From the NCBI GenBank assembly GCA_023079485.1, contig CM041084.1, forward strand, positions 67,365,709-67,429,708: a stretch of DNA of 64,000 nt. The letters are read 5' to 3'. The position numbers were made by a program, and so were the translations under genes. The DNA is from Archilochus colubris (Eukaryota > Chordata > Aves > Apodiformes > Trochilidae). The first letter of the stretch is position 1; each line of letters starts with the position of its first letter. The notes below the pieces were generated by a model. That model searched no databases. It was not told the origin of the DNA and saw only the letters and a program-made list of their open reading frames with translations. Below, one piece after another: positions 1 to 64,000 of the stretch.

Positions 1-1935
1 ATTCTTGTATGTTCTTCAAATCAAGTTGGCAAGTGATTAGTCTTTAATAAAGAATATGACTTTGCAGATGTAAAAGGGAATTCAAAGCATGCTGCGGTAC
101 ACGAGTTTTGCAATACTGAGAACATCATGAAAATAAAATGCAAAGTTACTTTTCCTACTTAATCTGATGCTTGAGTGAGGTTTTGTGAAGTGTCCAGGTG
201 AATAAGCATTTCAACTTACTTTGCTAATTATAGCAAGTAACATCATTGACCACAGTGATTCAGATTGCGAGATAGTTTCCATGTTATGACATTATCTTAG
301 CATGTTCACAGCTTTCTGAAAACACTCACTTCTTGGAATGAAACTTAGTTTCTTCCTGATGGTGGTCTATTTTTGTAGAGAAGAACTAAAAGGAAGGGTT
401 CAAATGCGTGGAAACTGGAACCTACAGTAAAACACATTAATATTTGTGAGCTATTTCACTCACCCATTTCTAAACAGAGCATTTCTTGAAACTCCACAAC
501 CTACAACCTAATCCAAAGCCCAGGGAAATCAATGGAAATACCCACAATAATTGCATTGGGCTTTAGATCAGATGCACTGCATTTAACAGAGAGAGTTATC
601 CTTGCTTGTTTTACAAATAACACTTGGTTTTGAATTAGAGACCTCCTGGCCCTAAAATCTGCTGCTGTGGAGATAATACAGAAAGCTACTGTTTTCTACA
701 TCTGGATATGTGGTTTTCAGAAAACTTGTCTAGACAGCAAATATTGTTATTTACATCAGTAAATATTGAATCAGTCTGTTTACATCAGAAAAAGGAAATG
801 CACAAAACCTGTCTTTTCCAAACCCCACACCATTTTAAAGTAATAATCACATTGGTAGAAAAATTACATGCTCAACTCAGAGGCATGGAACAGCTGAAAA
901 TCCATATTACCATGAATTCATATTTCTTTCATTGAAGTTATTCAACACTCTTCTTCAGTATGAGTAGTAGGTCATGACCAATAACTAGTGTCTTTGAAAA
1001 AAAGCCTTTTCCTTAGTTCATATTTGAACTGGAACTATAACACTTATTAGCTCAATAGCTATTAAGCTTTCAAATTGTCTGAAAGGGAGAAAGCACCAGA
1101 CCAGGAAGCACCAGACCACTTAAGGTGGCCATCCTTAAGACAGATCATAGCATCCAAAGGGGAGAACTTGAGCTTCTGGTTGACTAGATCTGAAAACACA
1201 GAATTTTCTTTGCAACCTTAGATCAGTGATTTCAGAGGAAGTCTTCTCAACTTATTTATGTGCTTCAAGAATCCCAGTAGCCAGTATAAAGTCATCTAGA
1301 TGCTTCTTTAAAGTCAGGGAAAAGACACAGCACCTCCACAAAGTTTATTCCTGCCTGTCATAGGATGAATGCCTTGCCTGTTGAAGCATGGTACACACCC
1401 AGATGACCATCCCACAGGGACAGCCAATTTTCAGATGCAAGACGTATTCTCCATCTTCCCCTCCTTGTTTCTTAGTTCTTCAGCTATGATATTATCCCTG
1501 ATCACAATGATAATGGCATCTTCCTACTACACAGGACTGACTTAAAGACTAACACATGTAGAGATTTTCCATCCTTCACTTAATTACCTAGAGAAGACAA
1601 ACTCCAGGGCTGTATCCTGACAAAAAAAAGGCTTCTCCATAGCATCCTATGCTACGTCATAATAAAGCCCAACTTAAGCAATAAGGAATAACTGCTACAG
1701 CACACAGCTAAAATTAAAGAAGTCTTAAAATGCATATTCAATACTTGGCAAATAAACCTCCTGAAACCTCCAGCCTTTTAATGTAAATCTCTCTACTATT
1801 TCTGGAAGAAAATACTGAAAACACCATACTTTGTTCAATATTTTTGCTCCTGAAAACGTTTGCCTTACCTCTTTATTATACTTAAGAAGTAGGTACAGAT
1901 ATTTTTAAGAGTCTGGATGCAAATTATGGTGAAGG
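1..1935. other. Non-coding AT-rich stretch
   Basis: No gene or recognisable transposon is visible. The open frames here are short and show no domain, repeat structure or codon bias. The only local structure noted is a 13-base direct repeat (AAGCACCAGACCA at 1091-1103 and again at 1106-1118). It could be intergenic or intronic. Confidence 0.5.
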
Positions 1936-3004
1936 TGTCATGGTTTAGGCCCAGCTGGTATCAGCCAGGCCTCTGCTTCCTCACCTCTCCTCAACCATGG
2001 GACAGGGAGGAGAAAATCCACCTTACATTTTGTTAATTGACACAAGGATAGGAAGGTTTTCGTTCCACGATTATGGTAACAGGCAAAAAAGGTTCAACTT
2101 GGGAAGGAAAAAACCTAATTTAATCTACAAAGAGAAAGAGAAAACATGGCTAGATCTTAATACCTTCTCATCCACCCCTCTCTTCTTCCCAGGCCCAGAT
2201 CTCTTCCCTGCTGCCTCCTTCTCAGGGCACAGTGGAGGGGCAGGGGGTGTTTAGGGTCAGTTCCCCACACGGTGTTTCTGCCACTCCTTCTTCCTCAGGG
2301 AGAGGGCTCCTCACACTTTCCCCCTGCTCCAACACGGGAATCCCTCTCCCGGGAGAGTCCTTCAGGAACCCCTGGGACACGAATCCCTCCCTGAGGTGCA
2401 GTCCCTCAGGAACTGCTCTCGCCCGGGCTGCACACAGAGTCACGGCTGCTGCAGGAGCAGTCACCTCCTCTGGCACGGGATCCTACATGGCTGCAGATCC
2501 ACATCTGACCCTCTCTGTGATCCTGCCCAGGCTGCTGCTTCATATCTGCCCACCTGTTACACTTCAGGGGCTACAAATCCATATTTACTCCACTGTGGTC
2601 CTTCAAGGACTGCTCCACCATCCTTCTTCAGGGACTGCTCCACTGTGCTTCCCCTTAGGCTGCAGGGGCCCAGCTGCCATCCCACCACGGGCTGCAGGGA
2701 AACCGCTGCTTGGCATCTTTCCCCTCCTTCTTCCACTGACCTTTCTGTCTTTTCTCTGGCATTTCTCTCTCTCTTAATCCTATGCTCCACTCTGCACATC
2801 TTTTTCTTGTATTTCTGCAGTTTCATTTCCCCCTTCTTGAAGTTGTTACTCACAGAGGTTCATACAACTTTTCACATCTCCTCACCCTCAGCCAGAGATG
2901 GGGCGGGGAGTGGAACCAGGGCAGCTTCCAGCAGCTTCTCACAGGAGCCACCACTGTGGCCCCCCTGCGTCCAAAACACCACTGCACTAACCCAAGACAG
3001 GACA
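1936..3004 (-). mobile_element. ERVL-like LTR, minus orientation (solo)
   Basis: On the plus strand the block starts TGTCATGGTTTAGGCCCAGC and ends near CAAGACAGGACA. Read on the minus strand it therefore starts TGTCCTG and ends in ACCATGACA, the TG...CA ends expected of an LTR. Read in that direction it has a segment resembling the avian ERVL-type LTR region (GGCCACAGTGGTGGCTCCTG, then GAGAAGCTGCTGGAAGCT), repeated GC-rich units with the word CAGCC in the middle, and an AT-rich part near the 3' end containing TAGATTAAATTAGG. The GC-rich middle gives several overlapping open frames on both strands (up to 222 codons, at 2396-3064) which I regard as chance. I could not find a matching target duplication (GAAGG before, TTATC after), so the exact ends are uncertain. 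The family assignment rests on memory of bird LTRs, not a search. Confidence 0.62.
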
Positions 3005-4099
3005 TTATCTCAAGACATCAGTGCTTTATTAGCAAGCCTCCAGAGAAATTTTTGTATTGTATAAACATGTTTTCTATGTTGATACTTTCAAACTTTCATT
3101 AAATGTTTTGTGCCTTGGAAAGCATCCCTTATATTCTTGTCATGTTTTGCACAGGTGAACACATGCCACTCTTTAAAGCGCTGCAGGACTGTGACCAAGA
3201 GTAATCAAAAAAGAAGTATTTGAGACATACAATGAAATAATCCAGGATACACAAAATTCCTCCATTTTTACTTCATCTTAAAAAAAAAAAAAAAAATTGT
3301 ATTCAAGAGCTCAAGTCAAATTTTCAAACTAGAGATCTTTAAGTTAGTGGTTTAGCTTCAGTTAGCAGCCAAGTAAAACAAGCCTGATTTTCAGACATAA
3401 AATCAATAGAAACTCCAGATACTTAATATCATGGGTCTGTAAATCAGTCCTGTGTGTTTAAATGGATAAAGATGATGACCAGTTTTCAGAAGAGCTAAAT
3501 GATCTCAATTAGAAATAAATATAGTTGGCAGCTCTGGAAAGCAGACTCCATTGTTATAAGGTATTGATCTATCCTTTATTTTTGCCATCTTTTTATTTAG
3601 GATTAAAACAAAATAATAATAATTTTTAAAACTTCTTTATTACACAGAGCAGATCTAGCCAGCATGTACAGGGCATTTCTAACCGAAGCTGAATTGTGCC
3701 CTTTTGTGCACTGATGCAAGGCAAGAGTGCCTTTCTTGAAGTTAATGGAATGACTTTTGTATTTTTTCAGAAAAAAATCTTCTGATTTCATAGGGTATAC
3801 TTTTAATTAATTTTCAATTCAAATATAAATATGCCGTTCTTTTCTGAAACTCAAGAGTTTGCAGCAGGCTTCTTTGCAGGGCCTCTTTTGCTTCATTGCA
3901 GCTGCAATGAGAAGTTTGGAGCTTATCCTGCAACATCTCTGTAAAGGGGTCACCAAAGGGGCCAATTCGTTTTACAGGCATGAAATGCTTTCACATTGTT
4001 ACCAGAAAGTTCATAGGTGAAACTAAGCTGAAGAAATTTCACTCCCTATTAAAAGCAGTATGAGGAGGAAAGGAAATTTAACCTAACAGATCATTTTTG
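3005..4099. other. Non-coding stretch with poly-A run
   Basis: No gene is recognisable. A run of about 17 A lies at 3280-3296. The rest is AT-rich unique-looking sequence. Confidence 0.5.
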
Positions 4100-4382
4100 C
4101 CAGACGACTTTCAACAAGACAAGAGGGCACGGTCTCAAGTTGTGCCAGGGGAAGTTTAGGTTCGATATTAGAAAGAATTTCTTTGCACAGAGAGTGATCA
4201 GACATTGGAATGGGCTGCCCACTGAAGTGGTGGATTCTCCGTCCCTGGAGATATTTAAAAAGAGACTGGATGTGGCACTCAGTGCCATGGGCTGGTAACT
4301 GCAGTGGTAGTGGATCAAGGGTTGGACTTGATGATCTCTGAGGTCCCTTTCAGCCCAGCCAATTCTATGATTATATGATTAA
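4100..4382 (+). mobile_element. CR1 LINE 3'-end fragment
   Basis: This is a 5'-truncated CR1 covering the last part of ORF2 and the 3' tail. The plus strand carries the CR1 words AAGAGGGCACGGTCTCAAG, GGATTCTCCGTCCCTGGAG, TTGGACTTGATGATCTCTGA and the degenerate tail ATTCTATGATTATATGATT. It closely resembles the 3' parts of the copies at 39 kb and 42 kb, so it belongs to the same subfamily. It has no intact frame and is a dead retrotransposition remnant. Confidence 0.9.
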
Positions 4383-5310
4383 ATTTAGGACAACACAACA
4401 AAGTATCAGAGCAGGTTTTTGCAACAATTTGGTTTTCTTAAAAAAGACCAAACCACTCTTCATGAAGCATACATACTTGGCTTTCTCCCAGTTTTACTGC
4501 AAAGCAGAAACACAATGCCTTTTGTTGATAGGTGAAGTGGAGCTACTATCTCCAGTACACCAAAAATTTTGCTTCTTAAAAAAAAGGTTCCATGGAAAGC
4601 AGTGAATAATGATGAACATTTGACAGTTCCCTATTGTAACTCCTAACAGGTCTAAACCCAACTAAGACCACTTTACCTTGTTATTTCAGTAATTTGTTTC
4701 CTTACCGTTTGACCATTTGAAATTAAATATATTTCTAATTTATCAAGTGTTTAGTCTCTGCAAGTCAATCACCTCTAATGTGAGGAATACTGCAGATGCC
4801 TACCTCTTACTCACTTGCATGGGATCCCATAAAGGTTATCACTCCATTTTTTTGTTGAGATTTATATGTCTTTACAGAATAGCATAGGAGCATATCAGTT
4901 ATGTTGCAATGCCACATTCAGCATAAAATTACTCCCGAGTTTTATATTGGATCTATGTAAAATAATATATTTCCCTGAAATGATAATAGATCAAACAGAT
5001 AGATGCAGAGAAGGGAAAGGAAAATCTTAGGTTTTCAAGTGATTATAGTAACTGATAATGGGAAACTAATGAATATAATGAAAAGCTATCTTTCTCACAG
5101 TCCTTAAAGTCTCTTAAAACCCTAACACACTCATAAGTGAAGACATTGAGAATCTTTGTCTAGTTTCTGTCCAGAATTAATTTTCTGTCCTGTAATTTTA
5201 CTTTCAGCTAAGTCTCTTGTAAGTAGCAGCATTTGATGACATTAACAGCAAGTTTCTCAGTCAGTGTGTGCTTCTAGGACTGATAACCCTCGATGTTTAT
5301 AGTTACTGCT
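4383..5310. other. Non-coding stretch
   Basis: AT-rich sequence with no recognisable gene, RNA gene or repeat. Confidence 0.45.
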
Positions 5311-5965
5311 AGAGACTGGTGTGCAGAGCCAAGGACACTGCTCAGTTCTGCAGGAAGAGACAGGGAGTAAAAGGGTCATACCTGCAACCCTCCTTAAGGG
5401 AGGAGTGGACAAGGCAGGTGGCCAAAATTAACCAAACTGAGTATTCTATCCCATACACATCATAGTCGGTACACATTTGAGGATTCACAAGGGTAAAGCC
5501 CCTTCACTCTTCCTTTCAGCCCTTCACCTCTTCCTGCCCTGTTTGTTATCCTGGGAGGATTCTGTCTCTTCCTGTGGTCCTGATCCATGCCAGCCTGAAT
5601 CTGTGTGTTCCTGCCTCCAGCTCCCGACTGCTGCTGACTCCAGGAATCCAGCCTGGACTTTCCCAGGGCTGCCCTGCAGCCTTAGTAGAGATGTGAGAGT
5701 TATTCATGGAAAAAAGGGGAAGAATGTGGTACTGTTTTTTCTGTATATGTGTGTATAAATATATATATAATTATTTTTCCTTTTTATCATTACTGTTTCA
5801 TTAAAGCTATGTCATTTAGTTTTCAAGCCATAAGTCTCCCTTATTGTCTCTCTGTTTTTGATCAAGGAGGGGAGGGAGATTAATAAAGAGTATCTATCAT
5901 TCAGCTAATTGCCGGCCACTGTGCCACTTTCCACTTACTTAAAAATGCTCAAGATTTGGCCCCAA
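5311..5965 (+). mobile_element. ERVL-like LTR, plus orientation
   Basis: The order of blocks matches the avian ERVL-type LTR as I know it: a U3 part with ATTAACCAAACTGAGTATTC, a GC-rich segment with CTGCAGCC-type words, a region with ATTAAAGCTATGTCATTTAG that would carry the RNA 3'-end signal, then TCAAGGAGGGGAGGGAGATT and ATTGCCGGCC near the 3' end. The sequence after this (CACTGTGCCACTTTCC) does not give the usual terminal CA-ended motif, so the 3' end is degenerate or replaced. A 93-codon open frame inside (5477-5758) has no family features. It lies opposite in orientation to the LTR at 1.9-3.0 kb, so the two are not one provirus. Confidence 0.6.
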
Positions 5966-7858
5966 CATCTACCATGCCTGCTAGCTACGAGCTAAAATTT
6001 ATCAACACATTTTCTATCTTATATAATGCTTAGGATGGTTTCTTTCTATTTCCAAGTTAAAACACAGTGTCTTTAGATGTCTTCAGTCTCAGATTAGTTT
6101 TCACAATTATCTGTCTTTCACATGACAACTGGATGTAGGATAAGTTCATTCTCTTCATTATGGCCTATACTAAGTAAAGACTTCAAAGGGTTCCATACTT
6201 AGCAAACTAAACCAATTCTTTATTAAAAGAACTATACGTAGAGCCATCACACTTTTTTTTTTTTCTTCAGTATTAAATTTGGCTTCCCAGATCATAAATT
6301 CTTCAGGACACGTTTTTTCCCCAGAGAAAGGCAGTCCTGTGTATACACACACCCTCTAGCCCAGCATGTAATATTAGTGCTTTTAAAATGCAGAGGTGCT
6401 AACAAGGCCTAATTAATCTAATAAATTAATCTGATCAGTGACAAATACATATCCACCTTGGGGTAATGACTACTTAGAAGACAAACAAGTTCATTACATT
6501 GTTTGACAGTTTTTTATAACAGATTTGCATTAAATAACCATGACATTCCTCATGTGAGTTTGAAAATGTCTGCAAAAAAATCAAATCCAAGATACTACCT
6601 AGTCTTAGCTGTCCCTTCTCTGCCTGTTCAATTAATTGACTAATGCCATGACCAACAAATAAGAGATCACTTTAGCACAAAGTTATGTTTTTCCAATAGA
6701 ATGGAAAAAGGGAAAGTAGAGATATTTCACTGTTTTGCATGTAGTTGCATATTTTACTAAAGAATCAACTCATATCTGTCACATGAAGTCAAATTTCTTT
6801 TTAATAAATTAAATAGCTTCAAATAATGTTATTGTGCCATGACTTTCAGAAGATCTGTCAAGAAAGAAGCATCCTTGACTATGCAGTTATCAAAGGAGTT
6901 ATACTGTTATATTCTTGACTGTTTTGGGACAGGGGAATAAAACAAACCTTCCCCTTTTAAATCATACTTGCATCCTCAGTAAAGTCCAAACCACCTTCTG
7001 GCAGCTTTAGGGCTCAAACAACACTGCTTTGAAAGAGCAGAGGAAGCAATCTGTGTATTGAAATGTAAATATTCACTACAGAGTATGGTACATAAGAATT
7101 CTGAAGGAAAGCAGGGTGCTGAGGTTATTTATTCATCCATCATTACCCAGAATTCTCCATCTGCTGTTTCACAGAAATGCTTTTCAGTTTGTTTGAGCTC
7201 TGGAAGAAACAGAGTTTGGGTATTGCTTTGGAGTAGGCAAAGCTCTTTGTCACTTACAGAGCACTAAAACTCATTTGAAGACTTGATTCAATAACAGATG
7301 AGTCAGTACCTTCATTAACAGATTTTAGACCTTCACAAAAGTTGCAGGTTTGGCTTTACCGGGAGAAGAAACAAGGGTGTAGGCACTCCTCCTTGCTGTT
7401 AGACACATTCTCACGTGCTACAGCTGTGGTCGTGTAAAGGTTTTAAATCAGTTCAATTTGTATGTTCAGGCAATGCATTTGAAGATGAAAGATGGGTAAC
7501 TAAATGCCAAGAATTTAATGCTGATGATAACTGGGAGAAAAAAAAGTCACTGATCTGTACAAGAAAGTCTGTTTCAGTTTTAAGGAGTCCATTTTATATT
7601 ACATTGGCAATTCAAAGAGCAGGATTTTACCAGGAGCTTATTTTCTCATGTTAATAAAACATTGCCTTATTTTCAATTAATAAATTTGTGGAATATGTTG
7701 GTGTTACTCCTACTGCCTTCTCTGAAGGGGATCTTAGCTTTAATAATTCACTCAGTTCTAGTGAAGAGGCTTTAGGGTAATGCAGTTTACAGACTCGTAA
7801 TTTCTTCGCCAAAGAAAATGTAGACATAACACATGCAAGTATAATAATGGCACATATA
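5966..7858. other. Non-coding stretch
   Basis: No gene or recognisable transposon. A short T-rich run lies at about 6252-6265. Small open frames here (60-79 codons) are not supported by any motif or splice context. Confidence 0.45.
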
Positions 7859-8095
7859 TGTAGTGTAACAAGGCAACCAGGTGCCCCTAATTACCAGGCA
7901 GTGGGCATGAGCTTGTGTTAAGCCCACCTGTGCCTAATTAGGGTGGGCCCCAACTGCAGATGAGCAGGATTAGGGGGCCAATAAAAGGGCTCATGCGCAG
8001 TTGGGGCCCGCCCTAATCAGGCACAGGTGGGCTTAACACAAGCTCATGCCCACTGCCTGGCAATTAGGGGCACCTGGTTGCCTTGTTATACTACA
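7859..8095. mobile_element. Fold-back element made of inverted LTR-like arms
   Basis: The left half (from TGTAGTGTAACAAGGCAACC) and the right half (ending GGTTGCCTTGTTATACTACA) are near-perfect inverted copies of about 105 bases each. They flank a loop of about 20 bases (AGGGGGCCAATAAAAG). The left arm aligns by eye with the U3 of the LTRs at 49 kb and 50 kb: TGTAGTG start, ACCAGGTGCC, AGTGGGCATGAGC, CCACCTGTGCC and GGGGCCAATAA occur in the same order. The unit therefore looks like the 5' half of a related LTR (call it family C) followed by an inverted copy of itself. The flanks CATATA and CGTATG match at four of six positions and may be a decayed 6-bp target duplication. It could fold into a long hairpin if transcribed. 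It could instead be an unrelated DNA-transposon MITE, but the shared word order argues against that. Confidence 0.75.
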
Positions 8096-10950
8096 CGTAT
8101 GAGTATAATAAAATCTCAAAGTGGACTTGTGAACTGAGCAATTCGTCTCTTTATAAAGTGTATAAGAAACATAAATACTTGTGAAAGAAAGTATCTTAAC
8201 AAATCCTGAAAATCTTAACAGTACACAACTGAGAAAATTATGGTCACATTATCTACTATTATGAAATAATGACAAATCCAAACCAGAATATTTCAATAAT
8301 ACTGTACTAGGTCATATTACTGTTTCTGAACTTGTGGATTCCTTTCTTTCAAAATGATGGCAGACTATCTTTCTTTGTAAACTCTGTGTAAATCCTTTTT
8401 ATTTTCTCAACAGATTTGCTACTTCTCTGTATTCAGAAACCATTTAATAAAATTAATGACAAGAAAGTTTTCAGTGCTAGTAAGACTTAAGCTTCTGCAC
8501 CTGGTATAGATAACACAGATCAGTGGAACTGAATTCCTTTTTCTGGATAATCGACATCAGTTTTTGGGGTTTTTTTCCAAAATACAAGAGATGGAATAGG
8601 TCAGCAGAAGAAAGAAGCAATCCTGTTTGACCTTCACATGCCAATAGGGACAGCACTAAAAGCCATCTGTCTACTTTTAAAGTAAGGGGAGTTTACCTCC
8701 TGGTGCTGTTCTTTGAGGTAGAAGCTATACTTTTGTGAGTCAAGAGCAAAGAGGCAATGGTAAATAAAAAAGTCTAGTGGAAAAATAAATTGTGCTGCAG
8801 CTATGCATCTTTACACTTCTTGGTCCAGTGGTCAGAATTCAGTTGAATGAACTGCAAAAATAAAGAATAAGATTCTGCAAAGCAGAGTGGGTTTTAAAAA
8901 AAGTGTACAGGGATAATCTCCAAATGCCTTTTAATTAAAAGAGCTTACTAAAAATTAATTTTTAAAATGTTTGTAACTGTGAAAATCAAGTAATTAAATA
9001 ATCTCAAGTAAAATTTGTGATAATCACTTTTCATACAAGAGTGAATTGTCAAGAACTTCAATTAGCAATGATGAAAAACACAGGCCCTGTAAGAAGTTTT
9101 CAGAGTCAGAATTTAAAAAAAAACACCTGTTCCTCTTCTAATGGGATGATTATATGCTGAATTTTGACATGGGATTAAGAGCTGGTGCTCCATCTAAGAA
9201 CAAATCCAAAAATTTAGCCCGATACAGAGGAGCTGATGGCAGAGCTGGAAAATTCTGTGGTGAGGGTGTACATGCACATCACATGATGTTGAAAAGAAAA
9301 ATCTGAACACTGTTAAGAGAGAATAAGAACTACTAAACTTGTGAACAGAAAAGAAAGAAAAGGGAAAAAAAAAAAAGGATTATATCCCTTATTTCTGTGA
9401 AATAATATTCAGTGACTTATGAAGAGGAGGTTAACCCAGCTGTAAGCTTTAATGTTCAGGAGAATTAAATCCTCAGCTTTAAATAACATTTGCAGTAAAT
9501 TAAATCAGGAGTTATGCAATGTCTGGAGTACATCACAAGCACCCCATGATTACCACAGCCAGCCAAACACTGTGCCTGAGCAGGCAAAACTCCTAACTGG
9601 GATCAAGGTTTTTATCCAGTGTTTAGTCTCCTTTGACCCGATTCATTTCACCACCCTTACTTAGGAAGGAAGGGGAAAGTTTTATTGCTGTGAAAGCCAC
9701 TGCAGATATTTGGGCCAAAATTAAGCCTGATGTAACTCAAACCATGTCACACCAGGGATGGATTTGGCCCAGAGTCTGGGCAGGTTAATGCTCTTCCTGA
9801 ACTGGAGATCTGTGCTAATTCACCTCAGTTCTTTAGCTCTGCAGCAGCTTTGGCTGCAGGCTGGGCTTGAGGGGCCACTGAGTTGGGTGACCTGGTTGCT
9901 GTAAAGAGGGGAGCAAGAGATGCCAGCTGCTGGGCCAATAGTCCTTTAAAACAGAAAAAATGTTCCTTTTTTTGTGAAAATACATCTCTTGATAGATGTG
10001 GCATACCCTCTCCTACAAGCCATTCTCTTTTAGGTGCCTTCTGCTCCAAGCCCTGCTGATGAAAGCCTTTTGTGGGTAGCATTTCAAGTTAGCAGGAGCT
10101 GTGTCTGGTCACAGACTGCACAACAATATCTCCTTAGCAGTGGTAGCTGCCATACCCCCTGCACTAATCACCTGCATAGAAACAGGGCTGTTCTGTGCTA
10201 TTTAAAGGGCTGGATTCTGCTCTCTTAACCCAATTCATGAGGAGGAAATGGGGTGGTATCATTATAACTAAGAGTGGAATGTAGAGCTCGTGCTAAAAAT
10301 GCTGCCCGGCTGGGAGTGCTCGCCTCCTGCATTTCAAACATTCCTTACCCGAGCATTCATCCCAGTTCAACAGCTCCATGCACATATAGATGAGCAATAA
10401 TGGCTTCCCATTTAATGTCCCTTTTTCCCTGAGACAGTTATTATTAGTGGTAGGGGAAAAAAAAAAAAAAAAGAAAAGAAAAAGAGATTTACTGCAAGTT
10501 TGATGCATCACTTACAGGAGTAATGGAGAGAGCCTGGATGTGCTGATGGCAGTGCTACCACACCTTGCAAGAAAGCTCAGGCAGCAGCATTGCACCACTC
10601 ATTCAACTCATTGGAAAGGCAGAGAGGGGAAGCTGCTGAATGCAGGTATGGTCCTTGAAACAAAAGGGCATTGACAAAGCTGCACAAGGAAAAGTTTGGT
10701 CCCCCTCTGGAAGAGACCTCTCCTCCCCCATAAGAGATCTCACTAGGGCAGGACAGGAAAACCAAGATGGCTTTATATTTCCTTTCTGCTTCCATCATCC
10801 CTGGGCTGGCTGATGAGCTGCTTTATTCTGAGGTAAAGATAAAGCATGACCTGCCCTTCTCCTGCTGACTCTGGGTCAGAGGGGTACTCTAGGCACACTG
10901 CAGCAGTTTGTAGTATACTTCCAGGTGTGGTCCACTTCTACTGGAGGACT
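8096..10950. other. Non-coding stretch
   Basis: No gene is recognisable. Simple A-rich runs occur at about 9364-9376 and 10453-10471. The part at about 10270-10440 has more balanced composition and no repeat character, and could be a conserved non-coding element, but that cannot be tested from one sequence. Confidence 0.45.
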
Positions 10951-11828
10951 TTAAGGAGGCTAAAAGATAGGTAATGACTAAACCAGGTGGAAGTGTTGAT
11001 CTGCCTGAGGGTAGGGAGGCTCTTCAGAAGGATCTAGACAGGCTTGATCCATGGGGCAAGGCCAATTGTATGAGTTTCAGCAAGGCCAAATGTCAGATCC
11101 TGCACTTCAGCCACAACAACCCCCAGCAGGGCTTGGGGAGGAGTGGCTGGAGAGCTGCCCAGCAGAGAGGGACCTGGGGATGTTGATTGACAGGAAGCTG
11201 AACATGAGCCAACAGTGTGCCCAGGTTGCGAAGAAGGCAAATGGTATCCTGGCTTGTACCAGGAACAGTGTGACCAGCAGGAGCAGGGAAATGATCTTAC
11301 CCTTGTACTCAGCCCGGGTGAGGCTCCACCTCAAGAACTGTGTGCAGTTTTGGGCACCACGGTATAGGAAGGATATTGAGGTTCTGGAGAGGGTGTAGAG
11401 AAGGGCAGGTAGGCTGATTAGGGGGTTGGAGAACAGGTCTGTGAGGAAAGGCTGAGGGAGCTGGGGCTGTTCAGCCTAGAGGAGGCTGAGGCTTATCACT
11501 CTCAACTACCTGAATAGAGGTTGTAGTGAGGTGAGTGTTGGCCTCTTCTCCTTAGTAACTAATGATAGGAGAAGAAGTAATGTGTTCAAGTTACACCAGG
11601 GGAGGTTCAGATTAGAAATTAAGAAAAATCTCTTCACTGAAACAGCTGTAAGGCATTGGAACAGGTTACCCTTGGAGGTGGTGGAGTTGCCAGCTCTGGA
11701 GGTATTTAAAAAATGGGTAGATATGGCTCTTCAGGAGATGATTTAGTGGTCAATGTGGTGTAGGACTGATGGTTGGACTCTATCATCTTGAAGGTCCTTT
11801 CCAACCATGATGATTCTGTTATTCTATG
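10951..11828 (+). mobile_element. CR1 LINE fragment with degenerate ORF2 end
   Basis: The plus strand encodes, in broken frames, the C-terminal part of CR1 ORF2: [20 protein letters not shown], then [15 protein letters not shown], then a frame shift into [18 protein letters not shown] and [14 protein letters not shown], then [15 protein letters not shown]. It ends with TCCTTTCCAACCATGATGAT and the tail TTCTGTTATTCTATGAT. It is a 5'-truncated copy that starts after the catalytic part of the reverse transcriptase and carries several frame breaks. It is more diverged than the copy at 38-39 kb. Confidence 0.9.
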
Positions 11829-14800
11829 ATGTGGTCTACACAGCATCTGAGGAAGTGCTGCTTCTTGATCACCTTCTGATAGCAAGGTAAATCATCTGTG
11901 CAGCCATGAATCATTCATCGGAATGAGTCTCATGTTGCTGTTAGCCTGGGGAACATCTGGAGGAAAGCCCCATATTAAAATTACAGTTGGATAAAAAGGA
12001 CATCAGGTTAACACATAAATTCCACCGGTATTGCTGAATTCAAATCAGTAGAATTCTATCTGGTATTTAAATTGTCTTTTAATAGTATGGTTAGTAAGTC
12101 AAGCTTACAGTCAGCTGTAAAAGTATGCAAGCTTTTTGTTTGCCACCGGAGGATTTCCCAATTCTTGTTCACAATCAGTGTCAGATAAAACATCAAGAAA
12201 CCTGCCCTTGCTTTCACAATACCGTGGCCCTGTGAGCTATTCAATCCCTGCCCAATCTCACCACATAAAATGCTGTGACCTAAGCCTAACCCAAGTTACT
12301 TTTCTTTCCAAGTGAGACAAAGAGCCCACAGCTCTTCTGCTACTGTCACCCTACTCCTCACCCTGCCCACATCTTCTCCCTGTTCCCAACTTTCAAGTGA
12401 AATTCTTGGGCTTTAATGACATTAATTCCATCTCCTTCCTTGATGTGCAATGTGTGATATATGTGACTTTCTTGATATGCAATATCCTTCACTCCAAGTA
12501 GCCACTCCAAATCTGTTAAAATTATTTCGGTTTGTCTTTAAGTGTTATAAGATCATGGGAAGCTGCCTTCTTTCTTCCTCTGTGAATGTTTGGAAGAGAA
12601 TTACCAGTAAGTGAGTAAAGAATATAACAGAAAGCAGTTTTATGCCACTATATGAATCCATGGTGCACTCATAGCCTGAACAGTGAATGTAGTTTCTATC
12701 CCATCAATATTATAGCAGAAGTAGAAAAGGAGCAGAAGGTGGCAGAAAGGATGATCAAAACAGTGAAAGGTTTGGCTCACACGGAGTCTAAGGCCCTTCA
12801 GTCCAGAGAAAGCACAACCTAGGGAGATTTACCAGATAACTAAAATACCTAGAATGTAAGCAGAACAATTACTCAATTATTCATTTCTTCCTTGAAAATA
12901 AGGAAGCAAGAGGCCTCCAGTGGAAATTATAGAGCCTCAGGATTAAAAAATCACGAAGGGAAGTGTTTTTCCACGGACTGCAGTATGAAGCACTGGGACT
13001 CATTGACACAGGATGTTGTGAAGGGCAAAAGGAAAAACTGATTAAAAAGGACCAGACCAATTCATAGAAAGGTCTACTGAGCCTTGTTAAATGTCATGGT
13101 CTGGATGTAAGCCACAAATCTAAAAATCCCTCACCACCTATTGTTAGAAGGTATACCACAGGAAGAACATAGTTACCTTGTTTATTATGTTTCTCTGAAC
13201 ATCCATTACCAGCCCCTCTAATAGACAGAAAACAGTCTCATCTAGAGGGGACATCTTTGTGGTCTCTTTTTTCTCCCAGTAATACTGGAAGGTGTGATTT
13301 CCCATTTCTTTTACTGAGCCTCCCAAAGGAAGAAATCTCAGTGGGACACTTTGCACCAGACCCCTTACTCTGCATTAGCCAATGCTCTGACTCATTACAT
13401 GCCTATGATGAAGCCCAGACCATCTAAGTTTCTGTCTAAGCTTTTCCCTTGGACTGCTGCATGCCTTGCTAAGTGATTGTCCCAAAGGTTAGTATATTCT
13501 GTGCAATGCAGATTTACAAAGGAAAAATCCCACCTATGCTGTCAAAAAACCCCAGCTTTTCTTGTCATGGCTGACAGTACCCCAACTAGACAGGCATAAA
13601 ATCCAGAGATTAGGTGATACCCTAACCACAGATATTTTTTTGACTGTGGATTCACCCTCTTGTGCCTTGGTTCTCCACCTGGGTAACAATCAAGTGGAGG
13701 GGGGCGTGGGAGAGGAGGTGGTTCTCTTGCAGGGGTTTTATATGGCTAAGTATGTCAGATGTTTCAGGAAACATAAAAACACCTGAACTTACATTACCTA
13801 ACTGCAAATGGAGATGTAGTTTAGTCCACCTCTGGTATTTCCAAATCAATCATTCAGCTCTCTACAAATTGAAGCGTATAGTCTTTTTAAAAATAAAAGG
13901 GAAAACTATCATGGTTCACTAAGAGCACTTCTTTAGAAGCTAGAGGGTAGATTTGCCCCGCTTCATATCAAACCGTTCGTACCAGATGGTTGCAATGTCA
14001 GTATAAGGACGAAGCCAATGCAGATTTTAGAAAATAGCAATGTTGTGGAAAAAGTGCTCCCTCTGGTTATTTTGCAGGAGAATTAGCTGCTTACAGCAGA
14101 GGAGAAGTAGGGCAGAGGGCAGTTGGGTTTACCTGCATTGTTTTCACCATTGCAGCCGGGCACGATGGTTGTTTGTCAAACACACATTTTTTGCTTTCGC
14201 CCCCAACAAGGACACACATTCCTGACACACTGAATTAGTTTTCTGAGGAGGTGATGGCTCTTTCACAGAGGCTGTGCGTTTTCTGGGTGCAGAGCAGGGA
14301 GTGAAATTTGATTTCGTACGCAGTATGGGAGTCGTTTTTACCTTCTACGCCAGCCATGTTGTTGGGAGCAGAGACCCAAAATGACAGACGTGACTGAGGC
14401 TGCTGCTGGAGTCAGCCTCAGTCAAACCCCCCTGATCTGACACAACAACAGTGCAGCATGCTGGCAGCCCTGAAGGATTACAGCTGACTTTCTGTTAACC
14501 CTTTTGAGCTCACAGCCCACCAAAGGATGTGATGAAGAGTAACGACAGCACCCAGCACTCGGAGGCAAAGTGTCTCTCCAGACACTGTAGCTGAAATAAC
14601 CACACATTTGTAAAGTATCTGTTGCTCCTTAAGCAGTCAACTCTTACCTGCCTCAAAGCAATGACAAAAAAAAAAAGATTCTGAAAATAGCAAGGGGAAA
14701 AAAAAAAAAAAAGAGTCATGACAAGACATTGAGTAGAAATAACAGCAGTAACTTTAAGGGTTATTGCTTCAGGGGGGAGTTGATATAAATCATTTGTGCA

Positions 14801-17800
14801 TTCACACTGGGAAGCAACGGGGCCAGTTTCTGGGCAATGTCATTTAAACTGAATCAGCAGGTACAAACCATTCAAGTGCAGTGTGCTTGATTGCTGAGAA
14901 GAGATCTCTGCAAACAATTGATCGCCATGTAAAAAAAAAAAATTAAAATAAAGAAAAAGAAGTAGTACTTGAGAAACACGTTGAACCGAAAACCCCAGAG
15001 ACTTAAGCATAATCTCAAAATATATCTTTGTATTTTGTCAAGTCAGGTGGCACTTCTGCTTTGCAGGGGCCCACCAATGCTAATTTCCATCTACTTTACA
15101 TATCAACAGGAAAGAAGTTTTGCCATCTCAGCCATGCTGTCCAGGGCCATGAATACTCATCCTGGGTGTCCAAACTGTGGCAGGATTCTAAGCTGCCCTC
15201 CCAAGATAGGTGGACACTACTGGGTATGATACCTCTTACTTATCAGCAGTCATTCTCACTCTGCTCCAGAGCAAACACAGATTGTTAGTGCTACATCTAC
15301 ATTTTGCAGGGGTTACCACTCCTCCCTGTAATGATAGGTTCTTACAGTAGTGCTCCACTGACAGCCTGAGGAAGGACCAGGAAGATGGACTTTTTACCTT
15401 ACCAAACCTCGGCTGCTTTTATGTTGATAGTATAAGCTGTTTGTCTTTTAGTTCATGTTAATCACCATACCCCTTATGTCAGGTAGCCCAACAGAAGAAT
15501 TATAGACTTCTGTTACAGGCCAAACCTATAATAACCTGTAACCCATGGTTGTTTTCTGTGACAATATATAAAAGGGTTACATAAAATAAAGACAAAATGT
15601 CAAGACTATCTGACTGTGAGTGCTCAAACCAGTTTGGAATGTAGCGTTTTCTAAAACATGTACTTTAACTATTACCTTCAGAATTGCTTATTTTGCTCTT
15701 CAGCCTCTTTCATCCTCCTTCAACACCTTATCTACATATCAGCTGGTCCTTTTAAGTCTGTCATTTAACATCATACCCCTCCTTTCCCTTCTTTGAGGAG
15801 CTGCCTCCTCTTTCCTTTTCATGATGACAAGAACATAGTTCATTACCCATGATAACTTTTTTTTCCTTTCCTCTGAAACTATCCATAATGATAACATAAG
15901 TGACATTGGATAACACTGGTTGGACAATGCTACGCTAGGAATTAGTCATAGATCAGCTGACATCCAACCCTCTTTTATTCTTCTCTTCTTCTTACATTTT
16001 TCTTTGAAAAAGAAGACCTTCTCCCTAAACACCCAAATGCACTAATCCATGAAGCATTCCAACAATAAGGAAATGAATATTTAATTACTTAAATTCTACT
16101 ATGTTATTGAAAGCACAATTTCAAGCAAGTTAATTTTACATATGGTGATATTAAGGCAGACAGTTTCAGTCCCCAGGTCTCATCACAACTGCTGAAGCCA
16201 TTGATAGTTCGGGTATATGTTGCATTGTTTCAGTGCATTAAAATTCTGACAGTGTGTCTAGTTAGCATTGTTTATTACATGTGAAGACCAAAGCTCCTTC
16301 TGTCCCTCTTCATTTTAAAAAAAGGGCTATGCACTTCTTTTCTGCAAATAAAACAATACAGAGCATGCAGAGCACAGCTACCAATTCTATACTTTGTCTA
16401 GCCACAGAAATTCACTTAGAAAGCACTGTGAAGTTGTACAGAAAAAGGCACTTCTGATTATTTGGGCTGAATGATTCCTAGGGGCCAGTCGTCAAGCACA
16501 TTTTGCAAAGGCTCCTGGCTCTGACCAAGGGGGAATTCCCAAATTTATGTTACAACACAGAGAGCAGCATTGGCTTTCAATGCAAAATTAAGCAAAAGAC
16601 GTTTCCCCTCTCCCTGGACACTTACGTATGGCAGTAAGTAACTGTAGTAAACTACTCCCTCTGCATAATAGGATAAACTATTCTAAGAGCTACCTGCTCT
16701 GAAGTCACCTCAGGGAATACTCTGTATGTTAACAAGGGAAGTTCCAATTAGGAGACAGAGTCAGAGGTCTTAATCTGGAGGATTCACAAAACACGAGTGA
16801 AAAATGGCTCCTGACAGCTGACTTTGGGCACTTAAACTTATGTTAATCATGAGTTGTCCATCTATACTAAACTTCTAAGTTATGTTATTGAACAAATTTT
16901 TGCAATCAGGCCTTTAAGTCAGAAGTAGAGTTTCTGGTTTGCTTTCATGTCAAAGCTTTTGGCACTGAAGAATGGATGGGTAGCAGCACCAGCCTTCATC
17001 TCATTGTCTACCTGAGATGGCCTCTATATGAAATGAAAAAAACTTCAAGGAATGGAGAAGACACAACAAGAAATAAATATAAAACTGGAAATAAATATAA
17101 AATATGGATTCAGCAGGAAAAGTAGTAGGGTATTTTTAAAAGAACACGGTTGAAGTGGAATGAAAAATATATTACCCTGAATTTTATATCCTATAAGTAA
17201 AATAGTTCCTATGTCCATGTTTTAAATAAGCAAACTAGAATCTTTCTTGAAGCAATTACAGTATGCCTAATAAAATTGTGGCTACGGGAATATCAATTAG
17301 CTCTTTAAAAACCACATTATTACTTTATCGAGGAGATGACTTGATAACATGAAGGCAATAAAATAGATCAGCTTGTTACGCCACTTTTTTAGGGAACAAA
17401 CTATAATCAGAAGTATATGGGAAGTGAACTCCACTAAGTTCTGCAGACCTGCACTTATTCACCTTTGTTAGGATAGGATATGCCTTACTAACACCAAGAT
17501 GTCCTTATTTATGTGTCCAGTTGCCTGTTTTCTTTATACAAAGGCATGAATAAAATCATATTGTCATAGAGTACGAGCTGTAATGAGGTTGTGTTATAAT
17601 GGCTTCTTCTATAAGGGCAAAAGAAACTCTGGAAACTGTTTCTGAACAGCAGACAGGAGGTGTGGATGGCTGGCATGTGCTTGACTGCAGTTACTCTGTG
17701 GAGTAGTAAAGAAATAATAGACAACCAGTTGATCTGCTGGTGGGTTTGGATGGCAGACAACCATCTGCACTCAAAGTGGCATTACTTTATGGAAAAGAGA

Positions 17801-20800
17801 ATGTACAAATCCTCTGAAAGAGGAATACAAACAGATACAGAGGGAGAAGTAGGACAAGCTTCCCTCACTGCCACAGAAAGTATGTGTGCCTCAGTGCCTC
17901 TCACTGAGAGTGCTGCAGGAAAAGTTCCTTGCAGGTCCCCATTTACCAGGCTATTTCACTGGCAATTGTTTTGAGATATCTATATCTGTCTTTAAATCAA
18001 ATGTTTGGTGAGTATTTCTCTCAGTTCTGTTTGTAGCATCTCACCAATTTCCTTACTCCTTTCCATTTCCTCTTTTGACCGTATTTCTAAGATCATTTCC
18101 TTTCAGCATTTCTTTAGAGACAATTTCTTCAGCAGGGCCCCACAAACATCTTCTTGATGTACAAAGGTGTCATCTGTACTTACATACACGTTTGCAGGTC
18201 AAAACCCAAGCTCCAAATCACTCCAGCATTTGCTTTCAATAACTCGGTGATGTGCCACACACACAAAGTGTAACACACAGCTCCACCTGCTGCTCCAGGA
18301 ACCCACGCAGTTCCCTGAAAATACATTCAGTGAGGACACTGAATGGTCTTGGGGGCTTTTATGTAGCCTGCCAGCCAGGCAGACTTCCAGATGACCCCGT
18401 CAGCTTTACTCTCGTGCTCATTAACAGGGCTGGACACAGCATGGAACTTCAGCTACCTACCAGCAAACATCAGACTCCAAAGCTGCCCTGCCTGTGCATT
18501 GCAGATGCTCCCTTGAAGGCTTCTTGCAAATCTCCTCACTTGCAAACCTTCCATACAAAGGAAGTATCTTTTCCAAAAACACTAAAGCATGCCTTCTAAA
18601 CTGGAATATATTTTCTTGCAGCTGCTCTGTAGAACTGCAAAGGCCAGCAAAAAAAAAAAAAAAAGTGTAAAAGTCAACTTCACACTTTGGAAAACTACTT
18701 ATAAGCATTTGTGTGAAAAACCCTTGAGCGACTGATTTGGTAAAAAATTATGAAATATTGTTTTCTACCAGGTTTGTATTAACCCCCCTTTTTTCTTAAG
18801 AAAATGGAAAAAATATGGGGCGGGAGGGGGGGGGAGGAACAGAAGGCAGAACAAAGAGATGTTTCCCTCAAATGAGAACATGTCATGTATTCACAGCATA
18901 ATAACCAGGATCTAGTTCTCCAGAAGACTTGGAGAGACAGTGTCCCAGCTGCAGCACTCCTGGCTCAGCTGTCCATGGGAAAGACTGCTGAGTTCCAGGG
19001 GCTGATAAACACCATTATTATGGTTACATAAAAAAATTGGTTGATGAACTCAGCCTCTACCAAACACAATGCTTGGGTCACAGAATTGTACTTTTTCTTT
19101 TTTTTTTTTTTTTTTTGTAACAAAAGTCTCCTGTATCATCTGAAATGCAATGATGGGAGTATGGTCCCACTCTTTCAAGTTTTTTGAAAGAAATAGGCAT
19201 GCAAGCAAAAGCTAAATTGGTAATTAGCTATTAGACATACCAGAAATGTTGCAGCAGAAGCATGAATTATACTCCAAAAAAAAGTCAGCCAGAAATTTAA
19301 GTATCATTTGGTTTTGTTAAAATTAAATTCAAATGTTAAAATGCTGGTTGTTTTGTTTTTTTTTCATGCAAAAGTGTTTTTCTTTACAAGGAAGCAGATA
19401 CCTGGCAAGGCTGTGTTACAGATACACAAAGTGAAATAAAATAAAACAAAGCTAGTAGAGAGTGCAGATCTATGAGCAAGGTTTGGGTAGTTTAACTGCT
19501 CAAAGCAATATTACTGAGAAAAGTAGGTAAATGTTTTCAAGGACAAGTGGCTTTTTGCAAGACTTTTTAAGAACTTTGCTTTTAAATGATAGTAATAATA
19601 TAGACATACACCCTACCTAGGCATAAAATTGGTTTCCTACTTTAAGAAATACCCACAATATGGCTCAATGGTTTCAATATGGCTGAAACAATCTGTGGTT
19701 CCTGATTCCAGATGATGACAGAATTTCAGACAATCAGGTAAAATTCAGTTAGTTTCAGGTTTTCATTAAGACCAACATTTCTGGAAGGTTTGACCAGATA
19801 TAGAATGAATGAAACTCTGCATCTTCAGGTCAGGCATTGAAAAATGCACATTTAATCTATCTTGTTTTGCAATTAGCTCCCAAAATATCACTTCTGACAT
19901 AACAGGATCAGAAGGAAGTAAGACTGCAAAGGATCTTTTCTCTAGCACAAAATCACTATCACAACTCAGGGCTCTGAAGCATAAACTTCTGCAATACACC
20001 AAAGAGAAGACAAGAAAAAGAGGAGAAAGACCTACTAAGCTGACATGACTGGGATAAATACATAAACCAGATGCTAATTGCTAAACAAGTTTGACCAAAT
20101 CCAGGAAAGATGGAAACAATTCCACAAATGGCAGAGCTCCCAAACAGTGATGCCTTACATAAGGCTCAGGGAATGTTTCCTTTGAAGATATTAGGTACTC
20201 AAGTGAGAAATCTGTGATCAATATAGAAAGCAGAATGGAAAAGCAGATCAGACACAAACAAGAATTTCTGATGGTGTTTTAATTCCACAAGCATTAGATA
20301 GCACCCAGGGAGAAGACTAATGACTGCATCTACTTTAAATAACCTGCATGCAAAATACACAGTGTTCATCCTTGATAGTATTCATGTTTCCCTTATCAGT
20401 TAGAGGCTCCTTCATTTCCATTTTCTTTTTATTCTCTGAAGTCTTGAAAGAACGAGATTTTACACAATTAAATAAGTCTACTTGTGCTTGCTAAGGACTA
20501 CAGGCAATATTTTAGTGAACATTCAGAAGCTACATTACTGTAGCTATAAATATTTGCTCTTGAAGCATTTAGCAACTTCAGGAAGTATCAACAGCAATTA
20601 GAAGAATGCATTAAATTTTGCATTAGATGAGATAAACCCTTGCACTATTCCCACTTAAATTTCTTGGGATGAAATTTTAGCTGTATGGTTTCAAGAAGGG
20701 CTGGCTCCCACTGATGCAAATAATCCGGTTAGGGAAAGCCTAGTGGATTGTCTGAAACAGCTTCAAACTAACTTTCCCACTGCTATATCTTTCACAAATT

Positions 20801-21214
20801 AAATACTAACGTTTGGTCTATTGCTAAGGAATGAAGCCTGGCTCCAAAGATCAATTTTCTTCAAAACTTGGCAAACATTTAGATTTGGTTTTCTGATTTG
20901 TCTTCTGAGTCCTGAAAATGAGATGTAAAATTACACATTTGACTGTATCTTTAGCTAATGCCTATTTTGTTGCCAGTAAGAAACCAAAGTAGAGTGTTTC
21001 AGCACCTCAACTGAACAGAGTTAATACCCTGTCCAATCTTAAGTATGTGGACAATCTTGTTGATTTTAATAGGACTACAGTCAAAATAGTACCTCTTGTG
21101 TCTCCTAACAGAACAAAGAACAGAAGAATGGCTGAACTCCCAGGGCAAACTCAAAACATAGACAACAGCACTTTCTGATTTGTGGTAAGTCAATCAGGTA
21201 TGGCAGGAGTCTGG
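11829..21214. other. Long non-coding stretch
   Basis: About 9.4 kb with no gene I can support. Simple features: A runs at about 14668-14678, 14698-14712, 14930-14942 and 18650-18664; a G-rich tract at 18817-18835; and a T run at about 19098-19116. A TATATAAAAG box closely followed by AAAATAAAG lies at about 15566-15592 and may be a remnant of an LTR. The many 60-115-codon open frames lack family motifs or splice support. Confidence 0.45.
18817..18835 (+). other. G-run tract, possible G-quadruplex
   Basis: Four or more runs of at least three G separated by single bases (GGGG C GGG A then nine G) fit the usual G-quadruplex pattern. No promoter or gene is adjacent, so any role is unknown. Confidence 0.4.
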
Positions 21215-21610
21215 TTTGGCAAACATCTCTCCCATCTGATGAAGAAAGATCTGGGAAGTTATAGACTGGTCAGTCTTATCTCAGTCCCTGAGAACAAAAT
21301 GTGGGAAATCTTCCTGAACATCATTTCTGGACACTTGAAAGAGACGAAGCTGATTAGATGACTGGTTCAGCAAACAGAGGTATGGAAGCAGATGTCATTT
21401 ACCTTGACTTTAGTAGGGATTTTGTCACAGTCTCTCAAAGCATGTTTTCAGTCTATCTCGGAAAGTATGGCTTGAGTGGGTGGAAAATCAGCTGGACTGC
21501 CAGCCTCCAAGAGCTCAATACCCAAAAGGCAGTCAGTTACTAGCAGTGCTTCTGAATTGTTGATCTTGGAACCAGTATTGCTTAACATCTGCATTAACAA
21601 ACAGGAAACA
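21215..21610 (+). mobile_element. Old CR1-like ORF2 fragment (reverse transcriptase)
   Basis: The plus strand retains pieces of a CR1 reverse transcriptase. A segment resembling the block that leads into the first palm motif (SYRLV-like, in a frame with stops) is followed by an open piece at 21358-21543 reading GMEADVIYLDFSRDFVTVSQ, the diverged form of the conserved VYLDFSKAFDTVSH motif. No 3' tail is recognisable. It is much older than the copies at 37-43 kb. Confidence 0.6.
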
Positions 21611-24600
21611 AGGAACCACTGTCTGTTACCAACAAACTACTAGAACAGGATGTGGTCTTGGCCACAGGGACTCAAGGCTGGAGATGGACATAGTCCCAGT
21701 GTAATGCTGAGTAGTAAGAATAGAAAACATATAGAGGAATTGCATAAATAAACATAACATGCATCCAGTAAGTAAAAAAAAAATAATTTACTTGATATCA
21801 ACCTCACTTTAGTAACTGTTCATCTGCCTAGACACCTCAGACCAGGGGACCAGTCTATTTTTTCTGTTTTTTGAGAACCAGCACCATGAGTCAATTGTGA
21901 CTCAAATCTCAGGGAACTATCAGGCAGAGTACAGTAAAGTACTTATAGCCAGAAATCAGGAGTCCTTTTTTATTTCTATAAAATCACCTCCTTGGAGATA
22001 AGCTTAGATATCCTGAAAGGGATTTTTGATAGGTAATTGGACTCATCAGAATGTCTCAGACCTCTCAAATATTTAATATGCAGTTTAGATGCCTAATTTA
22101 CACTGATCACATGCACTCTTTTGACATTTCTCTGCTCCAAAAGTAATTCCTGATTAAGCTGGATGAAAATTGTAGGTTTCCCTTTGTCTTTCTTACTTGC
22201 CATACTATTCTCCACTCCAGTCTTTTGAGTAACTACAGATGTCCTGAAACTTTTCTAACTATGAGCTGGCACTGTGCTGTGCAAGCCAGGGGATCGTGGT
22301 TGGTTCCTTTAACTTCTCAGTAACTAAGCATATTTGCCTAAGAATGTATACAGCACAGACAAATATGAAGCATTTATTGCCATTTTTTTCCATTTCTTTA
22401 AACACATGAACACTTATCTGAGAGATCAAATGTTAATATAGGTGCTCTGAAGGAAATGTCTTTGAAAAACTTCTTAAAAAAAAATATATAAAATAGTTTG
22501 TCTGAAAATACTCTTATTCCCAGGGAAGTATAAAGCATTAAAAAAAACCCACAATAAACCAGCAACAACCTCAAAAGATGCTTCATGCCTCCTGCTAGTC
22601 TCTGCCATGACTGAATAGAAGGCAATTTTAGAAGAGACTGATGCATGGCAGATGGAGTTGTGCATACCTCTTGACACATACCTCTTCAGCTTCTGTCCCC
22701 CTAAGAGGCCCAGACATACAAAGGTTTGTAGTTTATTAAGTTGTGGAGCCATGTTTGACAGTGCTGGAGCAATACAAGCTTCATTTGTTCACTTTTTTTT
22801 TATGCCCCAAGCCTTAAGGAAAAACATTTTGTGCCTCAGATTAGCAACTCCTCTATGATATCTACATCTGGGAAGCCCTGAGGTGTAAGCAATTAATCCT
22901 AAAGATCTCCTTCAAGCCAAATAGAGTCATTTGCAATACCCATTACAACAAATAATTTTTATGATTTGAGGCTGATGAAAGACTACTGTGGATGAAAATT
23001 ATGGCATTCATACCCATTTTTAGGTCTTCTTGCTGACTTTGTAACTCAGGGATGAACCAATGCCCTTATTGATGAGAAAACCTTGGCTGGCTGACAAAAC
23101 ACTGCCTGACTGAAAACACCTGTTTGATGCTGGATTTTAATAGAATTAAGTTTTGTTTAACTGTAAAAGAACATTCTTCCCCATATTCCTATCTTGATTA
23201 AGATTTGAATGTATTATTCAACAAGATATTGACTCTGATAATTAGTAACTGCAAATAAAAAACTCCAACTGACCACTAACAGCAAAACCAAAGCAACAGT
23301 AACCTGCCCAGAAAAAGCAGTGATACCAATCCTGTGGTGCCCTGAGTAGCACATATCCAGTAAACTACCTATTACCAAGCTTGTGCAATGAATTTTAAGA
23401 TCTATTCAAAGGACTGTCAGAAGCAGTTATTGATACCACCAATGTCCATTGATTTCAATAAAGCTATATTCAGAACAAAATGAAGAACATCTAACCAAGT
23501 ATACATTATCTATCATCAGCTAGATAGCCATTGTCAGACTAAGAGCTGACAATGCACTTTAGTTCTAATACAAAAGTAAAAAGTGTAATTTGTTACTGTT
23601 TTGTTCTTTTGTAAGTAAAAAATACTCTTTTATAAGTAGAAATACAAACGGTCAAATAACACATATACTAAACACCACAGTTTCCATGAGTTCCCTTTAA
23701 AATGTAATCACATTTTTATCCATGCAAACAGTATCTTGTTATCAAATTTACCAATTTAAGTGGGTTTCCATCAAGAAGAACACCTAAACTTCAGGTAGAA
23801 GAGTAAGATTTTCAGTAAAACAGTGGAGTATCCAATTTGGATCCTATGTGTGTGATGTTACTGATTTATCTTTAGAAATACTCAAAGAACTGACTGAAGT
23901 CATCTTCTTATTACTGAAAATCAGGCTTTGTAAGCAGAGGTAGGACATTTCTTCCAGCCTGTGAAGTTTTTGGTCAGATCAATGTTCTCTGAAATTAGGC
24001 CAGCAGTTTATAAAACATTCGTACAATTGGCCTTTAATAACTGAAAAAGTTGATGATGATTTTGTTAAAGGCATTCACTGCCAGCTAATGGTTGGGGAGA
24101 CAAAATAACATCCACTTGAAAAAGTAATCAAGTTTACAATACTTTAAATGTATTTGAAATTGACTTAGAGAAAGGCACAAAGGCATTAACATTTTCAATA
24201 TTTTGTTTCTCACTTGCTCAAAAAGGAGGGAAGGGTGTCAATTGGTCTATGATTTCTTCACAAAACTATTCATATAAAATACAACTATTACAGCTTTCAG
24301 TAGCTGAGCTGAGTACAAGCCAATTTCTATCTAGTTTTATTTAATTAATCCTTCCAGAGTTAAGGGCAAAGAAATGAGTACGTCAAAGAACTGGGCTTTA
24401 CTTTTTCCAAAAATATCAATACTCCTGGAAAGCTAAGCAACAAAGTAATCTGATTGAAACTATAGGATCATTTATAATAAAGTCTTCTGGCTTTCAAGAT
24501 CTTGGCCTTGATTGCACTTCTACCATGTGTAATTCAGCTGAAGGCAATGCTAAATGAGTAGGTGAAACCACAATCACAGCTTTTGAGTCCAGTATCAACC

Positions 24601-27600
24601 TCTTCACAACTTTTATTTAAAACAAAGATTGGGGGTTTTTTCCCCTTGATTCATACTACAGTTTTCTTTGTAGAAATTCTGGCAGAAAAACAGTCTCTCT
24701 TACTCTTTTTCTATAAAAGGTACATAGAAACTACACATTTAGAGAAGATAAAGGACAGCTGAGCTAGAAGTGTAACAAGCATCACATAAGAGGCATCACA
24801 TTTCAGGCATTTCTTACCCAGCCTTGCTGTAATGCAGGAAATATCAGATGATCTTTTGCAGGTGCAAGTGGGGAACAGACCAATCTACCAGATCAAAGCT
24901 GCAACAGGAGGAAGCTGGTGGAAATGCAAGGAGTTTACTTCCCTGGAAATATTCCAGCCCTGAAAGTCATGGAAAGCTGCCCAGGAAGAGCTTCAGAGCT
25001 TAGAAAGGCTCTGAAGAGCAGAGGGCTAAATATTTGCATCTTTGAAATCTCTCTCTGGGCATTTACAGAAAAAGTTGCAGTGATGGGGTTACTACTCATC
25101 ACATTGACTCCTCATCTCTGCCTCCTGCCCTCTCATGTACAGGCTGTAGAGTAAAACAAGCAGCTCCAGGAACAGAGAGTACAAGTTTACTGAAGGCCAG
25201 GCTGCTGGAGATCTGGGTTGGGCAGCAGAGAACCATGGCAAGTGACATGAGAGAAACAGGGAAATGTCTGTAACCTCTGCTACAATTCGGAGCACCTTCA
25301 GCCTCTGAAAAGTTGTATTACTGACAGCCAAAAGTGAGCATGTGGCAGGAATCCTGGTTAAAACAAAATACAAACCATCTGAGTTTAGTTTTATGCCATA
25401 ACACCACTAGGAGAGCTGGACTGGATCCCTTCCTCTATCACTTCCTTTGTGCATACCAGACACAGCTCCATCATCAGGCTTTACAAGTATCTGAGTCCCA
25501 CATCTAAGAACATCAGCATCAGTTTGCATTGGTGTATTTAGGAGACTTCTTCATTGTTTCAGGAAGTGGCAGCTACTGCTGTCATGGGAACAACCTCAAC
25601 TTCTTTGCAGAAAACTTGCAGGGTGAGTAAACAAATGAAGAAAGAACATTTTTAAACTATAGTCTCTAAGAACCTGAGCCAAAAACCACTGAAGGCAGCA
25701 AAAACCCTTGGCACAAAACCTCTGGTGGTGCAGCTATGCTGTTTCCAGATTTCAGCTGGTATCTGTACTCAAGGCTGAGCTGCAGACACTACAGACAGAG
25801 TGGCTCAGGGGCTGGTTTGCAGATTGCTGAGTTGTTATCTGTGTTATGGGCAAGATATGGGCACAGTCCTGAGACAAATACAGATAGATTTTGAAACAGT
25901 ATTTGTACCATCGTGGTAGTAGTCAGCTGATAACAGTGGCTTGTTCCAGGAAACTTTAGGAGAATTCAGGAAAAAAAGAAGACTGTCTCTACATTAGTCT
26001 ATTTGCAACACAAATCCCACAGCTTTTTTAGCTTCTCCTTCCACTACGGATCTGAATTATTAATGTATCCAGCCTCACATTGCTGCATCTCAGACTTCTA
26101 TAAAGCTTTTCTCCACAGACTCCCATAAAGCTTTTTTCCGCTCTTCTCAAGTCTCACAATTCTAGTAACAGTTTTCAGGAAAAATAAGGTTTTGATTTAC
26201 CTACAAGAATCTTCCTACATGGAATAAGACTTTAAAGTACTGAAAGTCCTGTGGATTTTATTAAAGTAAAATGCCAAGCTACCCATAATGAGCTTACTCC
26301 TTTACACAAGAGTTGAGGCAGATTGAAATGGGAAGGGAAAGTTTTAATGCAGCAGCTGGAGCAGCAAAGGGGCTGCAGGCCACAGATGAAGGGATGCAGG
26401 GAGGGAGGGAGGGAAGGAAATGGAGAGATGGGGGAATAATTTTTCAAGACAGGAAGAGGACAATAACCTCTCATCCCCTTTGGCAGAGAAACACAAGTCT
26501 AGATGGACCAGCTAATGTTTTCAGGTGCTCTGCTAAGGCTTTCCTGGTAACCACAATATTACTCTATTGATGGCCAATTTATACCTATTTGTTCTTGGGA
26601 CGAGATCAGGAAGAAATGCATGACTTTCCCTTATTTAAAACTTACAGCTTGTTTCTTGATAACAAAAGCCAATAAAACAAGGATTTATTTTTTTGTTTTT
26701 GGTTCTTATTTAAGAAACCCTTTTATCTAATTAAACTCTTATCTAATTAAACCCAGTTCTTATATTTCCCTTCCTCCCTCCCCAAAAATCTTAATAATAA
26801 AAATATTCAAGATCTCCTTTTCACTTTTATTAAGAATGTTTTTTTAATTAAAAATTTTTCTTCAAGTGTGAAAGTTAAATATCAGGAGGTACCCAAAAAG
26901 CCCTGCATAGTGCAGTCATAATAGTAACACTTTACTGAACATCCTACTTAAAATGATACATTATGACAGTGATGTGATACATCTCTGCATTTGGTCTTTT
27001 AGGATGCAGACAAAAATTAGTACAATTATTATTCTGTCTGCTAAGTAATTTTTTAAAAATGAGGTACTCGTGTACTTTGATATGGTAAAATATTCTTCCC
27101 TTTAGATGATGTGACATGGGTATTTTTAAAATACATTTTAGACCTATTAAAGTAACATTATTATATATCCATGAAACTTGCAAAGAGGACGACTAAGAAA
27201 AACTTTAGAATACATAATGCTTTTAGCTGGACTCTAGAGCCACATTTCACTTGGTAGAGTACAGCCAGAATAGTTATGTTGCCTTCTGTGAATTAGATAG
27301 GAGTTGCAGGTGTGAAATTACTTTTGATATTTAGGTAATTAAGTTATTTAGGAAAAAAATTCATACTGACATTTATGAATGTGGATGCTGCTGCAGCTGA
27401 GATTGAAAATGAAATGTAGAATCTCTTTAAAACTGAAACCTTTTAAGGAGGTGGTTGTGAATTATAGGCATACTGTTTTCTTTACAGTGAAGGACCAGCA
27501 CAGAAGAACTGTTTTCTTCAAAATTCAATCCTGTTCTATAATGTCTAAATTATCATAAGCATCTGTGGTACACTAAAATTTAAATAAGCCAATCTTAATT

Positions 27601-28899
27601 TATAACCAGCCTTATTAAGATATTAATGAATATTTTTTTCCATTTGAATTAAGATCAAGGAAAACTGCAAAGTGAAATGAATTTTCAGATGCATTTATGA
27701 AGTAAATAAAAGGTGAAAAAAAAAATATCACCATACCAGATCTTGAATACACAATAAATCACAACAGTGAATGCGAAACTAATACATCCTGAGGTATTTG
27801 CAGTAGTGTGTTAAAAACCAATGAGAATCCCAGTTGTCAACCTATATAAGACCCATGCTCATGAAGCTCCTCTCCAAGTTGAACAGGTCATGGAATCAAC
27901 TGCTTGTGTTATGCATATTATGTACTTCAAGATATCTGGCTGGTACTTCTTTGCAGAGAGGACTTCCAGAAAGCATAGATTTTTTTTTTTCTCTAATAAA
28001 TATTTAGGCCTATACAGATGACATAAACTTGCATATATCAGGACCAAAATGTCTAAGTATGTGGTATCACATAAGTGGGAAAAATGGTGTAGGGAGGAAT
28101 AACCTCAGAAGGTAAGACTCTAATTGCTGTCTAAGCAACACAGCTATTCTTTATATTCTCTAAGGACTGGGAAATTTATATTATGTATTTATCCAGTACC
28201 AACAAATCAACACTACAATTGGTAACAGAGGGCAAATCACAGAAGAACATGTTACTAATGTGACAGAAGTGTTGCATGAATCAACATAGAGAAGAAGCAG
28301 AGAATATAAGAATGGCATATAACTTAGAGAAAAGGCAACAGGAGCAAAAAAACCCAAAGAACCACAAGTACCTACACTAAGTGGAGCAGAGAGTGAGGGG
28401 GGGGGTGATGGGTCACCCAGGACAGAGTTATTATGTATCATTACATTTGAAAAGGAATATTCATAGCAAAAACATTTCCTGATTTTAATTGTAGAGGAAG
28501 GGACAATGGGAATACAGGACCCTATAAAGGCCATTGATAGAAGCTGCACTATCAGAAACACTCAGATGAAGAATAAATTGAAACTACTAGAACTGGCAGG
28601 TTTTCTGCCACCTGGATTTGAATGAACACCTCAACCTGGGCAGAAGGACATGCATGACAACCCCTGTCACACTGCTAAAGTACACAACCTCCACTGATTC
28701 TACCTCATCTGTAGATAGTCATTTCATTATAACATGAATTGAATTATGTCAGTCAAGGGCATTACCCTCAGCAAATCCTTTCTCAATGACCTTTTCCTCC
28801 ATGTGCTGGTTTCCAAGAGGACTTGGGCCATAATTTCCTAGGGACATAAACAAGTTTGACCCATCTGGTCCACTGAATGGGTTGAGATTTCTCAGGTGA
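21611..28899. other. Long non-coding stretch
   Basis: About 7.3 kb of AT-rich sequence without a supportable gene. Local features: a GGGA/GGAA purine repeat at about 26399-26420, an AT-rich block around 26680-26880, and a G run near 28399-28407. Nothing here resembles an RNA gene or a transposon I recognise. Confidence 0.45.
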
Positions 28900-29545
28900 A
28901 CCATAACTTGATCCTCCCCAGCTACCAGTAGTTCACCTCCTGTTTGAATCTGTCTGCAGATACAAAGGCTCTGGTAAAGACAGAGTAAAACAAAGTGCTG
29001 AGTACATTGGTTTTATTTGGATCTGCTGCCACTAATTTACTCAGCTCATTTGGCCACATTTTCCTCATTTGTTCTTTTACTGCTATTGTAGGAGTAGGTG
29101 GTGCCCTTGATGTTTAATGTCAGTTTCAACTTCAGCTTAACTTCTGCTTTCTTACTACCACCCATGCCATCCTAGGAAACTTTGGTATTCCTTCTTTGCA
29201 GTCTGCTCCTGCTTCCGAGTACATACACTCATTTTCCTGAGCCCTGGCAGAGACAGCTCCTTACTCCTTAAGGACAACAGCTTATGAGTCAGCTCCCTTG
29301 ATCTCCTTTGCCCTTCAGTGCTGCCTTCTACAGGATCTCACTTACCAGCTCCCTGAATAAGCCAAAGTTCATTTTTCTGAAGCTGAGAGCCTGTTCCCTG
29401 TCCTTCAGCTATCCCACCTCCCTCAGGAGCTTGAGCATCACTATCCCACGGTCTCTAGGGACAAGGCTGCCATCTCATCAACAAACCATATCACCTCAGA
29501 TCATAGTGTTCAAAGGGCTGAGGTACTCATTCCTACAACACATGT
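28900..29545 (-). mobile_element. Probable old CR1 fragment (5' part of the element)
   Basis: The plus strand contains, in order, diverged versions of blocks found on the reverse strand of full-length avian CR1 upstream of or at the start of the reverse transcriptase frame: a segment around CAAAGTGCTGAGTACATTGG, then GCTCCCTGAATAAGCCAAAG with TTTCTGAAGCTGAGAGCCTG, then TTGAGCATCACTATCCCACG and CAAGGCTGCCATCTCATCAA. The 126-codon minus frame just upstream (28181-28561) is not part of this and has no recognisable features. The match is from memory of CR1 and is weak. An unrelated unique sequence is the alternative. Confidence 0.4.
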
Positions 29546-32500
29546 AATAGATAACACTCCCATAAGGCTGAAATCAAAGAACTCAAAACACCTACAGAGG
29601 ATATTAATTATGCAGATGCTTACTGTGCAGCAGAAAACGTGTTTATTTTCTTTTCCTTCCTAAAAAATGTAAGATAATAAAGGCTGTACTGCATGCTTCT
29701 ATGTATTTCATAATTTAGGAGAATTTATATCAGCTCTGACAAGGTACAGTTATCAATCCCAACATGTCACATAAATACACTTATTCTTCATAGAATGGGG
29801 CACTGAGGGATTCTGAAGCTGTGCTCTTATCTACTTTCTTTTAAATGCCCAACAATGACAACTGTACCAGTCTCCTATGAATTCAGAGGCAGCTGTTTAT
29901 TTCTTTATGCTTCACTGTCTTTCTCCACCCTGTTGTCTCTTAAATTGTGAGCTCTTTGTGGTAGAAAAGCCTTTTGTTCATTGTTTTGTGGTGGGTTTTT
30001 TTGGACATCACCCAGCAAAACGAAGAAAGAGGCTCCTAAGCTTTACCATGATACTAAGCAACACATGTCCGTCCATTTTTTTCTATTTTTCTATGCATAT
30101 AGGTGACATTTTAGACCCTTTTTATCCAGCCAAAATCCAGAAACTTCCCAAAGAAAGTAGCTTCAGCAGCAGGGAGCAGAAGATTGTTCCAAATGCTTTT
30201 CTTCCAATAACTGTAACAGAAGTACACCACACTATGTAATCTTCATACATGATCACCTTTCTGAAGAGAAACAGAGGCACAAAAAGAGGATCAGGTTATG
30301 GGCTGCTATTGCCAGGGGAAGCAAAATAATCTTTATTACATTAAGTGGTTTTGTTAAAAAATATCTGAAAGACAAATTGGAAAGAATATAATATTGTTCT
30401 TCATAACAGAGTAAAAGAGTTCTATTAACTGTCACTGAAGAACTGTTGTATTTAAGTTTTTATAGTATGCACGTAGGCCAAGAGAACAGTTACCTTTTAG
30501 TTTTGAAAACTTTGGAACACCAGAATCCCAGTGTTGTGCCATGCCTTCAGTGACACACAACCATGTAAAATAAACTCCACCTTCAAAAATAGTATACACA
30601 AGTGTAGGTGAATTTTTCGTGAACGGTAAAGAAAGGAAACCCAGATTGTCTTTAAAGGCTTTGCTTCCTCTTTCCACAGGTACACACACTGCTCCTTCTA
30701 CAATTAGTTGGGAAGCTGAGTTCCTTCCAAAGTTTAGCAAGTGTTATCTTAAATACCACTACCTGCTAGGGAGAGGCAACAAAATACATACTTCTTGCCT
30801 TTGGAGAGGTGGTGACACCAGAGAGGTGGTGACACCAGACCCGTGATTTTCAGACAGTTCAGTACTGACAGTCACTCATCCCAACATCTGCAGTCTTTAA
30901 GAACAGAGCCTATGGCTCTGTAGTCCATTCAAGCATAATCAAAATGGCACAGGATGTCAGGAATACTGATTAATTACTCCATATTCTCTTTGGTGCCTAT
31001 ATGAACCATTTCATTGTGGTGGTACTTCCAGTGGAAAACCTTTTTGTTCCAGCAGTGAGTATTCTGAGCAAGATTTGAATAAATTAGTCTCTCCTTTCAC
31101 CTATGTGAAGAAGTTTCCCAACACTTTTAAGCAACTGCAAAATAAAAAATTGACACTTCTTGAAGCCTGACTTGCAAAGTATTTTGTACTTTTTCATGAG
31201 AGAAAAGTTTCATACTCTGGGTTTATGCCATCTGCATCTGTTAAAATTTCTGTTAAAACTATTTAGGCCTATAAACCATACTAAATATGTCTGTAATAAC
31301 TCCTGAGGCAAATCCACCTCAGTTGTCTTAGACCATGCAATTCTATCAAAGACCAGAGAATTAGGAAACAAGCATTATGTCTGAAGTGCAGCTGTAAAGC
31401 TTTTGCAGCCTGCACATACAAACTATTTAAGTTTTGACTCAGAATTTGTTTCTTTTATTGTTTAATATTCTGCTGCCATGTCTGCTTGTTTTTGAGACAC
31501 TCATATTAGCCACTTTAAGACAGGACTTCCTTTTACAGCATATGCGAAAGGAACAGCTAGATAATTTAAGCTCATTTTTAAGTGATCTGCAAACAGAAAA
31601 GGATTCTTGTTCATCATCTTACCAGGCTGACTTTTCTTACTTTTTTTACACTGCAAATAGAGTCCCTCACATCTGCACTACCTTGCAGGACTCCAGGTAT
31701 TTCAGCTGAGGACTCAAAGGGGAAAGAGACTAATGAAGCAACAGTTTTCTACCTCACCCCATCAGAACTCACCAGACCAGGACATCATGCAAGACAGAAG
31801 ACTGTACTGCCTTTTTTCCAGCCAATATCAACTCCCTTAGAGTGATAAAAAGCCAGTGAATCACCACTGGTGCCAAGTCTCTATAGACATTATCAGTCTT
31901 AAGGCATAAGGAGTAGCTTTTACATATGAGCAGCTTTTCCAAGATGGTCACTGAAATCACCATTGAGTGCAGCAAACTCAGAGATGCTCCTGCACCTACT
32001 GGCAGTAAAATTATTTCCATAAACCTAGCAAGTAATTGATGTTGTTAATAATACTGAATGCATGTTTGAAAGATAAGTGGTGAAGCTATGGAAGCAGCAA
32101 TGGAGAAGGATCTAGTGCTCGACATTCTAAATGAGAACAAGAAATATAAAGCTTCATACAGCTTCAGAAGATCCAGGTGTCCACCTAGTGTTACTCCAAA
32201 GCATTAATTTATAGAATACTCTCTTTAGAGTTCCCCAGGTCTTCAACCATATTGTAAACCTATGTTTTGCCTGAACACCTGAACTAGACTTAAATAAAAC
32301 AGATTCAATAATAAAGTTGTTCACCCTTGTTATCAGTGAAAAAGTGTTCAAATATCATTGTGTTATATATATAACACTATAATTTCAACTAGGAATAAAT
32401 TTCTAGGAAGCAACAAATTTCACACAAAACAACACTACAGCAGCAGAATGTTTCTCCTGACAGACAAAAAACCAAACACTTCAGGGCACAAAGCAATCAA

Positions 32501-32593
32501 AAAGAGTTAATTTGTTCACATTGTCTACTTGAAGTGGGCACTTCAACCAATCATCAGTACTTAGGATGACTGTACAAATAAAATTTTAATACC
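29546..32593. other. Non-coding stretch with a short tandem repeat
   Basis: No supportable gene. A perfect two-copy 18-base tandem (GAGAGGTGGTGACACCA-type unit) lies at about 30803-30839. The rest is AT-rich unique-looking sequence. Confidence 0.45.
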
Positions 32594-33450
32594 ATAGAAT
32601 GCCAGGTTGGAGGATCATCTGGTCCAACCTTTTTAATACCATAGTTTATATGAGATGTCTCAGGACCCTGTCAAGCTGAGACTTAAAACTTTCCAGAGTG
32701 GAGGAATCTACCACTTGCCCTGGGAGACCATTCCAATGACTGACTGTTCTTGTGGCAAAAAATTTACCTCATGTCCCATTGGAATCGCCCCAGGAGCCCA
32801 TTACCCCTTTTCTTATCCATGTGACTCCTTGTAAATAGGGAGTCTCCATCTTTGTAGCCACCCTTTAAATACTGGAACATCATAATAAGGTCTTCCTTAA
32901 ACCTTCTCTTCTCAATGCTGAGCCACCCAGTTTTCTCAGCCTCTCCTCATATGGGTGCTCTAGTCCCCTGATCAGCTTTGTTGACCCTTCTCTGGCCCTT
33001 CTCTTCAGCCTGTCCATGTCCTTTTCATAGAGTAGGGATTAAAACTGGATGCAATGCTACAGGTGTGGTCTGACAAGTATTGAGTAGAGCAGGATGATGA
33101 CTTGATGCCCTTGTTGATACAGCCCAGCATCCTCTTGGCTCTCTTTGCTGCTGCAGTACACTGTTCACTCATGTTGAGCCTGTTATTCACCAAGACCCCC
33201 AGGTCTTTTTCCACAAGGCTGCTCTCTAGCCAAGTCTGAACTGCACTCTTGGGTTATGTGTTCCCAGGTGTAAGACCTTACGCTTCTCCCCATTGAACTT
33301 TATGAAGTTCCTGCTAGCCGACTCCTCCAGTCTGCTTAGGTCATCCTGGAGGGTGGCCCTCCCTTCCAAGGTCTCAATCTCTCCACCCACCTTGTCAAAA
33401 GCAAACTTCATCAGGGTGCTTTTGATGATTTCATTACTGAGTAGAAGATT
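32594..33450 (-). mobile_element. CR1 LINE, minus orientation, diverged
   Basis: The plus strand starts with the reverse complement of a CR1 3' end (CATAGAATGCCAGGTTGGAG, then ATCATCTGGTCCAACC). It continues through the reverse of ORF2, including ACTTGCCCTGGGAGACCATT and TCTCCTCATATGGGTGCTCT. On the minus strand, frames at 33005-33214 and 33226-33549 read MEKDLGVLVNNRLNMSEQC and EIETLEGRATLQDDLSRLEE, the usual CR1 ORF2 C-terminal blocks. It differs in wording from the copies at 38-42 kb, so it is a different and older subfamily. It is 5'-truncated with several frame breaks. Confidence 0.85.
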
Positions 33451-36400
33451 TTCACAAATGACACAGCTACTGAAGCATTCTTCACTTACCCATGAGATCA
33501 CAGTTTCTTCTTGGTATAATACCCACCATGTCCATACAAGCAGAGGCATCTAATAGGGATGCTACCAGTGCTATCACTAAGGTGCCAGAGATTCAAGACA
33601 CAGAAGGCCAGTCCAGCTGAACTATCCATGACACCTCATTGTGTACAATCTCCATACAGTATTTTTTACATCTAGCCATCCAGTTGCCTACACACATACT
33701 GAAATGGAACACTTTTTGTTCAGATTATATTTCAAAGCCCTTTTGAATTTATTCCTCTAACCCAGGAGGTAAGTAATGCTTCTTAGATTTCAGTTTTAAA
33801 AAGGTTTTTAAAGGATTTAGTTTCATGAAAGGACTCAGTATCATAGTATTGCTGACCACAAGAACACTTGTATACAAACATTTGGATAAACACAATACAA
33901 CTAAATGACTAATCTGAACTCCTGCAGATGACAGAGGCCTGGGATTCAAAATGATCAAGAGGACGTTATGATCTTGCCACTAAAGAACAAGTGGATGGAT
34001 CCAGCAATCAGTGATTAGCTGGCCATGTGCCTATGAGTGGCAGAGTGCCACTCTGCCATAAGTTTCTTCAGAGTAAAGAGAAGACACCATCTATATCTGC
34101 CTTGAAAGAAGAGGAATGTCACAGTAATATATCTGCTAGAACTTTACCTCATTTTAGCTCTCAACTGAAAGGAAAAGGTGTAGAGTTCTCAGGAAATGTT
34201 ACAGCCAAGCAAGACAGGTTTATTTCCACCATGTTCAATGTTGCTTTAATGTACGATTTTTACTCTGAGAATTGCCCTCCTCTCTCCAAAGCAGGCTCAA
34301 TTTCTATATTTCATTTCCATATTGGAAAAAACCAAAACCTCAAACAAAACAAAAAAAACCCAAACAACCAAGCAAAAAAACCAAACCAAAACAAAACAAC
34401 AGAATGAAGCAACTTCATGAAAAAGGAGTGGCAAACAAGGCAAGTTGTGTTAAAACCAGCCTCAGGCCAAGCTGGTATTATTGCTGGCATAAGTCTAGGA
34501 CAAAGAACAAACACTGCCACTGCTTAATAGTAATTTCCAGAGTTTGAGGAAAGTGACTGGTCATTGGCAAAGCAAAACAGTGCAAAAACCTATAGCTGAT
34601 GTGGCAACCCATACATGTTGGGGCGCAGCAATACAGTGGGCTGACAGGTACAGCAGATACTTATGAAAGTGTTTGCTTTAAGAACACAGCCGCAGATCAC
34701 AAATGTGATAAATTAATGCTTGCTTGCATAGCTTTATCAATAAACTGCATTTTATCAAATGCTGGACCCAAAGGACAGTTAAAATGCTATTACAAGCATA
34801 AACATGATGAAGTATTACTTCTGTAATACTCAAAGCAGCTCTTCTGATTTAAGCTAGACAAAGATCACTGTGAGGAAGCCTAACTTCTCACATCATCTGT
34901 GGAGGAGGGAGGCACTCCTGCTATTTTGGTCTCCGTAGATATAAATAAATCAGTCATTTCTGAAGACACAAATGTCCCTGCACTGTGTCCAGGGCAAGAC
35001 AGCAATGAAATCCTGCACAACATATCAGAAAAGCAGGGAGCAAGGGAAAACCAAACCAAAGTTTAATAGGAGAGTATGCTTCCTTGGAACTGAGATCTGC
35101 TAGCAAGTGATGGGGTCTTTGCAGGATCCCTGTTTTTCACCTTACATCAGCAGTGTGAGGGAAAAATGAAAACACCATCTTTTTTTTGCAAATGGTTGAA
35201 TTTATTAGATCTCTCCTGTGCCTTAGCAAGTCTGGAGTCTTCCCACCCGTCTCAGAATTTGCTGGAATTCTCATAGCATCTGAACGTGCCTGAAAGCGCA
35301 GCAACTGGTATTAGTGAAAGCCATTAGCAGTTCTTCTGCTCCACAAAGTTGCTGTTGCTCTCCAGACAGCTCCTGCTGTGCTGTACCAGCTTGTACTCAA
35401 CGCAAAAATAAAGCTGGATCTGGAAGAATTCGGCAGTATTGGCCCACGGGACCAGTTCCAGACAACTAACTGGCTGGCTTGCAGCAAATGACCTAAAATA
35501 TAGAGCTGTATTAGCTATAAACTAACACTGTTCAAAAAACCAGTGAAGTAAAGAGTGCTAAAGATTATTCCGAGGTGGATTGGTGGAAGCAGAATTAGTA
35601 GCTTGTCTCAGGTTTATATTTAATTCCTTATAATGAAGTTACAGTACATTTAATGGCCTTTCTCCAAAAAGAAAGATACTGTGTTTACGTATAAAACAAT
35701 ATCTATGTGTTATATTTCTGAGACTGTGCTAAGAATCTTCCATTACTAAAGAAGCATGGCTTAAGCATTTCAACTTGTGTTTGGCAGTAGAGAGAGGGTA
35801 ATGACATTAAAAATACACATCAATATTGCTATATTCCAGGTTATCAAAGGCTTGCCCTTGATATAGAAATATAATGTCAGACAGGATCCCTAGAATTTTA
35901 GCTTCAAATGCTACCAAATGCTAATATTTCTGATCTTACTTCAGTTACTGATTGGGGTTGATTGGGGTTGCATTAAGCCCTGCATTTTCTGTTCTTTGCA
36001 ACTTGCAGTCTGAGAGCAATCATATGCAACACTCCTATTTATCCATACTTGGTCACCTTAAGAATTTGACATATTATGAAGAAGTTGATTAGCGAGGAGA
36101 TTTATATTTCGTTATCTGTAGTGCTCCAGCACAAAGGGTGCCGACTTAACATCCTCCTTGTCCTCATTTAGCAATGCTTTACCACCAGGAGGAGCTGTAA
36201 GGTGCCTTGTAACGAGGTAGAAAAATCCCGGAAAACTTATCATTGAACAACTACTTGTTGTTTGCTGCATTCTTAGCCACTATCGGAAACAAGTATTTCA
36301 GCCAGCTGCTTACAGCAATATCTATAATGAGAATACTTAGCATGGCTGAAAATAACTAGACTCTTGTCTCCTAAAATTACTCAATGCAATTTCTGTTCTT

Positions 36401-36945
36401 TAAAAAAAAAAAAAAAAAACAAAAACCACTTTTAAGGTAACTAATTAAAAAAGTTAACTATTATTCCTAGCTTTCACTTCTCCCAAATGCAGGATGAGTG
36501 GAACAAACAGGTAGCACTGGGATTCATGCACTGTCACATGTTTGTGCACATGCAAACACAAGTGTCCCTTCTGTATAAGAGGTTATTCGTTTGTTGGGTT
36601 TTTTTGTTTGTTTGTTTCAAGCAGCCAAGTCTACCACAAGCTAAAGCCTATACTAAACTGTCTGAATTGTCTCCAGAGAAGAAGGGAAAATGGATTAGTA
36701 CATATTGCATTCTAATGTCTTCTGAAAGTTTAGTACACACATTGTGTTTAAAATCCAGGGGAGAAATTAGTCAAGAATATTTTTTTTAAGACAATAGAAT
36801 TTTATGTTATTTCCTGCCCTGTTGTACAGCTGCTTTACTATTTAGTTACTGATATGTAAAGCACCAATAGAGTACTGTAAACACACAATTCAGATCAATA
36901 GTCATAGGAAATATTTCATAAGCTTTGAAATATTTTAACATATTT
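33451..36945. other. Non-coding stretch
   Basis: No supportable gene. An A/C-rich simple region lies at about 34323-34403 and gives an artefactual lysine/asparagine/proline-rich open frame. There is a two-copy 11-base tandem near 35951-35971 (GATTGGGGTTG unit) and an A run at about 36402-36419. Confidence 0.45.
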
Positions 36946-37741
36946 GTGTAGGACTGTTGATATACCTGAGGATAGAAAGGCTCTCAACAGGGATCTGGAT
37001 AAGCTGGATCAATGGTCTGAGGTCAATTGCAATCTCATGCAATGCTATGGGCTTAAGGCAAGGGTGGCTGGAAAGCTGTCCAGAGGAAAAGGACCTGGGG
37101 GCATTGATCAGTAGTCAGCTGAGTAAGAGGCAGCAATGTGCCCAGGTAGCCAAGGAGGCCAACAGCATCCTGGCTTTTACCAGGAATAGAGTGGCCACCA
37201 GGACTAGGGAGGTGATTGTCTCCCTGTACTCAGCACTGGTGAAGCCACACCATGAGTACTGTGTTCAGTTCTGGGCCCCCCAATATAAGGAGGACATTGA
37301 AGTGCTGAAACATGTCCAGAGAAGGGCAACCAGGCTGGTGAATGGTCTGGGACACAGGTCTTATGAGGAGTTGCTGAGGGAATTGGGGTTGTTTAGCCTG
37401 GAGAAAAGGAGGCTGAAGGGAGACCTTACCACACTCTACAACTATCTGAAAGGAGGTTGTAACAAGGTAGGGGTCAGTCTCTTCTCCCTAGTAAAAAGTG
37501 ATAGAACAAGAGGAAATAGCCTCAAGTTGTGCCAGGAGAGGTCTGGATGGATATTAGGAAAAATTTTTTCACTGAAATGTTGTCAGGCATTGGAACAGAT
37601 TGCCCAAGCAAGTAGTGGAGTCTCCATCCCTGGAGCTGTTTAGAAAATGTGTGGATGTGGTGCCTAGGGACATAGCTTAATGGAAGACTTGGCAGTGCTA
37701 GGTTAACAGCCAGACTTGATGACCTTCTGATTCTATGATTT
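36946..37741 (+). mobile_element. CR1 LINE fragment with partly open ORF2 end
   Basis: A 228-codon plus-strand frame (36957-37643) covers the C-terminal third of CR1 ORF2: [20 protein letters not shown], then [20 protein letters not shown], then [20 protein letters not shown], then [20 protein letters not shown]. The nucleic acid then runs through GGAGTCTCCATCCCTGGAGC to TTGATGACCTTCTGATTCTA at the 3' end. It lacks the reverse-transcriptase catalytic part and is missing a piece between the first block and the QGWLE block. It is separated from the next CR1 (37955) by about 210 bases of unrelated sequence, so the two are independent insertions in the same direction. Confidence 0.88.
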
Positions 37742-37954
37742 TTCCTAACTCAGAATAATGACATATTCCTGTTTTCTGTGTTTCAGCATCTAACTCTCTC
37801 TATCCTGAATCAGATACTTCAGTCACTTGGTGATACTTCTGTCCTGGCCTTTCCTTCTCATTCTCCCAGTTCATGAGCAGTAGAAATCAGTTCACTTTTC
37901 AGTTCTGTTCATCCTTTTGCTTCTTTTCTGCATGCTGCTGTCTACCAGCATGAC

Positions 37955-39212
37955 AACAGGTCCTAGTGACTGGTATGATCCTGATTGGATCCTGTCTGAC
38001 CAACCTGATCTCCTTTTATGCTCAGGTGACCCACCTGGTGGATGAGGGGAGGGCTGTGAATGTGGTCTACCTGGACTTCAGCGAGGCCTTTGACACCGTC
38101 TCCCACAGCATCCTCCTGAGAAAGCTGGCAGCCAGCAGCTTGGACAGGAGCACCCTGTGCTGGGTTAGGAACTGGCTGGAGGGCCGGGCCCAGAGAGTGG
38201 TGCTGAACGGGGCTGCATCCAGTTGGCGGCCGGTCACTAGTGGTGTCCCCCAGGGATCAGTATTGGGCCCAGTTCTGTTCAGTATCTTTATTGATGATTC
38301 AGATGAGGGGATTCAGTCCATCATCAGCAAATTTGCAGCTGACACTAACCAAGGGGGGAGTGTGGATCAGCTGGAAGGCAGGAGGGCTCTGCAGAGGGAC
38401 CTGGACAGACTGGAGAGTTGGGCTGATTCCAACGGGATGAGGTTCAACAAGGCCAAGTGCCGGGTCCTGCACTTTGGCCACAACAACCCCATGCAGCGCT
38501 ACAGGCTGGGGACAGAGTGGCTGGAGAGCAGCCAGGCAGAAAGGGACCTGGGAGTCTGAATTGACAGGAAGCTGAACATGAGCCAGCAGTGTGCCCAGGT
38601 GGCCAAGAAGGCCAATGGCATCCTGGCCTGTATCAGGAACAGCGTCGCCAGCAGGTCCAAGGAAGTGATTCTGCCCCTGTACTCAGCCCTGGTGAGGCCA
38701 CACCTCGAGTCCTGTGCCCAGTTCTGGGCCCCCCAGTTCAGGAAGGATATCGAGGTCCTGGAGCAGGTCCAAAGGAGGGCAACCAGGCTGGTGAAGGGAC
38801 TCCAGCACAAGTCCTGTGAGGTAAGGCTGAGGGAGCTGGGGGTGTTAAGCCTGGAGAAGAGGAGGCTCAGGGGAGACCTCATCGCTCTCTACAACTCCCT
38901 GAAAGGAGGGTGTAGCCAGGGGGGGGTTGGTCTCTTTTCCCAGGCAACTCTCAGCAAGACAAGAGGGCACGGTCTCAAGTTGTGCCAGGGGAGGTTTAGG
39001 TTGGACATTAGAAAGAATTTCTTTACAAAGAGGGTAATCAGACATTGGAATGGGCTGCCCAGGGAAGTAGTGGATTCTCCATCCCTGGAGATATTTAAAA
39101 AGAGACTGGATGTGGCACTCAGTGCCATGGTCTGGTAACTGCAGTGGTAGTGGATCAAGGGTTGGACTTGATGATCTCTGAGATCCCTTCCAACCCAGAT
39201 GGATTCTATGAT
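37955..39212 (+). mobile_element. CR1 LINE, 5'-truncated, relatively young
   Basis: This is the best-preserved LINE copy in the window. It runs from within the reverse transcriptase to the 3' end (TTGGACTTGATGATCTCTGA, then TCCCTTCCAACCCAGATGGATTCTATGA). CR1 elements move by copying their RNA at the target and typically lose the 5' part, as here. Its 3' third is nearly the same in wording as the copies at 4.1, 42.1-42.7 and 58.4 kb, which points to one recently active subfamily. No clear target duplication was looked up at its ends. Confidence 0.92.
37966..39138 (+). pseudogene. CR1 ORF2 remnant (reverse transcriptase C-terminal part)
   Basis: One reading frame encodes the palm and C-terminal region of the CR1 ORF2 reverse transcriptase, interrupted only by a TGA at 38557-38559. 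Visible blocks are [19 protein letters not shown] (palm motif with the first catalytic Asp), [50 protein letters not shown] and [20 protein letters not shown]. The FADD-type motif that normally carries the two catalytic aspartates reads FAAD, so one of the pair is lost. The N-terminal endonuclease and the start of the reverse transcriptase are absent because of 5' truncation. The copy cannot encode an active enzyme. ORF2p normally nicks target DNA and reverse-transcribes the element RNA. Confidence 0.88.
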
Positions 39213-41335
39213 CAGGAGACCTATTTTCCTAGGAATTAGAAGCAAGCCTCTTTTAGACTACATTTTACTTTGCAAATGCAATCCTTATTTCCAGACTTGA
39301 CATGTTGTTCAAATACAACATCCCAGGATACTCAGTCAATAATGAAATTTCATCTTAATTGCAGGAACTTTACAATTTTGCTTTCAGTGATATTATAAAC
39401 AGGGTACTTTGGGGCATCGAGATGTTTACTAATAGTTTTCACCACTTAATGTTGAAGGTCTCTAGGCCCTCATATGAATCGGAGCTATATATATAAAAAG
39501 CTGCTGCCATGAATATAACTGCATACATCATGTATTCTTTCAACATCGTAACACTCCAGTTTCTTTGTGTATTACCATAACAAATCTAAAATCCACAACA
39601 GATATATTTAGGGTCTCCAAAGATAAATCAGTTCAAATCTTCTGAGAGGCATGCTATTGCTCTCCAACTTCCAAATAAATGATAGTTCAGTGTTAAGGCA
39701 AACACCTGGGAAACATTTTCCACACATGTCTAGAAGCATGTTTTAGAGCTGGACAAAGACAGCTTATCCACTGCATCTTGGAGGAGGAACACCAATATTC
39801 TTTCCTCAAACAAGCATTTCCACCATGACAGAGAGTAAAATTCTACAGACTTATTGCAACAACACTCAATTCTTGCATGGCTTCCCTCTCTAAGGAAGGG
39901 GAAGCTCATATGGCTCACAGTATTTATGGCACTGGTGGGATGCAGAGACTGGGTGTATGTGTGCAGGAAGGAGGCACCGTGTTTTTCAGCAAGCCCTACC
40001 TAGTTGCTGGAGAAAGAGTCTTACTGGAACAAAACGTGTGACATTAAACTGAAAGATTCCAACTTCTCCTCCCAGCTCTGTCAAGCCCATCTCATCCAGC
40101 TTGCACTTCCCTTTTGAGCAGAGGCAATCCTGCCTTTCACCTGTGACTCAAGACCATTTACTGGTGATGCCTTAGGTTCTCTCAATGAGGAGACCAGTGG
40201 CCCAAGATTGCCCCGGATCATTCTGTAATCAAGCTTGAGCCCAAGTTCTCACTTCATTCATAGTCATGAGATCCCTGATTTCACTAGTGATGCTTCCATG
40301 CAATGGAAAAAAAAACAGCAATGGAGGGTCAGAGAATTGCCAAATAAATAAATGCAGGTAAATGCCTTTTTCTCCGTTACAATTGCATGATTTAAAGGTT
40401 CTCCCCATGATTTTAGCAGCCAGAGATTTGCACCAAACCCAAAATATTCTAAAACTGGGAAAAAGCATTTTCATAAACACTCCACTTTAAGAAAATCATC
40501 TCCACAATGTGGAGTACCCAGTCCTAGACTATTTTTGACTGAATTGATTCAAAACAACTAGAAAGACAGGGGCAAGTCTGAGGCTAGGGGTGGCTGGAGA
40601 GGAGAGTGTAAGAGAATAAAGACAGGTTAGCTGGAGAAAAGGAAACAAGGTAAAGTGAAGAAAAGCCCACAGGGAGGAAAAAAAAAAAAAAAAAAAAAAA
40701 AAAGAGAGAGAGAGAAATTACTTAAGAGAAAGAGAAGGAACACACAATTTTAAATGTCACAGTTTGAAAATTTTGACCAAGTCTGGTAAGTCTTACTTAA
40801 ACTGACTCTCAAGTTACAGGATTCTTTAAAAGGAGGTGGGGGGGAGGGGATTTGTGCTAGTAAAGTACTGCTATTATTCTAATGATTAATAGATTCCTCT
40901 ACAGGAGGTGCTTACCAACCCAATATAGAAAATTGATAGTTTTAAATGAAAGAAATCAGTCAAATTAATTACACCAGTTCAAAGTGATATATATCCCTCG
41001 TATCAAAGCATCTATGTAGCAGTTATGCTCCTTTAACCTCATAAGAGGTGTATGATGCAGAAGCATTTCAATCCACTTCGTTCTGACATGGAATGAAGAT
41101 GCATAGAGGCAGCTCTGTTTTAATTGCTATTCAGAACAAAATTGATATCACCACAGAACTATTATCACTCTACCTGTCTACTATAACCCAAATTTCGATC
41201 CTGAGTAGAAATAAACCCTTCAGCACCTCTATTCAAAATAACTATTTACTTGCTCACTTGTTTAGCACCTAACATTTATCTGGACTGAATTTATCTGCCT
41301 TTTTATCACCCTTTATTTATCTTATATTTATCATC
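39213..41335. other. Non-coding stretch with poly-A/GA tract
   Basis: No gene recognised. A long A run followed by GA repeats lies at about 40678-40715 (A run of about 25, then GAGAGAGAGAGA). The rest is AT-rich. Confidence 0.45.
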
Positions 41336-41650
41336 ATTATGTGTAGCGGGAGGAGCCCTTCTTGCTCCTAGGGCTGATCCTGAGGCCTCAGGGTTTAGCC
41401 CATTCCTGGACGATGTCCTAGGGCTGTTCCTGGGGCTCCGGGATCTACCCCTTCTTGCCTGCTCCTGGAGCTCCTCGAGCTGTGGACTTCTCCATCCTCA
41501 CTGAAGAGTGAGAGCCTCTCCATGGGTGTCAGCTGCTCTCTTATTGGCCCCCTGCTCCTGCACATGCTCAGGAGGGAGGCCAGACACAGGTGAACCCACA
41601 CCCACTCATCAATAACTCAGGGCACCTGGTCCTGTCTCACTACAATTATG
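41336..41650 (-). mobile_element. Solo LTR of family B with perfect 6-bp target duplication
   Basis: The LTR proper is 41342-41644 (303 bases). It is the reverse complement of the internal LTR at 50075-50378, with about six substitutions and a one-base length difference by eye (about 98% identical). It is flanked by ATTATG at 41336-41341 and 41645-41650, an exact 6-base duplication typical of class II/alpha-type retroviral integration. Read on the minus strand it starts TGTAGTGAGACAGGACCAGG, carries GGGGGCCAATAAGAG (CCAAT box next to an AATAA-type sequence) and ends CTCCCGCTACA. No internal sequence remains, so a provirus of this family inserted here and was then reduced by recombination between its LTRs. 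Confidence 0.93.
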
Positions 41651-43240
41651 TACCTTGACTATGGTAAGACTTCTGACACTGTTTCCACTAACAGCTTCAT
41701 ACAGAAACTGATAAAGTACAGACTACGTAAGTGAAGTATGCTGAAAACTGCCTGAAAACTGCTGGGCTCAAACAGTTGTGATTAGCTACATGAAAGCCTA
41801 GAGCCCAGCCACTAGTGCTGCATCCCTAAGATCAATACCCAGACCTATACCATTCTACCTGGATGAGAGGACTGAGTGCATCCTCAGCATGACTGCAGCT
41901 AATACAAATCTGTGAGAAAAAGCAGATACACCAGATAGCTGTACTGCCATTCAGAAGGATTTGAACAGGCTGGGGACATGAGTAGACAGGAATCTTACAA
42001 AGTACAACAGTGTTCTTATTCCTGGGACCCTGCACCAAGATAAGCTAGAGGCTAAGTGACTGGGAAGCAGCTTTGCAGAAAAAGACTTTGGGTGGACAAG
42101 GTGAGCCATGATATGCCCTTGTGGCAAAGGTGGATCATAGAATCACAGAATCATGGAATTGGCTGGGTTGGAAGGGATCTCAGAGATCATCAAGTCCAAC
42201 CCTTGATCCACTACCGCTGCAGTTACCAGACCATGGCACTGAGTGCCACATCCAGTCTCTTTTTAAATATCTCCAGGGATGGAGAATCCACTACTTCCCT
42301 GGGCAGCCCATTCCAGTGTTTGGTCACTCTCTCCGTAAAGAAATTCTTTCTAACATCCAACCTAAACCTTCCCCAGCACAACTTGAGACCGTGCCCTCTT
42401 GTCTTGCTGAGAGTTGCCTGGGAAAAGAGACCAACCCCCCCCTGGCTCCAACCTCCTTTCAGGGAGTTGTAGAGAGTGATGAGGTCTCCTCTGAGCCTCC
42501 TCTTCTCCAGGCTGAACAGCCCCAGCTCCCTCAGCCTCTCCTCATAGGGTCTGTGCTGGAGTCCCTTCACCAGCCTGGTTGCCCTCCTTTGGACCTGCTC
42601 CAGGACCTGAATATCCTTCCTGAACTGAGGGGCCCAGAACTGGACGCAGTACTCGAGGTGTGGCCTCATCACAGCATCCTGGGCTGCCTTAGAAAAAACG
42701 CTGCCAACAGGTTGAGGGAGATGATCCTTCACCTCTACTCAAGCACAGATGAGATGCATTTGGAGTTTTGTGCCCAATTCTGAACTCCACAATAGAAGAG
42801 AGACATGGACATGCCAAGAAGGGTCCACCATTCAAGATCAATAAGGGACTGGGACACTGGACATATAAGGAGAGGCGGGGAGATTATGAAGAAGAGAAGC
42901 ATCAGGGGAATCATATCAAGTTGTGTTAATACCTGATGGAGAATGTAAATGAAACAGAAACAAACCCCTCTTGGTGCTCTCCAGTGACGTGACAAATGGC
43001 AATGGACACAAACTGAAATACAGGAAATCCCATCTAAATATAAGAAAAACTTATTTTTACTGTGATAGTGGCCAGCACATATTGCCCAGAGAGGTAATGG
43101 CATCTCCATCCTTGAAAAGTCAAAACCCAAATGGACATGATCCTGAGTAACCTACTCTAAATTTATCTTTATCTGAAGAGGGCATTTGGATGAGATGAGC
43201 TCCCCCCTCAAACTCAACAATTCTATTGCTCTTTAGAAAA
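41645..43240 (+). mobile_element. Old CR1 LINE, interrupted by other insertions
   Basis: The plus strand shows a decayed CR1 ORF2 in two parts. The left part (41645-42126) carries CTTGACTATGGTAAGACTTC (diverged YLDF.K motif), TACCATTCTACCTGGATGAG and CAGAAGGATTTGAACAGGCT. The right part (42680-43240) carries CAGCATCCTGGGCTGCCTTA, TTGGAGTTTTGTGCCCAATT and CCCAGAGAGGTAATGGCATC. They are the two sides of one element, split by the younger minus-strand CR1 at 42127-42680. The solo LTR at 41342-41644 sits immediately at its left edge. Many stops and frame breaks make it much older than its interrupter. Confidence 0.8.
42127..42680 (-). mobile_element. Young CR1 LINE inserted in an old CR1
   Basis: The plus strand begins with the reverse of a CR1 tail (ATCATAGAATCACAGAATCA, then GGTTGGAAGGGATCTCAGAG) and runs through the reverse of the ORF2 end. 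On the minus strand, the frame at 42223-42732 reads [20 protein letters not shown], then [20 protein letters not shown], then [20 protein letters not shown], uninterrupted to the ORF2 stop. Its right boundary is where TGTGGCCTCATC gives way to ACAGCATCCTGGGCTGCC of the older plus-strand copy. It is 5'-truncated, covers only the last third of ORF2, and belongs to the same young subfamily as 37955-39212. Confidence 0.9.
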
Positions 43241-46200
43241 AACATGCCAAAAGAATTTACCATAGTTATATATGTCCTTAAAAATTCTATTTTTTATAAT
43301 TTCCTCTAATTAAGAGGCCTTTTTAAAACATACCGACTAAAATTGCATTTCAAAACAAAATTTACCTTAAAGCCAAAAGATGTTGCAAATAAGAATTAAA
43401 AAGGTAAGCTGTTGTGTAATAGGACAGCTTCCAAGAACATCATCAACACCAAAAAAGAAATAAAAATTACTAACTCACATTTAAAGAGAGGTGACCAACA
43501 TTTGGCACCTGAACTTCACAAGCAGTTTAAGCACATCCTGATGGTACCCTTGTCGAGGGGCTTTTGGGGTCCTGCAGCTCACTGAACCAACAAAGCCCAG
43601 GGCTGGGGGATGAAGTGAATTAGCAGGAGACAGTCTCCAAATCATGGCAGGTCCTAGCCAAATGCCCTGCTGCATGTGCCTCTGACCCAGTTGCAATTTA
43701 CTTCCAAAATTCCTTCTTCCCCAGCTTGCTAATTCATGTCTTCTAGCTCTTATCGACATGAAGATTTCAACACATTACTACACCCACAGGAAAATCAATT
43801 ACCCCTTACTAGAAGATGATTCACATGCTTTTGGATAAATATATAGAAAACACTGATACCAGTATAAGCAACAATAGTGAGAGAACATGATTGCAAAAAC
43901 ACCATTAAGCAAACCGATACCAAGGTTGCTATGCTGCCAGCACACACATTTTATTTTATTTTATTTTGTTTTGCTGAACAATCCTACTGAGCTCAGCAAA
44001 AACTGGAAGTTCCATGCCTTGCAGAACTGATGCCTTAAGAAAATGCATCAATAGGAAATTAAGAGCTATACAACACAGTTACATTCAAAACGAAAGACTG
44101 GTTTCTCCCATTGAAAAAGGTTTAACCAAGATGCCATGGCAATTTTAATATTTTAATGAATATAGAAATCCTTACCAGGAAGGGAAACTAGGAGTTGCCA
44201 TCTCTTGAGCTTGCAACCCTGGCCAGCTCTGAACTAGCTCCTACTGCCTGGCAACTTTCTGACATGGCCCCCAGCCAGCCCAGCAGTGGATAATTTAATT
44301 TGTCCCAGGTGCAGCAGTAATCCAGCAGCAGGAGCCAGGGCAGCAGCCACAGGTATCCTGCAGGCACCATCAGGCAGGAATCTTGAGGAAGTCAAGGCTG
44401 AGTAGACAGCTCAAAACACATATGCAGATATCTCCCTGAAGATACAAAGTTGCCCAGTTCTCTTTTGCATCTGTCCGATGCTAATTTTATTGCCATTAAT
44501 CTCAATGTAAGCAGACAGCCTGTACATGACTTAAGTGCTGTGGGAACTGCAAAATGCTACCAAAGTAATACTTAAAGAAATTTAAGGCTCTTTTGTAAGA
44601 GATACATGCTTGAACCTAAGCCTCTCTCAGCTTAACTGGGTGCTTCCACCTGTAGACGATGTGTAAAAGATGGGTGAAGCCTGCTCTTCCTGTGCCATCC
44701 TTTCCCCTGCCATTTCCTTCATCCCTATGTTAAAACAAGAACAAGCTCTTTAAAATTGTATCAAGAAATGAAGATAGATGTGTACCCTTGGGGGGTTCCT
44801 GCAGACACCATCTTTCATCAGAGGGTGATCCTGTCTGGAACCTGTGTCAACCCCAGAGGAAAATGGGACTGAAAGCATTCCCCTTAACTCAGCACTTCAT
44901 ACTGCTAAGGTTTAGGCAGCTCCCTAAGCAGCAGATAAATTTTGATGTCATCCTACTGAGATCTTTTTCTCTTGTACAAGTGCATGGGAAGTTAAAAGTT
45001 GGGCAACAGCAGGTAGCACTTCAATCCTTTTCCAATATAGATCTCTTAAATAAAATGAAAGCAAGTTATATGCTACTTTTGGAGGCTAAACCTATAAGCA
45101 GGTACAAAGATTTGTATGCTACCTTCACTGTGGTTATAATTGCTTTCCACTTAATATTTTAGAAGATTGTATCCTAGAATTTTTTTTATTGGGGATTTTT
45201 TATTTTTCCATGTGGTTAAAAAATGGCAGGCATACTTGCCACCACTTCCTCAGCAACATTGCTTTACTAAACTTATCACAGGTACACACTGAGATACAGT
45301 TCTCAATGTAAAATAAAGTAAGGGCACAAAAACTATAGAAGTACGTTAATAGTCTGGTTTATACCTTCATTTTGTACTGAAAAATGAAGTACCTGACATG
45401 ATGAGACCATTGTCTGCTCCTTTCACCAGTGTTGTTACTTGTTTCCAAGCTTCTTTAACCCATTCATGTCTTGATTTACCAGATACTGTAAACCTTATTG
45501 CTTTTGACATGGAATGTCTTCTTGTCTTGTGTCTGTACAAAACCTGTCAGTATGGGGATCAGGCCTAGGACTGGTGCTACCACAATACAAGTGTTAGACA
45601 ACAAAGAAATAAAACCTGGGCTTAACATCCAGAAGAGATGAATGGCCTGTGCCTTCATAGTACCTTGAGAAATTCAGAGTACCTTGTTCTTCAATAAATG
45701 TAAACTAAGCCATGCATATGTATTCACCTGAATAAAGCAAAGAGTAAGTAAAAATCACCTGAGTTGTAAGAAGTAAAAAATTATGGGCATTGTCATCTGA
45801 AAATGCCAGCTGGAATACCAGTCCTCATTTAAAAAATTAAAAGAAAATATTTTAAAATGCCTTAGCAGAAATTCACTGGTCCATTGCTATGTAATAAATA
45901 CCAAATTGGCTGGATTCCAGTAAGCTGCTCTGTGGTGGATGAGCCCAAAATGTTCTGACAAATATACTTGCTCAAAAAAATTCCAAAATAACTCAAGCTA
46001 GTAATTGTTCTTTTTCACGGGTGCTTATTGTGACTACTTTGGCTTCCAAGTTTAACCAAAAACATTTCTACAAGAAAGCAGGAGAGATGTTATCAAGAAA
46101 GGTGAATATCCTGATGATATCCTTGCCTAAAAAGAAAGCAGAGAAAGATTAAGGGTTGTGGAGGTAGCAATGTAGGTAGCAACAAATACTCATTGGAGCA

Positions 46201-49063
46201 CAATATCAAACCTGTTTACTGAAGTGAATCTATTTTATAGATTATCTAAAACTGATGTTTTTTTCAACTTGGATTAACTGTTTGAATGTATTATACAAGC
46301 CTTATATTAAGAAAGGTGAGACACTGCAGGAAGGCACTGTAACAGACCTATATGAGTAACTGTCTACCAGATTTGTGGGGAATTAAGGGGATAGTGGGAT
46401 ACACTAAAAATCAGAGGAAAACAGACATGGTGCTGCTTAAAAGAACACCAACAGCTAAACTTTGTTAAGACAATATGATACCTGTGAGCTTATGCAGAGA
46501 GAGGGGGAAAGAAGCTTGCCCTCCCAAAAGTGAAAAGGATATTATGATCTTAAAGAGATCCACAGGGAAATTTTGAGATGAATTTTGCCTTAAACTGGAA
46601 CAAAATTGCCCTAGATGAAGAAAAGCAGATCAGGAATACCCCCTTACCAAAAGGATCTATTACGTATGTGCTGAAGCACTTTGGGAACACACAGATAAAA
46701 TACATGTTGAATTACTTAGCAGTCTAATTGAGACCATCCAGAAAAAAAATCTACCCTTGGTAAGTAAACCTCTCCTGCACAACAGGCAGCCTGCAAAGTG
46801 AACTCAACACTGAGCAGCCAGGAGGAAAAGGCAAAGGGTAAGTACATTCTGAGGGCTGGATTGGATTGGGCCAAACTGGGATTGCTGAAGTGCTGGAGTT
46901 GTTGGATGTGCCATCCAACAGTGACAAACCCAAGCCTTAAATGTTTTAACTGCTTGAAGTTTATGCTGCCCTGAATTCAGCAGCTTGGCAGGAGTCATTA
47001 GACAGCAGATACCTTTTTCCTTAATGTTTATGTTAATAAAGCCAGGCAGATGCCTACCCCAGTTAGAATGTAGTCACCATATGAAAGGGGTATATACTAA
47101 CCTAGAGAAGGAACTAAGTCTTACTAGACATATCAGTGTAGTCTAAATATAAAAGTTTCAGCAACTGTACCATATTGAATAGTGATGATCGTCTGGTCTG
47201 TGTCAGGTCCACTGTTTTTTTGGAGAGGGTAAATCAAAATGTGAAATTGGTACAGCTGATGGAATTTCTTGGATGGGTTATTTTTAAATTAGATCAGTTC
47301 TCTGACCTGGTTGGTTGCATGCTGATGTGAATACTGGTGTTGGCACAGCACAACAGGCTATGCAAGGGTGAACACAAACAACCTGAGGTAAAGATTGCTG
47401 TCTCTGACAATACATCAAGGCCCAGAGAATCACACATATGAGAAAAATGTTTACTGTGACAATTATTTGCTAGAGGGTGAAGCTCATGATGCATTTTTTT
47501 GTTTACTGGGACCATTAATAATTTCAATTTCCTCTACCAGCCAAAAAAAAATTTGTAGGGACTTAATATCTTCCTCTACCTCACTGTCAGCTTTTGTTTT
47601 AACATGCTAATAGATTCAAATTACTATTGCTTTATAACTCACTTCCTAGAGGAGCAAGCTAACAGCCCCATTTATATCTACTAATAGAGATACTTTCTGT
47701 GAGATGAGAGTAAAATATTTTAGCAATAAAAAAAGCCCGTGGCACAAAGTGTACCATATCAGAGACTATGACAGAAAGCAAAACAAATCCCTCAGAGGTG
47801 ATGCATTGATGCTCTAATGTCTTAAGCTGACATAACAAAGCACTGCTGCTGAAAGAAGCAATACTACTACTGCCTCTCAGGCTCCCTTGCAGCTCCGTCC
47901 TTGGCACTGACATGAGCATGCATTCAGTTGTATGGTAAAAAGGGTCAGGGGGGTGATTTGGGTCACAACTGGCCTTTATTCATTTACTTACTGTGTTTTG
48001 CCTCGTTAAGTGTAAGTCAGATCAGTTCCTTGAACCGGTTCAGTGCTTGGCCATGAAAACAGCTGTGTCAGCAGAAAAGAAGGCATGGGAGTGAACTGGG
48101 AGGGACTGAGGAAAACAGAAAGACTGCTCCTTTCAATAGTAGTGTTTGCTTACTCTGGCTTAAAGTTTAAACTGTGACATGATGGGCTAAAACACTTCTT
48201 TTTTTTTTTTTCTTTTTTTCCTTTTTTCTTTTTTTTAAGTGATGGTACAAAAAAAGGTAGGAGTGCCAGTGCAAAAGATTCTGATGTGCCTGCAGGCATT
48301 ACCTGCATCGTTTAATGGCTCAGGAAACTCAAAAAGGACTACATCTTAGGAAGATATAAATTCCTTTAATTAACAACAAATCTGTTGTCAGTTGATTAAT
48401 ATGTAAAATTAGAGTCCTGTAACCATATCTCCTGACTGAACTCCTGCCAACAATGTTTCTTTCCCAGGTGCCCTTACTGTGAAAAAGTGATGCAACACAA
48501 TATATCACTTTAGATGCATTCAAATAGTAGTTTCTCATTTCCTGCATTTCACAGATTATTTTTAAGTTAATATCTTGCCAGTCCTGGCGAATATGGTATA
48601 ATCTGTTACTGTAGCACTTCAGAACAGCAGGATGAGAATATACACATTCCATAGATTGTTAACAAGGGTTGAAAATCTAAAATGTACTTAAAAACTTATA
48701 GGTCTTTCAAAAGCTAAATATATAGATTTGCTGGTAAGGTAAACCACTAGAAAATTTCCTTGAGGTTTTTATATTATTACCTAAAAAAATTATTATCTGT
48801 AGCTGCACTTTCTTTTCTATTCTGGGTAAATATCTCAAGAATAGTATTCCTGTGCAGTTTAAAAGTTCAGACAATGCACGGAGGAACTTGCTGAGGAAAA
48901 TGTAGTGATTTCCGAGCACCAACACACCAGTTACATAGAGAAGAGTCAAAACGAGATTACCAAAGAGTTTATTTAAACATGCAACAGTGACTTGTAAGAT
49001 CAGCTTAGCACCTGTGCAAAAGTTTAGCACAAAAGTTATTATGACAACAGAGTATTTATAGCC
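43241..49063. other. Non-coding stretch left of the provirus
   Basis: No gene I can support. Simple repeats: TTTTA units at about 43949-43973 and a pyrimidine-rich tract at about 48198-48238. A 143-codon minus frame (48707-49138) reads partly into the retroviral LTR and has no family features. Its hydrophobic stretches look like chance from AT-rich sequence. Confidence 0.45.
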
Positions 49064-49069
49064 TTCTCC

Positions 49070-49382
49070 TGTAGTGGAACAGAGCGACCAGGTGCCTCTG
49101 ATCATCAGGAAGTGGGTGTGAGCCGCTATCAACTCCACCTGTGCCCAGTCAGGGCAGGGCCCCTATGGAGCATGTGCAAGACCATGGGGCCAATAAATAG
49201 TGAGGCTCACACCCACTGAGGCAGCTCATTCCAGAGCTAGCTGAGAGAGTGGCTGGTTGCTTCCTTAGCAGCAGAACATCTTTGCTAGCTCCACACTGTG
49301 GGCAATAGATTCAGATCACATCCGAGTCTATATCACCGTATCAACGCATCGACTCCGGACAAGAGACTCCTTTCCAGCTACA
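49070..49382 (+). repeat. 5' outer LTR, family A
   Basis: This 313-base LTR starts TGTAGTGGAACAGAGCGACC and ends TTTCCAGCTACA. It contains GGGGCCAATAAATAG, which could serve as CCAAT box and TATA-like element or RNA 3'-end signal. It matches the 3' outer LTR except at 49346, 49348 and at the last few bases before the CTACA end (one missing C and one substitution). Thus all differences lie in the last 40 bases and the first 270 are identical by eye. Its first half aligns with LTR-B and with the fold-back element at 7.9 kb, so the families are related. In a provirus this LTR drives transcription of the whole unit. Confidence 0.93.
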
Positions 49383-49402
49383 TCTGGTGGAGAATGTGGG
49401 CA
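49383..49402 (+). promoter_or_regulatory. Primer-binding site after LTR-A
   Basis: Two bases (TC) after the LTR end comes TGGTGGAGAATGTGGGCA, where the tRNA primer for minus-strand DNA synthesis should bind. Its first nine bases (TGGTGGAGA) match the complement of the 3' end of vertebrate tRNA-Ala species ending CTCCACCA, as recalled. The following bases match only with a gap, so the tRNA assignment is tentative. The site is nearly identical to the one after LTR-B. Confidence 0.65.
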
Positions 49403-50044
49403 GCCTGCAGAAAACCTAGCTGGCACAGAAACTGCAAGAACATTCTCCCTGTAAGGTATGATCAACAAGCTCTCTGGACAGGAAACCCCAGAGCAGAGGG
49501 GAAAATCCCATGAGGAAGGGTTAAATCCCGAGGCCCATGAGGAAAGAAACCCCGGAACAGAGGGAAACCAAGCCAGAAGAGCAGATACAGGAGGGAGAAT
49601 AATAACTAGAAGAACAACTTGCAGAGACTCTGTGAAAAGTGCCTGGTGCAACTTGCAGAGACTTTGTGAAATATGCCTAGGCTAAGCCCTTGAGCAGAGG
49701 GAAATCCCATGAGGAAGGGTTAAATCCCGAGGCCCATGAGGAAAAAACCCCGGAACAGAGGGCAAGTGCCTGGGACAATTTGCAGAGACTTTGTGAAGAG
49801 TGCTCAGACAACTTGCAGAGACTTTGCCAGGAAGGGGCTGACATCGAGCGAATATATGGGTATGCTTAATTCCCCTTAAAGAAAGAAGGTTGAAAGAAAG
49901 AAGGTTGAGAATTCTCCCCAAAATATGTGTAAGGGTTGAGAATTCTCCCTAAAAATATATGTAAATTGTGTGATGTTTAATTCCCCTTAAAGATGTATAT
50001 GTAAAAAGATGTAAATATGTAAATGTCTATGTAAATGTCTGTGT
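49403..50044 (+). other. Non-coding retroviral internal segment with duplicated blocks
   Basis: About 640 bases lie between the first primer-binding site and the first polypurine tract. They show no gag, pro or pol similarity. The longest open frames are about 75-107 codons without motifs. Two imperfect copies of a block recur: one starts near 49497 and the other near 49698, each with AATCCCATGAGGAAGGGTTA, then ATCCCGAGGCCCATGAGGAA and CCCCGGAACAGAGGG. The phrase AACTTGCAGAGACT occurs repeatedly, often continuing TTGTGAA. The right part has further small repeats (GAAAGAAGGTTG; GGTTGAGAATTCTCCC). Lying between retroviral priming sites but non-coding, it looks like the body of a non-autonomous element that needed proteins from a coding relative. 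It may hold packaging signals, but nothing proves this. Confidence 0.75.
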
Positions 50045-50074
50045 AAAAAAAAAAAAAAAAAAAAAAGGGGGAAA
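50045..50074 (+). promoter_or_regulatory. Polypurine tract upstream of internal LTR-B
   Basis: Twenty-two A, five G and AAA run directly into the TGTAGTG start of LTR-B. This purine tract next to an LTR is the expected primer for plus-strand DNA synthesis. Its presence shows that the LTR-B here sits where a 3' LTR of the non-coding segment would be, and not at a random insertion point. Confidence 0.85.
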
Positions 50075-50378
50075 TGTAGTGAGACAGAACCAGGTGCCCT
50101 GAGTTATTGATGAGTGGGTGTGGGTTCACCTGTGTCTGGCCTCCCTCCTGAGCATGTGCAGGAGCAGGGGGCCAATAAGAGAGCAGCTGACACCCATGGA
50201 GAGAGCTCTCACTCTTCAGTGAGGATGGAGAAGCCCACAGCTCGAGGAGCTCCAGGAGCAGGCAAGAAGGGGTAGATCCTGGAGCCCCAGGAACAGCCCT
50301 AGGACATCGTCCAGGAATGGGCTAAACCCCAAGGCCTCAGGATCAGCCCTAGGAGCAAGAAGGGCTCCTCCCACTACA
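50075..50378 (+). repeat. Internal LTR, family B
   Basis: This 304-base LTR starts TGTAGTGAGACAGAACCAGG, carries AGGGGGCCAATAAGAGAGC and ends CTCCTCCCACTACA. It matches the solo LTR at 41342-41644 (opposite strand) at about 98% by eye. It is related to family A in the first half but has a different R/U5 part. The bases on its two sides (GGGAAA before, TCTGGT after) are a polypurine tract and a primer-binding lead, and do not form a target duplication. It therefore did not arrive as a simple solo-LTR insertion. It can act as the 3' LTR of the left segment and as the 5' LTR of the coding segment. Confidence 0.92.
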
Positions 50379-50522
50379 TCTGGTGGAGAATGCGGGCATA
50401 GACCTTGGTCTAGCCCAAATTTCCGTCAGATCAAGAAAAAAAAAAAAACAGGACCTGACCCAGGGCAAACGACAACCGGCAGTTGGGTAAGAAGATCCAT
50501 TATCTCTCAATTATCACTAAAG
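50379..50522 (+). promoter_or_regulatory. Second primer-binding site and gag leader
   Basis: TC and then TGGTGGAGAATGCGGGCA (50381-50398) repeat the primer-binding site found after LTR-A with one change. A leader of about 124 bases follows up to the gag ATG. It includes an A run (50434-50445) and GGGTAAGAAG (50487-50496), which resembles a splice donor, although no env or other spliced gene exists in this copy. After the primer-binding site the leader no longer resembles the left non-coding segment. Confidence 0.7.
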
Positions 50523-52391
50523 ATGGGACTCTCCTCCAGCACCCCCTCTGCACAGAGACCTTCCTACTCCCCATCTGCAATCACTGCACGGGCACTTTGG
50601 AGGGAGGTCGGAGACTTACTAAATGAACTCCACGATCAGGAGGTTCAAAAGAATATAGCGGGGGTAGAGGCCACCTGGAAAGTGATGGCTAACGCCCTAG
50701 AAGGGATAAAGAATGAGGCAAGGGCTGCCGTCACCGCAATAGTGGCAATGCCACCAAACGGCAGCTTTATTAAAACACCGCCTCCTGAGGTTGAAACCAG
50801 CGTGGTTCCCTCGGCACCCCCACTGCCGCCCGAGGATGAAGGAGCCCAGAAGGCATTCCCTATCCTAAGCAACAACAGCTTCGCCGTCAAGGGCATGAGA
50901 GGGAAGGTACATCATACTATAGCCGAGTTCCTTTCCGACCTCGGATTAAAGGAAGAAAAGGCTCCGGACAACGTAAAACCATCAACATGTGACCCTAGCG
51001 GCGATGTAAAACCTTCCCTACCATTACCTCCCAGCCCAGAAAATAAGTGTGACAAAACAGCAGTCACCCCATCAGCCATACCCGTTGGGCCAGAATCAAC
51101 GATAAAAACATTATTAGAACAATCCACCCAAGCAATGAAATCCTTAGAGAAGAGAATATTGAACCTAGAACAACGGTCATCATTTCACACCTACCGAGAC
51201 CCACCCTCCCTCCCCGATGATGATGAGGAAAGCATACCAGCACCACTGTTGTCAAAGCAGACCAACCAGGGCATCGGCAAATCCCGACCCGGAAGATGGT
51301 CCGACATCATTCGTGATGCCATCATTGAAGGAGATTGGGAGCCTAACACCGTAGCCTATCCTATCTTGTATGATAACAACAGGCCACCCATCTACGAGCA
51401 ACACAGCTGGAAGACGCTCCAACAGGCGAAAAAGACCCTGAGGGAGGGGGGACTAAGATCGGAAAGCGGCCAAGCCATCTTAGACTGGTTATTCACCGCG
51501 GACACCAACTGTCCTCGTGACTGCCGGAATCTAGCCAGGTACCTGCTCACTCCGTCCCAACAGATTGTATGGGTAAAGGAGTGGGAACGCCTGGCCCACG
51601 TAGAGGCGAACCGCCCGCGAGCAGCTGGTGACCCGTTAGTAGGGGTAACCGGTGAAATGCTCACGGGTGCAGGACAGTACGCGGACATACAGGTCCAGCT
51701 CCAATTCCCGGCCATACTACATCATATTACGGTGCGCTTGGCCCGCCAGGCGTTCAACGTAGTCCCTGAGCCTACCCCGCTCCCTTCATTTACTGCCGTG
51801 AAACAAGGGATAAACGAGCCGTACCAACACTTCGTTGACAGACTCTGGCAGTCTGTCACAGCTCAATCTGAACTAGGGGCCGAGCAAAGGGACTCAATGT
51901 TTAAACTTTTGGCATTTGAAAACGCCAACCCAAAAATGAAATCACTATTTTCTACATTACCAAAAACAGCAGAGGTCTCGGACATGCTGGAGGTTGCTGC
52001 CAGAGCCACCCAGACGCAGCAGCACCAAGGGATGGCCAATGCTTTTGCTGCCGCCTTAGAGCCCACTCAAAAGCTTCTTGCGGCAGTAGCGCAAAAACTA
52101 GATGGAAGAAAAAAACATTTTAAGAAGAGAAATCGACCGAGAAATCCCATCCCCGTCTGTTATCGCTGCGGGACATCGGGCCACTCAGCAAGGCAGTGTT
52201 CAGCCATCGTCTGGTGTGACCACTGCCAGATGGATAATCACAACGACCGGGCATGCTGGTACAAAAAAAACGGACGGCGCAGCGCGCAGGGCCCCCGCGC
52301 CATGACACAAGTGGCAGGGCCAGCGCTTTACAACAACTCCCCGCCCCAGCCACAAGAGGGAGCTTGGGCTTCGATGTGCCCTGTGCAATAG
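50523..52391 (+). CDS. gag: Retroviral Gag polyprotein
   Basis: An intact 622-residue frame encodes the structural polyprotein that assembles the particle on membranes and packages RNA. It starts MGLSSS, with Gly2 available for myristoylation, and the ATG has A at -3 and G at +4. A PSAP late-budding motif lies at residues 96-99 in a proline-rich linker. A predicted coiled-coil stretch lies near residues 195-220. The capsid region follows, with the major homology region VKQGINEPYQHFVDRL at about 426-441. Two CX2CX4HX4C zinc knuckles lie at 546-559 and 565-578, in the nucleocapsid. Length and layout fit betaretrovirus-like Gag. No stops or frame breaks were seen. Its end overlaps the pro frame by about 120 bases, and Pro is reached by -1 frameshifting at 52265. 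It may be expressed from LTR-B, or from LTR-A with a long leader. Confidence 0.95.
   Translation: MGLSSSTPSAQRPSYSPSAITARALWREVGDLLNELHDQEVQKNIAGVEATWKVMANALEGIKNEARAAVTAIVAMPPNGSFIKTPPPEVETSVVPSAPPLPPEDEGAQKAFPILSNNSFAVKGMRGKVHHTIAEFLSDLGLKEEKAPDNVKPSTCDPSGDVKPSLPLPPSPENKCDKTAVTPSAIPVGPESTIKTLLEQSTQAMKSLEKRILNLEQRSSFHTYRDPPSLPDDDEESIPAPLLSKQTNQGIGKSRPGRWSDIIRDAIIEGDWEPNTVAYPILYDNNRPPIYEQHSWKTLQQAKKTLREGGLRSESGQAILDWLFTADTNCPRDCRNLARYLLTPSQQIVWVKEWERLAHVEANRPRAAGDPLVGVTGEMLTGAGQYADIQVQLQFPAILHHITVRLARQAFNVVPEPTPLPSFTAVKQGINEPYQHFVDRLWQSVTAQSELGAEQRDSMFKLLAFENANPKMKSLFSTLPKTAEVSDMLEVAARATQTQQHQGMANAFAAALEPTQKLLAAVAQKLDGRKKHFKKRNRPRNPIPVCYRCGTSGHSARQCSAIVWCDHCQMDNHNDRACWYKKNGRRSAQGPRAMTQVAGPALYNNSPPQPQEGAWASMCPVQ
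52265..52301 (+). promoter_or_regulatory. gag-pro -1 ribosomal frameshift signal
   Basis: The canonical slippery heptamer A AAA AAC lies at 52265-52271, in the phase needed for slippage from the gag frame (AAA in the P site, AAC in the A site). It is followed after a short spacer by a very GC-rich stretch in which GGCGC (52276-52280) can pair with GCGCC (52297-52301), a plausible stem or pseudoknot. The pro frame is -1 relative to gag and continues without stop from here. Betaretroviruses use this type of site for gag-pro. Confidence 0.9.
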
Positions 52392-53089
52392 ATATTACAT
52401 TGACAACAAACCAGGTCTACCGGCTACCGTCAGGGATTCACGGACCAATCCATCAAGAAAATGGCACGGTTGGGGCATTGCTAATAGGGCGTTCATCAAC
52501 TGGAATGGCAGGACTTGTTGTGCTTCCTGGAGTCATAGACGCAGATTCAACAGGGGAGATAATGATTACATGTTTCACGTTAACACCTCCCCTAGTAATC
52601 AAGGCAGGAACCCGAGTAGCGCAACTAGTCCTCCTTCCAAAAATGAACATAGGGAAGAACGCCCACACGACGCGAGGCGACCGAAGTTTTGGGTCTTCGG
52701 GAGGCACGATAGTAAGCTTAGTACAACAGATGAAGACTAGACCCATTATTGTTATAAAAATGGTCGCCGAAAACGAGGCAAAGACACTTTCAGTGATGTT
52801 GGATACAGGAGCCGATGTCACAATTATCAATCTCAACATATGGCCACGTCACTGGAAGCTCGTCACAGCCCGCGACACCGTCCAGGGAGTGGGTGGTGGT
52901 TCCACCCCCCAGCAAGCCCTAGAACCGATTCAACTCCACTTTCCTGAAGGTCAAAAGATATCCGTGCGTCCCTATGTGCTAGCCTTGCCTGGACAACTCG
53001 GAGGTTTGATCGGGAGAGAAGTGATGAGTCAACTCGGAGCCGTCCTTTCCATTCCCGAGCCCACCCGATCCCTCCAGAATTTTCAGTAG
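52272..53089 (+). CDS. pro: dUTPase-protease (Pro frame)
   Basis: This frame, expressed as a Gag-Pro fusion, encodes two domains. The first is a trimeric-type dUTPase (dUTP to dUMP plus pyrophosphate, limiting uracil incorporation). Its motifs are GSLGFD near 52358-52375, GRSS at 52487-52498, GVIDADSTGEI from 52529, RVAQLVLLP near 52610-52640 and RSFGSSGG at 52682-52705. All five expected motifs are recognisable. The second is an aspartic protease with LDTGAD (DTG at 52802-52810), a flap-like glycine-rich stretch (GVGGGS) and LIGREV near the C-terminus. It cleaves Gag and Pol during maturation. The protein frame is open from the slippery site to the stop at 53087-53089. A dUTPase at this position is characteristic of betaretroviruses. 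Any ATG in the frame (52253) precedes the slippage site and is unlikely to be used. Confidence 0.92.
53077..53083 (+). promoter_or_regulatory. Probable pro-pol -1 frameshift site
   Basis: G AAT TTT sits just before the pro stop (TAG at 53087-53089) in the phase that lets ribosomes slip from the pro frame into the pol frame, which is again -1. It is one base different from the A AAT TTT type of heptamer known in betaretroviral pro-pol junctions. The first position is a mismatch for full re-pairing, so efficiency is uncertain. No strong stem was identified downstream by eye. Confidence 0.6.
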
Positions 53090-53700
53090 GGGCCACTGCA
53101 AGAGTGCCGCCAACACCCAGACTAAAATGGAAATCAGACACCCCTGTCTGGGTGGAGCAGTGGCCTTTACAGAGAGAGCGGCTACAAATTGCTAAAAACT
53201 TAGTAAAGGAACAACTGAATGCGGGGCACATCCAACCATCAGTAAGCCCATGGAACACACCAATATTTGTGGTTCCTAAAAAATCAGGTAAATGGAGACT
53301 AATACAAGATCTACGAAAGGTCAATAACCAGATGTGGCCAATGGGCGCCCTCCAACCCGGGCTGCCCCTACTCACGATGTTACCAAACGACTGGCACCTT
53401 CTGGTTATCGATCTCAAAGATTGTTTCTTTAATATTCCCCTGGATCCTAAAGACACAGCGCGCTTCGCGTTCACGATTCCGTCCATCAACAAAAGTGAAC
53501 CCGCGGAAAGATACGAATGGGTTGTCCTGCCACAGGGGATGAAAAATTCCCTGACGATATGCCAGATGTACGTGGCCTGGGCGTTATCGCCGATCCGCAA
53601 TGAGATGCCAGATACATTAATATATCACTATATGGATGACATACTGTTTTGCCAAAAAGCCCCATTCCCCGAAGATTTCAGTCAAACAGTGACCAACTGA
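53083..53700 (+). pseudogene. pol: Pol, N-terminal part: reverse transcriptase fingers and palm, ends at a TGA
   Basis: The pol frame opens right at the pro end and encodes the reverse transcriptase core. Visible are a WVEQWPL lead-in, SPWNTPIFVVPKKSGKWRLI (fingers/palm), VIDLKDCFF with the first catalytic Asp, VLPQGM, and YHYMDDILF carrying the YMDD catalytic pair at 53629-53640. The frame stops at TGA 53698-53700, about 20 codons after YMDD, while the next 2 kb is open in the same frame. This copy's Pol is therefore cut by a single nonsense codon with no length change. The protein would normally be made only as a Gag-Pro-Pol fusion after two frameshifts, as the frame has no plausible ATG start here. 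The wording is close to betaretroviral reverse transcriptases. Confidence 0.9.
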
Positions 53701-55749
53701 CTAAAGACCAAAGGATTAATAGTGGCTCCAGAAAAAGTGCAAACGAAATCGCCTTGGAGCTACTTGGGGTGGAAAGTCACCCACGCGATGGTAAGACCTC
53801 AAAAATTGGAAGTGATAAGTTCAATCAAAACTTTGAACGATGCTCAAAAATTAGTGGGTGAACTCCAATGGGTCCGACCCATAATAGGTCTTACCAATAC
53901 AGATATCCACCCCTTCTTGTCACTGTTACGGGGCACACATCCAGGTACGTTAGTACACTGGACAGATGACCACACCAAGGCTTTAAAGCAGGTCGTCCAT
54001 AAACTGGCAACCAGCTACGCGGATCGATGGGATGCCGCACAACCCATTGGGATCTGGGTATGCAACCATCCATCATACCCATTCGCGCTACTACTCCAGG
54101 ACTTCTGCTGGAATAAGGAAAATGGGGAATATTCTCACGCCACCGAAAAACGTCAACATAAGCAGAGGTCCCCAACTTCGGACTCTATAGCCATCTTGGA
54201 GTGGCTATTCACACCACACACTCCACAGAAGGGTGTTTGGCAGCAGACCGAAATAATAGCACTTCTGATACGGAAAGGACGGCAGCGTTGTTTAGAAGTA
54301 GACGGTCAGGAGCCGGGATGGATTAGCATCCCCATAAAAACAGCTGATTTCGACTGGCTATTACAACGCTCCGAGCCTCTACAACTGGCACTATTCGGTT
54401 ATTCTGGGGAAGTCCGCCACGGAGGCCCAAGACATAAACGTCTGCAAGCGATCAGCCAGTTCCAGTGGATCGAACGTCCATCGGTTTCAGAGCGCCCAGT
54501 GTCTGGCATTACGGTATTCACCGATGCCGGAAAAAGATCAAAAACGGCCGCCTGCGTATGGCAAGACAAAGGTCGGTGGAAACATCATCTGATTCCAGGC
54601 ACTGCGGAAGACAATCTAGAAACGCTGGAACTACTGGCCATCATTTGGGCTCTCACACAGTGGCAACGGGCTCCCCTCAACATAGTCTCCGACTCACAAT
54701 ATGCAGTCGGAGTGGCAAACCGTATTGAAGATGCTATTATTAAACCAGTACGGAACAAGCGTCTGCTAGAACTCTTTTACATGTTACAACGAGCACTAAA
54801 AGTCCGAACAGAGCCCTGCTGTATCCTTCATATTCGAAGTCATAAAACATCCCTGGGACTGGGTGAGGGAAATGCAAAGGCTGACTCCCTGGTCAGCCTA
54901 GGGATTCAGAGCCCGGTGAGCCAGTTTGCAAAGGCTCGGGACAGCCACTCCCTATTTCATCAAAACGCCAGGGCATTAAAGCGCATGTTCTCTATACTAT
55001 GGGAGGATGCTAAAGGAATTGTTAGAGCCTGCCCCCAGTGCGCGCAATTTGGCCCGGCCCTGGGTATGGGAGTAAACCCGCGTGGATTGCAAGCTGGCGA
55101 GACGTGGCAAATGGACGTCACCCATGTCCCAGAATTTGGACGATTAAAGTATGTCCATGTAACAGTGGACACTTTCTCTGGAATGATTTGGGCAACAGCC
55201 CAAACGGGGGAGAAAGCTCTACATGTGGTCCGTCATTTAACAAACTGTTTTGCTGTCATGGGGGTCCCCCAAGTAGTAAAAACCGACAACGCACCCGCCT
55301 ATACAGGTGGGAAAGTCCAACAATTCTTTGCTACTTGGGGGGTAAAGCACATCACGGGAATCCCCCATTCGCCTTCAGGCCAAGCGATCGTAGAAAGAGC
55401 TCATCGCACCCTGAAGACATACCTACAGAAACAGAAGGACAGCAAGGAGACGGACCCACAGATGCGGCTGGGCAAGGTACTTTTCACACTAAATTTTCTT
55501 AGCCCAAGCCGCGACTCAGAGCAACCCCCCGTGCTGTTGCACTATTCTTCACAGAAGATCAATCGCATGCCGGACGTACAGATCTATTATAAAGATCCTT
55601 CAACAGGCCAGTGGCTAGGGCCAAAACCGCTGCTGTTCACCGGGAGGGGTTATAGTTGCGTATCCACAGACCACGGACTCCTCTGGGTGCCCAGTAAGTG
55701 GACGCGCCCTGCCACAAATAGACCTCCAAGGAACAACCAACATACCTAA
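53701..55749 (+). pseudogene. pol: Pol, C-terminal part: RT connection, RNase H and integrase
   Basis: This continues the pol frame after the TGA and stays open to TAA at 55747-55749. It holds the end of the reverse transcriptase (SPWSYLGWKV, thumb/connection). RNase H follows, with TDAG (Asp at 54523), LETLELLA (Glu), VSDSQYAV (Asp) and NAKADSL (Asp), so all four acidic positions are present. Integrase comes next: an HHCC zinc finger (HSLFH, later ACPQC) and a catalytic core with Asp in WQMDVTH (55114), Asp in KTDNAP (55285) and Glu in AIVERAH (55393), giving the DD35E spacing. The C-terminal domain has GPKPLLFTGRGYSCVS and WVPSKW, typical of betaretrovirus-like integrases. Because of the upstream stop it is translated, if at all, only by readthrough. 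No other break was seen. Confidence 0.92.
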
Positions 55750-55921
55750 TTCATGACTTTTGATTATGCCCCCCCCCTTTTTAACAAAACCAAAAAAAAA
55801 CCAAACAAACAAACAAAAAAAACAACAACAAAAAAACCAAAAAAACCAACAAAAAACAAAAAAAAAAAAACAAAAAAACCCACAAAAAAAATATTTTCCC
55901 TTAAAATTGTCATTGTAAATC
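55750..55921 (+). other. A/C-rich spacer where env would lie
   Basis: Only about 170 bases separate the pol stop from the final purine tract. They are mostly A with CC or C interruptions (AAAACCAAAC-like), plus a short T-rich piece. No env frame, signal peptide or transmembrane coding segment exists, so the element lacks an envelope gene and not just a broken one. The simple composition suggests expansion of slippage-prone sequence after loss of env, or an element that never had one. Confidence 0.85.
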
Positions 55922-55956
55922 AAAAAAAAAAAAAAAAAAAAAAAGAGGGGGGGAAA
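55922..55956 (+). promoter_or_regulatory. Polypurine tract upstream of 3' LTR-A
   Basis: About 23 A, then GA, seven G and AAA run directly into the TGTAGTGG start of the 3' LTR. It has the same layout as the tract before LTR-B at 50045-50074, with two extra G and an interrupting GA. It is the expected priming site for plus-strand DNA synthesis. Confidence 0.88.
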
Positions 55957-56270
55957 TGTAGTGGAACAGAGCGACCAGGTGCCTCTGATCATCAGGAAGT
56001 GGGTGTGAGCCGCTATCAACTCCACCTGTGCCCAGTCAGGGCAGGGCCCCTATGGAGCATGTGCAAGACCATGGGGCCAATAAATAGTGAGGCTCACACC
56101 CACTGAGGCAGCTCATTCCAGAGCTAGCTGAGAGAGTGGCTGGTTGCTTCCTTAGCAGCAGAACATCTTTGCTAGCTCCACACTGTGGGCAATAGATTCA
56201 GATCACATCCGAGTCTATATCACCGTATCAACACGTCGACTCCGGACAAGAGACTCCTTTCCCGGCTACA
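55957..56270 (+). repeat. 3' outer LTR, family A
   Basis: This 314-base LTR starts TGTAGTGGAACAGAGCGACC and ends TTTCCCGGCTACA. It is about 99% identical to the 5' outer LTR, with the few differences confined to its last 40 bases (56233, 56235 and the end). It is followed immediately by TTCTCC, the right target duplication. It would supply the RNA 3'-end signal. Such high similarity of the two outer LTRs argues that the integration is recent on an evolutionary scale, unless conversion has kept them alike. Confidence 0.94.
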
Positions 56271-56276
56271 TTCTCC

Positions 56277-57414
56277 TGTTTCTGAAGTAAAGGGTGAATT
56301 ACCACAGTAAATAGGAACCTGCCTGTGTTCTGCCTGAGGAAAGTTGTAGTAGGCCCTGCACAACACAGACACCTCCTGTAGGTGTATTGTAAAGGGATCA
56401 GATAGGCTGAAGAGTGAACTGCTGAGAGAAAATATTGAGAGATGGTACAGTACATAGAGAGGAGAACTAAATAAAAAATGTGACAGCTTTGGCACAATTG
56501 AGGGAAGTCCTTTAATAGTGGCAAAGTGCCTAAATAATTACAGCTCTTTCCACACATGAAGCTTACCCCTTCAGATCTTTATTTGTGAAAATACTTCAGG
56601 GAGGTAAGCCTAAACCCGTGATCCTATAATCTTAATAAAAATTACATGTGTTGAACAACTGAATGCTGAGAGTTTTGGAAAGATTTGTAATTCAAGAGGG
56701 TGGATATTATGTTTTTATTAGAGAAGGTTAACCTGTGGCTAGACAGGGTAGATTAATTTGCATTCATCATAAAAGAACTGCAATGATTTGAAGTATCAAG
56801 GATTTTTCAGAAGGAACATTCTTGCAGAGTATGAGAAGACAGACACGGCTCAAAGCATGTACCAATTGATCAGTGGAGGTGATTAATGAGATTTGTGGAA
56901 TAAGAACTTGTTATTTTAGACCTGAAGTAAGGACAATGCTGCAAAAAAAGGTGAATTACTCATTGCCTGAGAATGAACGAGAATTCCAGCCAAGAGAAGT
57001 GTGGCAGAACACTGTATAATCAGTTAGCTACTGATTAGAGCTCATGTTTATATTTCTCTGTCAATAAGAATGTCTGCTTAAATAAATGGATCCAAGTCTA
57101 ATTTCTTTCTGGGTGTCAGGAACTGAGTATACGTTTCATGCTGAGATAAGAATGTGGCCCACATTAAAAGGGGTTCCAAAACCAGGCTTACAAAGATGTC
57201 TGTGATTAATGCCTTTCGTTAACATTGTAGTTTTATACAATGCTGCAGCAGAACTATGAAAACCTCTCTCCCACATGTCTGAAATAGCTTGTCATCATCA
57301 GTACAAAAAACATGGTAATATTACACAAATAAGTCCTGCAGGATTTATTTGGTTGATTTTCAAGGTGAAGGTGAACAAACCATCAGGATGATTTTCTGTG
57401 AAATATGTATTAAG
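56277..57414. other. Non-coding stretch right of the provirus
   Basis: No gene or transposon recognised. The sequence from 56271 continues the locus that was interrupted at 49069. Small minus-strand frames (91-109 codons, 56220-56557) start within this DNA and run into the LTR, and have no motifs. Confidence 0.45.
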
Positions 57415-57605
57415 ATTTCCTGTAGTGTAGTAAGGGTGGTAAGGCACTGTCACACTTCACTCAGGGAAGTTGTGGCTACCCCTTCCCTGGAAGTGCTGAA
57501 GGCCAGTCTGGATGGAGCTTTGAGAAACCTGGGCTGGTGGGAGGTGTCCATGCAGGGGGTTGAAACTAGGTCCCTTCCAACCCAAACCATTCTATGAATC
57601 TGTGA
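57415..57605 (+). mobile_element. CR1 LINE 3'-end fragment, different subfamily
   Basis: A 5'-truncated CR1 shows TCAGGGAAGTTGTGGCTACC, then CCTGGAAGTGCTGAAGGCCA, GATGGAGCTTTGAGAAACCT and GGTCCCTTCCAACCCAAACC before ATTCTATGAATCTGTGA. Wording differs from the 38-42 kb copies (the typical AACCTGG/GGTGTCC variant), so it belongs to another, common bird CR1 subfamily. Confidence 0.85.
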
Positions 57606-58436
57606 AAACTGGCAAACACCCAATATAAAGACTGCAGCAATTATTGCAAAGAGGCAAGAATTATTATTACAGGGGGAAAAAAAATATTGTGCTTATCGAA
57701 TTGTAGCACATTTTGAAGTCTTGAAGAAACTGGAAACGCAGGTGATACAGAGATCACCTTGATAAAATGGAATTAGCTCCCATGATGCCAGCACCATTCC
57801 TCTCACTGTGAAGCTATACAAAACACTTCTTGTTCAGGCTTGTACTAACATGTCAAAGAACCTGCAATTAGGTTTAAACATATAGCTCATAGGTACAGAC
57901 TTCAACAGCCAAACCACTTCTTCTGCAACCAAAACATCATGATCCAGCAGTTTCAAAACTTACTATATTATTTTGTGTTTTGCAATAAGGGCACAATAGT
58001 TTCTGTAACATACACATAGCTTATAGTTATTATGGCAGGACATACATGGTAAAATTCACTTATGCGTATGTACAAAGGGCCAGAACAAAAGTGTGTAAGG
58101 TAAAATCACATTTAAATTCCATCCTGCAAGGTATGTGACTTTGCTCCCCCAGGATCCCACTTCCAGCAGTGAGAATACATTGCAAAGAAGAAATGGTTAA
58201 AAAAATGCTAAGAAAATAAGTAATACCACATATGGATGGAAAAAGTAACACTACTAATAGACTAGAAAAACATTTATGTGACATGCTATGCAGAAAATGC
58301 TTTGTTTAGTATTTTAAATCACCTGAGCAGCCATATGAAGGTTAAGTACATGGAAGGAAGGCAAGAGAAGAGAAGAAAATAAAAAAAAAAAAAGGATGGA
58401 GGGCATGTGAAGGTATAGGTTTCCAGAGACAGACAC
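57606..58436. other. Non-coding stretch
   Basis: No gene recognised. An A run lies at about 58380-58393, directly upstream of the next CR1. Confidence 0.45.
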
Positions 58437-58685
58437 ATAAGTTGTGCCAGGGGAGGTTTAGGTTAGATATTAGAAAGAATTTCTTCACGGAGAGGGTGAT
58501 TAGGCTATGGAATGGACTGCCCGGTGAGGTGGTAGATTCTCCATCCCTGGAGACATTTAAAAAAGACTGGATGTGGCACTCAGTGCCATGGTCTAGCAAC
58601 TGCTCCGGTGGGTCAAGGGTTGGACTAGATGATCTCTGAGGTCCCTTCCAACCCGGCTAATTCTATGATTCTATGATTCTATGAT
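58437..58685 (+). mobile_element. CR1 LINE 3'-end fragment, young subfamily
   Basis: It covers the ORF2 end (AAGTTGTGCCAGGGGAGGTT, then ATTTCTTCACGGAGAGGGTG, ATTCTCCATCCCTGGAGACA) and the 3' tail TTCTATGATTCTATGATTCT. It is close in wording to the copies at 4.1, 39 and 42 kb. A short frame at 58442-58639 encodes [20 protein letters not shown] and is a remnant of ORF2. Confidence 0.9.
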
Positions 58686-60229
58686 AACAGCAAATTGCAC
58701 TCTTGTAGACACAATATATGGATTGTGATTGTATCTTAGAGAGATTATGAGAAAAGAAACCACGGCAGTTAAATTCATCTATGCTCTGGTGAGCACTGAA
58801 TACTGCTGGTGTCTGTATTTAATTCCTATAGCAAACAATTCATCTTTGAATCCAGGCATAGCTTTTTGCTGCCTTGAGGTAATACTGGAAGATGTTAATT
58901 CATTCTCAGAAGTTACAGTGAGACTTTATTTAAAAGGCCTATTTAAACTGACATACATTCAATAGAAAGAAATTAAGAAAAATAAAATCTAAGATATTTA
59001 ACAGCAAAAGCTTTCTGCAAGTGGTATTGGGTGAGGGGGAAGCTCTGCAATAAAGCACTGCTGCTATGCTTCGTATTCACCTACAAAGAGGTAATAGAAA
59101 ACATACTCTAAGAGAATATTTTGCCTTGGAATTGAAAGGAGTGAGCCAGGTCTAATGGGACTCTTTGATTACTGATAGTTATCTTCAGCTAAGCAAATGT
59201 ATCTCTCAAGCTATTAAGAGATACTTAAATACAAAGATAATTCAGGAAAAATGCGCTATTTTCCCCCTCTTCATGTAATTTCTACACAGTAGCATGAAAT
59301 GCAAAGCTGCACTGTTTTAAATTGAAGAATATAAGAATTTTACACAAGGATAAAAATGTATCCAGGAAAAAACATTCATCTTAACATTATCAATAAAATA
59401 CTAGAGAGGGCATTGTCATTAGGGACTTGTTTTTCAAACAATACATCTGGAACAACTTAATAAATGAGTTCTCTAGGGAATCATCTCTAGATTCATTACA
59501 TTAGTGCTAATACTACTACAATAAACTTTCAAATGATGCTCATTATATTACATTCATGTAATGATTTTTCTGGTCTTTTCAAACTACTAAAACTGTTTTG
59601 TGCATAAGGTTTCAGTAAAAAAAAGTGTTATAATTTTATATAAGTGTTATAATTAAAAAATGCTAGCATTTCAGAGCTGCATTCTCTTTCTTATTGACAC
59701 AGAGCCTCATTCCTATATCTTTAAGCAAAATTTAGCCCAGTTTGGTTTTATGCATTAAAAATATTGTCTGTCTAACAAGGTACATACTTTAAAGCCATGA
59801 GTTTTGCTTGATTAAGGCTAAGTAAAGGATATAGATCAACAATAGCATTTACTACAACACCTTCAGGAGGGTACTTTCAAAGTCTTCTACAGATCTGAAT
59901 TAATTTCACCTCACAGTGCTGTGTAGCAGAGGAAATTATCACCAGGAGACTAAACTGCAAATAAATGCCTGTTTTAAGTAGGACAGCTAGAGGTGCAAAC
60001 CAGTAAAGATGGTGTCTGAAATTGAGGATTCCTAGGGTTTTGGGTGTGTAATCATCAGTAAAATTCAAGGTGTACCAAGTTCAAAAAAGAATTCCCATCC
60101 TTGAAATCCAGTCCCTATACTAGAAAAAAAAAGTCAGCTACTTTCGATTTGACCAGAGCCACACATCACTGCTGCAGTATGAGGGGAAAAAAAAATAAAT
60201 TAAAAATTATGTACTGCAATCAGGTACTT
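58686..60229. other. Non-coding stretch
   Basis: AT-rich, no recognisable gene, RNA gene or transposon. It ends at a CR1 fragment that lies directly upstream of the CpG-rich block. Confidence 0.45.
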
Positions 60230-60445
60230 CAAAACTGCAACCAAACCCCTCCCACCAGTCCAGGTTGCTCAAGGTCCCATCCAACCTGGCCTTGAACACT
60301 TCCAGGGAGGGGGCAGCCACAGCCTCCCTGGGCAACCTGTGCCATCACCCTCACACTAAAGAACTTCTTCCTGATGTCTAACCTAAATCTACCCTCTTCC
60401 AGTTTAAAGCCTTTACCCCTATCGCTACATGCCCTTGTCAAAAGC
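60230..60445 (-). mobile_element. CR1 LINE fragment, minus orientation
   Basis: The plus strand is the reverse of a CR1 3' region: CCAGGTTGCTCAAGGTCCCA, then CCAACCTGGCCTTGAACACT, AGGGAGGGGGCAGCCACAGC, ACTAAAGAACTTCTTCCTGA and TCTAACCTAAATCTACCCTC. The usual tail is missing at the left. It lies within about 30-400 bases of the probable promoter and may mark the edge of its conserved part. Confidence 0.85.
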
Positions 60446-60469
60446 AATAACGCGATCTATGTTTACACG

Positions 60470-61240
60470 GCACTTTCGGCGGGGGCTGAGCAGAGTCCAT
60501 GACTTTTGCCCAGGGCGGGGCCGCGCATATATTTCACGTCCCTTCATTTCCCGCCTGATCAGGCTGTTCCATTTCTACCCTTCGAAGCCCATTTTAGATG
60601 CCAGGGTTTCAGGGGGCTGCCTCACTGCTTCCAGCGATGGGATTTGGGACACCCCAGCGGTCCCTCCCACACCGCCGCCTCAGCCGCCTCAGCCCTCCCA
60701 ACACTCCCGCCCCGGCCCCGCCGCTCTCCCTCAGCGGCTCATGGCGAAGCCACCGCCCTCAGCCCGCCCACCCTGTGGAGCTTCCACCTCTGTATCAGAG
60801 AGCGGGACGGGCTTTGCCGTCTCCTTCTCCTCCCATTCCCCTCCCCTGTTATGGCGGCGACAGCCCTGACCTTCGTCCGGAGGCTCTGCTGGCGGCCGCT
60901 CCGCGAAATAAGGTGAGCTCCGATCCTTGGCGCACATCCCCTTCCCCGGGGAGAGACGGCTCCTCTCAGCCGCTGTCTCCGCGACGCCCGCCGGGGTGAG
61001 CAGGCGGCGGCGGGCTCCGGACGGCCTTACGCAGCAGCCTTCCTCCTCCGGGGCTGCCCGGCGGGACCCTCATCTCATAGGGGTCTGGGGGAGGTCGGGT
61101 GCGGGCAGCGGAGGCGCTGGCGGGGGGGTGAGCGCCGTGGAACGGGGCGAGAGGGCAGCGGCTGCCTCACTCCTGGGCAGCTCTCTCTCCCTGCAGCCGG
61201 GGCCCGGCGTGGAAACCAGGGGCTCTCCTAGCTGTGCCGC
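60470..61240 (+). promoter_or_regulatory. CpG-rich promoter region
   Basis: GC content and CpG frequency rise sharply compared with everything to the left (for example GGCGGGGGCTGAGC, GGGGCCGCGCATAT, CCGCGACGCCCGCCGGG, GGCGGCGGCGGGC). There is no clear TATA box at the expected place. This is the composition of a CpG-island promoter of a broadly expressed gene. The first coding exon at 60851-60912 lies in its middle. The block also yields long open frames in several phases on both strands, all explained by the GC content. Confidence 0.75.
60851..60912 (+). CDS. Probable first coding exon of a host gene (mitochondrial-type N-terminus)
   Basis: ATGGCGGCG with G at -3 and +4 starts a frame of 20 full codons, followed by AG|GTGAGC, a consensus splice donor at 60913. 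Reading on through the donor gives an immediate TGA, as expected of an intron. The peptide begins MAATALTFVRRLCWRPLR and contains five arginines, no acidic residue until near the end, and alternating hydrophobic residues. That is the look of a mitochondrial targeting presequence. It sits in a CpG-rich promoter region. The exon ends in phase 2. I do not recognise the gene and could not identify a convincing second exon inside the window. The frame is also open upstream, so a longer 5' exon cannot be excluded, but the ATG at 60851 has the best context. Confidence 0.6.
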
Positions 61241-64000
61241 TTGATAATCTGGGTTAACTCTCTCTGTGCGGACCATATATGGGGTTAATAAGCAGGATTT
61301 CGTCCCCAGAACCGGGGAGGTCGCTGCTGGTTTAAAGTGGGGGCACTTCCAGCCCTCCCGCCCACCTTGTAAGTGCTTGGCCATGGGAAACCAGCATTTG
61401 TTGCCTTCTTCCAGCAGGGCCTTTACTCTTCTGTTTCTGTCCACTGAGGCAAATGTTTCACTCCAAAGAAATTGTTGGGTAGTCTGGGGGTAAGGCATTG
61501 GACATCATCCTGGATTACAGAGAAGAATGTGCGATTTGGTGTTTTCTTGTGGTTTTCCCCCTCTCCGCTCATCAGTCCCCCCAAAACCAAGCTTAAGTGC
61601 ATGTCCAGCTAAGTAAGGCTTAATGCTAAAATGACTGGCTTTCCAAAAGGTCTTGTAGTATCTCCTGCAGTGTGTTTTTATTGCCTATCACTTTTAAACT
61701 CTCTCCAAACACAGCTGTCACAGGCAGCAATGGGTGCTGTGGCAGCTGTGCACTTTCAGTGTTACCTGGGCAGTGGGAAGCAGACAGGATGGAGTAGCTT
61801 GTGGATAGGTGTAGAGTTGCAGGATTGACATTTTTATTGAAAATTATTAAATTGGAAATTCTACTGTAAAATTGCTTGTGCATGAGTAAGAATCACAAAG
61901 TCAATTTGTGGAATTTCCTCTTTGTATCAAAAATAAGTTAATAAATACTCAAAGAAAACTAAGCATTTGGAGTGTTAAGTGTATTCAGTTTACAATCTTC
62001 TAAGCACAATAGTGAAGCAGGCATCATCGTACCAAGAAGGTGAACTGGATTGAAAAATTATTAATTTTTTCTGAAGCTGTTGGTTTGTCCTTGCTTAGGT
62101 AGCCTTCTTGTTCTGGAATACTTCTTGCCTACAGTAAACTTGTTTTTACTACAGTGGCTGCTCTTCAGCTTGGGAGGCAGCCGTCTTAAGGGTCTCGGTT
62201 CACTTCTGTCAAGGCTGTTGAGCAGTGTCCCAAGTTTCTTCTTGGCTTTGCTGCAACATCTGAAAGTTCACAGCCCACCCACACAGCAGGAGCTCAGGTG
62301 CTCAAGTGCCAGCATAATATGCATCTGTAAATAATTAGTCCATGCAGCCCTTTTGTATTTCTGTCTGGGAATTAATTTAACCGGCTCCCTGCATTGCTTA
62401 TTCTTCACTTGGTAGTGCAGTGTTACTCTTTGGATCTCTGACTGCAGAACTTACAGCTCTTTTCTGCTTCTTCTCCCACTAAGCCAGTCAGATGCAAAGT
62501 CCTGAAGGAAGGCCTGGAGAGGTTGTATTTGCCCTGGAATTGTGCATGTTATGAGGAAACTTCTCTATTAGAGGTGAAAGAAAAACTGATGGTTTGCAGC
62601 TGAGATATTATTTCTGCTTTCATTGAATGACTATGCACTGGGGCCTTTCTCAGTGAGAAGAAGCTCAGTATTCCAGGTCGTTACTCAAAAATACTTCTTT
62701 ATTGCTGTTAATGGTCAATCAGCTGCATCACAGGGATTTGTTTACTTGTATTTTATACTTGTTCTTATTGCGTGAGGAGGATGGAAACAGTCTTCCACTG
62801 TTGCAGATAGGCAATAACGTTTCCTGCATGTAGACATAGTTGCACCCAGGGTGCATGTAAGCCTTGACTTGTGGAAAACCTCTTTGAGGCTACTGTCATC
62901 CTGGAGATGACCTGTAAATTTGGTGTTACCCCTTCTTCTGTCTTCTTTTTTTTTCAGGTTTGGCCACAGGGAACTAATTAGCTTGTAGTGGGACATGTCT
63001 GGTCCTTTCTCTCAGTCCTATTCAGGTAGATGCAGTTGGATAAGGACAAAAAATTTAGTAGCTTTGTTCTGGTATTCCTATGCTGGCTGAGCAAAAGCAA
63101 CACAGTTGCCTCTTCACTTCTGACCCACTTCCCACTGCCAGTCCCTATTTCTGTATTGCAGCAGCTGCTTTCCTTCCCTTTCCTGATGTCACCCGCAACC
63201 AACCCTGTTTGCAAGGAGGAGGACTGGATTTTTGCAGTGTTGGTCTCAAGTAGTATATCAGACTGTGTTCTTAAAAACCCTCTTTGCTAACACCCTGGAG
63301 TCTTCTGTGGGGCTGTACGAGAACCTCTTGTGCTATCAGTAGAGGTTGCATTTATGACTGAAACTTTTCCCCAGGTGTTCAGACTTGTCTGAGCTGGCCA
63401 TGGTTTCACTCCTGATCTGAGGATCTGCATAGGCAGTGGATGGATGTCCTGCAGCCTCCTGAACCTCTACCCAACTTCACCACCACCTGCTAGCAGTTGG
63501 GTGGGAGTGCATCCTGGCGTGTTGACTTAGCAAAAGTGCAGCTACAGGGTTGTGTTTTGTCTCCTACACAAAACGCATACCCTGACCCTACACAAGGGAG
63601 GCCTTGTGGATTATGCTTTTTATTCTCTTGCTGTTTTACATGTGGTTTTGTGTTTTAGTTTGACCCTCTTAGGTTATGTCTCTCAGTACTGTGTCTTGGG
63701 CTGTTCTAGCTTGTCTTGCTCAGCTGTTTTCTATTTCCTGTCAGTCAGACAATGTTTTTTGGTTTGGTTTTTTTTTTTTTTTTTCCTGTGACAGGCTTCT
63801 TTTTATCAGCTCTCCTTGGTTTATTCTTTGATTATATAGGTCCTCTGCTCTGCTCCTCCTGCTTGAGATAATGATGTTTCTTTTCAAACTTCCCTGTGGT
63901 AGCTCAGACCTCTATTTCTGGTTGGTGCTTGTGAGCTAAGTTGTCTTCACCACCCCATGACAAACTCTGAATGACAGATCATTACCTCCTGACCACCAGG
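60913..64000 (+). other. Putative intron 1 and unassigned sequence to window end
   Basis: After the donor GTGAGC the CpG-rich sequence fades by about 61250 into ordinary composition. A strong acceptor-like site (a T-rich tract, then CAG at 62956-62958) is present. Splicing exon 1 to it would give a stop after ten more codons, so it is either a decoy or a non-coding or alternative exon. No other segment shows a convincing exon. A T-rich run lies at about 63769-63784. The gene most likely continues to the right of the window. Confidence 0.4.

Follow-up and report, generated by a model that had tools for sequence, protein, structure and literature searches.

We found that a retroelement with three long terminal repeats (LTRs) in the genome of Archilochus colubris is likely a heterodimer of two ERVK-like retroelements that formed during reverse transcription and was integrated once. 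It lies in a 64,000-nt stretch (GCA_023079485.1, CM041084.1:67,365,709-67,429,708, forward strand), which we call the window and whose numbering is used for all positions. Its order is A-nc-B-coding-A: the outer LTRs belong to family A, a complete internal LTR belongs to family B, and nc denotes a noncoding interior. Further copies in the genome suggest that a gene-free element has probably gained the whole 5' LTR of its partner repeatedly, through a shared 18-nt primer-binding site (PBS) and by intermolecular second-strand transfer. The window element would then be the unseparated double product, with one joint displaced and the other closed. If this is true, the genome holds natural proviruses of each predicted product, namely A-nc-B, B-coding-A and A-nc-B-coding-A.

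Comparison of LTRs and flanks revealed two copies of a 6-bp target duplication, TTCTCC (49064-49069 and 56271-56276), and all features between them read on the plus strand. The left LTR A (TGTAG...CTACA, 313 bp, 49070-49382), recognized by its match to other LTR A copies, and the right LTR A (314 bp, 55957-56270), matched to the left one, differ by 3 substitutions, all of CpG type, and one 1-bp indel (547 bits). The left LTR is followed by TC and the 18-nt PBS, in a T form at a CpG-type site (49383-49402), by the noncoding interior with its internal repeats (49403-50044), which genome matches assign to a B-nc-B family, and by the polypurine tract (PPT) of the noncoding element, an A-run and a G-run (50045-50074) directly before LTR B. 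The complete LTR B (304 bp, 50075-50378) has AATAAG and no AATAAA. After it come the TC and PBS of the coding element, in the C form (50379-50398), and a leader that by genome matches is the same as in A-coding elements (50399-50522). The PPT of the coding element, again an A-run and a G-run (55922-55956), directly precedes the right LTR A. This confirms the layout given by the first-pass annotation, namely a single 6-bp duplication, outer A LTRs and a complete internal B with a PPT before it and a PBS after it. The flanks of LTR B read GGGAAA and TCTGGT, hence it has no target duplication of its own, and since it also sits at the PPT and PBS joints we agree with that annotation in rejecting a simple nested insertion. 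A tandem provirus formed by unequal crossing-over was dropped as well, because the internal LTR differs in family from the outer ones.

LTR A (1-158) aligns with LTR B (1-134), while the remaining U5 sides are unalignable, so that the two LTRs give a partial alignment only (about 70%, PPT included). A and B resemble each other at the PPT and at the LTR start. At the other end, the likeness of the A and B sides stops right after the PBS, leaving 20 nt in common at the joint. The PBS of the window element (TGGTGGAGAATGYGGGCA), whose two copies differ at one CpG-type site, is presumably unlike a Lys PBS. Scans of the 64-kb window for tRNAs and Rfam families gave no matches, and the window contains no N bases.

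The right interval had been annotated as gag-pro-pol, and Pfam searches bear this out. The gag frame (50523-52391; in-frame ATG at 50523, placed by eye) has p24, p24 C-terminal and zinc knuckle domains, the pro frame (52238-53089) dUTPase and aspartyl protease, and the pol frame (52948-55749) reverse transcriptase (RT), RNase H and integrase. In our sequence sets the leader/gag cut lies one base later than this gag start. RT is interrupted by an in-frame stop at 53698-53700, downstream of the YMDD motif. No env was among the Pfam matches of the four scanned frames, and about 200 bp separate the pol end from LTR A. The best solved-structure relative of Gag is ERVK-24 Gag; that of RT is 7sr6, labelled only "Polymerase", which we take to be HERV-K. 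Among the 120 listed of 337 integrase matches, the named relatives are mostly avian and several are called ERVK Pol-like. Exact 6-bp duplications were found at three of four paired A-coding-A proviruses. By its domains, relatives and duplication length, the coding half can be classed as ERVK-like (class II, betaretrovirus-like). Searches of viral contigs, with the PBS pattern and with integrase found no relatives, in collections that may omit records near the window's own genome.

The left interval is indeed non-coding, as annotated. It has no plus-strand frame of 80 aa, its minus strand has stop-to-stop frames of 88 to 117 aa, and neither the longest plus-strand stretch nor three minus-strand ones matched a Pfam family at E 0.1. 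Of 25 distinct noncoding loci bounded by LTR B on either side, among which two are B-nc-B-nc-B arrays, 21 have an exact 6-bp duplication. With paired LTRs, PBS, PPT, target duplication and no recognisable protein, B-nc-B has the features of a nonautonomous LTR element, and, lacking a recognisable protein, it presumably relies on its coding relatives. That family B is mobile by itself follows from a solo LTR B on the minus strand of the window (41342-41644), which LTR and flank comparison revealed between two copies of the 6-bp duplication CATAAT. A similarity between the noncoding interior and LTR B was not used as a pairing hint, being weak (29 of 500 shuffles scored as high).

To find the parents of the window element, the first-pass annotation had proposed a search of the host genome, and this search recovered B-nc-B and A-coding-A as separate families with the 18-nt PBS in common. 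The 3' LTR was B at all 40 scored noncoding places; the 5' LTR was B at 36, some of them partial, and A at four, including the window. Of 40 scored full LTR A places, two of them from the window itself, 14 stood before a coding leader, 12 before the noncoding interior, 7 after pol and 7 next to neither, and none followed the noncoding interior; the query included the PBS, which biases this count toward 5' LTRs. A-nc-A was not found among these two sets of 40 places, and among scored places B preceded a coding leader at only four besides the window. The fetched loci (L006 omitted; the right end of the window element, L001, outside the tally) gave 37 B and 12 A as 5' LTR of the noncoding interior and 49 B and 0 A as its 3' LTR, compared with 13 A and 3 B before coding leaders and 8 A or A-like and 0 B after pol. 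These counts identify B-nc-B as the noncoding and A-coding-A 

A query across the A-nc junction (40 of 1213 candidates scored) returned the window and 12 further spanning places, the remainder being matches to the noncoding interior only. These 12 insertions are A-nc-B elements without an observed coding part after B. Ten have an exact 6-bp duplication of their own, one contains an N run and one duplication is not exact. The reciprocal form, B-coding-A, was found once, at C1:86.10M, where its parts were read separately and an N run follows its LTR A. A related copy at C32:8.43M, B-coding2-A2, has no matching duplication, and C1:45.6M has the same 5' flank. Each hybrid that we read has a complete foreign LTR as its 5' LTR. 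Because U5 cannot be aligned between A and B, the switch can be mapped, and it falls in the short segment from the final LTR bases to the PBS end. A foreign 5' LTR, a native 3' LTR and a switch at the PBS together correspond to the pattern that second-strand transfer would leave. A second three-LTR hetero-element of the order A-nc-B-coding-A was not found (40 of 2053 candidates scored), and the suggestion that the unit may have moved as one is thus unsupported.

We then asked whether the hybrids form one lineage. AU tests of the hybrids as one clade gave p 0.0114 for LTR A (12 vs 27 rows) and p 0.0006 for the noncoding interior (11 vs 37 rows), by which a single common origin is rejected; in each test one set of identical rows occurred in both groups, and its placement was unconstrained. 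Both trees are poorly resolved and bootstrap support had not settled. Their rows omit the duplicates L009, L031, L077 and L078 and noncoding pieces no longer than about 560 nt, hence hybrid L046 is missing from the noncoding tree, and the trees were built before hybrid L086/L087 was retrieved. A 3-nt insertion distinguishes A subtypes, and the hybrids include LTRs that have it as well as LTRs that lack it; both kinds also precede coding leaders. Some hybrids need not be separate events, since the LTR A copies of L011, L040 and L046 cluster together (85/77) and L044 and L046 have a PBS variant in common.

We propose that one particle took up an A-coding RNA together with a B-nc RNA and that both were copied to minus DNA. 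Each plus-strand strong-stop DNA, consisting of LTR and PBS, would then have annealed to the minus-strand PBS of the other. Strand displacement completed at both joints would yield A-nc-B and B-coding-A as independent linear molecules. For the window element, displacement may have been completed at the A joint only, giving two outer A LTRs, with the B joint closed and not displaced, giving a single internal LTR B. Integrase would have inserted the A-ended linear DNA and created the 6-bp target duplication. Such an unseparated heterodimer is the best reading of the window element; the joining of its halves at LTR B is deduced from the one element of this kind that was found.

Of the origins put forward by the first-pass annotation, template switching between co-packaged RNAs comes closest to this proposal, except that the switch lies at the PBS and would thus be second-strand transfer. 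Its first model had a one-LTR circle of the noncoding B element recombine through the PBS into an integrated A-coding-A provirus. The parents and the joint agree with the genome pairs, and the duplication around A is compatible with an older A-coding-A insertion. The parents thus stand, but circle recombination is the less likely route: the sequence shared at the joint is just 20 nt, ending right after the PBS, which is very short for homologous recombination, and the 12 further A-nc-B insertions, none with a coding part seen after B, are left unaccounted for. We consider this model unlikely, and second (plus)-strand transfer between co-packaged RNAs appears to fit these sequences better. The other circle model, a B-coding circle joined to an A-nc-A provirus at the LTR start, could draw on the likeness of A and B at the PPT and LTR starts and on the few B-coding 5' ends. 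It is rejected and hardly credible, since the native pairs run the opposite way, with A as the LTR of the coding family, B as that of the noncoding one, and no A-nc-A among the scored places.

A template switch in the R region, the route of Sabot and Schulman, has as its two signs a single target duplication and near-identical outer LTRs (PMC1950507, as far as its accessible part goes), and the window element has both. Such a switch predicts chimeric LTRs, the middle one carrying the U5 of A next to the coding PBS, whereas we observed the U5 of B at this place and the U5 of A before the noncoding PBS, that is a whole B in the middle and whole A outside. It is therefore very unlikely, barring a later replacement of U5. 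Misjoins are a common risk in repeats, and N runs occur at some other loci of this assembly, so an artefact of assembly, or else a later rearrangement of the inserted element (by gene conversion, or by nested insertion and deletion), had to be weighed. We give it only a slim chance: the outer duplications match, the window is free of N, the LTR/PBS joints are exact, and hybrids at 12 other places have the same polarity, which is not expected from conversion. Finally, the A-nc-B hybrids might be progeny of a three-LTR master. Priming of a read-through A-nc-B-coding-A RNA at the internal PBS can on paper give A-nc-B, and read-through of LTR B is conceivable because it lacks AATAAA. However, neither LTR A nor the noncoding interior groups the hybrids as one clade, so that several masters would be required, and just one three-LTR hetero-element was found in the scored set, which makes this origin highly improbable.

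Whole-LTR exchange between autonomous and nonautonomous partners is, to judge from a title, what Du et al. reportedly described in 2010 as LTR swapping in soybean, thus for plant elements. The following comparisons extend as far as the accessible parts of the cited papers. The complex three-LTR retrotransposons Angela, Squiq and Opie of grasses (Sabot and Schulman, 2007; PMC1950507) resemble the window element in having two interiors, one target duplication, near-identical outer LTRs and one integration; their halves are of one family, with a proposed R switch and chimeric LTRs, in contrast to the coding and noncoding families and the PBS switch seen here. The vertebrate ERVK loci HERV-K(HML-2) 7p22.1 and 6q14.1 also have three LTRs and two interiors, but of one family throughout and with single-unit alleles reported (PMC11807958); recombination between like LTRs would suffice there. 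Rice tandem LTR retrotransposons likewise have an internal LTR common to two units and a single duplication, yet are same-family, with the mechanism left open (PMC11899658). For HIV-1, intermolecular second-strand transfer was inferred from patient sequences and discordant-LTR proviruses were predicted, with the 5' LTR from the other genome and a native 3' LTR as in our hybrids (Cappy et al., 2017; PMC5651808). That inference came from LTR breakpoints of later generations, whereas here the discordant proviruses themselves are in the genome, together with one heterodimer. The bovine ERVK[2-1-LTR] C-/D-type elements also pair a gene-bearing ERVK with a gene-lacking partner, a proposed parasite of a parasite that recombines through co-packaging; unlike here, they are one clade and recombine in segments flanking type-specific regions (PMC10924933). 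In A. colubris whole LTRs are swapped, because the PBS makes up most of the long sequence that the partners share at the joint. New insertions of Arabidopsis Onsen show that related elements recombine during transposition, although in this plant element the hybrids are within-LTR recombinants of one family (PMC5668417). Among the titles and opening lines of abstracts listed by our literature searches, none describes vertebrate proviruses with mismatched LTRs that join a coding to a noncoding partner, which is weak evidence, as subscription papers were thinly covered.

The frequency with which second-strand transfer passes from one RNA of a particle to the other is a matter of debate, since near-identical genomes leave little trace of such crossing. 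Here the partners have unlike U5 sides and interiors and the same PBS, and each event can therefore be read from one integrated copy. Twelve copies and the heterodimer are enough to start measuring polarity, joint position and partner choice. The proposed transfer would offer a noncoding parasite a route to put its own interior behind the promoter of its helper, and would be a route to double retroelement units without chromosomal recombination.

Three-LTR arrays of the form B-nc-B-nc-B were seen at two loci, L015 and L026. They may not be products of the mechanism proposed for the window element. In the L015 array the outer LTRs differ at 9 sites and the first two LTRs at 3, differences that unequal crossing-over would fit better.

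The three-LTR provirus is an insertion of 7.2 kb bounded by TTCTCC (49064-49069 and 56271-56276). Its outer LTRs belong to family A (49070-49382 and 55957-56270) and are 3 substitutions, 3/3 of CpG type, and one 1-bp indel apart. The complete internal LTR belongs to family B (50075-50378) and lies between an upstream polypurine tract and a downstream TC plus 18-nt primer-binding site (PBS); no target duplication surrounds it. Within the left, noncoding (nc) interval there is no plus-strand frame of 80 aa, stop-to-stop frames on the minus strand reach 117 aa, and none of the four stretches scanned has a Pfam match. The right, coding interval holds ERVK-type gag, pol and a pro that includes dUTPase, its RT is interrupted by a single in-frame stop (53698-53700), and no env match was found in it. 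Integrase relatives that carry names are mostly from birds (120 of 337 matches listed, many without a name), in keeping with a bird as the host. The anatomy given in the first-pass annotation, with one duplication, two outer LTRs A, an internal LTR B, a noncoding left and a coding right side, is correct and, as far as the sequence can tell, the element is real rather than an artefact. At a distance of 8.4 kb stands a solo LTR B (41342-41644), flanked by CATAAT as a separate 6-bp duplication.

We searched the host genome (1.10 Gb, 182 contigs) with the nc interior and with LTR A plus PBS. Among the scored places of the nc-interior query (best 40 of 712 candidates), the 3' LTR was B in 40/40, while the 5' LTR was A at 4 (the window and loci L011, L036 and L039) and B, in some cases partial, at 36. 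An exact 6-bp duplication was present at 21 of the 25 distinct loci with outer B at both ends, including two B-nc-B-nc-B arrays. A query of LTR A with its PBS gave 40 full, scored places (best 40 of 1396, 2 being the window's own), of which 14 precede a coding leader, 12 precede nc (including the window), 7 lie downstream of pol (including the window), 7 have neither neighbour, and 0 lie downstream of nc. Four A-coding-A pairs were checked at their ends; within a pair the LTRs differ by 1-3 substitutions plus 0-2 gaps, and 3/4 have an exact duplication. From these pairings we conclude that LTR A is that of the coding family and LTR B that of the noncoding family. This bears out the parents, B-nc-B and A-coding-A, of the first model in the first-pass annotation.

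A query across the A-nc joint recovered the window and 12 more spanning places, one of them (C1:143.35M) spanned in part and carrying an internal deletion; subsequent matches cover nc alone (best 40 of 1213 candidates). These A-nc-B hybrids have mismatched LTRs, and 10/12 carry their own exact 6-bp duplication, each of a different sequence (L002, L011, L036, L039, L040, L042, L044, L046, L047 and C2:60.34M, the last established from the A-nc joint and its two ends). Of the remaining two, L065 has N upstream and L062 lacks an exact duplication match. Downstream of B, 440 to about 1940 bases were read at 11 hybrids and 363 at the twelfth, C2:60.34M, and none of this sequence holds a coding piece. 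LTR A of L011, L036, L062 and L065 contains a 3-nt insertion, other hybrids have the subtype that lacks it, and both subtypes also occur in coding elements. We consider this series more valuable than the single three-LTR element.

Among the fetched loci retained, the nc 5' LTR is B in 37 and A in 12 and the nc 3' LTR B in 49 and A in 0; the coding leader follows A in 13 and B in 3, and the pol end is followed by A or A-like LTRs in 8 and by B in 0, counts to be read with the skew toward 5' LTRs of an LTR A query that included the PBS. The nc query, free of this bias, gave A at the 5' side in 4/40 vs 0/40 at the 3' side (best 40 of 712). A single hybrid clade was rejected in the LTR A tree (AU p 0.0114, 12 against 27 rows) and in the nc tree (AU p 0.0006, 11 against 37 rows); both trees are poorly resolved, and the B-nc-B rows were picked for likeness to the window's nc. 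Three hybrids, L011, L040 and L046, form a cluster in the tree of LTR A (85/77), and L044 and L046 have a PBS variant in common with the B-nc-B locus L019. With a single clade rejected, and with some hybrids grouping or having a common PBS variant, the data indicate at least two hybrid formations.

LTR A and LTR B align only over A 1-158 and B 1-134, with no alignment of their U5 sides. Behind both stands an identical TC plus 18-nt PBS, except for one CpG-type site, and the likeness stops immediately 3' of the PBS. A switch here can therefore be localised to the PBS together with the few LTR bases before it. At one CpG-type site the PBS of the nc family (L009-L038) has T or C and coding leaders L003-L008 have C in 6/6, as though either kind of PBS strand, tRNA-copied or RNA-copied, becomes fixed. 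Both window copies of LTR B (50075-50378 and 41342-41644) have AATAAG where LTR A has AATAAA, which is absent elsewhere in them; read-through of LTR B is conceivable.

The opposite arrangement, B before a coding leader, was found in the window and at four more places (best 40 of 2053 candidates scored). C1:86.10M is B-coding-A, covered in separate segments, with LTR A at 92.7% followed by an N run. L081 (C22:6.736M) is a stub in which B and the coding leader are followed by about 60 to 90 nt of gag and then an inverted 87-nt U3 of B, within an exact duplication CAGTCC. C1:45.6M and C32:8.43M have a common 5' flank and a more distant coding element; C32:8.43M ends in an A-like LTR and lacks a matching duplication. 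In the 50 to 130 bases fetched upstream of B at C1:86.10M, C22, C1:45.6M and C32:8.43M there was no nc, and a second A-nc-B-coding-A was not found with this query (best 40 of 2053). Inside pro-pol of the B-coding-A provirus at C1:86.10M (L069) sits a B-nc-B element with flanks AGTCCT/ACTGCT, 4/6 alike, which is what a nested insertion looks like.

In second strand transfer, plus-strand strong-stop DNA, comprising LTR and PBS, pairs with the PBS that terminates the minus strand. Strong-stop DNA from the other packaged genome would yield a foreign 5' LTR, a native 3' LTR and a joint at the PBS, and A-nc-B and B-coding-A would be the two products expected from such an intermolecular transfer. Cappy et al. 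(PMC5651808) infer intermolecular second-strand transfers for HIV-1. An A-nc-B provirus should not be passed on unchanged: in the following cycle both LTRs would be remade, each with its U3 from B and its U5 from A. Each hybrid therefore probably arose anew, subject to the groupings L011/L040/L046 and L044/L046. In the window element a single LTR B joins both products, and this would correspond to a reciprocal exchange with strand displacement at the A joint only and the B joint closed. One-LTR circles probably arise by such joint closure.

We consider intermolecular second-strand transfer at the common PBS the most likely origin of the window element. In the first model of the first-pass annotation, a one-LTR circle of the B noncoding element recombined into an A-coding provirus through the PBS. 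Its parents agree with the native pairs, but the circle step in the chromosome is less likely, as it would require homology within 20 nt and accounts for none of the hybrids. A switch in the R region, proposed for grass complexes (PMC1950507), is likewise less likely than second-strand transfer, since it predicts U5 of A ahead of the coding PBS, an order that the window element does not have. That nc depends on coding proteins, with A-coding as helper, is suggested by the common PBS, by the hybrids, which imply co-packaging, and by an nc interior that encodes no recognisable protein. Cattle have comparable ERVK partners, one coding and the other noncoding (PMC10924933). Three-LTR complexes and pairs of autonomous and nonautonomous partners are already known kinds, of which the window element is a variant.

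Same-family arrays were found at L015/L031 (C32:19.39M; B-nc-B-nc-B with duplication TTCAAC) and L026 (C79; without exact duplication). These may stem from unequal crossing-over, because the outer LTRs of L015 are 9 differences apart and its first two LTRs 3. L006 (G000:C25:6.06M, locus 1187-1831) comprises LTR A, leader, 138 nt of gag and then an inverted 60-nt U3 of A within an exact 6-bp duplication CTACAC, and reads as an integrated DNA both of whose termini are U3 ends. With LTR B, L081 (C22:6.736M) has a matching architecture, and at C21:7883107, among the B-leader joint matches (best 40 of 2053), an inverted U3 piece lies close to LTR B. A palindromic LTR-like unit at 7859-8095 of the window, made up of one U3 half plus an inverted copy of it at 88% likeness and with ends TGTAG/CTACA, may be a short form of such products; its flanks CATATA and CGTATG are not an exact duplication. 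Window positions 62001-64000 have an AT skew of -0.24, mirroring +0.24 within the provirus, and may represent another minus-strand element cut by the window end.
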